Assembly (NCBI GenBank): GCA_019054805.1
Contig: JAHQIY010000013.1
Span: 1,178,001 to 1,242,000, forward strand
From: Brachionus manjavacas
Lineage: Eukaryota; Rotifera; Eurotatoria; Ploima; Brachionidae
DNA length: 64,000 nt
Direction of reading: 5' to 3'
Shown: positions 1 through 64,000 of the stretch, piece after piece
How positions within the stretch are numbered: the first letter of the stretch is position 1
Layout: every line of letters starts with the position of its first letter
Made by a program: the position numbers and the translations under genes
The notes under the pieces: generated by a model
Database searches by the model: none
What the model saw: only the letters and a program-made list of their open reading frames with translations
Told to the model about the DNA's origin: nothing

Positions 1-374
1 ATATTTAACTGTAGAAAAAATACTTGTTGAAATTGGAAAAAAATATTATTTTTTTCAACATTCACAATTAAACGACAAAATTTCTCTCCGTTTCATTTAT
101 TCTTTGTAGCTGTTCCAAGTTGATTTTTGAAAATACACTTTGCACATTTCTTTTGTTGTCTGTTGATCATATAAACTGTCTGTCCACTTTGCCTGAATTT
201 TACTATTCTTTTTTAAGCGCAACTAACAATATTAATTAATTTTTCTATTAGGAAAATTGTTTTTTCTTTAATAAAAAATATTTTTAATAAATTATTTTTT
301 CTACAAAAAATGTAAGCCATTGTTAAATCTCATAATCTTAATAATTAATTAATTAAGTTTTTAGTTTTATCAAG
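1..374. other. AT-rich intron sequence upstream of first visible exon
   Basis: No open frame or RNA is recognisable. The stretch ends in a pyrimidine-rich tract and a CAAG acceptor at 371-374, so it is probably the intron before the first visible exon of the DUF4537-like gene. Confidence 0.5.
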
Positions 375-2022
375 GTCAAAAAGTAATTGCAAGATGGGAC
401 ATGTTCGGAGTCTATTTTTCAGGCATTTTCCTATAAACAAAAGCTAAGGTTTAATTTTAGTAATTTGTTGCAAAATTTCAAGGAGTCATCGAAGACATAG
501 TAAACACTTACTTTGCTGATCTAAAACTGCATTCAGGACACAAACTAATAGAAGTACCTTTTTCGAATATTATCGCAATTAAAAGACGCAAAATTAAAGT
601 ATGAAACCATTTTAATCTATTTCTTTAGTTAATGTACCAAAATTAAGATCGGGGACCATGTCATGGCTAACATTTTAAACGAGTTCGATAAAGACTGCTG
701 GGTGCCTGGCATTGTACAATGCATTGACTATGAAACAGAGCCAGTCAGTTATCATATTGTATACTATAATGGAGAAAGAGGCCTCAACATTTACACACAA
801 TTGATTAAAATTAGCAAAGCAAGATACGTCTTAGTAAGAGACTTCATTTTAAATCTTTCCTTAAACAAGGAAAAGTAATTTATAAATAAAATTTAATTAA
901 AATTTTTAAGTTAACTTTTAAGGCTCGAAGATTATAGTAAGTTTTTTGAAGCCTTTTTTTCTGAACAAATTCATTAACACACAACTTTGAAGCTGAGCTA
1001 AATGAAAACGCTGAGCTTTACATATTTAGCAAAGAGTATCTTGATCTTAAAAAAAAATACAATCCCCTATTACAACCATCACCAACTTATCATTCTGTTA
1101 TTTCCTCACAAACAGATAAGTTTATTAGTTTGAGGAAGAATTTAGCGAGCCTAAGAAATTGTGAACAAGTTCTTGCCAAGTGGCCTGACGACTGTTGGTA
1201 TTATCCAAGCATTGTAAAAGACTATGTTGGAGACTTCAAATACAAAATTGAGAACAATTTACGCGCAGTAAAAATAGTTTTTAGAGAGGACTTGGTAAAA
1301 ATGTCCAATTTATCCAACGAATTTAAGGTTTATTTTACTTTAGATTTTTTGATAGAAAGTATTTAAAGATTTTATTGTTTTGCCAGATGGGTGACACTGT
1401 TTTGGCAGAGCATCCCAAATTTAGGTTTGCATATGCACCAGGCGAAATTAGGCGTTTAGACCAACGACAACATAAGTACATAGTCAGGTTCTACGACTTC
1501 ACTGAATGTTTGATTGAAAAACACAATTTGTACAAAATTAGCAGAGAAAAGTTTGAATATGATATTGATTCCATCATCAAATTGGAAAAGTGTTGGATTG
1601 GTCATGAAGTTTTGAGTTATAATCACTTTTCTACTAAATACGAATGGGGCATAATAACACGTAGAATTTTGAATAGTCGCCAGTATGAAATTGAGTGGTC
1701 TGATCGAAAAAGATCAATTCATTGTGCCTACTTTTTGTTCATCTCAAAGAATAAAAATTTTGAAAATTTTGGTCAAAAATATTTCCAGGAGACAAAAAAA
1801 AGTGTGAATTTTTTAATTGATGAAACGAATTCAGTTGACCATGACCAAATGAACCTAACTTTTACACAAAATACTCAAGTATGTGAAAATAAAATATCTC
1901 AATTGAGAAATGGTAGTTTTAGCAGCTTAAAACGAGCTAAAAATAGCATTCCAATTAAGAAGGATCGAGATACGCCGGTGATCGATGCTGCTGAATTTTC
2001 AAATTTGACTTATCTTGACTGA
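375..2022 (+). CDS. 3' part of a gene with tandem DUF4537/Tudor-like modules (VWA3B-like)
   Basis: This is the C-terminal half of a gene whose 5' end lies left of the window. Exons read as 375-422, 483-598, 648-874, 923-936, 993-1327 and 1387-2022, and every junction keeps phase. The stop is TGA and a polyA signal lies at 2107-2112. The product repeats a module of about 60 residues beginning G-x-x-V-(I/M/L)-A and followed by W..D.(W/Y)..PG.V: GQKVIARWDMFGVYFSG, IGDHVMANILNEFDKDCW, EQVLAKWPDDCWYYPSIV and MGDTVLAEHPKFRFAYAPG. Beta-rich modules of this kind are known as DUF4537, found at the C-terminus of VWA3B and related ciliary proteins. I infer a protein-interaction role, probably in cilia. 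The last ~90 residues are polar and probably disordered. Family assignment is moderate because no VWA domain is visible here. The first intron would use a GC donor. Confidence 0.62.
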
Positions 2023-2112
2023 ATTTATTTTATTATAAAATCACAGATTATTTTTCTTTGAAATTTGATTTTAGTTTTTCACGATTTTTGCCTTAAACTT
2101 TTGTTAAATAAA

Positions 2113-2866
2113 AGCTTAGTTAAATTTTCAAAATTTAGATTTTTTTATAAATTTTGTTATTTATTTTGAGTCGGAAAATAAGAGAATATTAAAAATTTAA
2201 ATTTTTTTTTTGAATTTTAAAAAAAACTGGAATGGGCTTGCTTAGTACATTGAAATACTTTTTAACCACAGCAACACCACAAGAGTATACCAGACCGATT
2301 ATTGATTTTAAATGAGAGATCATTATCAGTGTTGAAACAAGATGAACTACAGATAAGAGCTTTGTTTCAATATAAGGTGTTGGTTGCAGATGGAAGTGGC
2401 CGCATAATTTGAAGCCGTTCGTGCTCATGATCGAATGTATGTAAAAATACTGAGATTTTCAAGCATGGTAATAAAGAGATTTTTTGAGAAAGTGAAGATT
2501 GGAAGAAGACAGATACCATTGTTAAAGAAGACGGACTAGCTAAAATGCTTGCTTAATGTAGCAGTCGCAAAATAGAGTCGAAGTGCGGAATTTTTTATTT
2601 TTACTTTTTCAATAGTCGCCTTATCAACCTGGAAAGGCAGAGATTTCATTTTTCCTTGTTTCTGACTGATGGATTCCCGATGCTCTTTATTTGACTCAGT
2701 TTTATTGAAAGATGTTTAAAAAAATCAAAAAAAAATCTCTCAAAAAAAATAATAGAAATCAAAAAAATTTTCAATTTTTTTTTTTAAATTTGATTATCAA
2801 AAATTCTAGATAATTTTTAATTATTTTAACTTAAATAATTATAATTTCGGTTAACCACAGTTGTTT
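2113..2866. other. Intergenic stretch with no supported gene
   Basis: It follows the polyA signal of the preceding gene. 2230-2700 is less AT-rich than its surroundings and could be an old coding or repeat relic. Stops interrupt all frames and no domain is recognisable. Confidence 0.4.
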
Positions 2867-2874
2867 ATCATAGT

Positions 2875-3040
2875 CAGGGTTGTTTTAAAAGTCACAATTC
2901 TCAAGTCCAAGTTCGGACTCTTTTTTTTTTTTAAAAGTCCAAGTCTTTTATGTCAAAATTGCAAGAAAATTCTTAAAGACTGCAATAAAGACATTTTATT
3001 ATTGACTTGAACTTTATTTTGAGACTTTTAAACAACTCTG
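2875..3040. mobile_element. hAT-like MITE with 8-bp target duplication
   Basis: This 166 bp element is bounded by inverted ends reading CAGGGTTGTTTTAAAAGTC on the left and GACTTTTAAACAACTCTG on the right. It is flanked by the perfect 8 bp direct repeat ATCATAGT at 2867-2874 and 3041-3048. Ends starting CAG plus an 8 bp duplication are the hallmark of hAT transposons. There is no coding capacity, so it is a non-autonomous MITE. The interior carries repeats of a (A)AGTCCAAGT motif typical of subterminal transposase-binding repeats (inference). Confidence 0.85.
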
Positions 3041-3239
3041 ATCATAGTGTTGGATATGGTCAAGACAAACAGGTCCTACTGGCGAGCAGTCACTTTAATT
3101 TTCAGAAAGTTTTAAATAAAAAAAATTTCTTAAACTTTTTAAAAAACTTTTTTTTTTATAAAAAATATTTTTTACTTTTTTTATCATTAAAAAACTTATT
3201 CTTTTATAAATTTAAAAGATTTTTCAAAAAATCTATCAA

Positions 3240-3385
3240 TTTACGTTGCCAACCACCAAAAAATTGGTCTATTTATAGTTAGGCTGTATTTTTTGGCGGT
3301 CCAAAAATTAGACCGCCCACCAAAAGGTTGCCTGGCTAATGCGGACACGGTCGCGGTTTATGTTATGTGTCCGCTTGTACGGATC
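3240..3385. repeat. Local GC-rich island with two hairpins
   Basis: In an otherwise AT-rich spacer this stretch contains GGCGGTC...GACCGCC (about 3294-3319) and GCGGACAC...GTGTCCGC (about 3339-3375). It lies between two hAT-like MITEs. I cannot tell whether it is the remnant of another small transposon or a structured RNA. Confidence 0.4.
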
Positions 3386-3532
3386 TCGATTTAATTTTTT
3401 GTATTTAATTAATGCATTTAATCAATTAAAATGTTTAAATTTTTAATTTAAAAAAAAAAGAAAATGATCTAATTAAAAAAGGAAAAATAAAAGTGAGCAT
3501 TCAATTTTTAATTCTCTAAATAAACTACAAAT

Positions 3533-4012
3533 CAGAGTTTTTTAAAAGTTCCAAACTAAAGTCCAAGTCATTAAAAAAAAGTACAACACTCCTTTAGCTT
3601 ACATAATAACCACCTGGGACCGCAAAAATATCATTTCCTGGAACGGAAGAAATTTCATTTTTCCCTACACATTCATTGAACGCAATATTTATTTTATTTA
3701 TTAAAAATATAATTTGGGGGTGATCCCCAGGTTCGTTCGAATGGCTTACGCCTTCGTTTAAACCCAATTATTGCGAAAAAAAATGATTAGAATAAAATAA
3801 AGTTTTTAGTTTTTTTAAAAAAAGAAAGTAATTGAAATTGAATAAAAATAATAAATAATAAAAAAAATTCAAAATGTACATAGCAATAAAAATGACTGGA
3901 AAAAATGCTTTGACTGTAATTTTTCTAGTAATTAATCGTGAAAAAAAATAAAAGTTTTTCACTCGGACTTTTGAAATAAAAAGTCCGGACTTGTGACTTT
4001 TAAACAACTCTG
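3533..4012. mobile_element. hAT-like MITE, second copy of the CAG(R)GTTG-end family
   Basis: The left end CAGAGTTTTTTAAAAGT at 3533 and the right end GACTTTTAAACAACTCTG at 4012 are inverted relatives of the 2875-3040 element. The flanks CTACAAAT (3525-3532) and CTCAAAAT (4013-4020) match at 6 of 8 positions, as expected of an aged 8 bp duplication. The element contains a double-hairpin repeat at 3715-3765, apparently inserted later. It has no coding capacity. Confidence 0.6.
3715..3765 (+). repeat. Double-hairpin repeat, copy 1
   Basis: The structure is GGGG-loop-CCCC followed by GGTTCGTTCGAATGGC, a short loop and GCCTTCGTTTAAACCC, giving an inner GGC/GCC stem and an outer GGTT/AACC stem. 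Similar arrangements recur at 8872, 13828 and 25655. It is probably the conserved end of a SINE or LINE family. The family is not identified. Confidence 0.55.
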
Positions 4013-4343
4013 CTCAAAATTAGCTAAATTATTTTTTTAATTCTAAAATTAAAAATTTTATAGCTAAATGTTCGATTTTTAGCTGTCTTCTGGCTGTTTA
4101 AGGGTATGGTAGAATGACATTCTGTAAAGATCGGACATTAAGTTTAACAAGAAGAGTTTTTTTCTTAAAATTGCACTAAAAAATTGCCGGTCAAAAATGT
4201 TTGCGTTGGCTAGTCGAACGAAAGTTTAAAGACAAAATGAAGAATTCATCAAACTCTATTATTCTAATTTAAAACTATTTTGAATAAATAAAAAAATATT
4301 AATTTAATTTTAGAAAGAAAGTATTCAAAGTTTGTGTTCCGCT

Positions 4344-5183
4344 ATGGAAACACCCACGAATGACCGCTCGAGACCTCGATTGTCATCCTCCCAGAAACAA
4401 AACAGAAATAGTCTTGACAATTCGGCATCCAAGCGTGTCAGAACACTTGTCAACAGAGAAAAAATTCGCAAACTGAACCATTATAAGTCAGCCAAGAGTA
4501 AACGAGCCGAAATCAGAGTCAAAAATAGACACATTGACAATTTGGAAAATGTTGACCAGGAAGAAAAAATAGAAATCGACCATTCGGAATGCGAAAATGA
4601 CTCGCAAACTAACCAGTCGAAGGACAATCAATCCACGGATAATCAAGTCCAAATTGTCAATGCAAAACCAGAGCCTTTGGAAGAAATAAAACAGCCTGTT
4701 CTAAATGCCACACAGGGCATGAGCTCAAAAATAAGCTCAAGTTTGGTGAGGCGAATTAATTCGCTCAAAAATTCCATCAAAAATATGGTTAGCCCAAATG
4801 ATACCAAGCCTTTGAGGCCGCCAAATCCAAGTGTAAAACAGCAAAGTGTTGAAAATGGCCATCGAGAAAGCAAACCGAATAAATTTCGGCGATCGATATC
4901 AATCGGAGGCTTTCCAAGCTCTTGTCACCCAAATAAACCAAGTCAAATGATCAAACCTTTGAAAAAACAAGAAAGCACAAGTTCTGTGCAGTTTACCAGG
5001 CCGATGAGTTCATCGCTAACCAATTCAAAAGTGTCATCTTTTTCCTCGTCGTCCTCGCTGAGTTTTCGTTCACATCATAATTCATCGTCCAGTTTGTCTG
5101 GAAAGCCGGTGTTCAAAGTATCAACCAAAATTCGTTACAATGACTCCCATCTTTATCGAAGCGTAATTTTTCCTAAAACTTAA
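4344..5183 (+). CDS. Disordered, basic, serine-rich protein of unknown function
   Basis: The open frame runs from METPTNDRSRPRLSSSQK (ATG at 4344) to TAA and codes for 279 residues. A splice acceptor (ATTTTAG) ends at 4313, so the first 30 bases downstream are probably 5' UTR. An upstream in-frame TTG is not needed. The protein has a basic N-terminal third (KRVRTLVNREKIRKL), an acidic Gln/Asn-rich stretch around residues 75-110, a segment RRINSLKNSIKNMV, an RRSISIGGF motif resembling a basophilic kinase site, and a serine run near the C-terminus. I recognise no domain. The steady codon use and the coherent low-complexity composition in one frame support a real gene, probably encoding a scaffold or nuclear protein. 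That role is only inferred from composition. Confidence 0.65.
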   Translation: METPTNDRSRPRLSSSQKQNRNSLDNSASKRVRTLVNREKIRKLNHYKSAKSKRAEIRVKNRHIDNLENVDQEEKIEIDHSECENDSQTNQSKDNQSTDNQVQIVNAKPEPLEEIKQPVLNATQGMSSKISSSLVRRINSLKNSIKNMVSPNDTKPLRPPNPSVKQQSVENGHRESKPNKFRRSISIGGFPSSCHPNKPSQMIKPLKKQESTSSVQFTRPMSSSLTNSKVSSFSSSSSLSFRSHHNSSSSLSGKPVFKVSTKIRYNDSHLYRSVIFPKT

Positions 5184-7119
5184 AATAAAAAAACAACAGC
5201 ACTTTTTAAAGGATGCGCCAGTAGATAAAAATAAAAACCAAAAAATAATTCCAAACCGAAAAGCAACAGCAACCAGCAGTGGAAGTTTGAATGCAAATAG
5301 ATAATTTTTCTGGGAAAATTGTTAACCACTCTAGTAAACAAAAGCACACTCGGTCTTGTATCATCTGGTTTATACAATTTGGGTTTTTGATCTTTTTTTT
5401 TTAAACAGAAAAAATTGTATAAAAAAACTAATTAAATTTTTTTAATTACATGTTACAATTTCATTAAATTAAATTTTTATTATGAAAAAAAATTATTTAG
5501 AAAATGTTTAATTTTAGATTAATTTTTTAGAATTTGGAGTATGTTAATTGAAAATTGGAACCAATTAAATTAAAAAAAGAGGCTGTTGTTAAAGATAAAT
5601 TAAATTTTTAAACTACACCACAAATCAATCAAAGCACAAGGCTCCTTTAGAAATTTGGCTTTTATTTTATTAAATTTTTTCAGTAAATTTATTTACTCGT
5701 TTACTTTTTATTATTCGGTCTTTTTTGTAACATGAAGGCTGCAATTTCGGAAAAAATTTTAAATTGTTCCATGATCACTATAGTTTGTCTGCTGCACAAT
5801 TTTGTCAAAAATAAATCTTCCAAAAATACTCGACGCCAATTTAAAGGCGCAAATAATTAGCGCAGACAGTGGCGTCCAAAATTGATCAGAAATGATTTAT
5901 TCTATTAGACATTTTTGTAATTACCAAATACCATCTAGACACTGATCAAACATTACAAAAAGTAAAATTATAAAATAAAGCATCAGGTACTTAATTTAAA
6001 AAAAAGTTCGAAATTTATCTAATTGCCCAATATCAACCAGACAATGAATAAACAAATTTTAAAATTTAAATTTAAATTTTTTGAGGGTGGGTTTGTAAAA
6101 ACTCAAAATTTAGGGTACACCCTAATTTTTTCCAAACAAAAAAAGTAATCAAAACAAAATAGTAAATACTATTTGCGTAATTCATTGTAACTAGCAAATT
6201 TTTAGCTACTCCATAGTGCTCAAGCGCACCTCAAATAAATAAAAACTACGACAAATGTGTTAATTAATTGATGAAAAAGAAAGCCTCAAAACTAATTAAT
6301 TAATTTTATTAATTTTTTTTTTTTGATCAAGATTTAAATTTGCATTATTGCTTTAAATTTTTGAAAGTTTCTTTTTTAATCAAAACCAAGTGAGGGTTTT
6401 GCAAGAAGGGCGTGTGTCACTCAGAGAAAATTTTTCTTGGGTATAAATACTTGTTCTAATATTGTCGATAAAAATTAGCCAAAAGAAATAAACAAAATTT
6501 AAAAAGTAGATCTAGGTTCGATCAACCAACGACAGCACCTTGGACACCACTTCTCATCCTCTTTTCTTATTTCCAAGCTCAGCTTTCTTTACACCTCTTT
6601 CTCGTACATTCAAAAACTTGTTGTATCTAGCGCTCTAAGTGATGCTTTTAGGCTCAATTAGCTTTTTTTTTATTATCACAGTTTCGCATCTTTAGATCAG
6701 TTGCAAAACATATCTCAGTTTTTCGAAGCCAAGTTGTTTGATGATAGAAAAAGTAGCTGGTGATTTTTGTAAAGTCTAAATTACAGTTAAAGTTTACTTG
6801 GCTTCGATTCAAAAAATTAGAATAATTTAGAAAAAAAACCAAACACTATTGTTTCATATCGAAACAAATAACTTTGTGATTTTTATCATGTTTCTTTCAC
6901 ATTTTAGTTTTTTCACTTTTGTTCAACTCTAAAAGCCCCTCTCCTCCCGTGGAGGGGGGGGGGGGTACGTTTGCTTTATAATTGAAAGCGATTTCATCAT
7001 CCTATTTCATCATTTTTTTATTTCGATTGCATCAGTCGACAACACTTGGAAAACAATACTCACTCGAGACCCCGGTCTCAAGCTCTCTTTTCTCACTTGA
7101 TTAAAAACTATTTTCAAAC
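5184..7119. other. Intergenic region upstream of cytochrome b5 gene
   Basis: No gene is recognised. Notable items are a TATAAATA at 6442-6449, a 16 bp palindrome TTAGGGTACACCCTAA near 6110, and a run of about 14 G preceded by a C-rich stretch near 6930-6965. The strong composition break at the G run is unusual for this DNA. Confidence 0.4.
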
Positions 7120-7127
7120 TATAAATA
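7120..7127 (+). promoter_or_regulatory. Candidate TATA box of the cytochrome b5 gene
   Basis: TATAAATA lies 79 bases before the ATG at 7206, which would give a short leader of about 50 nt. A second identical box lies at 6442. Which one is used cannot be decided here. Confidence 0.4.
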
Positions 7128-7205
7128 AGACTAAGCAAAGTTTTTATTTTCTAAAAAATATCTAAAATAATTGTTTAGAAACACCTTATTTGAAAGAAAG
7201 AAAAA

Positions 7206-7529
7206 ATGGATTTTTTGAGAAGATTCACCCGCCAGATCTCATTTAAAAATGGCCTGTCGGTCCACGACGAAAAGCTGCCCCAGTACTATCTCAAAGATGT
7301 GGCTGCTCACTGCACCATTGAATCGTGCTGGATGGTCATCAGAGACAAAGTGTATGACTTCACTGAGTTTATTGAGTACCATCCGGGCGGCTACGAACTG
7401 ATGCTGGAATACGCCGGCGCCGATGCTACAACTGCCTTTGACGAAAAACCGCACACAATCGAAGCGAATGCTATGCTCGACAAATATCTAATTGGGGTTC
7501 TAGTCAAAGAAGATCGAATGATCAGTTAG
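7206..7529 (+). CDS. Cytochrome b5 domain protein, soluble
   Basis: This intron-less frame of 107 residues carries one cytochrome b5 fold. Residues ~25-45 (LPQYYLKDVAAHCTIESCWM) form the entry to the domain. The heme-ligand motif HPGG lies at residues ~59-62 (EYHPGGYELMLEYAGADA). The second axial histidine is in KPHTIEANAMLDKYLIGVL. Family members bind one b-type heme and pass single electrons to lipid- or drug-modifying enzymes. No C-terminal hydrophobic anchor is present, so the protein should be cytosolic rather than ER-bound. The first 20 residues (MDFLRRFTRQISFKNGLSVH) are basic, but I would not call a targeting signal. A polyA signal lies at 7840-7845. The base composition is markedly richer in GC than the surroundings, as expected for an expressed exon. 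The exact paralogue is not identified. Confidence 0.93.
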   Translation: MDFLRRFTRQISFKNGLSVHDEKLPQYYLKDVAAHCTIESCWMVIRDKVYDFTEFIEYHPGGYELMLEYAGADATTAFDEKPHTIEANAMLDKYLIGVLVKEDRMIS

Positions 7530-8295
7530 TCTTTTTTTCAGTTCAGATTCTCGACACAAGCAACAACACAAAGAGCTCAGTTGGTCAATGGAAGCCGACC
7601 AAATGAAACCGTAATGAATGTTGATACCTCAATCAGGCATCGAGATTTATTTGAACTAGCAATTTGTACATATTGCAAAAATTTATACTAAAATCACAAT
7701 TGTATGAGTTTTTATCAGTATTTTTTTGTAAAAAATTTTTATTTTGTCGCCAAGTTTTTATTTTTATGTGCACTTTTTTTTGTTGGAAAAAAATATTTTT
7801 TTCAATTCTGCCAAGCGATATATATATGAAAAATTATTGAATAAAGTTTTATTTTAGAACAATTTGTGGTTTTTCTTGTAAGAAAAAAATTTATTCCTTT
7901 TTTATTTGATCAATTCAAAATTTTCATCAAAACTAAGTCAATTTTTAAGTACTATAGAGAAAAAGAGCTTTCCAAATAAGACCATATTTTACAAGCTCTA
8001 AACTAACAAAAAAAAAGAAAGTAACTTAAAACATATGAAAATTTAGCGGACATTTTTTACTTTAAGTTTTATGTTAGTTAATTAATTAATTAATATTTTG
8101 ATTGGGAACTAAACAAAGAGGATTTTTTTTGCACACTTTTTGGTGAAATATATAGCCATCTTTTTTAAACAATTTTAAAACAACTAAATACAGGGGATTT
8201 AAAATTAATGAAAAGAAAACCTGCTGCACAACATTTACCAAAGCTGGTGAGGTATAGACGATGAAAATATTAAAGGTAAAAACCCTTTCTGTACT

Positions 8296-8615
8296 TTAAA
8301 AAATCATTTTCCTTTTTGTACTTTTTGTACTTTTTCTAATTATTTTATTTGGCCCTCTTCCGTTTTGTACTTTTTGTACTTTTTGTTCTTAATGGTAATA
8401 AAAAAACCTTGTATTAATCAATATTTTAAATATAAATTTTACATTTACCTTCAGCATACCCGAATCCCTAAACCAGGACTCCGCCCCGGATCCCGTTTAA
8501 GTTTTAATAAAATGATTAAAATTACCATTAATCACAAAAAGTACAAAAAGGAGCAGGGCCAAATAAATTAATTAAAAAAAAACAAAAAGTACAAAAAGGA
8601 AAATGATTTTTTAAA
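8296..8615. mobile_element. Foldback/MITE-like element with ~100 bp inverted arms
   Basis: The left arm (8296-8396) and right arm (about 8512-8615) are imperfect reverse complements. Both contain TTTTTGTACTTTTTGTAC-type repeats, a TTTGGCCCT block and an ATGGTAAT end. The outer ends read TTAAAAAATCATTTTCC in both orientations. The interior (around 8450-8500) is unusually GC-rich (CTCCGCCCCGGATCCC). No coding capacity is visible. The superfamily is uncertain: TTAA at the tips recalls piggyBac targets, but the terminal CCC motif is missing. Confidence 0.6.
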
Positions 8616-8871
8616 AGTTTGATCTCATTGCCTATCCATGAAGCTGGTCTTCGAAAAAATTATGAGAAAACATATGGAATGAAAATAAAAATCGGGAACT
8701 CACAACCCAATTCCAACATTTCTTGGTATTAAATTAAATCCTAAAATAAATTACAAAGAACATTTGAAAACTATCAATTTCAAACAGATTTCCAAAATTG
8801 ACCTAATCTGAAAAATTTAGAAGTTTTAAGTGGGAATCTCTTATTTTTTTCTTTTTTCTTTTAAAAATAGA

Positions 8872-8940
8872 TTTGGGAAAACCCAGGGTTCGTTCGAATG
8901 GCAATAGCCTTCGTTTAAACCCTCATGCTTGGGAGCTTTT
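8872..8940 (+). repeat. Double-hairpin repeat, copy 2
   Basis: TGGG-AAA-CCCA is followed by GGGTTCGTTCGAATGGC, AATA, then GCCTTCGTTTAAACCC and CTCATG. It is near-identical to the copy at 3715 through the second hairpin, with the stem partners preserved. Confidence 0.55.
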
Positions 8941-9236
8941 TACAGAATTAAATCATTGATAAAAAAAAAAAAAATTTTGTGTAAATAAATAAAATTTAGA
9001 TTGAGTTTGTGTGAATTTCGTGATACAGGTCAAATGGCGTTTTAAAACGTTTGGGTTGATTGAATTGAGTATTAACAGAGTTCCTAATCCTCTTTTAAAA
9101 TCAACAGAATTTTATGCATGTCACTCATTAGATCTTTATTCAATTACAGTTTTATATCTTCAATCAGGTACTCAGGAGATAAAAGTATAGGATGGATCAT
9201 TTACAAAAATAATAAAAAAAATAAATAATAATTTAC

Positions 9237-9308
9237 TAGTGTTGGCAATCGGTTATCAATAATCGATTCAATAATCGAATAATTTTTTTGAGTTGATTAC
9301 CAACACTA
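9237..9308. mobile_element. Very short hAT-like MITE (72 bp)
   Basis: The ends TAGTGTTGGCAATC and GATTACCAACACTA are inverted repeats with one mismatch. hAT ends often read (T/C)AGTGTTGG. The flanks TAATTTAC and CCGTTTAC match at 5 of 8 positions, a degraded 8 bp duplication at best. The interior repeats AATCGATT-like words. Confidence 0.45.
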
Positions 9309-10159
9309 CCGTTTACTTAGTTGTATCAAAACAATCCACCAAGAGCTAACTTGATTGTTGACAGGGTAAACAAGCTTTTTTCAAAATTTATCACCACAAA
9401 GCAAAACCATGAATTAATAGCAACAATTTAGAATTTAAAAAAATAATAAAAAAATAATAAAAAATTAAAACAATCAAAAAATCTGTTTAACATACTGAAT
9501 TTTTGAAATAAACAAGCAAGTACTAAATTTGAGTTAATTTAAGATATTCAAAAAAATTTGATTTCAATTTTTTATTGATACACTCTCTACTTTTTTTTTG
9601 ACAATCACATTTGGTTTTGTTCACGAAATCATTTACCAACATTGCCAACAAATGACCACACATTTGCAATGAGTAGCTTTAAGATAATGAGATAAATATT
9701 AATCTGGTCTCTGTCTTTAGAAAAGAAGGAATGCTAAGTTTCTTGCTCAGAAATTTCCTCTTCGAATACTTACAAAAAAAAACATTTTTAAAAATTAAAG
9801 CAGTTTTAAAATATTCAAAATTTCATTATTTAATTGAGGAATACGGCGGAAAGCTATACGTTTTTTAGACATAACTGACAATCACAGGTTCGATAAGATA
9901 GATAATTAAAATATTTGGGAATGAGTCGGAAAATTTTTGTACAATTAATAGAGAAGTAGGACTCGAAACAACTCTTGAATTTAAGCCTCTGGTATTTTAA
10001 CACAAGGTAGTTATTATTTATTTATTTGTTTTATATGTGCCTGGATAAAACAAAAAAAATAAAATAAAATAAAATAAAAAATTAAGAAAAAATAAAAAAG
10101 ATAAAGAAAAAATGCCTTAAGAGTTAAAAAATTAAAATATAATATAAAAGACAATTACG

Positions 10160-10980
10160 GTTTATTTATTTTTATTTGTATTTATTCCTTTTCTGTACCG
10201 AGCTAGAGCTCCTTCAGAATAAATTTGAAATAAAAATAAAAAATCAAATTAAAGTAAATTTGTTAAAAAAATGAAAGTTAAGAAGACATATATCGAAATA
10301 GATTGTTAAATTTGGCAGATGTTTACATAGTTCAAGTTCAAAATAGACAAATTGTTTTTTTTTTAAATTGTTTATTTATTATTTAAATAGACTTTTAGTA
10401 ATGAAACTCCTTTAGCTATTTTTCGTATATTAAAAGAAAGTGAAACAGATATATAGTATTAAGAGTTTGGTTCACAATACTTAAAAACATACAGATAGAT
10501 TTGGCTTTTGCAGGCCACTCACGTGGAAATTCTTGGACAAAAATTGATTTGGGAGACATTTTTTCAGGATCTCTTGTTCCTCAACAAAAACATCTTCATA
10601 GACCTTTATGAGTGATAAAATTAGCTCATTTTTGAAGAGAAAACAGTTTTTAACATATCTTATCAAGAGTTTTTTAAACCTGATTTTGATTGTGTCAATT
10701 TTTTGATTTCCAAGAAAAATAAGAGGATTTCTGAGGCTGTTTCAAATGGGAGGTGATAAATCGCCTTATAGAATATATTTTGGAGTACTTTTTATTTATG
10801 AAAATTAGTGTGTGAAGCTAAACTAAATATGAAGAAGCTGTAATCAATTAAAGACCCCATTAGAGCATTATAAATAGTCGATAGTGTTTTTTTATTTAAA
10901 TTCCAAGATTTGTGTGAAAGAATTTTTAATACATTTATCCTGAAAAATTGAATGTTTAAATATCAAAATTTTTATAGGAC
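10160..10980 (-). mobile_element. LINE fragment: C-terminal ORF2 region plus 3' tail
   Basis: Minus-strand translation around 10670-10900 gives degraded pieces such as GSLIDYSFFIFSLASHTNFHK and YHLPFETASEILLFFL, typical of the post-RT C-terminal region of CR1/L2-like ORF2. Several stops interrupt it. The fragment ends toward 10160 in the conserved hairpin GAGCT-CT-AGCTC (about 10200-10220, minus) and an AAAT-rich tail. It is 5'-truncated, as usual for target-primed insertion. Confidence 0.6.
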
Positions 10981-11334
10981 AGCGATCAAAGGGTTTAACT
11001 CCCTTATTTTTAAAGGTACAGGTTGTTTAATATTTTTTAATTCGAGAGACGAAAATGAAAAAATAATAGATAATAGAATCTATTAATTAGTTGTCAATTT
11101 TTTTTATTTCCGGAAGTAAATTTCAAAACCAATCAAGCCGAAAAAAACAACTAAGACAACAATTGTGTCCGTACATTTTTTCAAAATTCTCTATAATCGA
11201 ATATTTACTGAATCTACAGAAAACAAATAAATAAAAATAATTTCTTTAAACTTTTTTTTTTCTTCCTTATTTTTTGATTTTATTTTACTTAACTTTTATT
11301 AATTTTTAATTTTACTTAACTTAATTTTTTATTT

Positions 11335-11405
11335 TTTATTTTTATTCTGAAGGAGCTTTAGCTCGGTACAGTTAACAAATAAATAAATAAATAAATAAAT
11401 AAACT
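11335..11405 (+). mobile_element. LINE 3' terminus only (hairpin plus AAAT tail)
   Basis: It reads TTCTGAAGGAGCTTTAGCTC followed by GGTACAG and an (AAAT)n run of about seven units. This is the same 3' end as seen at 11452, 11955 and 62550. No coding part precedes it, so this is a severely 5'-truncated insertion. Confidence 0.65.
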
Positions 11406-11445
11406 TTCTTTTCATTTTTTTATTAACTCTATTTTGATTTTTTTT

Positions 11446-11500
11446 ATAATTTATTCTAAAGGAGCTCTAGCTCGGTACAGAAAACATATAAATAAAATGA
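11446..11500 (+). mobile_element. LINE 3' terminus only, second adjacent copy
   Basis: It reads TTCTAAAGGAGCTCTAGCTC then GGTACAG and a short A/T tail. It lies just downstream of the previous terminus, so LINE insertions have accumulated here. Confidence 0.6.
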
Positions 11501-11529
11501 AACAATATAAAATGGCGTCTAAAACCAAA

Positions 11530-12005
11530 AGCATAAGGTAGTCTCCACAAACCCTTGATAAGATCAATCTTGGATTATTCACTTCCTTCTACAAATGCCT
11601 TCCCAGAAACCAACATTAAAAAATACAATTATTCTAAATTCGGCAGTTCGATCTCTTTTGAAGCTGAAATATGATGCTCTCTCAGACATTTTACATCACA
11701 GGTCCTTAAATAAACTTGAACTGAAACAGCATCAGATCGATATTGAGTTGAGTGAGAGCTATATTGTGACAGGACTGCATCATTCTGTTCCATTAGTTTG
11801 GTGGAGGAATACAAACAAGGTTTCGAATCAAGATATATTGAATACCCAACTGCGGAAACAACAACATCAGTAATTTCTTCTTTTTCTTCTGTCCTCTAAA
11901 ATATTTAAAAATGTCTAACTAATGTCTAGCTATCTCAATTGACCTTTTTCTATTTTATTTATTTTTATTCTGAAGGAACGTTAGTTCGGTACAGATAAAC
12001 AATGA
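11530..12005 (+). mobile_element. LINE fragment (CR1/L2-like): ORF2 C-terminus, 3' UTR and hairpin tail
   Basis: Frames from about 11560 give a degraded GSILDYS-type start, then RSLLKLKYDALSDILHH and SESYIVTGLHHSVPLVW, ending near EYKQGFESRYIEYPT in another frame. The same order occurs at 31250-31620 (minus) and 63080-63250, so these are one family. At least one frame change separates the pieces. The 3' hairpin is GAAC-GTTA-GTTC at about 11976-11987, a variant in which both stem sides changed together, followed by GGTACAG. Confidence 0.65.
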
Positions 12006-12672
12006 TTTAAAATAAATAGTTTGTGATCATTTCTACTAATATTTAATTTTTTTGTCTGCTTCATAGAATAGTGATTTAAAGAAGGTTCCGAAAGCAAGTT
12101 TAAGGAAAAGTTTTATTCATCTGTATTTCAAAAAACTTGAAATTAAAATAAATTAAAAATTTCTATGTCCAAAATTTCATGCCAAAATTTTGCTATGATG
12201 TAGTGCTTTTTTTGTCTAGAAAAAACATCAAAAATTTTGATTGAAAAGCATGGAAATATAACGTCTGTAGCAAATTTGTTACAAAATAAATGATGATAAA
12301 AAGATTCATTGTGTCTGCATAACGAAAATTAAATAAGAGAAAATCTAGTTCTATGGAAAAATTCAAATTGCTGAATAATCAAAACTGTAATATTAAACTA
12401 AAAATAAAAAAAAATTAAGTGCTTTATTAATGCTCTAAAAATGCTTAAGTCATGCATTCAAAAAAACACCAATAAAAAAGTTAAGCTATAATTTATTAAT
12501 TAAATTCTCTTTTAAAAAAGTAGCATGTGAACTTAAAAATGGCTTAAACAGACATTTTAATATTGGCCTCAATTTCTAATAAACAACAAAGAGCTGACAT
12601 CTTCATGTTAAAAGTTTATTATAATTTATTAAAGTTAATGAAAAATCTCTTTGATATTTCATATAATGAATT
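12006..12672. other. Gene-free AT-rich stretch upstream of U4 copy 1
   Basis: No open frame, RNA or repeat boundary is recognisable apart from the promoter-like words listed with the U4 gene. Confidence 0.4.
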
Positions 12673-12680
12673 TATAAATA
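12673..12680 (+). promoter_or_regulatory. TATA box of U4 copy 1
   Basis: TATAAATA begins exactly 32 bases before the first base of the U4 RNA. The second U4 copy has the same octamer at the same distance although the rest of the upstream DNA differs. Further up, AAAAATCTCTTTGATATTT (near -64) resembles AAAAATTACTTGAAATTT near -66 in copy 2 and may be the proximal sequence element (inference). Confidence 0.65.
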
Positions 12681-12704
12681 AAAGTTAAAATACTATTTCT
12701 AATC

Positions 12705-12846
12705 AGCTTTGCGCAGTGGCGATAACGTAATCAGTGAGGTTCTACCGAGATGCGTTTATTGCTAATTGAAAACTTTTACCAATACCCCGCGAAGACGACG
12801 TGAAATACCGTCGGCTTACGCAATTTATGTGCGCCTTAACGGGCCT
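12705..12846 (+). ncRNA. U4: U4 spliceosomal snRNA, copy 1
   Basis: The RNA (~142 nt) starts AGCTTTGCGCAGTGGC, the strictly conserved U4 5' end that forms U4/U6 stem II. Next comes the 5' stem-loop with the kink-turn GTGAGG-loop-CCGAG bound by the 15.5K/Snu13 protein. TTATTGCTAATTGAAAACTT follows and forms U4/U6 stem I. The central domain contains CCAATACCCCGC and a GACGACGTGAAATACCGTCG stem. An Sm-like site AATTTATG precedes a short 3' hairpin (GCC-TTAAC-GGGC). All parts occur in the canonical order and at the usual length. The 3' end is estimated. No T-run follows directly, so RNA polymerase II is the likely transcriptase. It lies at the outer edge of a large inverted repeat opposite an identical copy. 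Confidence 0.95.
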
Positions 12847-13827
12847 ATTTCAATAAATCAAAAGAAAAATTCTCCAAATTCACTTAATAAATATCCTTTC
12901 AAATATATAATAAGTGATTTTTAAAATTTTTTTATTAATAAAAACATTTCTTGAAAATTTTTTCTAATATTGATAAAAATTCAATTTTTTGATTCAAAAA
13001 AAAAAGATAAATAATATAATTTTTCAGTATAATCATCAAAAAATTTTGTCAATTTTTTAGACATTTCAAATCAAAACTTGTTAGATTAACTAAAAAAATT
13101 CAAAAAAAATAATTTAAACTGTAATTTTAATAATTATTATTTAAAAATAATGATTTAAAAATTATTTAAAAATTTTAATAAATTATTATTTAAAAATAAT
13201 GTCACAAATTTAATTTGAAAAGTATGTAAATGGTTTATTCAAAAAAGTGTTCTGTTCATAAATCCAAAATAAATTCTTATTAGAAATGTATCGGTACAAT
13301 TTAGTTGTGTTGGAAAAGCTATAAAGATATTTTCGAGCACATTTGATTTTTTTCCCAGGCGCTAGATAAATTTTTTTGGAAAATAATAGTCTCCGGTGTA
13401 ATCTATGACTCATTTTTCAAAGTTATCTCTCTCACTTTAGATATCAAAGATTTTTTAAATTTAAAAAGAAAAATTTAATTGAAAAATTAAATTTTAGAAC
13501 TAAATAAAATATCTGAATTTCAGAATAAAAATTTTTTATTCTCTAAACTTGGTAAAGAATAGCAGTAGAAAGAGAAAGAGAGAGAGAGTATTAGCTAAAA
13601 GCTGCAAATAATTTTATTGTAAAAATTCTATATCCAAAAGGTTTTAAAAAGCTATGTTTAATAGAATTGAGCAACTGTTCCCACCCTCTTTTGAATACGG
13701 TTTAGCTTCTCTCTTTCGATTAAGAGAACATTTAGAAAAAATTAAAAAAATTCAAATTAAATATTATTTTTTATTTTATTTTAAAAAAGAAATAATTTTA
13801 TTTTATTTTATTTGAAAAAATAATTTT

Positions 13828-13900
13828 GGAGTAACACTCCAGGGCAGTTTCGAGCGGCAAAGGGTTCTCTTTTCAGCCCTCATGTTTGAAAATTTATGGT
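13828..13900 (+). repeat. Double-hairpin repeat, copy 3 (inside U4 spacer)
   Basis: GGAGT-AAC-ACTCC is followed by AGGGCAGTTTCGAGCGGC and then GCCCTCATG. The outer stem here is GGGC/GCCC. Primary sequence has drifted but the two-hairpin layout and the trailing CCCTCATG match copy 2. Confidence 0.45.
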
Positions 13901-14907
13901 TAAATTCAAATGCAAAAAAGTTAAATAAATATAAGTAAATAAAATTAAAATACAATTTAAGTTTCTAAAAAATTAAAATTTGAATGAATAGGTTATTTTT
14001 ATAAAATTAAAATAAAACTTAAAGAATCTGATTTTTAAAAGAATATATTCAATTAGCGCCAAACTCAAATTTAGCTTAAGGAATTAATTTTAAAAAAAAA
14101 TTGAAATAAAAAATAAAAAATTTAATAAATTATGCAACTTAAATTTTTCATGAAATCAAAGTTTAAAATTTCAAATAAGAAATCATCAATTTTTTCTTAT
14201 ATTTTCTGAGTTCCGAATTTAATTCGAATGGAAGGGTCGTTTTAATAAAATTAGAAATACAGATAATAAGCAGATAAATAAAGAAACTGATGTTGAGTAT
14301 TTCTAAATAAATGAACAAAAATTTTTTTATCTGATAGAGGCAATTTAATTGAAAATAAATAAACGTTGATATTTTTTTAATTTCATCGTGTCTGAAAAAT
14401 TTTCAAATGTTTCTATGGAAAATATTTTTTGATTAAGTAGTAAAAATTCATTTATTAATCCAAATTTTTAATGAAATAATAAAGAAGTAAAATTTTATAT
14501 CTTTTTTAATCAAATAAAATAATTCCAATCCAGTCAAATGATTTAAGAAAAAAACTACCTTATATATATTTTAATTATATTTAAAAAGGATAGAAATTTT
14601 TATTTTGCAAAATTATTTATAATTTATCATTCAAATTAAATTAATTTTTTTGAATTTTTTTAGTTAATCTAACAAGTTTTGATTTGAAATGTCAAAACAA
14701 TTGAAAAAATTTTTTGATGATTTTACTGAAGAATTATATTATTTATCTTTTTTTTTTTGAATCAAAAAATTGAATTTTTATCAATATTAGAAAAAATTTT
14801 CAAGAAATGTTTTTATTAATAAAAAAATTTTAAAAATCACTTATTATATATTTGAAAGGATATTTATTAAGTGAATTTGGAGAATTTTTCTTTTGATTTA
14901 TTGAAAT

Positions 14908-15049
14908 AGGCCCGTTAAGGCGCACATAAATTGCGTAAGCCGACGGTATTTCACGTCGTCTTCGCGGGGTATTGGTAAAAGTTTTCAATTAGCAATAAAC
15001 GCATCTCGGTAGAACCTCACTGATTACGTTATCGCCACTGCGCAAAGCT
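14908..15049 (-). ncRNA. U4: U4 spliceosomal snRNA, copy 2
   Basis: This is the reverse complement of copy 1 with no base difference that I can find over the whole RNA, so the kink-turn, stem I and II segments, central domain and Sm-like site are all intact. It points toward copy 1 (3' ends facing). The sequence upstream of its 5' end is unrelated to that of copy 1 except for the TATA box at the same spacing and a loosely similar element about 65 bases upstream. Perfect RNA identity and a conserved promoter word suggest both copies are functional and kept alike by gene conversion (inference). Confidence 0.94.
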
Positions 15050-15073
15050 GATTAATCTAAAACACTTAAGCAA

Positions 15074-15081
15074 TATTTATA
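15074..15081 (-). promoter_or_regulatory. TATA box of U4 copy 2
   Basis: TATAAATA on the minus strand begins 32 bases before the RNA start at 15049, matching copy 1 exactly in word and spacing although it lies outside the repeated arms. Confidence 0.65.
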
Positions 15082-15458
15082 TCCTATTTCATGCGCTAAA
15101 TTTCAAGTAATTTTTATCAACTTATTAAAATTTGAAATTATTTTTTGAATAAAATTTCAAAATTACTTCTAAAATAATTCATTAATATTGACTTAAGTAC
15201 ATTTATGTAAAAATTCAATTGAATTGCAAAATTTTAATTGAGTTTAAACAGACAAAGTCCGCTCCAGCCTAATTTGTCAAAAGAGACATAACCATCATTT
15301 TAATCATCGGTCAATGGAATTAAAAAGTATAATAAATGAACAAAAAAGTTAGAAAATGTAAATTCTTGAGCTCAAACCTTATTCCTAAATTATCTATTAA
15401 ATAGCCAGAAATTTGTTGGTAAAAAGTTATTTTAATTTTTAATTTTAAATTTATCATA

Positions 15459-16014
15459 CAGTGCTGCTACGATACCTTGAATTCACCAAATTTACCGTAA
15501 AATATGGTAATCTAAAAAAGGGTATTTTTCATGAAAAAAAATTTTTTTTTTGAATTTTTAAAAAAGGAAAAAAATTAAAATTTGATTGAATTTTTTGACC
15601 AAAATTTACGTAAATTTCGGTAAATTTTTGTAGAAAAAGGCGAAAAGAAATTGCTTTTTGTAGAAAAAAAATTGAATGTAATAACAAAAAATCCATTTTT
15701 CCTTTGTTGTTGATTTTTTACCATTTTTTGCCTTTTTTTACAAAAATTTACCGAAATTTACGTAAATTTTGGTCAAAAAATTCAATCAAATTTTAATTTT
15801 TTTCCTTTTTTGAATTTTGAAAATCGTTTTTTTTCGAGAAATTTTGGAATTTTTTTTTTCACTGAATTTTACAATAATTATCGGTAATTTACGATAATTA
15901 TCGTTATTTTACGAAAAATACCCTTTTTTAGATTACCATATTTTACGGTAAATATGGTAAAATATCGTGAATTTACGTAAAATATGGTGAATTCAAGGTA
16001 TCGTAGCAGCACTG
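15459..16014. mobile_element. Tc1/mariner-type MITE (556 bp)
   Basis: The ends form a perfect inverted repeat of about 30 bp starting CAGTGCTGCTACGATACC, flanked on both sides by TA (15457-15458 and 16015-16016). CAGTG ends with TA duplication are characteristic of Tc1/mariner elements. The interior is also largely self-complementary (ACGTAAATTTCGGTAAATTT and its complement) and rich in TTTAC/GTAAA words. It encodes no protein. The arms match closely, suggesting a fairly recent insertion. Confidence 0.88.
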
Positions 16015-16019
16015 TAAAA

Positions 16020-16110
16020 TTATGAAACTTAATTTTTTATTTTTCCTTTTATTCTGGCGAAAGAAGTTTAATTAATCAAAGCCTTGCTAATAAATAAATA
16101 AACAAACAAT
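16020..16110 (+). mobile_element. LINE-like 3' tail
   Basis: TTTTATTCTGGCGAAAG, a short 3' region and (TAAA)n at about 16089-16104 resemble the tail of the LINE family above but lack the GAGC/GCTC hairpin. It directly follows the mariner MITE. Assignment is tentative. Confidence 0.35.
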
Positions 16111-16813
16111 ATTATCATTTAGAAATCTTAAGATTCGATTGCCAAAAAAAAGACTGATAAAATTTAATTATGATCTAAAGAATACTGGGAATCCAATTGA
16201 ACCAATATCTAAAACAATTAAAAATACAAAAAAATCTAAAAATTACATTTTTGAATTATTCTATTTATACAAACAGGTGTGACTTATTTTTTAAAATTTA
16301 AATTGTTTTAAATAATTGAAGTTTTAATCAGACTTTTACATAAACAGAGGAACTAGCTTGTTAGAAAACCTTGGAACATAAAAACTTTAATTATCAATAA
16401 TCTTTATAAATTTTGAATAAAAAAATTAACCAAATTATTATAAATTGTATTAAAAAATTCTTATTCAGATTGAAATTTTTTCAAAAAATAAATTATCAAA
16501 AAACTTTTTTTCTAAATTTATTTCTATTTAAAAAATTTAATAAAAAATTTGGATGTGTCACACATAGAGGGTTATCAGATGACACTTAAGCTGTCGTGTT
16601 ATACGTTCAAATACTCAGAATCATGAATCGGTCCAAACACTTGGATAAAATATCCGAATACCTCTGATATATCTGGCAGATCAAACTGACAGCTGAAGCA
16701 AAAACCAAACAAGCTTCATCTGGTTCAAAATTGTATCGATTGATAATGATGAAATCCATTTATTGAATAAATATCCTATCGCTATTTTCAAGTCCATGAT
16801 CAATTTTTGATTG

Positions 16814-16975
16814 CAGAGTTGACTACCTTTAGATCTAGCAAAGAATGACAAATTCAAAAAATGTACCTCTGCTCTTTTTGGAAATAACAATTTGATAATT
16901 AAAACTCGGTTTGATCATTTTGAGCATCAAAAATTGATCATAAACTTAAAGTTACCATCATTTCTTCATTTTATC
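16814..16975 (+). repeat. Dispersed repeat with GATCATTTTGAGCATC core, copy 1
   Basis: Segments GCAGAGTTGACTACC, CCTTTAGAT, CCTCTGC and GATCATTTTGAGCATCAAAA occur in the same order at 37914-38075, and the last part also in reverse at 37535-37602. Family unknown. It is probably an old transposon. Confidence 0.5.
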
Positions 16976-19900
16976 CTTTTTAATTAATTGAGTTTAAGTT
17001 TCATGAACAATTTAAAATATTTTATTAAAAAATATATTGAAAAAATTTAATACACAATTATTTAATCATTATCAAGAGTTGAAATTTAGTTGAATAAAAT
17101 TGGCAGATTTTACATTTTGTTATTAAAAAAACAGATGCTTTTCAAACATTAGGGTTGCTAACAATGCTACTTAATTGTGTTTAGATGAATTTGAAAAATT
17201 TTGGACTATCTTTTTAAAAAATAAAACTTAACCTAATCAAAAAAATTAAATTGGTAGCATAGTTGAGAATTGAAAGCAATCTTTGTTCTAAGATAACAAA
17301 AAATATTGTATCAGTTTTTTTTTATTACCGCTGTTCAATAATTCCATGTATTTCCTAATTTTTTATTTATAAAATAAAATGAAAATCAAGTGCAAGTTTA
17401 TTTAGTTAAATTTCATATCAATAAATATTTGATGTAGAAAAAAAATTAGTGTACCTACAAAACCCTCAGAGAGAAAACAATTTTCCTCATTTAATCGGCT
17501 TTTTAAAATATTATTTAGTTGTGACAGATTAAAATTGGAGGCCAAAACAACTTGGTTTTAATAACTTTCCACATTTGAGGATACTAATCTACAATCAAAC
17601 CAATATTTATTTTTAATTACTTTTTCAATTCAGCTGACAGAATGTTCACAAAGGACTCTAAATTTTGCTTAATTTAGAAATTTGACATCATATGAGTTCT
17701 TGTATCTAAAAATGGAGAATATTTTTTTAGACTTAGGTCATAAGTATTTACCAAACTAATTTGTATAAATATAAAAAATTTTTATGAGCTATCAACTTTT
17801 ACGAATTTTTTTTTTTATTTATTTGTTTATCTATTCGGAGCTAATGCTCCTTCAGAAAATAAAAATTAAAATAAAGTTAAATAAGATAAATAATAAAAAA
17901 TAAAAAGCCCCGATTTAACTTGTAATTAAACGATTTTAAGTTTTATTTAGAGGGTTTCGAATTAATTGTTTTTCGGCTATTTTCTCTTTTTTATTGAATC
18001 AAAAAGTATTTTGAATTTTAATTAATAAAGATTTCGTAAGTGGTGAGGATCATTTTTTTTGTTTTAAATCTTCAAGATTTAATTTACCATTAAGTAAACT
18101 AAATTTTGGGTATTTTGATAAAAAAGCAAGTTTTTCTATTAAATTCTCAGAACTCTTCAGCCAATTTAAATCTTAGCATCAGTATCAATTTGTTCCGCAC
18201 AAATATTTTTCAATTGTAATTTTAATTGATTTGGAAATTTTTATTTAACAAATATCTCAGTTTTTTAGTGATTTTTATCAATGTAAATTTGCTGGTTTTA
18301 AAAGCATTTGGCGTCGAGCTAATTCAATTAGAACTCTTAGAACTGATTTTAAAATTACAAGTTACAAGTCTATTGATGCAACAAAATAATTAGATGATAA
18401 TGTTTAAATTTAAAAAAGCATAAATCTAATAAAATAATTTTCAGAAGCAGAAAATTTTCGAGTAATTTTCACCATTTTAATCTTTGATAATATTTTTTGA
18501 CAGCACAAATAAATTTTACTTTTATGACCCTTTTGACTTAAATAAAAAATTTTATAATTGATAAAATATTTCATTTTTTTTCTTTGAATTTCAGAATTTA
18601 TCTTCACAGGTTCTGTACTCTAATCAACTATAAATCAACTCAAAATTTTCGTGTTAGAAATAATTTTAAATGCTAAATATTTATTATTAATTGAGAAATA
18701 AAAATGTTTAGAACAAAAGTCAAAAATAAATTCCAGCATTTTGAAATTGGAAGAGTCAGTTTTGACACTGGCATTTACCAAGATTTTCGACATAGTCAGA
18801 TTAGTCCATTAAATGTATCATTTGCAGAAATATAATTTATATCTTTTAATCGAATATTGAAAGCGTATTATCATCGATTAAAAAAAGGTTAGATTCGACC
18901 AGCCATATTTTATAATGATCGGGTAATATGTTACAATTTAGATTGTGAAAATGATATGCTTTGATTGATGAGAGAATTATTCGATGCATTAATTTTTGTA
19001 TTTAGTGAAATTGTATCACAAAATTAGGGATCAAATTTAGATGGAAAAATCATTTCTAAATTCAAAGCGTTTGTCAGCCATTAGACCCACAGTGATATTG
19101 TGCACCAAATAGTATTTATTTTTAAATAGAGTCTAAAAGAAAATCTTGAATGTAAAGCATAATAAATATTCAAATATATTAAATTAATGTGATACAAAAG
19201 CTTTTGTTAATGAGAAATGCAAGATAAAATATAATATAATATTTAGGCCAAGGGTACTTGTATTTATTAATCATGAAAATTGAAGTACTTCTCTACCTGG
19301 ATTCTAAATAGTAAGATTTTGGAACATGCTATTTTATTTGTAACTAACTTTTGGTTACAAAAAAGAACGTCAACGGTTCCATTTAATGAATTTAAAATTT
19401 TTAATTAAATTTTCATTCTTTAAAATTGACGATTATTTTTATGCCCAAATCATCTGATACCGAGTTTTTTTTTGAGTCAAAAAATTTTTTATTCAATTAA
19501 ATCTAGGATATAAATTTTGATAAAAAGAACAATAAATAGCTAAATAATATATCATTAGAAAGCCAGGGTCTAAAATTTGAAAAAAAATTGTAATTAGCTT
19601 TGGGGAAGGAAATTCGACTGTGCTTAAGATGGAGAAAAAAAGTTTCACTGTTCTTGAAAATTGTCAATTTCTCGAGGCTCTCGTATGTTAATTAAAAGTT
19701 CTTGAAATTTTTATTAAAAAATTCAACTCTAAAGTTTCAATCTGTTCATTGAATGCGACTCGTATAATTGTCTCGCATTGAAAAAATAATTAATTAAATC
19801 TACAACTATCTGATCTTTTCTAGTTTGAAAAAGCAAATTCAGAACTAAATAATAAGAATCTAATTAGAGAACAAGCGATTCTAAATTTTCCTATTTAAAA

Positions 19901-20253
19901 ACTTCCCTTGTCCGAATATCAAAAATTCCAAGCTTCTTTAAATAAATCTTATTTATCATCGAATTCGCTATTTGATGACTTTGCATTGTCATTTGAATTG
20001 ACTATGTGATAGAATTTGGAATGGGCGCAAATAGAAATTAATAATAAAAAAGGAAATTTAGTCTAAATAAGCGATTGAGGATGTAAAAAATATTTGATTT
20101 TTAAAGCTTTGAATAAAAATTTCCACAAAATCAGGTATGCAAACATCATTATTATTTTCTCAATTATTATTTAGTCATGAATTTATTTTTACTAATTAAT
20201 TACGCTTATATTGCCACTTTTTATTTAGAAGTTAAAAATAAAAATTTTTAAAA
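16976..20253. other. AT-rich region without a supported gene
   Basis: Apart from the LINE terminus at 17815 nothing is identifiable. An interrupted frame at 18704-19127 has somewhat fewer stops than expected but no recognisable domain. Confidence 0.4.
17815..17890 (-). mobile_element. LINE 3' terminus (hairpin plus tail), minus strand
   Basis: On the minus strand it reads CTGAAGGAGCATTAGCTC followed by an A/T-rich tail, the same hairpin variant as at 62560. The sequence to its right is presumably a degraded 3' UTR. Confidence 0.55.
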
Positions 20254-20265
20254 TTGATTTTTAAA

Positions 20266-20413
20266 ATGAATTATCAATCGAATATAACTGCTGAAGAAAT
20301 TTGGATTCTGCGAGAAACCAATTCATCAAATGACGGCGATTTTTCAACGAAAAGTTCTTCTCTCAATGGCAAAACAAACAAGAGTGTTCATTATGCCCCT
20401 TTTTTAATAGAAG
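20266..20413 (+). CDS. Proposed first coding exon of the SRCIN1-like gene
   Basis: MNYQSNITAEEIWILRETN continues for 49 codons to IEG and a GAAG/GTAAAA donor in phase 1. The next acceptor with an open frame on this strand, at 35322, starts with two bases that complete the codon. The stretch is clearly richer in GC than its surroundings. No homology is recognised within the exon itself. Confidence 0.55.
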
Positions 20414-23400
20414 GTAAAAATATTTTTACAAAAAGTCCAAAGGCTATTTAGATTTTTGCCTAATTAAAATTATTTTAAAACCTTTTAATTTAGTTTAAAT
20501 TTTAAATTTTGACCAAAATAAAAAATAGTCACTTTCTTTCACAAGAAGCAACTTTTGTTTTCCTGAATTTATTACAAATTTTTAAAATGAAATTTTTTTC
20601 CACTTGAAAACATATTTAAAAAAAAAAATTTTCTTTGTTTTTATTTTTGTTAGAAAAAAGAGTATGTCGGATAAGAGAAGGACAAAATTTGGGTATGGGA
20701 AAATGGTGGTCTTATCCGACTCACTCCTTCAAAATTTCCTATTTAATTTATTGTTTATTTTTTTTCCATTGTTGGTTTAATTGATAAATTTCTAACATTT
20801 TGCTTTGAAATTGAAAATTAGATTTTCAAATTTGGAATTTTTTCAAATCGATCATATCATAGTTCCAAATTTTGTGGTATATGAGGAAAAATTTCTGTCA
20901 AGGAATTTCGACATTTTACATGCAAAGTTTGCTAATGGAAATGAGGATTTTTAATTATGCGGTTTGTTCTATAATAGATAAGCTAACTTAACGTAAATAT
21001 TTAATTACGTGATATTCATGTTCTAGCTAATAAATTAAGACAAATTAAATAGTTTTATTATGCAATATTGGCAAACATAGTAGCTATCTGCGGAATATTT
21101 AGCCTTTAAAACTGGCATACACTTGGCTCAGTCACTTTGTTTTTTTTCGAGAAAAAAGCGACAATTAATTTAAATTGATTTGCATAGTTTTTAATAAAAT
21201 TTATCTTCACTAACAATTTAATTACCTTTTGTATTTCATTTCATCATCATGACCATCTCTGGATTTTGACGACGGCTCATACAAAATCAAAAAAATATAA
21301 CCAATTAATGCATAAAAAAAACAACCAGATTTTCACCTATTTTCTCTTATTTTAGCTTGATGAATTATTGTTTGACAACAAAATTAATAAAAAATTGAAA
21401 GATTTCATTCATTTTAAAATTGAACATGGTTTTATTGTTTTTCTAATCAAATTTTATTGCCGCTTTAAAAATTATTAAAAATTTATAGGGAGACGTCTTG
21501 TCACTTAGGTTTTTAACACAGTAAATCTAAAAGACACTCTTTTTCATTTTGAATTAAATTTTTAATACGAATAAATAATTTCTACAAAAATCGATTTCAA
21601 AAATTCTTTAAGACTTTAAGCTAGTTTTAATGTCAAATTATTAATAAATTTTAAATTCGAATTTTTTTTTCACAGATCACTAAGGTGTTTTTGTAGCAGT
21701 TTTGATATGATAAGAAAATGTCAACGATCTGGTTCAAATTTTGCTATCAAAATAAAAATCCAGAGAAAGTCAGGTTTTTAGAATGGCAGAATTAAAAATT
21801 CAAGATTTCTAAATTCAAAAATCCAGATGTAACCTAGTTTACATTGGCAATATTAATAAAAAATTTAAAAGGTATCTTAAAAGCTATTAAAATGAGAATT
21901 AAGATAAGATTGATGATTCAAAAATGTAGAATAATGATAAAAAACTGAAAAAAAATTATGCTGAATTTTCGAGAATTTCATTGAGCAAAAATATTCTATT
22001 ACTTTTTTTGGGAAAAATTTACCTTTTGTTTTGTATTTATTTAATTAAAAAAAAATTATGGCTGAAAAAGAAATCGGTTATGGTTAGCCTTATGAAATGC
22101 TCGAAACCTCACCGCCACAATCGAGTTGGATAATTGTGAGTGTAGCCTAGAGTATTTGTATCCGACAAAAATACCAAAAACAAAAATATTAAAAAAAGGT
22201 ATTCAAATTAAAATTTAAATAATTAATTTGAACAAATCTTTAGAAGGATAGAAATTAAAAGCTTTAAAAAAAATTTTAATTTTTACCGAAAAAGAATATT
22301 TCGAAAGCAGAGGCTAAAAAAATATTATTCTAAGGTTTTGTATTTAAATATAATAAAACATTTTTTTGTGATTAGATAAAGAGAACACAGTTTATGACCT
22401 AAATAGCCAGGCTAATAAAATATACGATGCAAACAATTTAAAACTTCAATTAAAACTTTATTAAACTAATCTGGACTTGTAAGTCTTTTTTGAACTTCAG
22501 CCATCAGGAGACATATATTTCAATTTTTTAGAGCGTCAAGATTTCTTAGAATATTTAGAATGCATGGGAGTTATTTTAAGATAAAATTCTTTCGTCTTGT
22601 CTCAATAAAACATTTGTGATGTTTAAGCTTTAGAATAAACAAATTTTTCTTCAAAGAGAAAATGATAGCAAATATTAACAATATATAATTAAATTTATCT
22701 TTTCAAATATTGTCAAATAAATGTAAAAATTAGATCTAAATTGTGATAAAAATTGAAAAATTTCTTTCAAATAGAATTGAACATTTCAATTTCTATTTGA
22801 ATTAAAATGATGTCGGAGACATTCTAGAGAAAAAAGACAATAGACTTCCATTTTAGTAGGGATTATAGATAAAAATTATTAAAATATTTACTAAATTTGG
22901 TCATAGTTTGAAGAATTAGGATAAATAGACTCTGGTTAATCCATCGACAAAAGAGCCCTCAACTGTTGTGTAGGTGAAGGAGTATTTCATTGATATTTTT
23001 TTTGTGAAGTTGACTATTCAAACCAAAATCTACCAAATAATTTAGTATTTAATCAAGTCTGTATCTACCGAGTACAATGGTATTTAGAATTAACTTGGTT
23101 CTTCATATGACACATTTAATAGAGACTTTTGCTCGAAAATAATAAACTCAAATAAATGTATCAAGAATAATAAAGCCAATATTTTTTTTCTAATAAGACT
23201 ACTGTTGGTTTAACTTTTAATTTCAGTCTGCTCCAAAATAAATATATGGTTTCCTTATTTAAAAGAACTTACACTTTCTTGAGCTTTTTATTCAATTAAA
23301 AAGTCCAGTAAGTTTTATGACTTTTTTTAATTGAATTTTTACAGAGTCTTAGAAATATAAAAGCTGTTTTTTTCAGTTTTAATCGCCATTTTTGACCGAA

Positions 23401-26400
23401 TAAATAAAAATTAAGCTAATCTAAAATAATTTTTTGTCTAATTAATTTATCCAAGTTTGATATTTTATCTAGCTTTATTTTTTTTATTTAAATGTGGTTA
23501 GAATATTTTGTTTTTGTAGAAGGTATTAAAAAATCTAAGTTTTTTGGAGAGTTTTTTTTTCTAATTTTAGGCAACTACTCGGGAATGATTTCTTAATATT
23601 TTTGATAAATTTTATAAAACTCTAGGTTAATTGCTCGGAATAGAACAACAAATTTAGCTAGTCAAAATTGCACAATTTAAAGATTTTGATGAAAAGCTAG
23701 CGTTAATTTTTTGCACTACAAAGCCTAGGATCTATGTATAGAATTTTCGTTGTTGTAAATTCTATCTTATAAATCTCAATCTTCAACTCGATGTTATTTC
23801 ATGATCAATTTAAAAAATTGGTTAAAAAATTAGCAAGACTTCTAAAATACCCTTGTCTAATCCTTTAGGTACAATAAATCCAAGCTGGTCTAATCTTATG
23901 TTTGAATTGTTTACAAATTTGCTAACAAATAACTAGACTCAAATTCTAGGAAAAAAATTGGAGTTTTTTCAAGTTAAGGTTTTATTTTTCCAAGGGTTCT
24001 TTTATTTTTTTCAAGTGTTTCATTAGATAATTAAGCCACAACAATACTTGAAGTAATAAGCAAATTTTAATTTAAATCAAAGAAGATTAATCTTATTTTT
24101 TCGAAAATAAATCAATAAAAATAAATTGTCTTTTAAAATATAAATTGGACCTCTGTTATCTGGAAAATTAGTTTTTTTTAAGGCAAATTTTCAGCAGCAA
24201 TTTTGTCTATTTAATTGAATAAATTGTATTTTATATGAATTTAATGGAGATTACAGCAAAAATCTTGCTCTTGTTTGTTATTTTTTAATTTGAATTTAAT
24301 TTTCTTTTGGTTTATTTTTTCAGTTTAATAATTGAAATGATTAAATAGCCTTTTCGACTTGAAAGCAAATGCGCTTCTACTTTGATTTTTTTCCAAAGAA
24401 ATATAGATCAATTAAATATCTAATTTATTTTTTTTCAATTAAAAAAATTTTTATTTTTTGAAGATTTTTATGCCTAGTTAAAAGTCTCTCGGATAAAGAT
24501 ATTTGTTCCAAGACAATTAGATTATTAGAGAAAAAATTTCTACAATAATTGACAGCAATGTTTAAATGGAAATTTTTTTCCAACTATTATCTGTTCAAAA
24601 TAAACTAAGCGATCCGAATGGCAAAACATAGAAAAATCTAATGTGTGCTTAGTGAAAATCTGCTCTTTATCACAACATGGTAGAAAGTGATTGATATATT
24701 TCTAATAAAAATTTAAATTAGCTGCTTAAAATAAAGCATGATAAGCAAATGAGTCTATGGTATATTAATTGTTTGAAAAATAAGATTTTAATTCAACACA
24801 TACATATCAATCAGCTTAAGCTAACAAGTTTAAATGATAGTAAACATTAGAGCAAAATTGGGCTTCGCAGGCCAAGTGTTTAAAATGAATTCATTATCCA
24901 AAAATCGAGCCAAATATTTGGCAGTCCTTTTCTCAGCAGCCTAAAAAAATTATCAATTTTGGCCATCAATGTAAAGAAATATGAATATTGGGCAAATATT
25001 TGCTGAATCTGGCGCTAAAGGTATTTAAGTAGATTTAAAGTTTCCTTTTAAAAAAATTTAATTAAAATTTTTTCTTTGTTTTCTTAAAAGATCGGAATTT
25101 TAGCTTGATCCAAAGGCCAAAATTGAATCTTAAAGAGTGAATTTAATGAATAGAATGCGGCTAGCCGAATTCTAATGAATAATTCTAGTTTGCCCACAAC
25201 TTCATCTAATTTTGAATAAATTTTAAATTTAAATTTGTGTTTTATTAGATACTGAGTTTTTAATTAGTCTAGAAATTGGCTCTAGTCTTCCTAGAGCTAA
25301 GATAACTGTCTTTTATCTATTCTTATTTTTATGAGAACTATCTATTGACATTCGAGAAGCGCTTCGATCCTAAAAACATATTTGGTCTCTCACGAGATAA
25401 GTCCAGACTTGGGCAATTCAAATATTTTGTCATTTATGAATCTTTTATTTAGTAGTAGTAGTAGTAGTAGTAGTAGTAATAAATGGCTGGGCAGCTTCTG
25501 CCTAGTGTTAAACTTTACAGCCCTGAAACTAATAATAATAAATAATTATAACCACTTGTCCAATCTTGCTTTAAAAACATTTAAGCTTCGTGATTCAACT
25601 ATCATCCTTGGTAGCTGATTCCAAGTTTTGGACATTTATTTGAAAAATAATTCAGGAGATGATCTCCGAGGCAGTAACAAACACGGCACTTAATTCAGCC
25701 CTCTTGTTAGCAAAATTTTGATAAAATTTATGTAAAGATGTAATTTCAAGATTAAAAAAGAAAATTTTAATAAATTTTAGCCTTGAAGTTATTTTTAGAA
25801 AAGTTTATTTATTAAAGAAATCTATTTATCTTAAACAAGATATTGTAGCACAGGCCTTAAATTGAGACGCAAGTCGTTTAGAGAAGCTCTGCTGGTCTTG
25901 CATCTTAATAATTTTTTTAAATAAATTTAATTAAAAAATAGAACTTTATGGACTTTTTTTTTTAATTTGAAGGTCGTTTTATCTTTTGAGTAACGGATTT
26001 AAAAATTAAAATTGTTGTAAAACTGAGATCTAATAAAAGATTGACCATGTTTTAGATGTTGCTTTAAAGTTCTGAATATTCAAGCTTTGAATGCCAAAGA
26101 TGGAAGATTCGCGATTCTTTAAATGTCAATTACAATCTGTGCATTTTTTTATTTTTTTTTTTTAAATCAGTAAAAATTAAAAAAAAAAATAATTTTTTCC
26201 AGCAAAAAGAGAATTTTTTTTCACTGTAAATCAGTAAAAATAAAAAAAAAAAAAATTAATTTTTTAAAAGTTTCATTTGTAGTAATAGAGAGATATTTCA
26301 GTAAAATGACAAGCCGTGTCTTTTCATCTCATTTTCAAAGCATTCTGACCTTAATGAGGCGATCAAAATTATCGATCTGCAGGTAATCAAAGTTAAGCTA

Positions 26401-29400
26401 GAGGCTATTTGGCTTTAAATCGCCACAAACACGCACTTCTCAACATAATGCTAAATAAAAGATTATTCAAATCAGCATGAATTTATATAAAGATCGTCCA
26501 AAAATTGGTTCTAATTAGACTATTTAGAATTAAATCTATATGTGGCCAAGTGATTATAAAGCCTAATCAAAATAGCGTGTTTGCTGCAAATTACGGTAGA
26601 ATAAAAAAATCGTTTTTAGCATGTTATGATAGCAAATATTTAAATTAAGTCAGCTTAGCCAAAAAAGTCGCTTCAGTCCATGCTTTTTAGTGATTTGTGA
26701 CTCGGTTGACTGAGTCCCTGTTAAATAAAAGAACACTTCCGCTCATTTATAAATACTATTTTGTGAGCAAGACTACAGAATAGATTTTTTTGTTGTCAAG
26801 CCACCCTGTTGATTAGAAATTGATTTTTAAAATTTCAATTCAGACCTAGTCTGTGTGAGAGATTTGTTCAAGCATTGAGCGCAGTACAATTATTTGCTCA
26901 CAGCTTTGTGCGCTAAAACAAAGATTCACAAAGCGGCTACGAATACTCGTTGCTCTAAATGGCCTTAGGTGATTCGCATATTAATTAAAACTAATAGGTT
27001 TTCAGCTAATATTTGTTTTAAATTATTTTATTTTTCTACAATTAAAGATCGCCTTAAATGCCTAATAGTTAAATATTGTTTGTTTTAAAATATTTTTCTT
27101 TGGTAATGAATGAGATAATTCCCGGAGAATATTTTCAAGCCATATAATTTTCTAAGTGAACTAATCATCTAGAATATCTCTTCAAAAATTCGATGCATTT
27201 TATTCATGAACATTGCCCATGGTGGCTTTTTTGTTAGCATTAATTCATTTTGTGAAGAAGAACCAGCTAGTTGAAGCATGATGGACAATTTTTAATGGCC
27301 TGTTCCACTTGCCAACTTAACAGTTTCTAGATGATTGATACATTTTTTAATTAGTATTAAATTGCTTCTTCTTCTTATCGTATTTAGAGACGTAAGTTTT
27401 ATTCTTCTCAATCTCACAGTCCGGAATTAACTTCGTTACTCTACGTTGTACTTTTTCTAATTCTCTCTTATCTTCTCTCAAGTATGGATTCCAAACACTA
27501 ACTCCATATTCATTAAGAGATCTAAAATATTCTAAATACATTTGCGTCCAAAAATTTAAAGCTTTTTCTGACAGAAGAGCAGCAACATGTGCATCCCATT
27601 TTAGATCATCAAACACTCAGATCCCTTTCCAATTTTGTTTGGTCTAATGACTCTGCTCCATGTTTGTTTAAAAGTGTATAGGCAAACCGAGGATTTTTAT
27701 TTCCAATATGCATAAGTTTACACTTCCCTATGTTCTAATCAGTGGCTCATGCAATCTCCCAGCTAGACAGTATCTTTTATCTATATCCCGTAGTAAAGAT
27801 TAGTATGGTTAAACGTGGCCATGATTTTCATATCATCAGCATTGACTTTTTGATTCTTTTGTGAAAATAAAAGAGGACCATGGACCAAAAAAGCTACAAA
27901 AATGGAAGAAAAATAGATTGGTTTTTTAATTATTTTTCAAAAATAGTAATTTTTTTAAGCCAGTAAAGAATTCGCGTTAATTTTCGTAAAAAAAATAATA
28001 AAATAATTTTTACAAAAAATAATGCTTCTAAAGTAAATCGAAAAATATATTGGGAATTAAGTTAAAGCTCTTAAACGCAAAACCTTTAGAAACTTAAATA
28101 TTTATCATTGATTTACTTTGGATTTACATTTGCACTTTTAAGCATTTTTAGCTAATTTTCATTAAAATTTAGATCCACTTTTTTGTAAAAAAATTATTTC
28201 CTGTCTAAATTTTTTTTAATTTTATGACAGAAATTTTTGTAAAATTCAGTAAAAAAAAAAGCAAAATTGAACTAGCACGTCAATGAATGAGTCATAATGA
28301 ATAATTTATTTAATGTATAAGATAAATAATTATCCTTTAGATTATCATCAAAAATTTTCGTTTTTGATGCTCTTAATGATAGTGTCAAAAAGTTTTCTGA
28401 TAAAGACAACTTTGCGTGTTTAAAAATCCCTAGAGAATAGAAAAAGAATGTGAATAAATATTCGATGATAGTTGTGATTTAGGAATCAGTGGTGTTTCGG
28501 GTTTTGTTTTGTGCAGCAAGACAATGAATAAAAGTGTTCATTAAAATGGATATTCATGATTTAACTAGTTGTTTCTTTTTTGAAAAAAATGGAAAGCCAA
28601 ACCCCAACAATGTATCAACATTAGACCAAATGAATTCATTAGATCGTATAATTAATGTGGGATATTTATCTAGAATAAAATATAAACTATACAAAATTAT
28701 TAATTGATTCAAAATGAATATAATAGGAATATAATGAGCTGTTTGTCTAGATTATTTTTTGAAATAAAATTTCATCATTTGCATAGCACAATAAAATGAT
28801 AGGCATTAAGTTAATATTTTTGATTCTTTATTTTTTGAAAATATCTGATATTGTCATAGCGAGAATTTATCAAAAATCTCTTAAGGATAGATGATTTATT
28901 TCTTTTTTTCTTTTACATGAATTAAACAAACAATTTACTAAAATATTCGATAAAGAATCGTATAAAAAAGATAAAAAGAAAAATAAATAAAAAATGGTTC
29001 CAATAGACATTGTTACTGTTGTGGAAAATTTTCAAGCCGAATATTTGAGAATCGAATTGTTCTACTTTCACTTGAACATCAAAAAGAGGTTCATAATAAA
29101 CTGAATCACATTCTTTAGCTCTGTTAACTTAGTTCAAATGAAACTTCGACGTAAAATTAAAGTAAAATAAAAAAAAAAAATTACATAGAAGTTCCAGTTT
29201 AAAAAAAGATATTGTAACCGTGAAGTACACTAAGTTATAATTAAAAATTAGATTAAATAAATTTAAATTCAAGAATGAAGAGTCGCGTTCAGGTTTGTTT
29301 AACTTTTTTTACCACAAAATATTTATATTATTTTGTTGTATTTCTCTAGAAAAAGATAAATTTGAATTAAATAAAAAAATTTACTATCATTTAAAATTTT

Positions 29401-32400
29401 TTTCGTGATTCATTGCTCTTTACTTCACCATTCTAAGAAATCTGAAGATAAATATGGTGACTCTAGATTTGTCGAGTACCCGACTCCTTCGTGTAATTGC
29501 TACCTTGCAATTTTTTCTATTTTTCTTGAACCTTCAAATATTTAGACATGTACAACCTGTCTTTATTTCAATCTATTTATTTTAATTTTCTTCTATATTT
29601 TTATCATTTTTTATTTTATTATTACTCATTAATTATATGACAAAATTGATGATGTAATCTCCAATTGGATTAATATAAGTCTTAAGCTAGAGACTTTTCA
29701 TACATCAATTGCTAATAAAGTATCTCCTGATTTTTTCTTTCCAGCAGAAAAATTTACTCCGTTCATGAACTGAACTTCATGAAAAAATTTAGTTTATTTC
29801 TATTTCCTATTTTATCTGTAAAACTTAATTTGAAAATTGGAAAAAAGTCACTATAGATTGTTCTGAATTTTTTGTCTGTACTTCCAATCCAGATTAATTT
29901 TTCTCAAATCAGGTCTTTAATTTCTCTTCAAATTTGGATTTTTTTTGTGTAATTCCTAATTTAAAGATAATAGATTTAAGATTTTATTTTCGATTTTTGA
30001 ATTGTTAGAGGGTGACAATTTTATGCTATTTGACAAAAAAAGATTATAATTATTTTTTTCTAATTTTATTGTCCAAGATGTATGTTAAAAATAAAAACGA
30101 GAATTATTATCTCTAATAATTAAAGGTTTTCAAAGATCTAATTTAAAAGATTAGCAAACTAAAGCTAAATAAAGGCTTTAAACAAAGTATTAGATCAAGA
30201 TTCAGGATTTAATTTTTTGTTTACTCAACTAAACTTGATCGAATTTCAACGAAATTTAATTCCTCAATTGTTTAATGTACTTTTTTCTTTCATTTTTTTG
30301 TATTTCTGCTCGAGCCTCAGCACCTTGAGGTAAATAATTAATCAATTTAAAGCAAGTTTGATACTAGTTTCATTTCGTTCAATTAGTTAGATAAATAATT
30401 AAGGAATTTAAGTAAGATTTAAAGGGTTGCTGAGATGGGGAATGGAAAAAGTTGAAGAAAATGCCATCGAGGAAAGCTAACAGTTTTAAGCAGATGCAGA
30501 GACAATTTTAAATTGGCAAAAAATTTCTAATCTAAATATAACCAAGATTTAACAAATTTCTGCTTAGTGTAGAGTATTTACAGGATGAAGCGGGTAGTGA
30601 AGCAGTCCGATGCACATCCGTCAAAATTAAGTGACGTCTCGACAAAAGTTAAGCGAACTGAAACGTTTGTTTTCTTTCAGGAAGTTGATCGATTTTATTA
30701 TTTTTATTTATTAAGTTCAAGTCCCATGGACAAATTGAAATAAAATGTTTTATATAAAAAAGGGAAAAAAAAAATTTAATAGAATAAAATATATATTTTT
30801 CCAAAATTGTTATATTCAGAGCACCATTCAATCAAAGGAACATTTATTTTTATTTGTTTTCTGCACCGAGCTATAGCTCCTTCAGAATAGATTAAAAAAT
30901 AAAAATAAAGTAAAATAACCACCAGTCTGACAACTAATGACTGAATCAGTTCTGTCCCCAAATATCTCTCACTCAACTCAAAAAGTAGATTGTAGAATCG
31001 AGAATAGATCTGACTGCTGTATTCTGAATTGCTTGAAGTTTTCTGATATTTGTTTTTTTTTGTTTATCTGTTCATCTGTTCAGAAATAAAAGTATAGATT
31101 AAAAATTATAATTAAAAATAAAATAAACTTTAAAAAAAAAATCAAAAGGTTAATTAATATATAATTTAAATAAAATAAGTTTAAATATAGAAGGAAAAAG
31201 GATTAATTGAAACAGAAAGTGACAGATTGTTCATGATTAAGTATCTGAAGATTCAGCTGTATAAGAAGAGATAGTTAGGTAGCAATTACACAATGGAGTC
31301 GGGTAAGCTATGAACCTTGAATCAAAACCTGCTTTGTATTCACTAACTAATCTGACCACCAGAGGAACAGAATTAACCAGTCCTCTCCCGACATGTCTTT
31401 CACTCAATTCAAAAAGTCGATTCGTGACAGTATGAAGTTTAAGTTTGTTTAAGGCCTGATGATGGATAATGTTAGATGAAGTGTCATATTTTAGTTTTAG
31501 AATAGACCGCTGAATTTTGTATGACTTGAATTCTTTTCAAGTAAGTATCAGAAATAGAATTTAAACATGGGAAAGAATAGTCTAAAATTGAACCGATTAA
31601 AGATTTATAAAGATTTCCTAATGTCTTAAAATCCCATTTTTATTTGATAGGTATTTTATTAAGTTTAGCCTAAAATACATCGCTTTTTAATAATAAATAA
31701 ATTTGATTCTATAATGTTGATATAAATAGAAAAAATTATCTGTAAATTAAAATTATGAATTTCTCTCACTAAAAAAATATTTTCCGTCTATTTTTATTTT
31801 TCAGATTTAAAGAAAAAAGCTTAACTTTTGTGAATTAAACTATTTTTTTTTTTATTATATTTCTATGTAAAACATCGCCAAGCCTGGCGTAATTTTTTTA
31901 AATAAATTAAATTAAAAAAAAATTAGTTTCATCTACCATGGAAGTGAAGTTTAATTTTGAGTCAAACAAAATCCCAAGAAACTCTACTTGATTATGGCGA
32001 CTTGGGCTATTTTTATACATTTTTTGATCGAGATCAGTTTTTTCATTTGAATTTTTTGAAATAATCATGTAGACATACTTTTCAACTGAAATTTTCATCT
32101 TCCATTTGAAAAGCCACTTTTCAAGTTCTGTTTGGTATTTATTCATCGTAATCTCAAGATTTCTCCTCTTATTAAAAATAAAAAAAGTAGCCAAATCATC
32201 TGCAAAGAGCAGGGAGTATTGGCTATTCGTTTTGTTTCTTTTTGGTATATCGTTAATAAATATACTAAATAGAAGAGGACAAATTACAGAGCCTTGTGGG
32301 ACCCCTGCTTTTATTCGAAATTGATCACTCAAGAATCCATTTACATTTACCATAAAAGATCGTGAATCCAGAAATGATCTAACCCAATGGATAAGATAAG

Positions 32401-35400
32401 GTGATAAGTTAATTTTTATCAGTTTAAAAATAAGACTTTGTCAAATGCTTTTGATGTATCAAAAAATAAACAACAAACTTTTTTCTCTGTTAAAAGATTG
32501 TACTATTTTTTGAATAAGGAAGAATAAGTTATAAGTTATTTTCTAAACCCTGATTGTTCCTCAATAAGAAGAAAGTTGCTTTCTAGGAAATAAAATATTC
32601 TATTAGATATCATGCGTTCAAGTAATTTACCTAGACTACTTGTCATACTTATAGGGCGATAATTAGATGGGTCTTGTGTCGGAGATGTTTTTTTTGGACT
32701 CATAGATATTTTAGCTATTTTCCAGGCTTTAGGAACTAAACCGTTTTGATATTATTATTTAGTGCAATCGATACGAGACAAATCTTCTACCTTTGACAGC
32801 TGTTTAATGAATGGAGTATTTAGATTCAAAGAGAGGCCAAGCATTTTGAATTAAAAATGGCGATTTTTTAGCATCAATCTAAGTATGTTTATTCAAGAGA
32901 TTAGAAATTGGCAAATATTAGTAAAAATTTTGAATCAGAAATTGAATATGAATTTAATTTTCAGATTAATAATGTATTGTCCACGCTCTATGGTGGCTCA
33001 TTAGGAACTCTTATTATCTAATCACAAATACAAACAGCCACGAAATCTCTTGACAAGCAGACTTCCCATATAATTACCCACTTGGAAATCACATTTTTAA
33101 CTCGTTAATTGAGTCTATTGATTGAGCTTGCTCAGCGGGGAAGCATAAAGTTTGTTTCCATGTTTAATTAATAAATAGAGATTAAAATCAATAAGACTTC
33201 TGAATTGGAAGTAATTAAAATTTAATTTAGAAATAATATTGAAAAAGCACTAGCCGAATTTTTGATTGATAAATCGATTTTAATGCAATAAATCATCTTT
33301 TAAAGATGTTTTGATCCGGTCTATTGGCTAAATGGTTTCTAAACAACTTCTTCATCAAAGGCTAACAGAAAAGAAAGCCTACTACTCGGCTCTACAGAGT
33401 TTACATAGCATGTCATTAGTCAAAGTGTGCCTCTCTTTCTCTCTCTTTCTCTTTAGTCCGAAAGAATATGCTCAGTGTAAACTTCCATCAAGAAATATGA
33501 AATCATAAATCTGTCAAAGATATTGTGTACTAATATTTCTAATGACCTGTCAAATTCAAATAACATAATTAAAATAAGTCCATATGGAATAATATAGTAT
33601 TTCATTCCTCTAAGAACCGTGTGATACGATAATACTTTTTAATTCATTTTTTTAAATTCAGGTTCTTTAGCTCTATTAACTTAGTTTTCGTCTCATTAAA
33701 CCGAATAGTTTTTGAATCATAAACTTGGCCAAAATTTCATGTTCCAGAATTTTTGCTTTCATTGTAAAAAATTTTTCAATTTAATTCTGATTATTTTCTT
33801 TCTTCCTGTTCAAGGCATAACGTGTTATCCAGCGTTCGGCGACAACTAGGAGAAAAGGACACTATCAATCAGAAGGAATATAAGCTGGGCAAAGAAGAAG
33901 TTCAATCTGTTCTATTTATTCAATTTTTTTTATAGTTTTACATATGCTGTATCTGCAGCATGCTCAAAGTGAATAACCCTGTAGAAATTACACTAGAGGT
34001 ACAGCATTACTTTTTTGCTGAAGGGTCATCTTTGAGCAACAGGCTGAGATAGATCTAGTCACCACAATTTTGAAAATAGATCCTTTTTTAATCAAATCTG
34101 ATGATTTGTCTGAAAAAAAGTCCATCAAGAGGATTTTCAAGTAGTTTTTTTTTGAAATTTCCATATGTCTTTAATATCGAAAGGTGTAAAATCATGTAGA
34201 ACATCTCAGCAGTGTCTGTTAACTGTTTTAATTAACTTAAGGCGACGAGATATTGTCGAATTTGATGTGGTATTAAGATCACTGGATAAATTAAAATATT
34301 TTTCTTTTTTAATTTTATTTTATATTTTATTATTTAAGTTAAATTTAAACTATTGTGATAAAACTATGTAAAAAAAAATAATTTTTTTGTCTTTGATTTT
34401 AAAACAAGAACTCTATAAATTTTTGTCAATTAATTTTTATCTTTATTTTTTTTCAGCATCGCCAAGCCTGGCTTAATTTTTATTAATAGTCTTAATATGG
34501 CTTCATGTCTTAGGATATTAAAAAAGCTATAATCAATCTAAAATAAAATTCATTAAAATGAAAGGAAAAAAAGATAAAAATTTAAATTAGTAAATTGAAA
34601 AAGAAGTGACAAGTATTAGATGTTTGTGTATTGAAGAGTTTGAGTTGCTTATTATTTGAAATCAAAGTGGGATTTAATCTAGATATTTTTTTAGATCTAA
34701 ACAATTTCTAATCTTCTTTTCTTTTTGTATACCATTTTTTATGTAACTTTTTTTTGATTTTTTTATTACTGCTCCTCAATTCATCAATAAAATAAATATT
34801 CAAATCAGCTTAATATATATTGTCTTAAGAATTTAGTCGCTTTTATTTCTAAGCGTGATATATCCAGAGAGAAAAAGAATCACAAACCATAAATAGGATA
34901 AAAGCCCTCGGGCCTCATAAATATAATAATTACCAAAATGGGTTTAACATTTAAAAACCTTTTATGAAAATTTAGTTAAAAGGAAACTAAAATAAATTTG
35001 TTATGCAATTTTGTTTTCTTTATGCTCAGCAAAAACCTGACTGGTCATAAGATATTTGCTATGACTGGCGTACAAAATCCTTGCTAGGCTTTAAACACTT
35101 TTTCATAACCACAACAAATTTACTACGCTGAATGGTTCGATGCTAACAAAAGCCCAGAGGGACACCATCAATGGTGTACAAAGTGAACTATTACATTAAT
35201 TAGACAAGCTTTATCAGTAAAATAAAAAAAAACAAAAAACCAACAAACATTGTAGTTAGACACTTATTTAAGCCTTTGGATCTATTTGTTGGACTTTATT
35301 TTAATGACTTTAATTTTTTTAGAGATAAATAAAAATAACAAAAAACCGAGATCTAACCAAGACTTGAACAATTTACAATCTATATTGAGAATAGGAAGTT

Positions 35401-38400
35401 CGAACTGTGTGAATAGTAACGATTTGGGAAGTGAATGCATATGGATCAAACAAGACAGCAGTAATTACACAAATAGTTTATTATTTGACAAAGAATTTGA
35501 TAATTTTTTGAGTAAAAAATATTTTTATCTGGACGAAGTGTATTCGAATTTAGTTGATTTGAAAAAAAATGAAAATTTTATAGAAATGAAAAGGTGTAAG
35601 CAGCAGCAGCAAACAAGTGTCCCAATCGGCCAAGACAAACAAGTAACAAGGTCGTCTTCTTTGGCCAGTGCCAAAAATAAATTGAACAAAAAAGTTGATT
35701 TTTTGGACTTGAAATTGAACAATTGCCTAAACAAGTCAAAAAAAAACGGCAACAATTCACTGCCCTCTTCTTCGCAGTCATCTCCTAAGTCAACATTGTC
35801 AAACCAGCATTCAAATGAGGACTCATTTGTCGATTCGAATTTTTCATCGTCTTCATCTGACATGATTCAGCCGAGCAAACCTTCGAAAAAACTCTCATCT
35901 TTATCTTCGACAAGCAGCGGAGTAGGCTCTAGCAATGTCAGCAGTGCAAGCAGTACGACCAGCGAAAGCTCGTCTGCAGACTTTGCCACTTCCAAATCGA
36001 AGATAGCACCAAAAGCCGTCATATCCGACGATGGCGATATAGAAATAGAGACTCCGAGCAATTGCAGCAAAATTCCCAAGCCCACCGAACCACCATCAAG
36101 GTCATCAATGCGAATAATTGATCCAAGTGTCTACAAAAACGAAGCAAAAAAATACAACAACATCTACTATGTAAATGCCAAGAATTCTATCTGTCTAAAT
36201 AACCGATGTGGTCAGCCCACGACACCACTTCAAAGCGCTTACCATCATCATCAGTCTTTTTATCAAAATCAACTCGCTGCAGCAGCCGCTGCCGCAGCAG
36301 CTGTAAGACTCTTTTCTTTAAAACAGATAGGATATTTAAGATATTTTTTGATTGACAACCATTAATCAGATATTTAATATTTCAAGTGACCATGAAAGTC
36401 TTTAATTAATTTTTTTTGTTTAAAAATATTTTTCAAGGGACTTAGCCCCTAAGGGCTCTGCCGAACCGTTTAATGTCTTTTTTTTTCTAGTCACCATTTG
36501 ATTAAAAAATAGAAAAAAAAATATTTTTCTATTTATTTATTATTCTAGAGATTAAATGGAAAAAATGACTTTGTGAAATTCAGTAACAAAATTGAACCTT
36601 ATTTGAAAGATGAAACTAAAATTTTATGAAAAAATTCTAACAAAAATCCAAAAAAATCGGGTCTAGTCCATTAGGTGAACAAGTTTTCACGAAAAAGGTG
36701 AACAAGTTTTCACGAAAAAGGTGAACAATTCATGTTCACGGTTTAAGTGAACAAATTGTTCATTTTATAATTTGTCAAAAAGACAATTTTTAACTGTTCC
36801 TTGCAAAATTTATCAAACAAAATTTATTAAAGAAAAAAATTTAGAATACAAATTCAAAAGAATTATGCTGCAAATTTAAATTTCAATACAAATATTCTGT
36901 TTTCGAAATCCAAAATTTTTTTCAAAATTTGTTAAGAAATTTAAAAGAAAAGAAAGAAAAAAATTTTTAAATCTGAAAAATATAAATTACGCTTATTTGA
37001 AGGTGAGCGTGGTATAAAAAGCCATAAGTAAAAGTTTTTAATTTAACAAGACACTAGACATAAAATTCTTTATTCGAAAACTCGAAAAAAAAATTTTAAA
37101 TTATACGTTTTTTCAAATGTTCACCTATTTTCAATATTGTTTACCTATTTATAAAATTGTTCACGTAAATTTTTTAACAAAAATTTTTTGAATTTTCATG
37201 TTTACCAATCAGGTTAAAAATAATTAGGTGAATAAATTGGTCACTTAAACCGTGAACATGAATTGTTCACCTATTTCGTGAACACTTGTTCACCTAATGG
37301 ACTAGACCCAAAAAATCATTAATTTCTTTTTTAAATAATTCAAGTCCAGTCCTTCTCGCATAAAAATTTTTTTTTTAGCTAAACAATGCGGCAACTTTTG
37401 ATTTAAGAATTCTTTGTCTTAAAATTTTGTCATACTTAATGCATTTGAGGGCTCTATTTGAACTGGTTAAACCAATATTATATATGTTTTATTTATTGTT
37501 TTAAAGGCACACGAAAAATTCTGTTTTTAAAAAAGTTGTGACTTATTTGGCATTTTGAAGTTTATGATCAATCTTAATGCTCAAAACGGTCAAATCAAGT
37601 TTTAACCTTTTTATTTAACATAAAAAGGTTTTATTTTAACTTTTTTTATTTTAATGCAGAAATAATTTTTCTTATTCGTCTTATATTTGATTTTAAAACA
37701 AAATACTATTTACGTTGGGCTGAAAAGAGGGACTTTGATCTATTCTGAGCTGATAAAAATTTTCTATAAATTTTTTTTTACATTTTCAAACAATAAAGAA
37801 TTTAATTTAATTTATTTAAAAATAAAGGTAGACTCTGCAATGTCAAAATGCACATTGCAGAGTGCACACCATCTAAATGATTCAATTTTAAGTGAGTTGT
37901 ATTTAGCAGACTTTTGCAGAGCTTGCCTTTAGATTTGAAAAAATTTGTTGAATCCAGAAATGTTCCTCTGCACTTATTATTTTAGATAATAATTTATTTA
38001 ATAATTAAAAATAGTTTCGATCATTTTGAGCATCAAAAATTGAGCATAAACTTCAAAATTCCACTTATTTTTGGAATAATAATTAAAACTAAAAACATTC
38101 TTGCGGAGGCGGCCTACTTGAAGGAAAAATTACAGAGACAGAAGAACGTTTAAGTTTATAGAGTCAATAGAAAGTATTTACAGTTCAAAAGTAAAAAGGA
38201 AATTGTAAGGGACTGAGAGGGCAAAAAGCAGAATTTTTTCGTAAATAAAAATAAAAAAAGTTTAGTAGGGGCAATTATATAATATCTCAAAAGAGACATT
38301 TTTTTTAATTTGCACTGAATTTCACCAAGCCAAGTGAATAAAAAAAAAACAAATTGAATTAAAGAATGACCCGATGTTTAAGTATCGCATGGTTCAGGAA

Positions 38401-41400
38401 ATAACCTAAGTTACGTCAAATAATCCTTGATTAAAAAAGAGATTAGTTACAAAAATTTGATTTATTTTTTTTCCAGAAGGACAAAGAAAAGCAAAGAGGT
38501 GCTCTAATGGAGTATTTTAAAAGCCAACAACTACAAGAACACTCACAAAACTATAGCAAAAATGAAATGCCAAACGAATCATTAAGAAACTTGAGCAAAC
38601 AAATTGGGCTCGATATTTCATGCAAAATGAATAATGGTTTTTCTAGCTTAATCAATTATTTTCAATCTAAAATAAAATATTTAATTATTTTTGTTTAAAA
38701 GAGAGGTGCGGTTCAAATGGAAAAGCCTATCAGCCGTCCAACTGTAGCATAAATTACCACGCAGCCGCGCTGAAAGCGCCAGCCAGGAGAGACAGTTGTT
38801 TAGGTAGGCCAATCAATCTTTCATTAACATTTCGTATCGATTGGAATCGGCCAGTAATCCGATCCAATCGATACTTTGATTTAGTAGATTAAAAATCCTT
38901 AGAATACATTTTAATTATCTCTATGGTTTATCTTCGTTTGAAACATATGGCTCGAGGTTGGGTCTCTCTAATTTGGCCTAGAGTTCGATTAGACGCACTT
39001 AGATAAGATGCAAGTGGTGAAACCACGAACTCATTTATTATAGCCTTTAGAATATTGAGTTGCGTAACAAAGAATCATTTGCTCTGTTGCAGTGAATGCA
39101 TAAAATCAATCACAAATCCATAGTTCGATCCGCGATTCTAAATAATTTTGTTTTAATTAAAAGCTGCCAATTTTAAGTGAATAGAAACCAATTTGGATTA
39201 TTGGAATAAAAAAGTTGGCCAAAATACTAGAATAATATCTAGTTGTAGAAATAACAATTGTTAATTAGGGCCCGTAAACTTATTAAAATTAGGAAATTTT
39301 CTATAATTTTTTCCAATTTAGAATCGACTCTAATTATTTTATCTATGTTTATACGCCAGTCTACTTGAATTTTCAATCGGCTTTCAACTTTTTTTTCTCT
39401 CTTTTTTTTGTTCATTTTGTTTCTTTTTGGTTCTAGTGCTAAAGCCCCTTAGTAAATAAATAAATACAAACCAAACAAAGTTTAGAAATTGATTTCTTTC
39501 AGATTTTTGCTATTATCCAGACTTGTTCGGTTTGATTTCAGTTTGCTGATAATCAAAAATCAACTAATTGTTTTAGAGCTTTTCTTCTTCTTTTTCTTTT
39601 CTGTGCAACCGTTTTGATTAGGTTCTTGGTCAGGTATTGGACCGAAGCGCCTAGAAACACTATAGAATAAGAATGTTTTCATTCTTGAACAAAAAAAGCT
39701 CCAAAAAATCCCAAACCGAGTCCAAGTTAGACTTGCATGGCGGCACTCAGTTCGGCTCTTTGCGCAACACCAAGTCTAAAAAAAAGCCTAAGCAGCCTGA
39801 GGCCGATAGTGAGAAGTCGAGTAAAAAAAATGGATCCTATTTTAGCTCAGGCTACTTTACAACTGGCCGAATGAGCAAAAAAAAATGCTCAAATTCATTA
39901 GGTGTGACCGCTGTTGCCATTTACTCAGCGCCAAGTCCTACAGCTACTAAGTTTTTTAATTTAAGGCCTATGCTATTTAATTTACGGACCGGAGACCAAG
40001 CGCACTCTATTGCCTAGTCAAGTGACAGGAATTGACACTGTTAAAGCTTTGTTTGTCAGGTATGTCTTTTGAATTAACTGAATCGAATTTGGTAATTTTG
40101 GTGCAATAGAGCATTTTCGGACAAACTAACAATGGGCTATTTGGACGATGAGAAATGCGTCAAAATTTATATCAAAGATCAAACCAAAGATTTGTTCTAT
40201 CAGCTCGATGACATGAAGTAAATTTAAAAATTAAAAATTCAAATAAAATTTTTCTAATAAAAAAAAAATTTTCTTTCTTTTTTTTTTAAGTGACATTAAG
40301 GACAAATGTGTGCTTAAACTAGTGGACATTTCGACTGCCACTCAATCGCCAGTTGCACTGGCTCAGCCGGGCAATAAGCTGACTCAGAGTCAATACTGCT
40401 ATTCGAATTTAAGTGAGCACCAGTCGGCAAGCATTGATGACAAGAGCGTAGACAAAGTGCCCATTTGCCCTCGGTCGCTCAGCGAGCCCAGAGTTCAGCT
40501 CAAAAAAGCTGCAGTCCAAAAGCCGACCTACCAAAATCCCATCTACAACCACCAATCGTCCCAAGAGTACACACTGACAAACCAGGACTTGATGAACCAA
40601 ACCCTCAACTCAAATGTGGAAACATACGACAATCTGGATGGCCAGTCGGCGCACCAGTCAAGGATCGAGTCCAAGTACGTTTTGCCAGCTCCTCTCAGCT
40701 ATCATGATCGATACAATCGATCACTCAACCCCATCTACAATAGTATGCGAATTGATTCGCGCCATGTCAAGTCCGCCGATCGGGATGGACCATCTGAGCC
40801 GCCAACACCGCAGTTGTCGCGCCAATCAACCAGTTTTGCTGAGTCGGCGCTGCCAAAAGCCAAAACTGACACCGATGCTACTGAGGACGACACAATATCG
40901 CTTCCGAGCAGCATTTCTGTTCGTGGTTTCAAAAATTTCCACGCTGATTTTAGCAAAAATCTGGACTCAACTGAGTACGATGTTGAATGTGATGATGAGG
41001 ACGATGAAAAGACTGTGAATGAAGAGAATGTGACCGAAAGCTGTGAAAATTCAAAATTCAAAATGAAATTGATGCAAAAACAACTGGAAACATTGACCAA
41101 TTTGGTGCACCAGGCTTTGGCAAACAAAGACTTGAATCGTCTGGAAGGAATAGCCCACACGGCCAACTTCAATCGGAATAGATCAATGCCCACAGATGCA
41201 AATAAATCAAGCATTGGTTTACTTAACGATCAAGCTAAACAATTAAAAAATGATCTGAACGCAATCAAGAAAATGCATGCCAATTTCAATTTTGTTGTCG
41301 GTGAATCATTCAGAGAATTTGTAGACCTAATGAATGTGAGTTTGATTTGTTTTAAAATCAGGACAATGAGTACATTTTTTTCTCTTCTTATAAAAGGATA

Positions 41401-42622
41401 AACTGAGAGGCTTGTGTGCAAATGAAAAATATCAAAATTCACGCATTGACTGTCTGGTGAATAGATACAACTCAGACTTTTCCAAAATCGAAAACGAGTT
41501 GTGGTATGTTAATTTTTATCTGTTAAATAAATCAAAAAAATACCAAAACTATATAACACGTGTGAGACGTGCTGTCAAAATGATCAATTAAAAATCCATT
41601 CATTTTAATAACATTTTCTTGCCATTAAAAAGCAATTACATTTTGCTGATTAATTTCAAATATTGGTTTGCTATAGTTTTCAAAACTGGCCAGATCTAAA
41701 AAAACAATTGTTCTGAGATTTGATTAAAATTCTAAGTTATATCTAAGTCTGTGTTATTAAGAGGCTTACATGAAAAAAAGTTAAATCCATCATTAGTACT
41801 ATTTATTTATTCATTTATTCATCTAATTAAGCCTCATAGGCAAGTTTAAAAAAAAAAGTACAAAAATCTTTTAATGTATAGTTAATTGCATAATTACATT
41901 ATAAATTATATATGAAATAGAATTATCTAGAAAAATCGACTTTTAGTAAGTCATTTAAAATATTAAAATGATGGAAAAAATTCTGTTTTTGTGTCATTTT
42001 ATAATGATTGAAACAACATATTCAATTGAATCAGCCAAACCACCATTGAAAAATATGATCAATTACAACAAGTGACGTCTTGGGACAGTAATCTAACGTA
42101 TCAATATGTATTTTTTTCCACCTTTTGTGTTTGTTTACAAAATTAGACATTTTTTTGGTCAAAGAAATTATAATGATCTTTCAAAAAAAACAATCATTCA
42201 TTGCAAATTTTACTTTGACGTATTTGTTTCAAAAAAAAGATCTTGTGTTTCAAATACATTTGTTCAATTGACTCGACTTTTACTGCTTCTAACATTGCCC
42301 TAATACCTAATGCTCTTTTCAGGAGTAAACTTTGTCTTATGTCTAATTCGTTAAGTTTCTTTTCACCAATAAACAGTAGATCTAAATGATATCTGAAAAT
42401 AGATTGACAAAATTGTTTGTATAAAAAACCTAAAAATTTTTGGCTTACAACCAAGGCCATAGAGAGAGAACATATACTGCAGCTTTTTCTATCTGTAATC
42501 TTAACTCTTATTTGATCTAAAAATTAAACTGTATTTCTTCTGTCAGTATTTTTCTATGTGTTATGCGCAAGCTACCATAAATGACTTCCTAGTAGGCCAC
42601 CTCCGCTAGCTAGTTCTGTAGC

Positions 42623-42658
<36 letters not shown>

Positions 42659-45600
42659 AATAGCTATAATCCGAATAAATTATTCGAAATAGCTTAAGCT
42701 TAATTTGAAATCACAATTCTTAAGTCAAGTCTAGTCAATGACTTAAATTCGTGACTTAAAAACAAGTCTGATTAAAAATTTATCAAAAATTTTTGTTACA
42801 AAAAAACTTATTTCAAATAGCCATAAAATATCAAAAAAATAATATGAGAAAAAAATCATCTAAATTAATATCTAATTAAAATCAGATTTGTGCGTAAGTC
42901 ACTTAGTCACTTAGTTTAAGTCAAACCAGGGAGTTGAATTCATAGCCAAGTCATTTAGAATGAGTTTTCAATTCTATTTAGAAAAAAATTAAAAGTTAAA
43001 ATATTTTAATGATCAATGAGTTCAAATCCTCTTACCAAGACTTCTTCATTTTCAAAAATTCAGCCTATTTTTCGGTTTAGGTTTTTAAAAAAATATCTTA
43101 AATCAAGTCAAATGACTACTGGTAAGAGGTTCCTGACTTGACTTTGACTTGGCGACTTACGCACAAGTCTGATTAAAATGCTCTTGAAATTCAAAAGTCA
43201 CCCATGCTCTATTTGGTTTCAAAGAACGAAAAACTTATTAAATTTTTATTTTTATTAAAATAATAGTTAGGGAAGGACCCCGGGCTATTTGAAATGCTAA
43301 TTTTAAAACTGTTATAATTCCTTAGAATACATGGCCTAGAGTTCGATTTTCAAACTCTCAATCTAAGTCTTCTATGTTAATTTCCAAACAGATGAAAATT
43401 ATTTTTTTTGTGACTTGAGAAATAAAATTTAGAATAGACCTTAATAAATTTAGAATGAATTTTAATTTTTTTAAGAAATGAGTTCGATGTTATTTTGATA
43501 CTTAATAAATCATTCGAATTAATTGAGACAATATTACCTGTATGTTTGTAATAATTAATTACTGTCTATTATTAGTAATTTAATGTCCAACATATTAAAA
43601 CGCATAAGATATTTTATTAAATGAAAGTCATTTTTTCAACAAATATATTTTGAAACTCTAAACAAAAACCTTAAATAATCAATATTTCTCCTTACTGTTT
43701 TACTAAAACACCCACTTTAGCCTTCGGTTCAATCGCTACACGTATGTATTTTGTAGGTATTGTTACAAACTTTAAGTTTTCCGCTAAGGCTAAAGATGTA
43801 TGGTAACAACAATAATTTTTCAAATAATTGGCACAACTATTATATTAGTATTGTACATTTTAAAATTTAAAAAAATTGGCATAAAATATTATGAACAAAA
43901 ATTAAATATTTTGGGCAGAAATTAAATACTTTAATCTGAGAGAAAAAACAAACATATACAAAATATTTTAAGCAAAAAATAATCTTAAAAAACAATGAAA
44001 TACCCTAATCGGACACTTTTTTTCTAGATAAAAACTAGATATATTAGCAGTGCAGGTAAATAAAAGCCGAATTATATATTTTTTCAGACTTTTTCTAAAT
44101 TAATTTTTTAGAATTTTTAGCTGAGTCTGGAATTAATTGATACATTAAATGTATCATGTTATAAAAGATTTTTGTAATTTTCTATCCATCTTAAAATAAA
44201 AATAATTTGAGTTGATTTGATCAAATTACATTCACCGAAATTTATTTTAAACAGAAAGTTATTTTTTCCTTTTTTAATTGATTTTTAAATAAAATGAGAT
44301 TAGCTCAAAGCTACTCATAATCGATCTAAGTCTTTTTTGGTAACCTAGCTATTGAAAAAAAACAAAAATTTTGCTTTTTTCTATCAATTCTATAATAGGC
44401 AATCTTTTTTAAGTGCAACAAAAATTAAAATTTTAAAAAATAAATACTTTATTTAATTCTATTTTATTTTATACACTTGATGTCAAATTTAAATATAAAA
44501 TTTATTTAAATAATCATAATTAATTAGAACATCGCTTCCCCTTTGTCAAATGGTCAAAAAACTAAATAAATAAATAAAGTCATTCTTTAAATTAAATCAT
44601 TTGGTCACCTGTCTTTTAAACACAATAATGTTCCATTAATTAATACAAACATAAAGTTGAAATAAAGTATGAAAATGAATTATTAAGAACAAAATTCCAT
44701 TTTTAATATATCATTTAAGATTTGTGACCAATCTTCTTTCTATTCAAAAAATTTATTTCAATTTTTTAAGTGATTTGGAAACTGTGGTAGACGATCTGAG
44801 GGAAAAAATTCTTGAGCATAAGTACAAAATAAACATTGACGATGTAGAATGTTATGCATTAGCTTTAAGCCAGCTTTCAAAGCAATTAGTCAATTTGAAA
44901 ACATCTTTTTCCAGTATCAAAGAATACCACAAACAAAATTCAGCAAATAATTCAAACAGGTAATTTTCGCAGCAATAATGCATGGCTTGTTTTAGATTTA
45001 AATTTTTACCTTAATTAATTTGCCTTGGGTTTGAATAGATTTGTTAATGTTGAGTCTATCAAATTAGATATGATCATAAAAAGGTGCAAGCGAATTACCG
45101 GAATCCTTATAATAATGAAAAAGTTTTAATGCTACCTACTTAATTTTCATTAATCTAATGTGTTCATTTTTTTACTCATTAGACTTGCAATTTTGCCACG
45201 AAATCCCCTTTTGAAAAAAGCGCACAATCCACCACTAGTCAAGCAAATTTCAACTAGCCAAGAGAATAAATGCCATGTGACCAAACATGACGACACCCAA
45301 TTGTCCAAAAGTGATCATGAACCACAAAAATTAGCCATCGAGGTAACTAAACAAAATTTTTAAGCCCCTTTTTCTGAACCTGCTTTTGTCCTTTACTCTT
45401 AACTTTGCTTTATTGCCATTCTAAATTTTGACCATCAGGTTGACGCAGCATTTAATCAATTAATGAGTGAAATATCCATGATTGCACATGATATAAACCC
45501 AAATAAAACCTTTAAAAATTGCTTAACCATTGAGAGTTATAAAATTGAAAATGATAGCTTAGACTCAGATAGCTTAATGTCTAAACATGATGCTAAACTA

Positions 45601-46638
45601 GTAAGATTAATACTTTTTTTGAGTGTCGTTAAAATTGCATGGTCTAAATAGAAAAAAAAATACCCATTTTGCAGTTGGTATACATTTTCATTCAAGGATT
45701 TGGAAGCAACAATGAAGAAACGATCTAAATTTCGAGCTCAAAAGAACATATTCAAAAATGATAGAGAAAATTCAACTAACAGTTCATCATCAACAAACTC
45801 ATCGTTTGGCTCAACACCTTCGTCTCCAACATATTTTTCTAACAATTCATCTCCATTGCCACTAGTTAGCTCGCATCTAAATGGAATTAATATTCAAACG
45901 ATGCCGATCCCATTGCCACTTCCTCTTTGCACCCAATACATACAAAACAAGTCTTATTTAGAGACAGTACAGGAAGAAGAGCCGCCAGCTACTCTGGACA
46001 CCGAGACCAATCGATCCAATATGGGCACGGAACTGCAAAGCATGAGTGAAGAGGAAATTCTTAATTCAATTGAAAATCAACTTTATGAACAATTAAGTCA
46101 ATTTAAACCTGTTAAAAAAAGCTTTAAAACTTCAGCGAGTATTTGTCTAGCTAATCATGAGTCTAATGAACAATCTGAAAATTCTAGTGTATCAACATCA
46201 ATGGTAATAACGCCAAACAATCAGCTAAAAGAGGGTCAAAATGGTGCACAATGTTCAACAGTAAATGGAAAAAATTCCAATCTAGGGGTTAGATCTAGTG
46301 ATCCAGGACTGATGAAAGCGGTGAAATCAAAAATTATAACAAACGGATCGATGCAGAGAGTATCTATGAACAGGAATGAGAATAGTGATTTGGATAAAAA
46401 TAATTTCAATTCAGTTAATGTGTGTTTTTCTGAGAATGGTAGGAAAAAAGATGACCAAATATTGAATGCTGAAATTGCGAATAAAACAAGCATTTTATCA
46501 ACAGTTTTGGTACAAAAACGAAAAGCAGAAGGCTCAAAAAATGACATCTGTTCTAATGTTATGGGTTCTTCAACTTCATCAATCGCCAGTTGTTCATCAA
46601 CGCCTAGACGTGTTAGTCTCAGTGTAACCGATTTGTAG
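20266..46638 (+). CDS. SRCIN1/KIAA1217-like: SRCIN1/KIAA1217 (p140Cap/Sickle tail)-like protein with AIP3 domain
   Basis: The proposed exons are 20266-20413, 35323-36302, 38477-38636, 39966-40059, 40110-40217, 40291-41335, 41397-41503, 44771-44959, 45183-45342, 45439-45600 and 45697-46638, and all phases agree. Diagnostic parts are DKEKQRGALMEYFKSQQ (matches the DRKREAFLEHLK motif), LIYGPETKRTLLPSQVTG, DTVKALFVRAFSDKLTM and VKIYIKDQTKDLFYQLDDM. The last three correspond to the most conserved block of vertebrate SRCIN1/KIAA1217. A coiled-coil/AIP3-like part follows (MKLMQKQLETLTNLVHQAL, then exons 41397-45600). Long Ser-rich disordered stretches and a short poly-Ala run occur upstream and downstream. 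Family members are cytoplasmic adaptors linking Src-type signalling and the actin and microtubule cytoskeleton. The join from 20413 to 35323 rests only on phase, composition and donor/acceptor quality. A polyA signal lies at 46721-46726. Confidence 0.82.
25451..25478 (+). repeat. (TAG)n microsatellite
   Basis: About nine perfect trinucleotide units occur in the large intron. Confidence 0.85.
25655..25710 (+). repeat. Double-hairpin repeat, copy 4 (diverged)
   Basis: GGAGA-TGA-TCTCC is followed by GAGGCAGTAAC and later AGCCCTC. The first stem is again perfect although its sequence differs from the other copies. Confidence 0.4.
27347..27880 (-). mobile_element. LINE ORF2 fragment (second half of RT and C-terminus)
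   Basis: Minus-strand frames give DDMKIMATFNHTNLYY (after the RT active-site DD), KLMHIGNKNPRFAYTLLN, then DLKWDAHVAALLSEKAL, YFRSLNEYGVSVWNPYL and KRELEKVQRRVTKLIP. This order is diagnostic of CR1/jockey-clade reverse transcriptases. Frame changes and internal stops occur between the pieces. The ending KVQRRVTKLIP differs from the KRIQVIQNSAV type at 31 kb, so this is a second LINE family. Confidence 0.8.
29400..29620 (+). mobile_element. LINE fragment: extreme C-terminus and 3' UTR
   Basis: SEDKYGDSRFVEYPTPSCN and CNCYLAIF match the C-terminal stretch read on the minus strand at 31270-31340 (EYKAGFDSRFIAYPTPLCN). It is a 5'-truncated copy of the main LINE family in this window. Confidence 0.55.
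30845..31055 (-). mobile_element. LINE 3' fragment with conserved hairpin, minus strand
   Basis: LFELSERYLGTELIQSLVV is related to LFELSERHVGRGLVNSVPLV in the neighbouring copy. The fragment ends in CTGAAGGAGCTATAGCTC, then GGTGCAG and an AAAT-rich tail. Confidence 0.7.
31060..32760 (-). mobile_element. LINE (CR1/L2-like) with most of the reverse transcriptase, degraded
   Basis: In minus-strand order the pieces are PKAWKIAKISMSPKK, NYRPISMTSSLGKLLERM, NFLLIEEQSGFR, then an open frame at 32353-31907 with AGVPQGSVICPLLFSIF, FADD and VEFLGILFDSKLNFT. After a gap comes a C-terminal region (31250-31620) with GSILDYSFPCLNSISDTY and RSILKLKYDTSSNIIHH. These are RT motifs 1-7 of the jockey/CR1 group. 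At least three frame changes or stops separate the parts. A foreign repeat end at 31860-31920 interrupts it between RT and C-terminus. No endonuclease domain remains, so it is 5'-truncated. Confidence 0.85.
31858..31920 (+). repeat. Repeat end with GCCAAGCCTGGC hairpin, copy 1
   Basis: CATCGCCAAGCCTGGCGTAA followed by an A/T tail lies inside the LINE fragment. The same word recurs at 34454. It is probably the 3' end of another retroelement family, with stem GCCA/TGGC. Confidence 0.45.
34445..34500 (+). repeat. Repeat end with GCCAAGCCTGGC hairpin, copy 2
   Basis: CATCGCCAAGCCTGGCTTAA is followed by an A/T-rich run. It shares 16 leading bases with the copy at 31872. Confidence 0.4.
36659..37309. 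mobile_element. MITE with 8-bp target duplication and GTTCAC subterminal repeats
   Basis: The inverted ends start GGGTCTAGTCCATTAGGTG and are perfect for about 25 bp. Both flanks carry AAAAAATC (36651-36658 and 37310-37317), an 8 bp duplication. The left end has a tandem repeat of AAGGTGAACAAGTTTTCACG, and GTGAAC/GTTCAC words recur throughout both arms. An 8 bp duplication fits hAT-like or Merlin-like elements. The terminal GGG is not the usual hAT CAG, so the superfamily is left open. No coding region is present. Confidence 0.8.
37535..37602 (-). repeat. Dispersed GAGCAT repeat, inverted partial copy
   Basis: On the minus strand it reads GACCGTTTTGAGCATTAAGA then GATCATAAACTTCAAAAT, matching the cores at 16910 and 38015. 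Confidence 0.45.
37914..38075 (+). repeat. Dispersed GAGCAT repeat, copy 2
   Basis: It shares GCAGAGCTTGCCTTTAGAT, CCTCTGCACTT and GATCATTTTGAGCATCAAAA with 16814-16975 in the same order. Confidence 0.5.
38831..38873 (+). repeat. Strong short hairpin near exon
   Basis: GTATCGATTGGAATCGG pairs with CCGATCCAATCGATAC across an 8-base loop, with one bulged base. It lies 200 bases after the 38477-38636 exon in a less AT-rich patch (38700-39010). It may be an RNA structure or a small transposon remnant. Confidence 0.45.
39673..39901 (+). CDS. Alternative first exon of the SRCIN1-like gene
   Basis: MFSFLNKKSSKKSQTESKL opens a basic, lysine-rich segment of 76 codons with an in-frame TAG eight codons upstream. 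It ends at donor TTAG/GTGTGA (phase 1), followed by a 64-base intron with a good branch word CTACTAAG and acceptor at 39965. Splicing gives NSLGLCYLIYGPETK, which matches the SLG-LY-QYGDETK block of vertebrate members better than the alternative join from exon 38636. Both upstream exons end in phase 1, so either can join 39966. This suggests two promoters producing long and short isoforms (inference). Confidence 0.65.
41805..42480 (-). mobile_element. LINE 3' fragment (post-RT region and tail)
   Basis: The minus-strand frame at 42460-42194 reads SQKFLGFLYKQFCQSIFRY, LNELDIRQSLLLKRALGI and MYLKHKIFFLKQI, the usual post-RT layout of LINE ORF2 (colony-like L-x-x-L-x-x-x-Q/R-x-x-x-L-x-x-x-L-G). 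The element ends near 41805 in an (AATA)-type tail. It has no RT core, so it is strongly 5'-truncated. Confidence 0.55.
42626..42656 (+). repeat. (TTA)n microsatellite
   Basis: About ten perfect trinucleotide units. Confidence 0.85.
42883..43171. mobile_element. hAT-like MITE (289 bp)
   Basis: The inverted ends CAGATTTGTGCGTAAGTC and GACTTACGCACAAGTCTG have one mismatch and are flanked by the perfect 8 bp direct repeat ATTAAAAT (42875-42882 and 43172-43179). AAGTCA/TGACTT words are reiterated inside, as in the 2875 and 3533 elements, so they may be related. It is non-coding. Confidence 0.85.
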
Positions 46639-46726
46639 ATTTTTTATGTGTACTTTTTTTTTTTAATTTTTTAAATTTATCCAGCACATTTTGGTTAATT
46701 TGTCTTATTTATTTTTTGAAAATAAA

Positions 46727-47301
46727 ATTTCTACTATCATTAAACATTGATTTTTTTAATGTAAATTTTTAATTTAATAATTTTAAAAAAAGTTCTAAAT
46801 ACTAGGAAAAAAGCTAAATAAAGCAAACATGAAGCAGCTTTTGTCGCTCTAAGGTGCAAAGTGACTGAGAAAATGAATGACTTTTTTTTAAAAATTTTTT
46901 ATTCTAAAATTAAACCTTTTTTTTTTAAATCAACTAAAAAAATTGAACAAAACATATTTCATTTAAAATAATATGAAGTTTTTCAATAAATAAAATAATT
47001 CAATAAAATCTTTTTTTAAAAAGATGTGTTGGCTTTTTTGGATAGCTTCAAATTGTTTGTCTGTCTAATGTCCGTCTTTTAGTTTTTTAAACGTTGAAGC
47101 GATTAATACTTTGTTAATTTACAAGATCTGTGAGATGAAAAGTGTAACAAATAACAATAACAATATTTGGGTAACTAAAAAAAATAAAGCTTTAAAGATA
47201 AAAGTGGCGAGAAATAGAAAAGAATAAAAGAATAAGATTAACAATTATAAAAAGCGGCAAAAAATTCTTACAAAAATGGGAACAAAAAGCTTCGACAAAC
47301 T
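46727..47301. other. Intergenic space between convergent genes
   Basis: It holds the 3' flanks of the SRCIN1-like gene (+) and of the Gly/Met-rich EGF gene (-). No other feature is seen. Confidence 0.5.
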
Positions 47302-48362
47302 TTATCTTCCCATTCCCATAGCACCCATACCACCTAGTCCTCCCATGGCACCCATACCACCTAATCCACCCATGCCACCCATGCCTCCCATAGCACCCAT
47401 TCGGTTCATGCCTCCCATGCCACCCATTTGATTCATGCCTCCCATGCCACCTAATCCTCCCATAGCACCCATTCGGTTCATGCCTCCCATGCCACCTAAT
47501 CCTCCCATTGCGCCCATACTACCCATCGCGCCCATTCCGCCCATACCACCCATCGCACCCATACCGCCTAATCCTCCCATGGCACCCATCGGATTCATGC
47601 CTCCCATACCACCTAATCCTCCCATGCCACCCATTTGATTCATGCCTCCCATTCCGAACATTGGGTTCATAGGACCATTTGCTCCTTGAGCATTTGGTGC
47701 TGCTCCACCTTGAGCTTGTTGACTTCCTGGTTGACCAGCTTCACCTGGAGCGCCTGGTGCTCCTGGAGCTCCTGGAGCACCTGGAACCGGAACAGGTAGA
47801 GGGGCAACTAGTGGTGGTGTAAATTCATCTATCAATTGGCAATATTTGCCTGTTAACCCACGGAGGCATACACATGTAAAGTCTGGTCGATTGTCAACCG
47901 TTCGGGTGCTTACACAAGTACCGCCAGATAAACATGGGTTATTAGCACAGGAATCGGGCAGAAAACAGTTTGGATTTTCTGGATCACAACATGCGCCAGT
48001 CAAAACATCACATACTTGACATTTGTTTTCGAAACAGACCCAATCGTAATAGTCATAAGCAGCATAGTCCATATAAGACACATCAAACGGGAACATTGGA
48101 ATTTGTCTTTTTTCACGTTTTTTCTCAACTTTTTCAGTTTTTTCTTCTTTTTTCTCACTCTTTTTCGATTTGACTTAAAAAAGTACAATTTAAAAAAAAA
48201 AACATTGAAAGTTTATTAAAGTTTTACATAATAAATCTAAAAATGAAGCTTCGGCTAAACTTAAGGCTACACAAGCCAAAATGAACACCTAGTATAGAAT
48301 TAATTTATTTAATTCAAGAAAAAAAATATAACTAAAAAAATTACTTTAAACAATTTGTTCAT
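47302..48362 (-). CDS. Secreted EGF-domain protein with Gly/Met-rich tail
   Basis: Exons are 48362-48345, 48288-48228 and 48173-47302, with introns of 56 and 54 bases and phases intact. MNKLFKVFILACVALSLAEA is a clear signal peptide. A lysine/glutamate-rich propeptide follows and ends in REKR, a furin-type site, then QIPMFPFDVSYMDY. Next comes a cysteine block (CQVCDVLTGACCDP, NCFLPDSC) and one EGF-like domain (CANNPCLSGGTC ... FTCVCLRGLTGKYC) with six cysteines in normal spacing. A Pro/Gly/Ala linker with PGAPGAPGAPGAPG leads to about 110 residues of GGMGGMGAM-type repeats ending in R. The product should be extracellular. The Gly/Met repeat suggests a structural or adhesive material, but that is inference. 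It is tandem to a paralogue immediately upstream on the same strand. Confidence 0.9.
47305..47660 (-). repeat. Coding minisatellite (Gly-Gly-Met units)
   Basis: Imperfect 9-18 base units encode GGM, GAM, GGL and NQM/NRM triplets within the C-terminus of the EGF gene. The unit sequences differ slightly, but the Met-Gly-Gly rhythm is kept throughout. Confidence 0.85.
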
Positions 48363-48601
48363 TCTTTTTTAAAAAATTCTAAAATTTAAATTTAATTTTT
48401 AATCTATTTCGCTAAACGCTAATTTTAGAAAGTCGATTAGTGAAAAAAAGCCATTTTTACCAAGAATTTTAAGGCTTGGTTTAAAATCATTCAAACTAAA
48501 AAATTTTTTAAAATTGTTAAAAAAATCAAAATTTCTTTTTCTAAAACATTTCAATAAAAACTTTTCTCAACTAAAACAAACTTAATCAATGAAAACTTAA
48601 T

Positions 48602-49893
48602 TCAAATTTGAGTTTTTTTTCTAAGACTAAAATCCATGCATTCCTCCTTTTCAGAATTGTAAATTTTTCCCTCCGGGCAAGGAATGCGCTTGGCTCCCAA
48701 AACTTTTAATGATGGATTAGGCCTTAAATAAATAAATGAGATTTTCAATTTTTTCAAAAATAAAAAACCGCCGAATTACCTGTTATTTCCTTGATAATTT
48801 GAAGGTGCCTGGTTGTTTTTTACATTTCTAAGTTGGTTTTGACCATACGGCATTTTGGGATTGTTAGAACCATAAGGAAAGGCCGTTTGGTGGTTTGAAT
48901 TGTAGTTCATATTGTTTTTTGTTTGAACATATGATGGATTACCTGCTTTTTGACCATAAGTGCCCATTTGATTAGTAGGACTTTTATATTGAGAGTATAC
49001 ATTGGTAGGATAATTTTTTTGATCGACAACCATTTTTCCATCATTTTTCTGATTATTTTGGTCGTTTTTCTCGGTATCTGTATCATTACCATTAACGCCT
49101 GGATGAGGATGAGGATGAGGCGGCGGAGGAGCAAGCCTATGCTGAATTTCGGACAAAACAGCTAAAATTGGAGGAATAGGAGGAGCGCCTGGACCTGTTG
49201 GTATAGATAAACCGAGACCACCTAGACCCCCTAAAACAGCAGTGGGATTTAACATAGCCATTGCCAATCGTTCAGCTCCAATAAAATAATCATTAACTAG
49301 TTGACAATATTTTCCAGTCAAGCCCGGAAGGCATACACAAGTAAAATCGGGTCTATCGTCGACCGTCTTGGACGATATACAAGTGCCACCCGAAAGACAC
49401 GGATTGTTAAAACAGGTGTCTGGCAAAAAACAATTCACATCTACATCAGGGTCACAGCATTCACTGGTCAAGATGTCACACAATTGGCAAGAGGTTTCGG
49501 AACAAATCCAATCATAGTAATCATAGGAATAATCTGATACTAAATCTCCATAGTAGTTGTAATAATCATAGGCGCCAAAGCCCATAGCCAAACCGCCAGT
49601 GAATGAAAAAGCTCTTTTTTTACGGAGAGACGACGAGTTCGTCAAAGACTCATTTAGAGATGCTGGAGTCGGCTCTAAGGATAATCCAGAATCTAATTAG
49701 TTATGGTAAAGATTACATTGAACCAACAATTTAAAGTTAATTAGTTTGGAACCTGCTTACTGTTTCTATTGATCACAAAGGAATTGATACCGACCAGGAT
49801 TGCAAAGTTAAAAAACGCCTAGTAAGTAAAATTAACTAATGCTGAGGAAATCAAATTGGCAGGGCCTACTTTAATAAAAAAAATTTTGGTCAT
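48602..49893 (-). CDS. Secreted EGF-domain protein, paralogue of the downstream gene
   Basis: Exons are 49893-49870, 49818-49761, 49674-48780 and 48722-48602, with all phases matching. MTKIFFIKAFFNFAILVGIN acts as signal peptide. The propeptide ends in RKKR before AFSFTGGLAMGF. The tyrosine-rich segment (YDYYNYYGDLVSDYSYDYYD), the cysteine block (CQLCDILTSECCDP, NCFLPDTC) and the EGF-like domain (CFNNPCLSGGTC ... FTCVCLPGLTGKYC) align closely with the neighbour, so the two arose by tandem duplication. The C-terminus differs: a Pro/His stretch, then an Asn/Gln/Tyr-rich tail, then a small last exon with AKRIPCPEGKIYNSEKEEC. A simple read-through at 48780 would stop at once in TAA, but the sequence there is a good donor (ACAG/GTAATT). 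Probably an extracellular matrix or secreted structural protein. Confidence 0.88.
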
Positions 49894-51552
49894 TATTTAG
49901 GTAGCGTCTTTACCAAACTTATACTGGTTTGGCTTTTGAAAATAAAAAAAAATAAAATTTTATTTAGCGTGATTATTCAAATACTGTACAATATGTTCAA
50001 ATTATAAAGCCAAAGTTGGCTCGTTTGGTTTTTCATGTTTGGTGATGATTAAACTATTTCCAACTAGAAATGCAATTTTTCAATCAAGATAGTCTAGATC
50101 AAGAAGAATATGATTCTTTTAAGTCTCATCTTGTTCATATACATTTTGCGTTGATAAGATTTCAAAATTTACACAAGTAATGCTAGTTTATCTTGATTAA
50201 TTTTGATCGGCTTATTTAACTGCAATTATTCTCTCTGATTTTTTAGTTAAGCTTAATATGCTAATGAATAAGATTTTTCAGTTTAAAAAAAAAATTTTAA
50301 TTTCAAATAATTAAAATGTGTGGATGAAACTTGCATTAAAATAAGAACTTATATCTTAAGTGTTTGATAGCAAAAAATCTATTCATTATTCAAAAAACTG
50401 ATCACTTAAAATTGATTGCAATATTTAAATTCCAAACTTTAAAAGCTGGAAATTCATACTGAATAAATGTCTTCAACCGATTGCAGTTACATGATGATCT
50501 AAATTTGAATCATGAATTAAATTCTTTTAAGTATTTTATTTCAATTAAATTATTATATGGTCTGTGGATATTTTTCAATTAATTGAGATTTTATTCAAAT
50601 GCGATATTGGTCTTGTTAATAAAAAAAGATTGACTTAAAAATATCTTACACACAATAGAATTAAATTATTAATTTAGCATAATTTTAGTTATTTTTCAAA
50701 TTGGTTGTCATGTTTTTGAGGTAAAAAAATGTTTATAAGACGTTAAATTTAAATTATTTCTACAGTTTACACCCTTATGAAAATGTTTTTAAAAACCCGA
50801 TATTGGTTTTTAAATTTTTTCTTGTTTTTTTTTCTTAAAAATTTTTGAATCTAAAAATAATAATTATAGTTTTTTAAAATTAAACATGTTTATTCGAATT
50901 TTTTATTTTTCGGTAAATTTACTTAATTTTACGTAATAATGGTAGGAAATTTAAAAAAAAATAAATTTTTTATTCTAAATAATTACTAAATTATTTAAAA
51001 AAGAAAATTTAAAATTTTTTTTCAAATCAAAAATTAATGTGACTATTTTTATTAAATTTTCTTTACATATAGTAAATTTAGATTTATGCAAAAAAAAGTC
51101 AAATTAATGTCTTTGAATATCATATTTTATTCGTTTCTTTAAATGATGCTCAACCAGCAATCAATACCTTTTTGAAAATTTATTTTCAACAATTCATTCT
51201 TTCATAATTAAATTTAATTTTAAATACCGTATTCCCTTTTTCTATTATGCTGCACCACAAGTTAAAACATACATGCACCAAAGTACATCTGGGCCATGCT
51301 AAAATATTGTTAACTTTGAGCGCATGCTCTAATAGCGTAATCACGCGTTTAGGTCCGCATCAAATACTGAAAGCCTTAATTTAATGCGTCATCAAGACTC
51401 AAAAATATTAAAAAATTTATTTTTTTATTTTTCGATTAAAAAAATAATAAAATTCAAATTCTGCTGCGAGCATTATTTTTAAAGAAATTCAATAAAATGA
51501 CAAAAAAATTTAAAAGATTAAAAAATTAATTCTATTAAGAATAAATGAATAA
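49894..51552. other. Intergenic AT-rich region
   Basis: No gene, RNA or transposon ends recognised. It should include the promoter of the EGF gene that starts at 49893. Confidence 0.45.
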
Positions 51553-51985
51553 TTAAAATTTTTTGTTTTTTGAACCTTTTGGTCGACCTCTTCTTCTAAC
51601 TACGGCAGTTTCTAGTTCTACGGAAGCTGGCATAACTGGAATCGTTGGATGTATCATCACTGGAATTTGACTTCCAATACGAAAAGTTGATGGAAAATTC
51701 TGGCTAAAAATGGAAATCGGAATTTCACATTGGGTGGACCTACCTTCCCCACTATCGGATGACGATGATGCTGCAGATGATGAAGATGATCCATTACTGG
51801 ATGACGAATCTAGACCATATGACAGCGCAGAAGACATAATGAACGATGATCGGTATCTTTTTGATGATAATAACGAAGCTCAAATACCTGTGAGTAATGA
51901 AATTGAAATATCCGAAGCTAAAAATTCATCATCACCAATGTCATCCAGGAATAGATCATTTTCATCATCTTCAGCATCTCTTTGC
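51553..51985 (-). CDS. 3' part of AT-hook protein gene
   Basis: Two exons are read: 51985-51888 and 51809-51553, with a 78-base intron (donor ACAG/GTATTT, acceptor GGTCTAG). The first encodes an acidic stretch (QRDAEDDENDLFLDDIGDDE). The second encodes a Ser/Ala run, a segment with QNFPSTFRIGSQIPVMIHP, and the C-terminus VVRRRGRPKGSKNKKF. RGRPKGSKNKK is a classic AT-hook, which binds the minor groove of AT-rich DNA, so the product is probably nuclear. The acceptor at 51986-51987 shows that at least one more 5' exon exists, which I could not find up to 53.8 kb. The opposite strand is also open (Asp-rich), but it has no recognisable motif. Confidence 0.72.
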
Positions 51986-51987
51986 CT

Positions 51988-54041
51988 ATTAAAAAAAATT
52001 ATTACTCAAAAATATTTAATGAATGTCGACTAAAATAATCAAGTATTTAAATATTTAATTGAGGTTTAAAAAAATCAAATGAGTGTACAAAAATTGTAAA
52101 AATAAAAATTCATTAAGGGTATTAATTAATCTTAGTGGTGACTTAATTAAATATTATTCATTTTTTTTTCCTTTATTCGAGTTCATGTGCAAGCATGTAG
52201 TTGGTATGGCTATTAGACTAAAATAAGTTGATCCTCCATTTAAGCTAAATCAGTTCCCATAGGAAAAAAAGAAAGTGTGGCAGACCTATATTAGTAAGAA
52301 AGCATTTACTAGAGAATTATTTTTCATTAAATTTTTTTTTAATATTTTGGTTTTCTTTTATATTTTTTCTTAACAAAGTGATTTTTCTAATACTTATTAA
52401 TAATTTCTTTGTACTCTTTTTTAATTTCTTTTATAACAATTTTGACAATTAAAAAATTTCCAACAAAAAAATTTATTTTAATATCAAAATAATTAATAAA
52501 AAACCTAGAAGAAATATCAATTTTAGTTCATCAGTCTATTTTTGCAAATTTAATGACAAAATTTATTTTCAAAGCAAGCAATTGACCTTTAACGAAAAGA
52601 GTGCAAATAAAAAATTAAAGGAAAATAATATGGTGATTTGATTTAAAAAAAATATCGGCTCTTAATTTGGCTTTTCAATGAAAGTGAAACGACTGAAGCT
52701 GTATTTTAAAGTTTTATTTTTAATTGAAGCCTCTAAAAAATAATAGAATTTATTTTATTTAAAAGCTTATTTAACTGCATATAAATATATATATATATTT
52801 AATTAAACTATTACGTATTTAATTATATATTTAATATATATTTAATTAATATATTAATATATATTTATATATATATTTAATTATATATATATTTAAACTA
52901 TTACGAATAGTTCTTTTAATTTAAAATATATTTTTTTCTAATTTCATTATTCAAACATTAAAATATTTAATTAAATTGTTCTATTGAAAATTTAAATTCA
53001 AAAAAGATTTCAATCTTCCAATTTTTTTTTACTTTTAAATTCTATTCAAATTGTTAAACACATCTAGTCATAATATGTATATATAAATATTGGTGACCAA
53101 CACTGATCTTTACATTGTTGTATGTTTGTTGCAGATATCAAATAGTTTTATCATGGTTTTATTTATTATTTGCATTCTAATCTAAGTTGAATATTCTATT
53201 TGAGATTATTTCTATGGTTACATTTTCTTCAAATCTGTTTTTATTATTATCGTAAATTTTTATTTTTCAAAGTCTCTTAAAAATTTCTAAATTAACTTTT
53301 TTCTCTTTAAAGTTTTCAAATAACTTTTATTTTGACTAATTAAAACTCGACACAGATCGCCATTTAGGTAAATAGTGATGGCACAATTAATTGGAACGAT
53401 TCCCTATAAATAGGTTTTTCTATTTGAAATGTTTCTAATGAAACTAGTAGGATTTGATATCAGCTCGAAATGAAATTTATTTTAAGTCTTCTTTAATTAC
53501 CCTTTTGTACTCCAAATTTGCATTACTAAGAAAATTTGATTGATAAAGAATGACTTAAAATTCTTTTATTATTTATATTAAATATTTTCTTTTCGTGTTG
53601 TCATAGAGACCGAAACAATTTCGCAGAAAATTCCAATAGTCCATTCCATTTATGAAAAAAATAAAATAAAATTAATAATGTTTATTTATTTTAAAATTTA
53701 ATGAATTGTTGTTTTCAAAATCTCGTCAAAGGTCTCTTTTCGCACAATTTAATTAAAAAATTATTCTATGGAGATCTTTAACTCTTACCAAATCTTACTT
53801 AATTTTAGAAAACAAGAATCTAGAATTGTGTGACACGAAATTCAAAAAGTTCACAAAAAAAAATGTCCTCACAAGGGAGCAATCAAAACGCGGCTAAAAC
53901 GCGGCTAGGAATTGTTCCAAGCGAAAATATAAAAGAAAAACAAGTAATGTCTAGAGATTTGAGTTTATCACGAACCCTTAGCACATAAACCAGCTTTGAA
54001 TAAGTAAAAGAGGAATTTTTTTTTATTACTCTTATTCAAGA
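51988..54041. other. Intergenic region with AT microsatellites and a possible upstream dynein exon
   Basis: 52780-52905 is almost pure A/T built from TATATATTTAATTA-like words. An ATG at 53863 opens MSSQGSNQNAAKTRLGIVPS and ends at a CAA/GTAATG donor. It could be a 5' exon of the dynein gene, but its phase does not match the exon containing MDRED. The 5' exon of the AT-hook gene should also lie here or further right. Confidence 0.35.
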
Positions 54042-57000
54042 ATGGACAGAGAAGATTTGATGAATCCTAGTTCGGCCATAGAAATATTTCGCTCGGCCGC
54101 GAGAGAAATAAGCGCTAGGTGCAAGCGTCAGAAAATAAGAGTACCAAAAAAATTTCCTTTTTTTAAACATTTTCAAACTTAAATTAAATTTAAACTTTTC
54201 CTTTCGTTAAACCAGGCCAAGCTAAAAGAAGAAAGAGATGCCAAGCGCTCGCTTTTGGACGATAGACATTACCACATTTTTCAAATAGTTAGTGACCGAC
54301 TTAGTCTGGAAAAAAATGAAGTAGAAGACTCGGCAATCGAGGGAACTCAAGTAATAAAAAAAAAAAAAAAAAAAAAAATTTAATAAACTATTTATTTTTC
54401 CAATTTTTTTCTTTTTTCCTCAAGCTCGATCTGATGGAGAAATTCTTTGCCGAAAATGGCCGTAAACATCTAATTTTCTATTATGGTGACGATCTGGTCA
54501 CCAAAATGAAGTCTGCCAAAGCAAAAGTTCAGATAGTTGACAGCTCGAATCTTTCACTCAAAGGTGTGTGCATTTTTTTTATTCGCAATTCAACTTCAAC
54601 AGCAATCACATCAGCCAACATTTCCCAAGAAGTGTGCTTTGGCTCATACGACTGCCAAAATGAAAGCATCTTACAGGCGATTAGCAGGCAATTTTCGGCC
54701 TTGTTCTTGCCAGTTCTTTCGAACATGGGCGACTCAGGATGGGGAAAACTGGCAGGCAAAGATGGCCAGATGGCAAAAGTTGACTTTTTGAGCAAGATCA
54801 ACACCTTTATATCAATTCTGAACGGAGCCCAAGAATCCATAGATGACCGTGTTGTGCTTAAGCCATGCGAAAAGTACGATTTAGCCCAAATTCAGACAAG
54901 TGCTGATTACATAAGTGTGGCTAATAACACAGAGTCGCTCAATAGCATTGAAGAAGTAGTCAGGGTTTGGATGAAGCAAATCGAACTGGTTCTGGCAGAG
55001 AGTGAACAAATTAGACGAGAAGCGGACAACATTGGTCCCAGAGCGGAACTGGAATACTGGAAAAAAAGAACTAGCAAATTTAATTATTTGCTCGACCAAA
55101 TCAAAGAGTCGGATGTGAAAGCGGCTCTGGGGGTCCTGCAGGCGGCCAAGTCAAGACTGCTAATCAAGTGGCGCGATTTGGACACCAGAATAACAGACTC
55201 GGCTAATGAAGCTAGAGACAACGTTAAATATTTGTACACTTTGGAGAAGTTCTGTGATCCGCTTTACAATTCGGATCCGGTGTCCATGCTAAGTGACATA
55301 CCAGGCCTGATAAATGCAATCCGCATGATCCACTCGATATCCAGGTACTACAATACATCGGAGAGAATGACTTCGCTGTTTTTGAAGGTGACTAATCAAA
55401 TGATTACTGCATGCAAGTCTTACGTGAGCGATAAAGGCACGCAGACCATTTGGAACCAGAATCAAAGCGAACTGATCCGAAAGTTGAATGACTGCATTCG
55501 ATTGAACCACGAGTACCAGAATTGCTTCCAGCGGACCAAAGAAAAGCTGTCAAAGATGCCAGACGAACGTCCGTTCGATTTTTCTGTAATGTACATTTTT
55601 GGAAAATTTGACACTTTCACCAAACGATGCCAGAAAATAATTGACATTTTCAACACCATTTCCATTTATTCAAAGCTTGCAGACACCAAAATCGAAGGCA
55701 TGGAATTGCTGTCTGCTAAATTCAATGGCATCTTGTCCGTCTTCAAGAAGAAAAACTACGACTTTTTGGATCAGAGAAAAACTGATTTTGACAATGACTA
55801 CGACGACTTCAAAAAAGCTATCCAGGATCTGCATGTAATAAATGGTTTTTTGTGGTGCTCTGATCTTTGGCTTTTACCAAAATTTACGCTAATTTTAAGT
55901 AAAATTGGGCTTACAAAAAAATTAAAAATTTCACCCAAAAATTTGAATTAGCTGGCACTGTGAAATCAAAAATAAAAAAAACATCACTTTTTTAAGAGTC
56001 TAAAATTGTTTCTGTAAATTGCATTTACTAATAAATTCAATGTCACCTAAATCAACCATGCGACTTGAAAAAAAAGTATTTTAGACCTTTAGAAAAAATG
56101 TTTTATTAATTTTTTGTCTAAAATTCACAGTGCCAAGCTTATTTGCTTCGAAAATCAAAAAAAATTTTCAAGAACTTAAAGGAGTTGTATTAATTCTGGT
56201 ATTATGAGCTGAAGTTTATTAAGTCTGAGAGAGATATCAAACGCTGCACTCCGTCAGCTTTAAGCTTATGGTTATTTTTTCTTACTGATTTTGATTAAAA
56301 TAAGTAAAAAATTTAAAATCGAATTCCAATTTTTCTAAGATCCCGACGATATAAAATCAAGTCAATTTTTGTTTTTATACCGTGTCAAATCTATTAGATT
56401 ATTTTTTTGAAAAAATTAAGTTTGACAAAATCAAGGCTGGCCTTCATGAGCTATGGGTAAAAGTTGTAAAATTTAAAAAAAAAATATTTTCTCTCATTCA
56501 CTAGCAATTATAAAGGTTTTGAAAAAAAAGTCCAAAATCTTTAAGAGTTTTATTACTAAGAGTCATTTAAAAATTTTAAGTTATCTTTAAATTAAATACG
56601 ATTAAAAGAGTATAGAACACATGTTAAATTAAGTCGCAAAAAAAAATAGACCGGATTTAAGTATTTTTTTTATAGATTTTTTACCAAAATTTTATAATTT
56701 AAAATTTTTAGCTGATCAGGCAGAATTTATTTATTTTTTTTTATGTGAAATGCTTAATCTAAAATCAATTTTCTTTAGATAATTTTATTACAGCTTTAAC
56801 ATTGTGTGGCATACTTTGTATCATTTCATAAAAAAATAAAACTTTTAATTTTTTCTTTCTAAAATTTAAAAAAATGTAAAAAATTTTTCTTAATTTTGTT
56901 CAGAGCTATTCAAATATTTCTGTCCTCATTGACTTTAAAATTTTGACTTTAAAATATATGAAAGCTAAGAAAGAAAGCATTAATACATAAATTTTTCAAA

Positions 57001-60000
57001 TCGATTAAATTAAATTTTTTTTTGTTAAAATTAAATATTATTTACACTAAATTTTTTAAAAACCTTTTTAATTTCAAAAAATTCGAGTCAAACGATTTGA
57101 CTTAAAATACTTTATAATAATTTTTTTTTACTTTTACCCAAGCCTGGTAAAACTTAAACGATTTTGACCAAAGCTTAATTTTTAAGGAATCTTTCAAATT
57201 AATGTTTTACACAATTTTTTTATTTGCTTGAGCTTCACTAGATAAAGAGAGCTAGATGAACTAATTACAAAAGTAAAGATAAAAATCTTAAAATTTTTTT
57301 ATTATATTCAAAAATATATTTTATTAATTCAACAGACTTGTTGCATTAAATTTTTTTAAGTCTGCTAATATTTTCCAATTCTAAGCAACGACACTTCTTT
57401 TTTACGGAAACAATTTTTATTGCATCTTGTTGCACATGAATCAAAACCTGGTCCAAACTGTAAAAATTAACTAACTAATTTTAAATTCTTTAAACTTTTA
57501 TTATAATAAAATATTGATACTTTATTTAGATACAATAAGTAAATGAGTGAATAAAAGAAAAATATCTTCGAAATTTCCTTTTTTTTTTTGATAAAAAGAG
57601 TGTTATAAGTGATCAATGGGACGGGGTTCGATTTAAATGGGAAGTGCTTTTTTTTGATAAAATTGGAATTAATTTAAAAAATAACTATGTTCTTTTAGAA
57701 TCGATATTACTTATCTAAATAAAAATATGCCTTCAAATTCAATGTTGAATAGTAAAATATAAATTTTGAATTTCCTGTATCTCATAAGATCAGGTTTATT
57801 TACAGTGCCGGAAATTAACTTGTCACATCATATTATCTGATTTCATCATTTTTTTAAACTTTCCTCATATCAGCTGATATCAACTATTATCATTTGATAT
57901 CAGATAATATCAGGTAAATTAAAACTTGAATTTCTGATTGTAGAAATGTAAATAATTTAATAATATTAATAAATAATAATATCAAATGATATCAAATGGT
58001 AAGATGTGACAAGTTAATTTCCGGCACTGTAACAGTCATTATTAATTAAATAAAAATTGAAATTGGAATAAAAAAATTTGAGATTAGCATATATTTGGTA
58101 AAAATCAAAAATTGCATGAGACTTGTTTTTTTTTTAGTAAAAAAAAATAAAAAAAAAATAAAAAATTAAAATTTTAGAATTCAATTGTGCTATTCATCGA
58201 CAATCAGTTCGATAGAATTCACAATACCCAACGAGCTTTACAAATGATAAAAAGATTTGAAAAATTACAGCTGCCCAACTTGGGAATACAAGATAAATAT
58301 GTTCGCATTTTGTCCCATTACGGAAAAGATATTGAAACAGTATCGAAAATCTATCAGAAATCGAGACAACAGCCTCCAATTGCTCGAGATTTGCCTCCAA
58401 TCGCTGGAAAAATCCTCTGGGTCCGACAACTGTACCGACGCATAAGCTACCCAATGTCGGTCTTTGAATCCAACAAGACTATTCTGCAATTACCGGAGGC
58501 AAAAAAGATAGTAAAAAATTACAATCAATTGTCAGCAGTGTTGGTAGAATACGAGGTTTTGTTCCACAGGACATGGCTTAGACAAATTGAATTGATTATA
58601 ACTGGAATCCATGCCTCTTTGTTAGTCAAAGAGCCTGAAGCCAATGAGTACTTTGTCAATTTCGACCCGGAAATAATGACCCTCATTCGTGAAACTGAAT
58701 GCATGAAGCGCTTGGATCTGGACATCCCGCAAGAGGCCGAAAGTCTAGTCGTCAGACAAGAAACTTTCAAACAGCACTATGACAGATTAAAGCTTCTAAT
58801 TGACGAAAACAATCGAATTCGAAATTCGATTCCACCTTCATTTGAGCATCTGATGGCGCCAAGACTCGCCAAGTTAGACCAGATTTTCGGTCCTGGTTGC
58901 ATTAGTATGACATGGGTTTCGCCCAACATTGACGAATTTTGCGACAATATTGAGCAGGCGCTGCAAAATTTTGATCTAATACTGAAGAGAGCCAACGATT
59001 TGGTTGCATACCGAATCGAAGCTATTCTCACAGACATGTCCAATACAGTTCTGTGCCAAATACCCGACGAAGAGCCGATTTCAATTGAGGAATTCGGCCA
59101 AAAAACTGAAGAGCTATGTGAAAAAGGCGCCGCGGCATTGCAGACAAAATCGCAGAATATTGAGGAGGCCACAGAGGAGCTGATCGAACTTCTATACCCG
59201 GACTACAAGACAAAGTTGGAGAAAATCCTGGACCAGGACGACAACGAAGAGCATGACGAAACAGTCAAGAACTCCAACTCCGGCAGATTGGACGGCTCCA
59301 CTAAATCGGCATCCAAAGCCAATTTGGCCATGAAGAAAAAACGCGACGCCTGGCAATCAATGCAAGAGGCCGCTTTTGAGCTGTTCAACTATTTCAATCA
59401 CCGCAATTTAGATGCCATCATCAAGCTGGTTCGTTCTACCCTAGAACGGCTCAGGAAACGCATTTCGGCATCACACTTTTCGGTCACCTACTCCGAGAGC
59501 AAAGAAAAGCAAAAAAGAGAAATTCCGGTGTACAAAAGCTATGCTGTGCTCGCCATTCCCACAATTACCATGCAGCCAAGTTTGGACGAAATTCAGCAAA
59601 GTCTAAACAAGTCTGTTCAAACAATCATAAATGTGTCCAAGAATATCAGTCAATGGTCCAAGGGCAAAAAGCAAGCTGAAAAGTTTAATATCAAAGTGTC
59701 CAAAGAAATTGAGCACGGAGAAAACTCGGAATCGGACGATCAATCGACAAGCCTGCATTTGCAGAAGAACTACCACAAGTCAGTGCTGGAGAATAAGGAA
59801 GTGGCCAAGATGATCTCGTTGCTGTTCACTTGCATTTCTTCGAACAAAAAAGAAGTGTTCACTGCTTTGGAAAAATTCAAGGGCTACCAGTTCATTTGGG
59901 AAAAAGACCGCGAACAAGACATCAAGCAATTTCTTGCCATGGAGCCCAAAGTGTCCGAATTCGAGAATAAAATAAAAAGCTTCGAGAAATTAATTGGCGA

Positions 60001-60810
60001 AATAAACGCCTATGATGAGTATGTGTCCGTGGGGCCGATTGCTTTGTTCACCGAAAAGCTCAAGCTCGGCCTCACCAACGAAATTCAACTTTGGAAGAAT
60101 AGCTATGGCCTTGCTTGCAATCAGCGATACAAGAAGGAAATAAATGAGATAATGATTTTCATCGAAGATGTGGTCAAAAAGCTGCAGCGCGAAATCAAAG
60201 ATTTGGATGACATTCGTTCGGCGATGGCCGCCCTAAAAGACCTGAGGGAAAATGAAATCAAAATTGATATGACAATCATGCCCATTGAGGAAAGCTACGC
60301 CATGCTACAGAAGCACGAGATCCAAGTGGCTCGTGAAGAGATCGAAAAATGTGACACTCTTAGATACAGTTGGCAAAAGCTTCTTCAGATGGCAAGTCAA
60401 ACGTCGGGCAATTTGCTCGAAATTCAACCGCTGTACAAAGAATCGCTTAAAAAAGATGTCAAAGAATTTGTGAAAGATGTGAACAATTATGCTTTTGATT
60501 ACAAAAAGAACGGTCCCATGGCGCCTGGCGTAGCGCCCAGAGAAGCGTCAGACCGGTTGTTCATTTTTCAAAATCATTTTGACACCTTGCAAAGAAAATA
60601 TGTCACTTATTCAGGTGGAGAGCAGCTGTTCGGTCTGCCAGTAACCGAATACCCTGATCTATTACAAATCCGCAAGGAACTTAATCTGCTCCAAAAACTC
60701 TATGGTCTGTACAACAACGTAATTGACACTGTCAATGGTTATTACGAAATACTTTGGACTGAAGTTAACATTGATAAAATTGTAACTGAGCTCACCGAAT
60801 TTCAAAATAA
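54042..60810 (+). CDS. DNAH5/DNAH8: Axonemal dynein heavy chain, DNAH5/DNAH8 type (N-terminal part)
   Basis: Exons are 54042-54140, 54216-54350, 54425-55834 and 58178-60810. The gene continues beyond the window after a phase-2 donor at 60811. It starts MDREDLMNPSSAIEIF. RHYHIFQIVSDRLSLEKNEVE, the FFAENGRKHLIFYYGDD segment and the long DHC_N1 tail region (AQESIDDRVVLKPC, GPRAELEYWKKRTSKFNYLL, NVKYLYTLEKFCDPLY, YNFLDQRK-like KNYDFLDQRKTDFDNDYDDF, then GKILWVRQLYRRISYPM and VEYEVLFHRTWLRQIE) are the conserved order of outer-arm dynein gamma-type heavy chains. The linker and AAA motor modules would lie to the right. The tail binds intermediate chains and the partner heavy chain in ciliary outer arms. 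The start Met is likely, but an extra 5' exon cannot be excluded. The presence of the gene shows motile cilia. Confidence 0.95.
54356..54379 (+). repeat. Poly-A run in dynein intron
   Basis: About 24 A residues lie directly after the donor at 54351 inside a 74-base intron. Confidence 0.8.
55951..56138. mobile_element. MITE with 3-bp TTA duplication (PIF/Harbinger-like)
   Basis: The left end GCTGGCACTGTGAA and right end TTCACAGTGCCAAGC are inverted with one extra base. TTA flanks both sides (55948-55950 and 56139-56141). A 3 bp TWA duplication is typical of PIF/Harbinger. The self-complementarity continues for about 60 bp on each side with mismatches, so it is moderately old. Confidence 0.6.
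57803..58029. mobile_element. Tc1/mariner-type MITE (227 bp)
   Basis: The perfect inverted ends of about 27 bp begin CAGTGCCGGAAATTAACTTG and are flanked by TA at 57801-57802 and 58030-58031. The centre is packed with TGATATCA-type palindromes. It is non-coding and looks young. Confidence 0.87.
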
Positions 60811-61469
60811 GTATGTTTTTTTTTCGGTTTAATAAAACTCTATTTTTTTAAATAAAAAACAGAAATATTTGGCATTGAATTTTAGAAAAGCTTTTCAAAA
60901 TAATTATAAACTCAGTTACATTTATTTGAAAAATTTTTCGAAATATTTTTAGATTCATTTAGTTATTTTGATGAAGACACAAGACTTGATCTTACATTAC
61001 AACTCAATTTATTAAAATCAAATTATTAAAATAATCTAAGTTTTTTTAAGTGTAAAATAATCTGCTAGAATTTATTTTAAATTTTTTCCATTTAAATTTT
61101 GCGCAAAAATATTGAATATCTAACATTTGTCAATAAAAAATATAATTCTTTTGGGTTTTTTAAACCCTAAATTTGAGCAGTTTTAGAGTTTAAACATTAG
61201 ATTTAATTGTAAGTTAAATTTTAGTTGAAGGAGTACAAATCTTTTTATAAAATCCTTTCCAAAAAGATTTGATGAAAATTTTTAAATAACAAAAAATATT
61301 TATATAATTTATTATATCATAAAATTTTTTTAATTCACCATGAATTATAAATTTTAGCTTTTAAGAAAAAAAAAAAAATAATTTTGTTTTTTATCAAAAT
61401 TTGAACAACTATTCACAAAACTGGTGATTGCTTTCATTTTTCTTGTTTCATGATCAAGACTAATAACGG

Positions 61470-62123
61470 GTGTTTAAAAAGGAATGTTCAAAATTTTGAC
61501 TATTTAAAAAAAATGCTCTTATTGACTGAATTCAACCAAATTTTGTGCAAACATTTAATAGACTTTAATAATCAACAAAATTAAAGAATCTACTTATCTC
61601 ATGGTTCAAAAGTTCTTTGAAAAATGACCAAAATTTCATTTTAATTTCCTAAAAATTCAGTATCCATTTATTTTTCCTCATATTTGCCGAAAGGAAAGTC
61701 TAATTCATTTAAAATTTTTAACTTTAATTAATGGACGTCTTAGCTTTACAACAAAAGTTTTTTAATTAATTTCTAGATAAGTCCTGTATATATGTTCAAA
61801 AAAACTTATAGATAGGTTATGCGCTAAAAACCAACTTGACTAAATTATTTAAGTAATTAAATTAATCCAGAGATTCTAAAATTAATAATTTAATATTTTT
61901 GATTTAAATTAATTAATTTAATTAATTAGACAGCTTACATTTACAGGTTAAGGCGTTCTAGCTGGCCTTTTTTTAATAAACCATGAGACAATTAAATTTT
62001 TTTAATTTTCTTAATTTTTGTTAAGTCTAAATTAAATTTTTTTATATAAAAAGTTTTGTTAAATTCAGTCAATAAGAACAATATTTTTTTACTTTTCAAA
62101 TTTTGAACATTCTTTTTGAACAC
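61470..62123. mobile_element. MITE-like element with ~75 bp inverted arms
   Basis: The left arm beginning GTGTTTAAAAAGGAATGTTC and the right arm ending GAACATTCTTTTTGAACAC are reverse complements with a few differences. Both include CTTATTGACTGAATT. I see no convincing target duplication and no coding region, so the superfamily is open. Confidence 0.6.
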
Positions 62124-62549
62124 TACTATGTCCTAGATCCATAGCTAACTCTAAACTCTAGGCTGTAAATGCTTAATACCCATAGTTAAGCTTGCATGAT
62201 CTATATGACACCATTGTTAGTCGCTTTTTTTGTCAATTTTTCTCTTTTTTGGCAAAGTTTAGGATATATTTCTATAAAATAAAAACATGAAATAAGAAAA
62301 TAACCGAATTTTCTTAAGAGAAAATTAGGGGAATTTTTATTTTATGAATTTTTTTACATTTATGAGTCAATAATTTAAATCACCTTTTTGAACCATAATT
62401 AGACTCATCTTTCATAATCAACCTAAATTTATCTGATTTGCAATAAGTGCTTTTATCGACTACAATATCTTATTTAAATTGTAGCACTCTTTTTTTTCTT
62501 TTTTTTTTCTTTTATCTTATTTTACTTATTTTTAATTTTATTTTTTTTG

Positions 62550-62605
62550 TTTTTTTTTATTCTGAAGGAGCATTAGCTCGGTACAGATTAACAAATAAAT
62601 AAAAT
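62550..62605 (+). mobile_element. LINE 3' terminus (hairpin plus AAAT tail)
   Basis: CTGAAGGAGCATTAGCTCGG then TACAG and (AAAT)n, the same end as at 11335. Confidence 0.65.
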
Positions 62606-62689
62606 ACCATTTATATATTGCTTAAAATAGATAAACTATTTAGCATGAGTTTGAAACAGGAAAGAGTTCCACAAATCTGGTAAAAAGCA

Positions 62690-63350
62690 TGTATTTTTAT
62701 GATACCAGGAGCCTTATAACTATTGTCCAATGAGTATGACAAGTTGTTTTGAAAAGTAACTTGAACGTATTATTTACACTAAAGTATATAATTTTCTTGA
62801 GAAAAATAGCTTACTTATTGACGAGCGATCGGGGTTTAGAAAACATAGGCGCACTTCGAACAATCTTTTTATTGATTCAAAAAGTTAAGGAGTCTTTTAA
62901 TAGAAAAAAAAAAAGTTTGTTCCTCATTTTTTGATGTTTATAAAGATATATTTTGATAGAGTTGGGTACAATGGTTAATGAGTTAGTAGACCGATATAAC
63001 TCAAGGTTTAACTAAGTTAAATATCTCTCAAATAAGAAATAGGGTCTACCCCCAAATTTTTACGGAACTCCTTAAAAATTCTTAATAGGATCAATTTTAG
63101 ATTATTCTTTTCCTTGTTTAAATTCATTTCCAAAAACTAACAGCAAAAAAAACAAAACTCATCAGTAGGATCTATCTAAATCTTAAATTTAATGATACTT
63201 CCTCCAAAATTTGCATCACGAAGCCTATTAAATTTAATTTACACAGATTTTGTTTCTAAATTTGAATTAAAAACAAATATTAAATTCAAAATTTTAATAT
63301 TGAATTAAAATTTTGAATTTAAAAAAATTTCAGGCTTTTTGGAACTTAAA
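62690..63350 (+). mobile_element. Degraded LINE of the main family, internally deleted
   Basis: It encodes NYCPMSMTSCFEK, LERIIYTKVYNFLEKNSLLI and ERSGFRKHRRTSNNLF (RT motifs 1-2 region), then KKFVPHFLMF, after which the middle of RT is missing. From 63080 the text resumes with GSILDYSFPCLNSFPKTN and a C-terminal part as at 11560 and 31600. Several stops and frame changes are present. Confidence 0.75.
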
Positions 63351-64000
63351 TAGCTTGTTGTTAAATTTTTTCAAATGACTATTAAATCAATATCTCTTTT
63401 TAATTTTTATAAATATTTTTATTTTTTATACTTTAAATATATATATATATATGTATTTGTTTAATAATCAATTAAATAAATGAAGTGTTAATCGGTCTCA
63501 TGAGGCATGGGCACTAGCCTGTTGATTAACCTTGAAATTGATTGAACATTCATTCTTCTATTTTTAATTTTCTTCTTTTATTCTTTTTAAAGTTTTATTG
63601 TATTTTACTTTTTATTTAAGTTTAATTTTGAATTTTTTATCAATACCATTTAATTATTACATTTTTCTTCTTAAATTTTACTCTTACTTTTTAACTGGAA
63701 TTAAAAGATGTTAATTCGAATCAAACTTATAAATAAATAAAGCTAAAGTTTTTAGTTTGATTAAAAAGGAGACGAATTTAGCTTTTTTTTATATCCATAC
63801 TAAAAACTCTAAATCATAAATTAAAAATTTATTTAATTGCAAAAAATATTTTTTAATAAATAAAAATAATAATAATAATAATTTGCTAATATCTGTTTTT
63901 GGCTGAAGGAAAACTTCTATCAATTTTGACATTTTTCAGAACTAATTCAATTGTTCTGTGTGATTTAATTTTAAAATTTTAATTTTAAAATTTTGAAATT

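Follow-up and report, generated by a model that had tools for sequence, protein, structure and literature searches.

Both major-spliceosome U4 snRNA genes that a covariance search detected in the 114.17 Mb, 61-contig assembly of Brachionus manjavacas lie at a single locus, on opposite strands of one small inverted repeat, with identical RNAs whose 3' ends face each other. The locus falls in a stretch of 64 kb (the window, 64,000 nucleotides, within a 3.2 Mb contig). Identity is complete over the RNAs and the adjoining 3' flank, falls off towards the centre of the repeat, and stops abruptly on the promoter side. We consider it probable that an old inverted duplication was followed by arm-to-arm gene conversion, which has kept the U4 pair alike. 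On this reading the pair is known biology, arm-to-arm conversion, in a new gene family. With both detected U4 genes in one small inverted repeat, it offers a clean natural test of conversion acting on essential RNA genes.

The two genes, U4a (12705-12844, + strand) and U4b (14910-15049, - strand), each match Rfam family RF00015 over the whole model (1-138 of 138) at 112.1 bits (E 1.2e-24), above the gathering score of 46 bits, and they are the only two Rfam matches above family threshold in the window. An ungapped comparison finds 140 of 140 positions identical, which bears out the earlier note's description of full-length U4 RNAs on opposite strands, 3' ends facing, with no base difference. 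Nucleotides 5-12 form a perfect 8-nt complementary run with both U6 genes of the same genome. Folded as a single strand, the RNA shows no clear gain in stability over shuffled sequences (z -0.87), which has no bearing on RF00015 membership.

The convergent RNAs, with ~2.1 kb between their 3' ends, sit in arms whose outer parts (12700-13005 on the + strand, 14749-15054 on the - strand) are 100% complementary over 306 nt and separated by 1743 nt. This identical block, recovered by repeat search, takes in the RNA, 5 bp of 5' flank and 161 bp of 3' flank. It is followed on the inner side by a diverged shoulder (13006-13116, + strand; 14637-14748, - strand) with 6 substitutions in ~111 nt of alignment, the inner end on the right being deduced from a 1-nt indel. 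Similarity can be followed farther with blastn (12700-13156/15054-14594, 462 columns, 95.0%) and with a strict alignment that reaches 13193/14560 with growing gaps (501 columns, 92.6%). The inverted repeat is far beyond chance. Without gaps, and not counting the stretch in which the arms themselves run on (168 nt, 85%), the runner-up in the window is a 99-nt, 94% pair within a small palindromic element; with gaps allowed, in a 10-kb region that contains the locus, the self-fold of that element comes next (300 columns, 77%), then a 165-column, 77% pair. A third match to the U4 arm, on contig C16, covers 82 nt of the AT-rich 3' flank at 76% and is absent from the U4 covariance results.

Counted from the RNA start in a base-by-base alignment, homology between the arms extends to about +412, in agreement with the ~415 bp proposed earlier. 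Over this distance there is one A-run indel (+291) and there are six substitutions, at +318, 326, 344, 351, 355 and 405, all past +317; the count stops at +412, where the alignment fragments into gaps, and identity beyond it is 58% and then 50% per 100 bp. The decay towards the centre that had been described is thus real, as is complete identity over the RNA and some 150 bp beyond. The proposal that the decay is centred on the functional RNA did not hold: the identical block is lopsided, with 5 nt on the 5' side of the RNA and 161 nt on the 3' side. Leaving out the RNA, the 3'-box-like stretch and the A-run indel, substitutions number 0/130 from +172 to +301 and 6/111 from +302 to +412 (Fisher P 0.009, with the boundary set post hoc), and both parts of the flank are 14% G+C. 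Against simulations that place six positions uniformly, the first substitution has P 0.004 and the mean position P 0.02. The unevenness is real but modest, the U4 step by itself amounting to six substitutions across that boundary.

One fairly recent event that copied U4 in inverted orientation, together with ~410 bp of its 3' flank and from either copy, would place a breakpoint near -5 and so agrees with the sharp 5' edge of the block, a feature that is outside the predictions of a generic conversion model. It would also require the substitutions in the outer 110 bp to be a clumping of mutations, for which P is ~0.004-0.02, and the PSE-like element upstream of U4b to be a chance neighbour. We regard this as unlikely, and return below to the promoter elements and to a second pair of genes that bear on it.

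The 5' flanks argue in a different way against a simple event. From -100 to -1 the U4a and U4b flanks are 61% alike, exceeding what unrelated 100-mers show (300 draws: mean 50.5%, sd 4.7, maximum 60.9) and within the 53-64% found in 15 different-contig pairs of full-length U1, U2, U5 or U6 genes of the same kind (a truncated U2, which with the U2 on contig C1 reaches 69%, is excluded from this range). Similarity at this level is also seen between snRNA genes of different contigs, so the duplication was not just a recent copying of the whole unit, and a recent duplication of entire arms, considered as the simplest account, was discarded for this lack of excess similarity. The bases that the two copies share immediately upstream, TAATC, may belong to the promoter instead of having been copied, because AATC also precedes two of the four U1 genes.

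Farther out, the 455 bp upstream of U4a match the assembly once (at themselves), and the 407 bp upstream of U4b have just two short further matches (45-50 nt, 86-89%). These sequences speak to whether the repeat was made by the assembly, as a hairpin chimera or as an allelic copy joined in inverted orientation. We judge such an artefact highly improbable: the outer flanks of the two arms differ, the arms carry real differences, and an allelic join should match through the 5' flanks. An allelic mis-join at this locus was accordingly set aside as unlikely, the differing flanks having no long second copy.

We label two kinds of upstream motif PSE-like and DSE-like because they sit at positions analogous to those of known snRNA elements. 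A 15-nt PSE matrix was built from the upstream regions of 14 U1, U2 and U5 genes, excluding the truncated U2 and both U4 copies. It places AAAGTTAATGAAAAA at -74 of U4a (12631-12645, + strand; 18.7 bits, P 0.0001 over 13 positions), the top matrix score of the 64-kb window, and a weaker element, TAAGTTGATAAAAAT, at -75 of U4b (15110-15124, - strand; 8.7 bits, P 0.0084 over 13 positions); because the seed words were chosen by eye from a listing that held U4, one seed being the U4a element word itself, these P values flatter U4a somewhat and call for the same caution for U4b. The two U6 genes score just 2-3 bits with this matrix.

A motif scan also finds a DSE-like element, GATGTCAG (reversed), upstream of U4a (12594-12601, - strand). 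The pattern GATGTC[AG]G occurs twice in the window, both strands counted, and the scan found no DSE-like motif within 600 bp of U4b. Of the 19 snRNA loci scanned, 11 have the broader form, GATGTC plus any base plus G, in their upstream region (reversed in U4a), and two U1 genes carry the near form GATGTCGC. An A-rich stretch, located by eye in the 3' flank listing, follows both RNAs (12858-12870 on the + strand after U4a; 14884-14896 on the - strand after U4b, within the identical block). Similar stretches after several U1, U2 and U5 genes lead us to infer that it is 3'-box-like.

Both U4 copies may be active, with U4b behind a weaker promoter-like element. A lower PSE score (8.7 as against 18.7 bits) and the lack of a DSE-like element are what a transplanted copy might show, in keeping with a single recent copying. 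A chance element of U4b's score near -75, which that account needs, has P 0.008.

The PSE-like element of U4b likewise bears on RNA-templated copying, in which a read-through U4 transcript serves as template and is copied from +1 past the normal 3' end. The identical block does start just 5 nt before the RNA and, with AATC recurring before two of the four U1 genes, the copied part may begin at +1. Such a route would not supply U4b with a PSE-like element of its own, nor would it explain a U5 pair, described below, whose similarity begins at -78, ahead of the RNA start; we hold it to be very improbable.

Identity of the RNA itself needs no conversion because selection could hold it, and U4 RNA is generally under strong constraint. 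That purifying selection alone, with no exchange, keeps the copies identical is nevertheless scarcely credible: it must also hold ~130 nt of AT-rich 3' flank past the 3'-box-like stretch, while unlinked U2 and U5 genes vary inside the RNA. Conversion is supported by the 306 identical nucleotides, 161 of them in non-coding flank of 14% G+C, beside a shoulder with 6/111 substitutions.

A second convergent inverted snRNA pair is present in the same genome, formed by U5 genes on contig C4 at 8483565 (+) and 8492882 (-) (loci L023 and L024; G000:C4:8483565-8492994). The RNAs are identical at 113 of 113 positions, and the pair aligns from -78 to +418 at 95.4%. Substitutions outside the RNA number 5/283 from -78 to +318 and 10/77 from +319 to +395 (Fisher P 0.00014; the step was placed post hoc, and two indels and the final 23 sites, which hold a further 6 substitutions, were not counted), so that divergence rises from 1.8% to 13% near +320. 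The U5 pair repeats the U4 pattern with better numbers and has much the same architecture. Its similar block has its 5' edge at -78 and holds the promoter element inside, whereas the U4 block is without promoters. The GATGTC motif lies downstream of the RNA in this pair, reversed. Four equal-scoring tRNA-Ala(AGC) genes in mixed orientation lie between the two U5 copies.

The same step in a second pair counts against a single recent copying of U4. Taken together, the non-uniform identity of the U4 and U5 pairs (P 0.009 and 0.00014) favours conversion over a single recent duplication, as the earlier note had argued, although two features of the U4 tract do not fit its argument: the tract is off-centre and the U4 promoters lie outside it.

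The other snRNA genes allow a broader comparison within this one genome. The covariance search returned six full and one truncated U2, four U1, four U5, two U6 and one U4atac; these counts, like that for U4, are lower bounds obtained by scoring just the best first-pass candidates (41 for U4). Five U2 genes on contig C6, within 216 kb and in one orientation, are identical at 194/194 positions in 10 of 10 pairs (the truncated U2 excluded), and six of the pairs have 100-bp flanks that are just 63-70% alike. The unlinked U2 on C1 differs from each of them at 5/194 sites. The two unlinked U5 genes are 78-84% alike in comparison with the other U5 genes and with each other, and the two U6 genes, on different contigs, are 85.0% alike. 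Linked U1 genes form two direct pairs, 704 and 417 bp apart start to start, with just 85.5% and 80.1% identity, and the closest match among the U1 genes (96.3%) is between copies on different contigs. Since these linked copies have diverged, linkage alone does not guarantee homogenisation. With identical RNAs in both inverted pairs (U4, U5) and among the linked U2 genes, linked U1 genes not identical and unlinked copies diverged, this contrast within one genome makes the roles of linkage and orientation testable in related species.

Several of these loci have features of their own. The truncated U2 (L012, G000:C6:6079556) equals full U2 over its first 95 nt and is unlike it thereafter; it shares 74 bp of the promoter region of U2-3, and an intact U2 begins 533 bp after its start. 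In each U1 cluster (L013 and L016 on C1; L014 and L015 on C9), one gene has the usual 5' end, ATACTTACCTGG, and the other reads ATACTTACTTGG, with C changed to U in the segment that pairs with the 5' splice site. These two variant genes form the 96.3% pair, alike despite their different contigs.

Conversion after an old inverted duplication is the simplest way to account at once for the identical core, the dissimilar promoters, the diverged shoulder and the parallel in U5. The duplication would have set the two U4 genes tail to tail at about their present spacing of 2.1 kb between 3' ends, and arm-to-arm conversion would then have rewritten one copy from the other. The latest such event would have spanned ~160 bp of 3' flank in addition to the RNA and its 3' signal, with an older layer of homology persisting to about +412. 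The two promoters, outside the converted block, would have diverged beyond recognition save for a correctly placed PSE-like element. With the RNAs in convergent orientation, a crossover between the arms would just invert the spacer, and both genes would keep promoter, RNA and 3' signal. Direct repeats, by contrast, would lose or gain copies through crossover.

More tentatively, and with considerable doubt, we suggest that the convergent inverted pair could be an arrangement of low-copy snRNA genes that has recurred in this lineage (in U4 and in one U5 pair) and is maintained by selection: conversion would keep RNA and 3' signal identical, U4 promoters would stay private and crossovers would be turned into harmless spacer inversions.

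Concerted evolution of snRNA families in insects and vertebrates leaves linked copies more alike than expected, mostly in tandem or clustered arrays, and the U4 pair resembles these families in its alike linked copies and differs in its mirror-image layout. The arms of human Y-chromosome palindromes are far larger than the U4 arms. These palindromes (PMC3723533) resemble the U4 locus in having inverted arms and conversion between them; they differ in being sex-linked, with arm similarity above 99.9% and conversion genotyped in 378 Y chromosomes.

The closest published case is that of the Caenorhabditis inverted-repeat paralogous pairs of Zhao et al. 2007 (PMC1803023), among them the HSP16 locus and F44E5.4/F44E5.5, in divergent and convergent arrangements. 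Such pairs are often more alike within than between species, and the authors discuss gene conversion as one mechanism and incline towards selection on the inverted-repeat structure. They share with the U4 pair paralogues in inverted arms, very high arm identity and a unique spacer, and one pair cited there is, like U4, alike over just part of its genes. The Caenorhabditis pairs are protein-coding and were compared across three species; the U4 genes encode an snRNA, come from a single genome and have their promoters beyond the identical block.

Small RNA genes also face each other in the Euglena U3 snoRNA-U5 snRNA pairs (PMC2784804), which multiplied as a unit and combine two different RNAs rather than inverted copies of one gene. 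In a tunicate (PMC5006418), U4 is single copy and tRNA genes occur in tail-to-tail arrangements. No report of a mirror-image U4 pair was found among the matches listed, which is weak evidence of absence, most subscription journals being outside their scope. A literature search on gene conversion between human RNU4-1 and RNU4-2 had no match, and exact U4 stretches matched nothing in viral_contigs or genome_contigs.

A search of the assembly with the snRNA promoter pattern pointed to three places, the unlinked U5 on C5, the unlinked U5 on C12 and one on C17, and the pattern read backwards, as control, gave one match. The C17 locus (L034) has an snRNA-promoter-like motif pair, and the 3 kb scanned there hold no Rfam match with E of 1 or less; it may be an unrecognised small RNA gene or may be due to chance, because the backwards control also gave one match. 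On C12, a RAGATH-11 RNA match (L031, 4018-4135; 91.3 bits against a threshold of 79.4) lies ~250 bp from the U5 gene on the opposite strand.

Within the window, the small palindromic element (15457-16016) lies ~400 bp upstream of U4b, has terminal inverted repeats starting TACAGTGCTGCTACGATACC and looks like a non-autonomous DNA transposon. The open frame at 11562-11873 has no Pfam match. Its peptide words LKLKYD, HH..LNKL and SVPLV have similar counterparts in the open frame at 31237-31536, which suggests a dispersed repeat. A rotifer spliced-leader sequence gave 0 matches when as many as 2 mismatches were tolerated. An axonemal dynein heavy chain is present, and the genome is animal-like.
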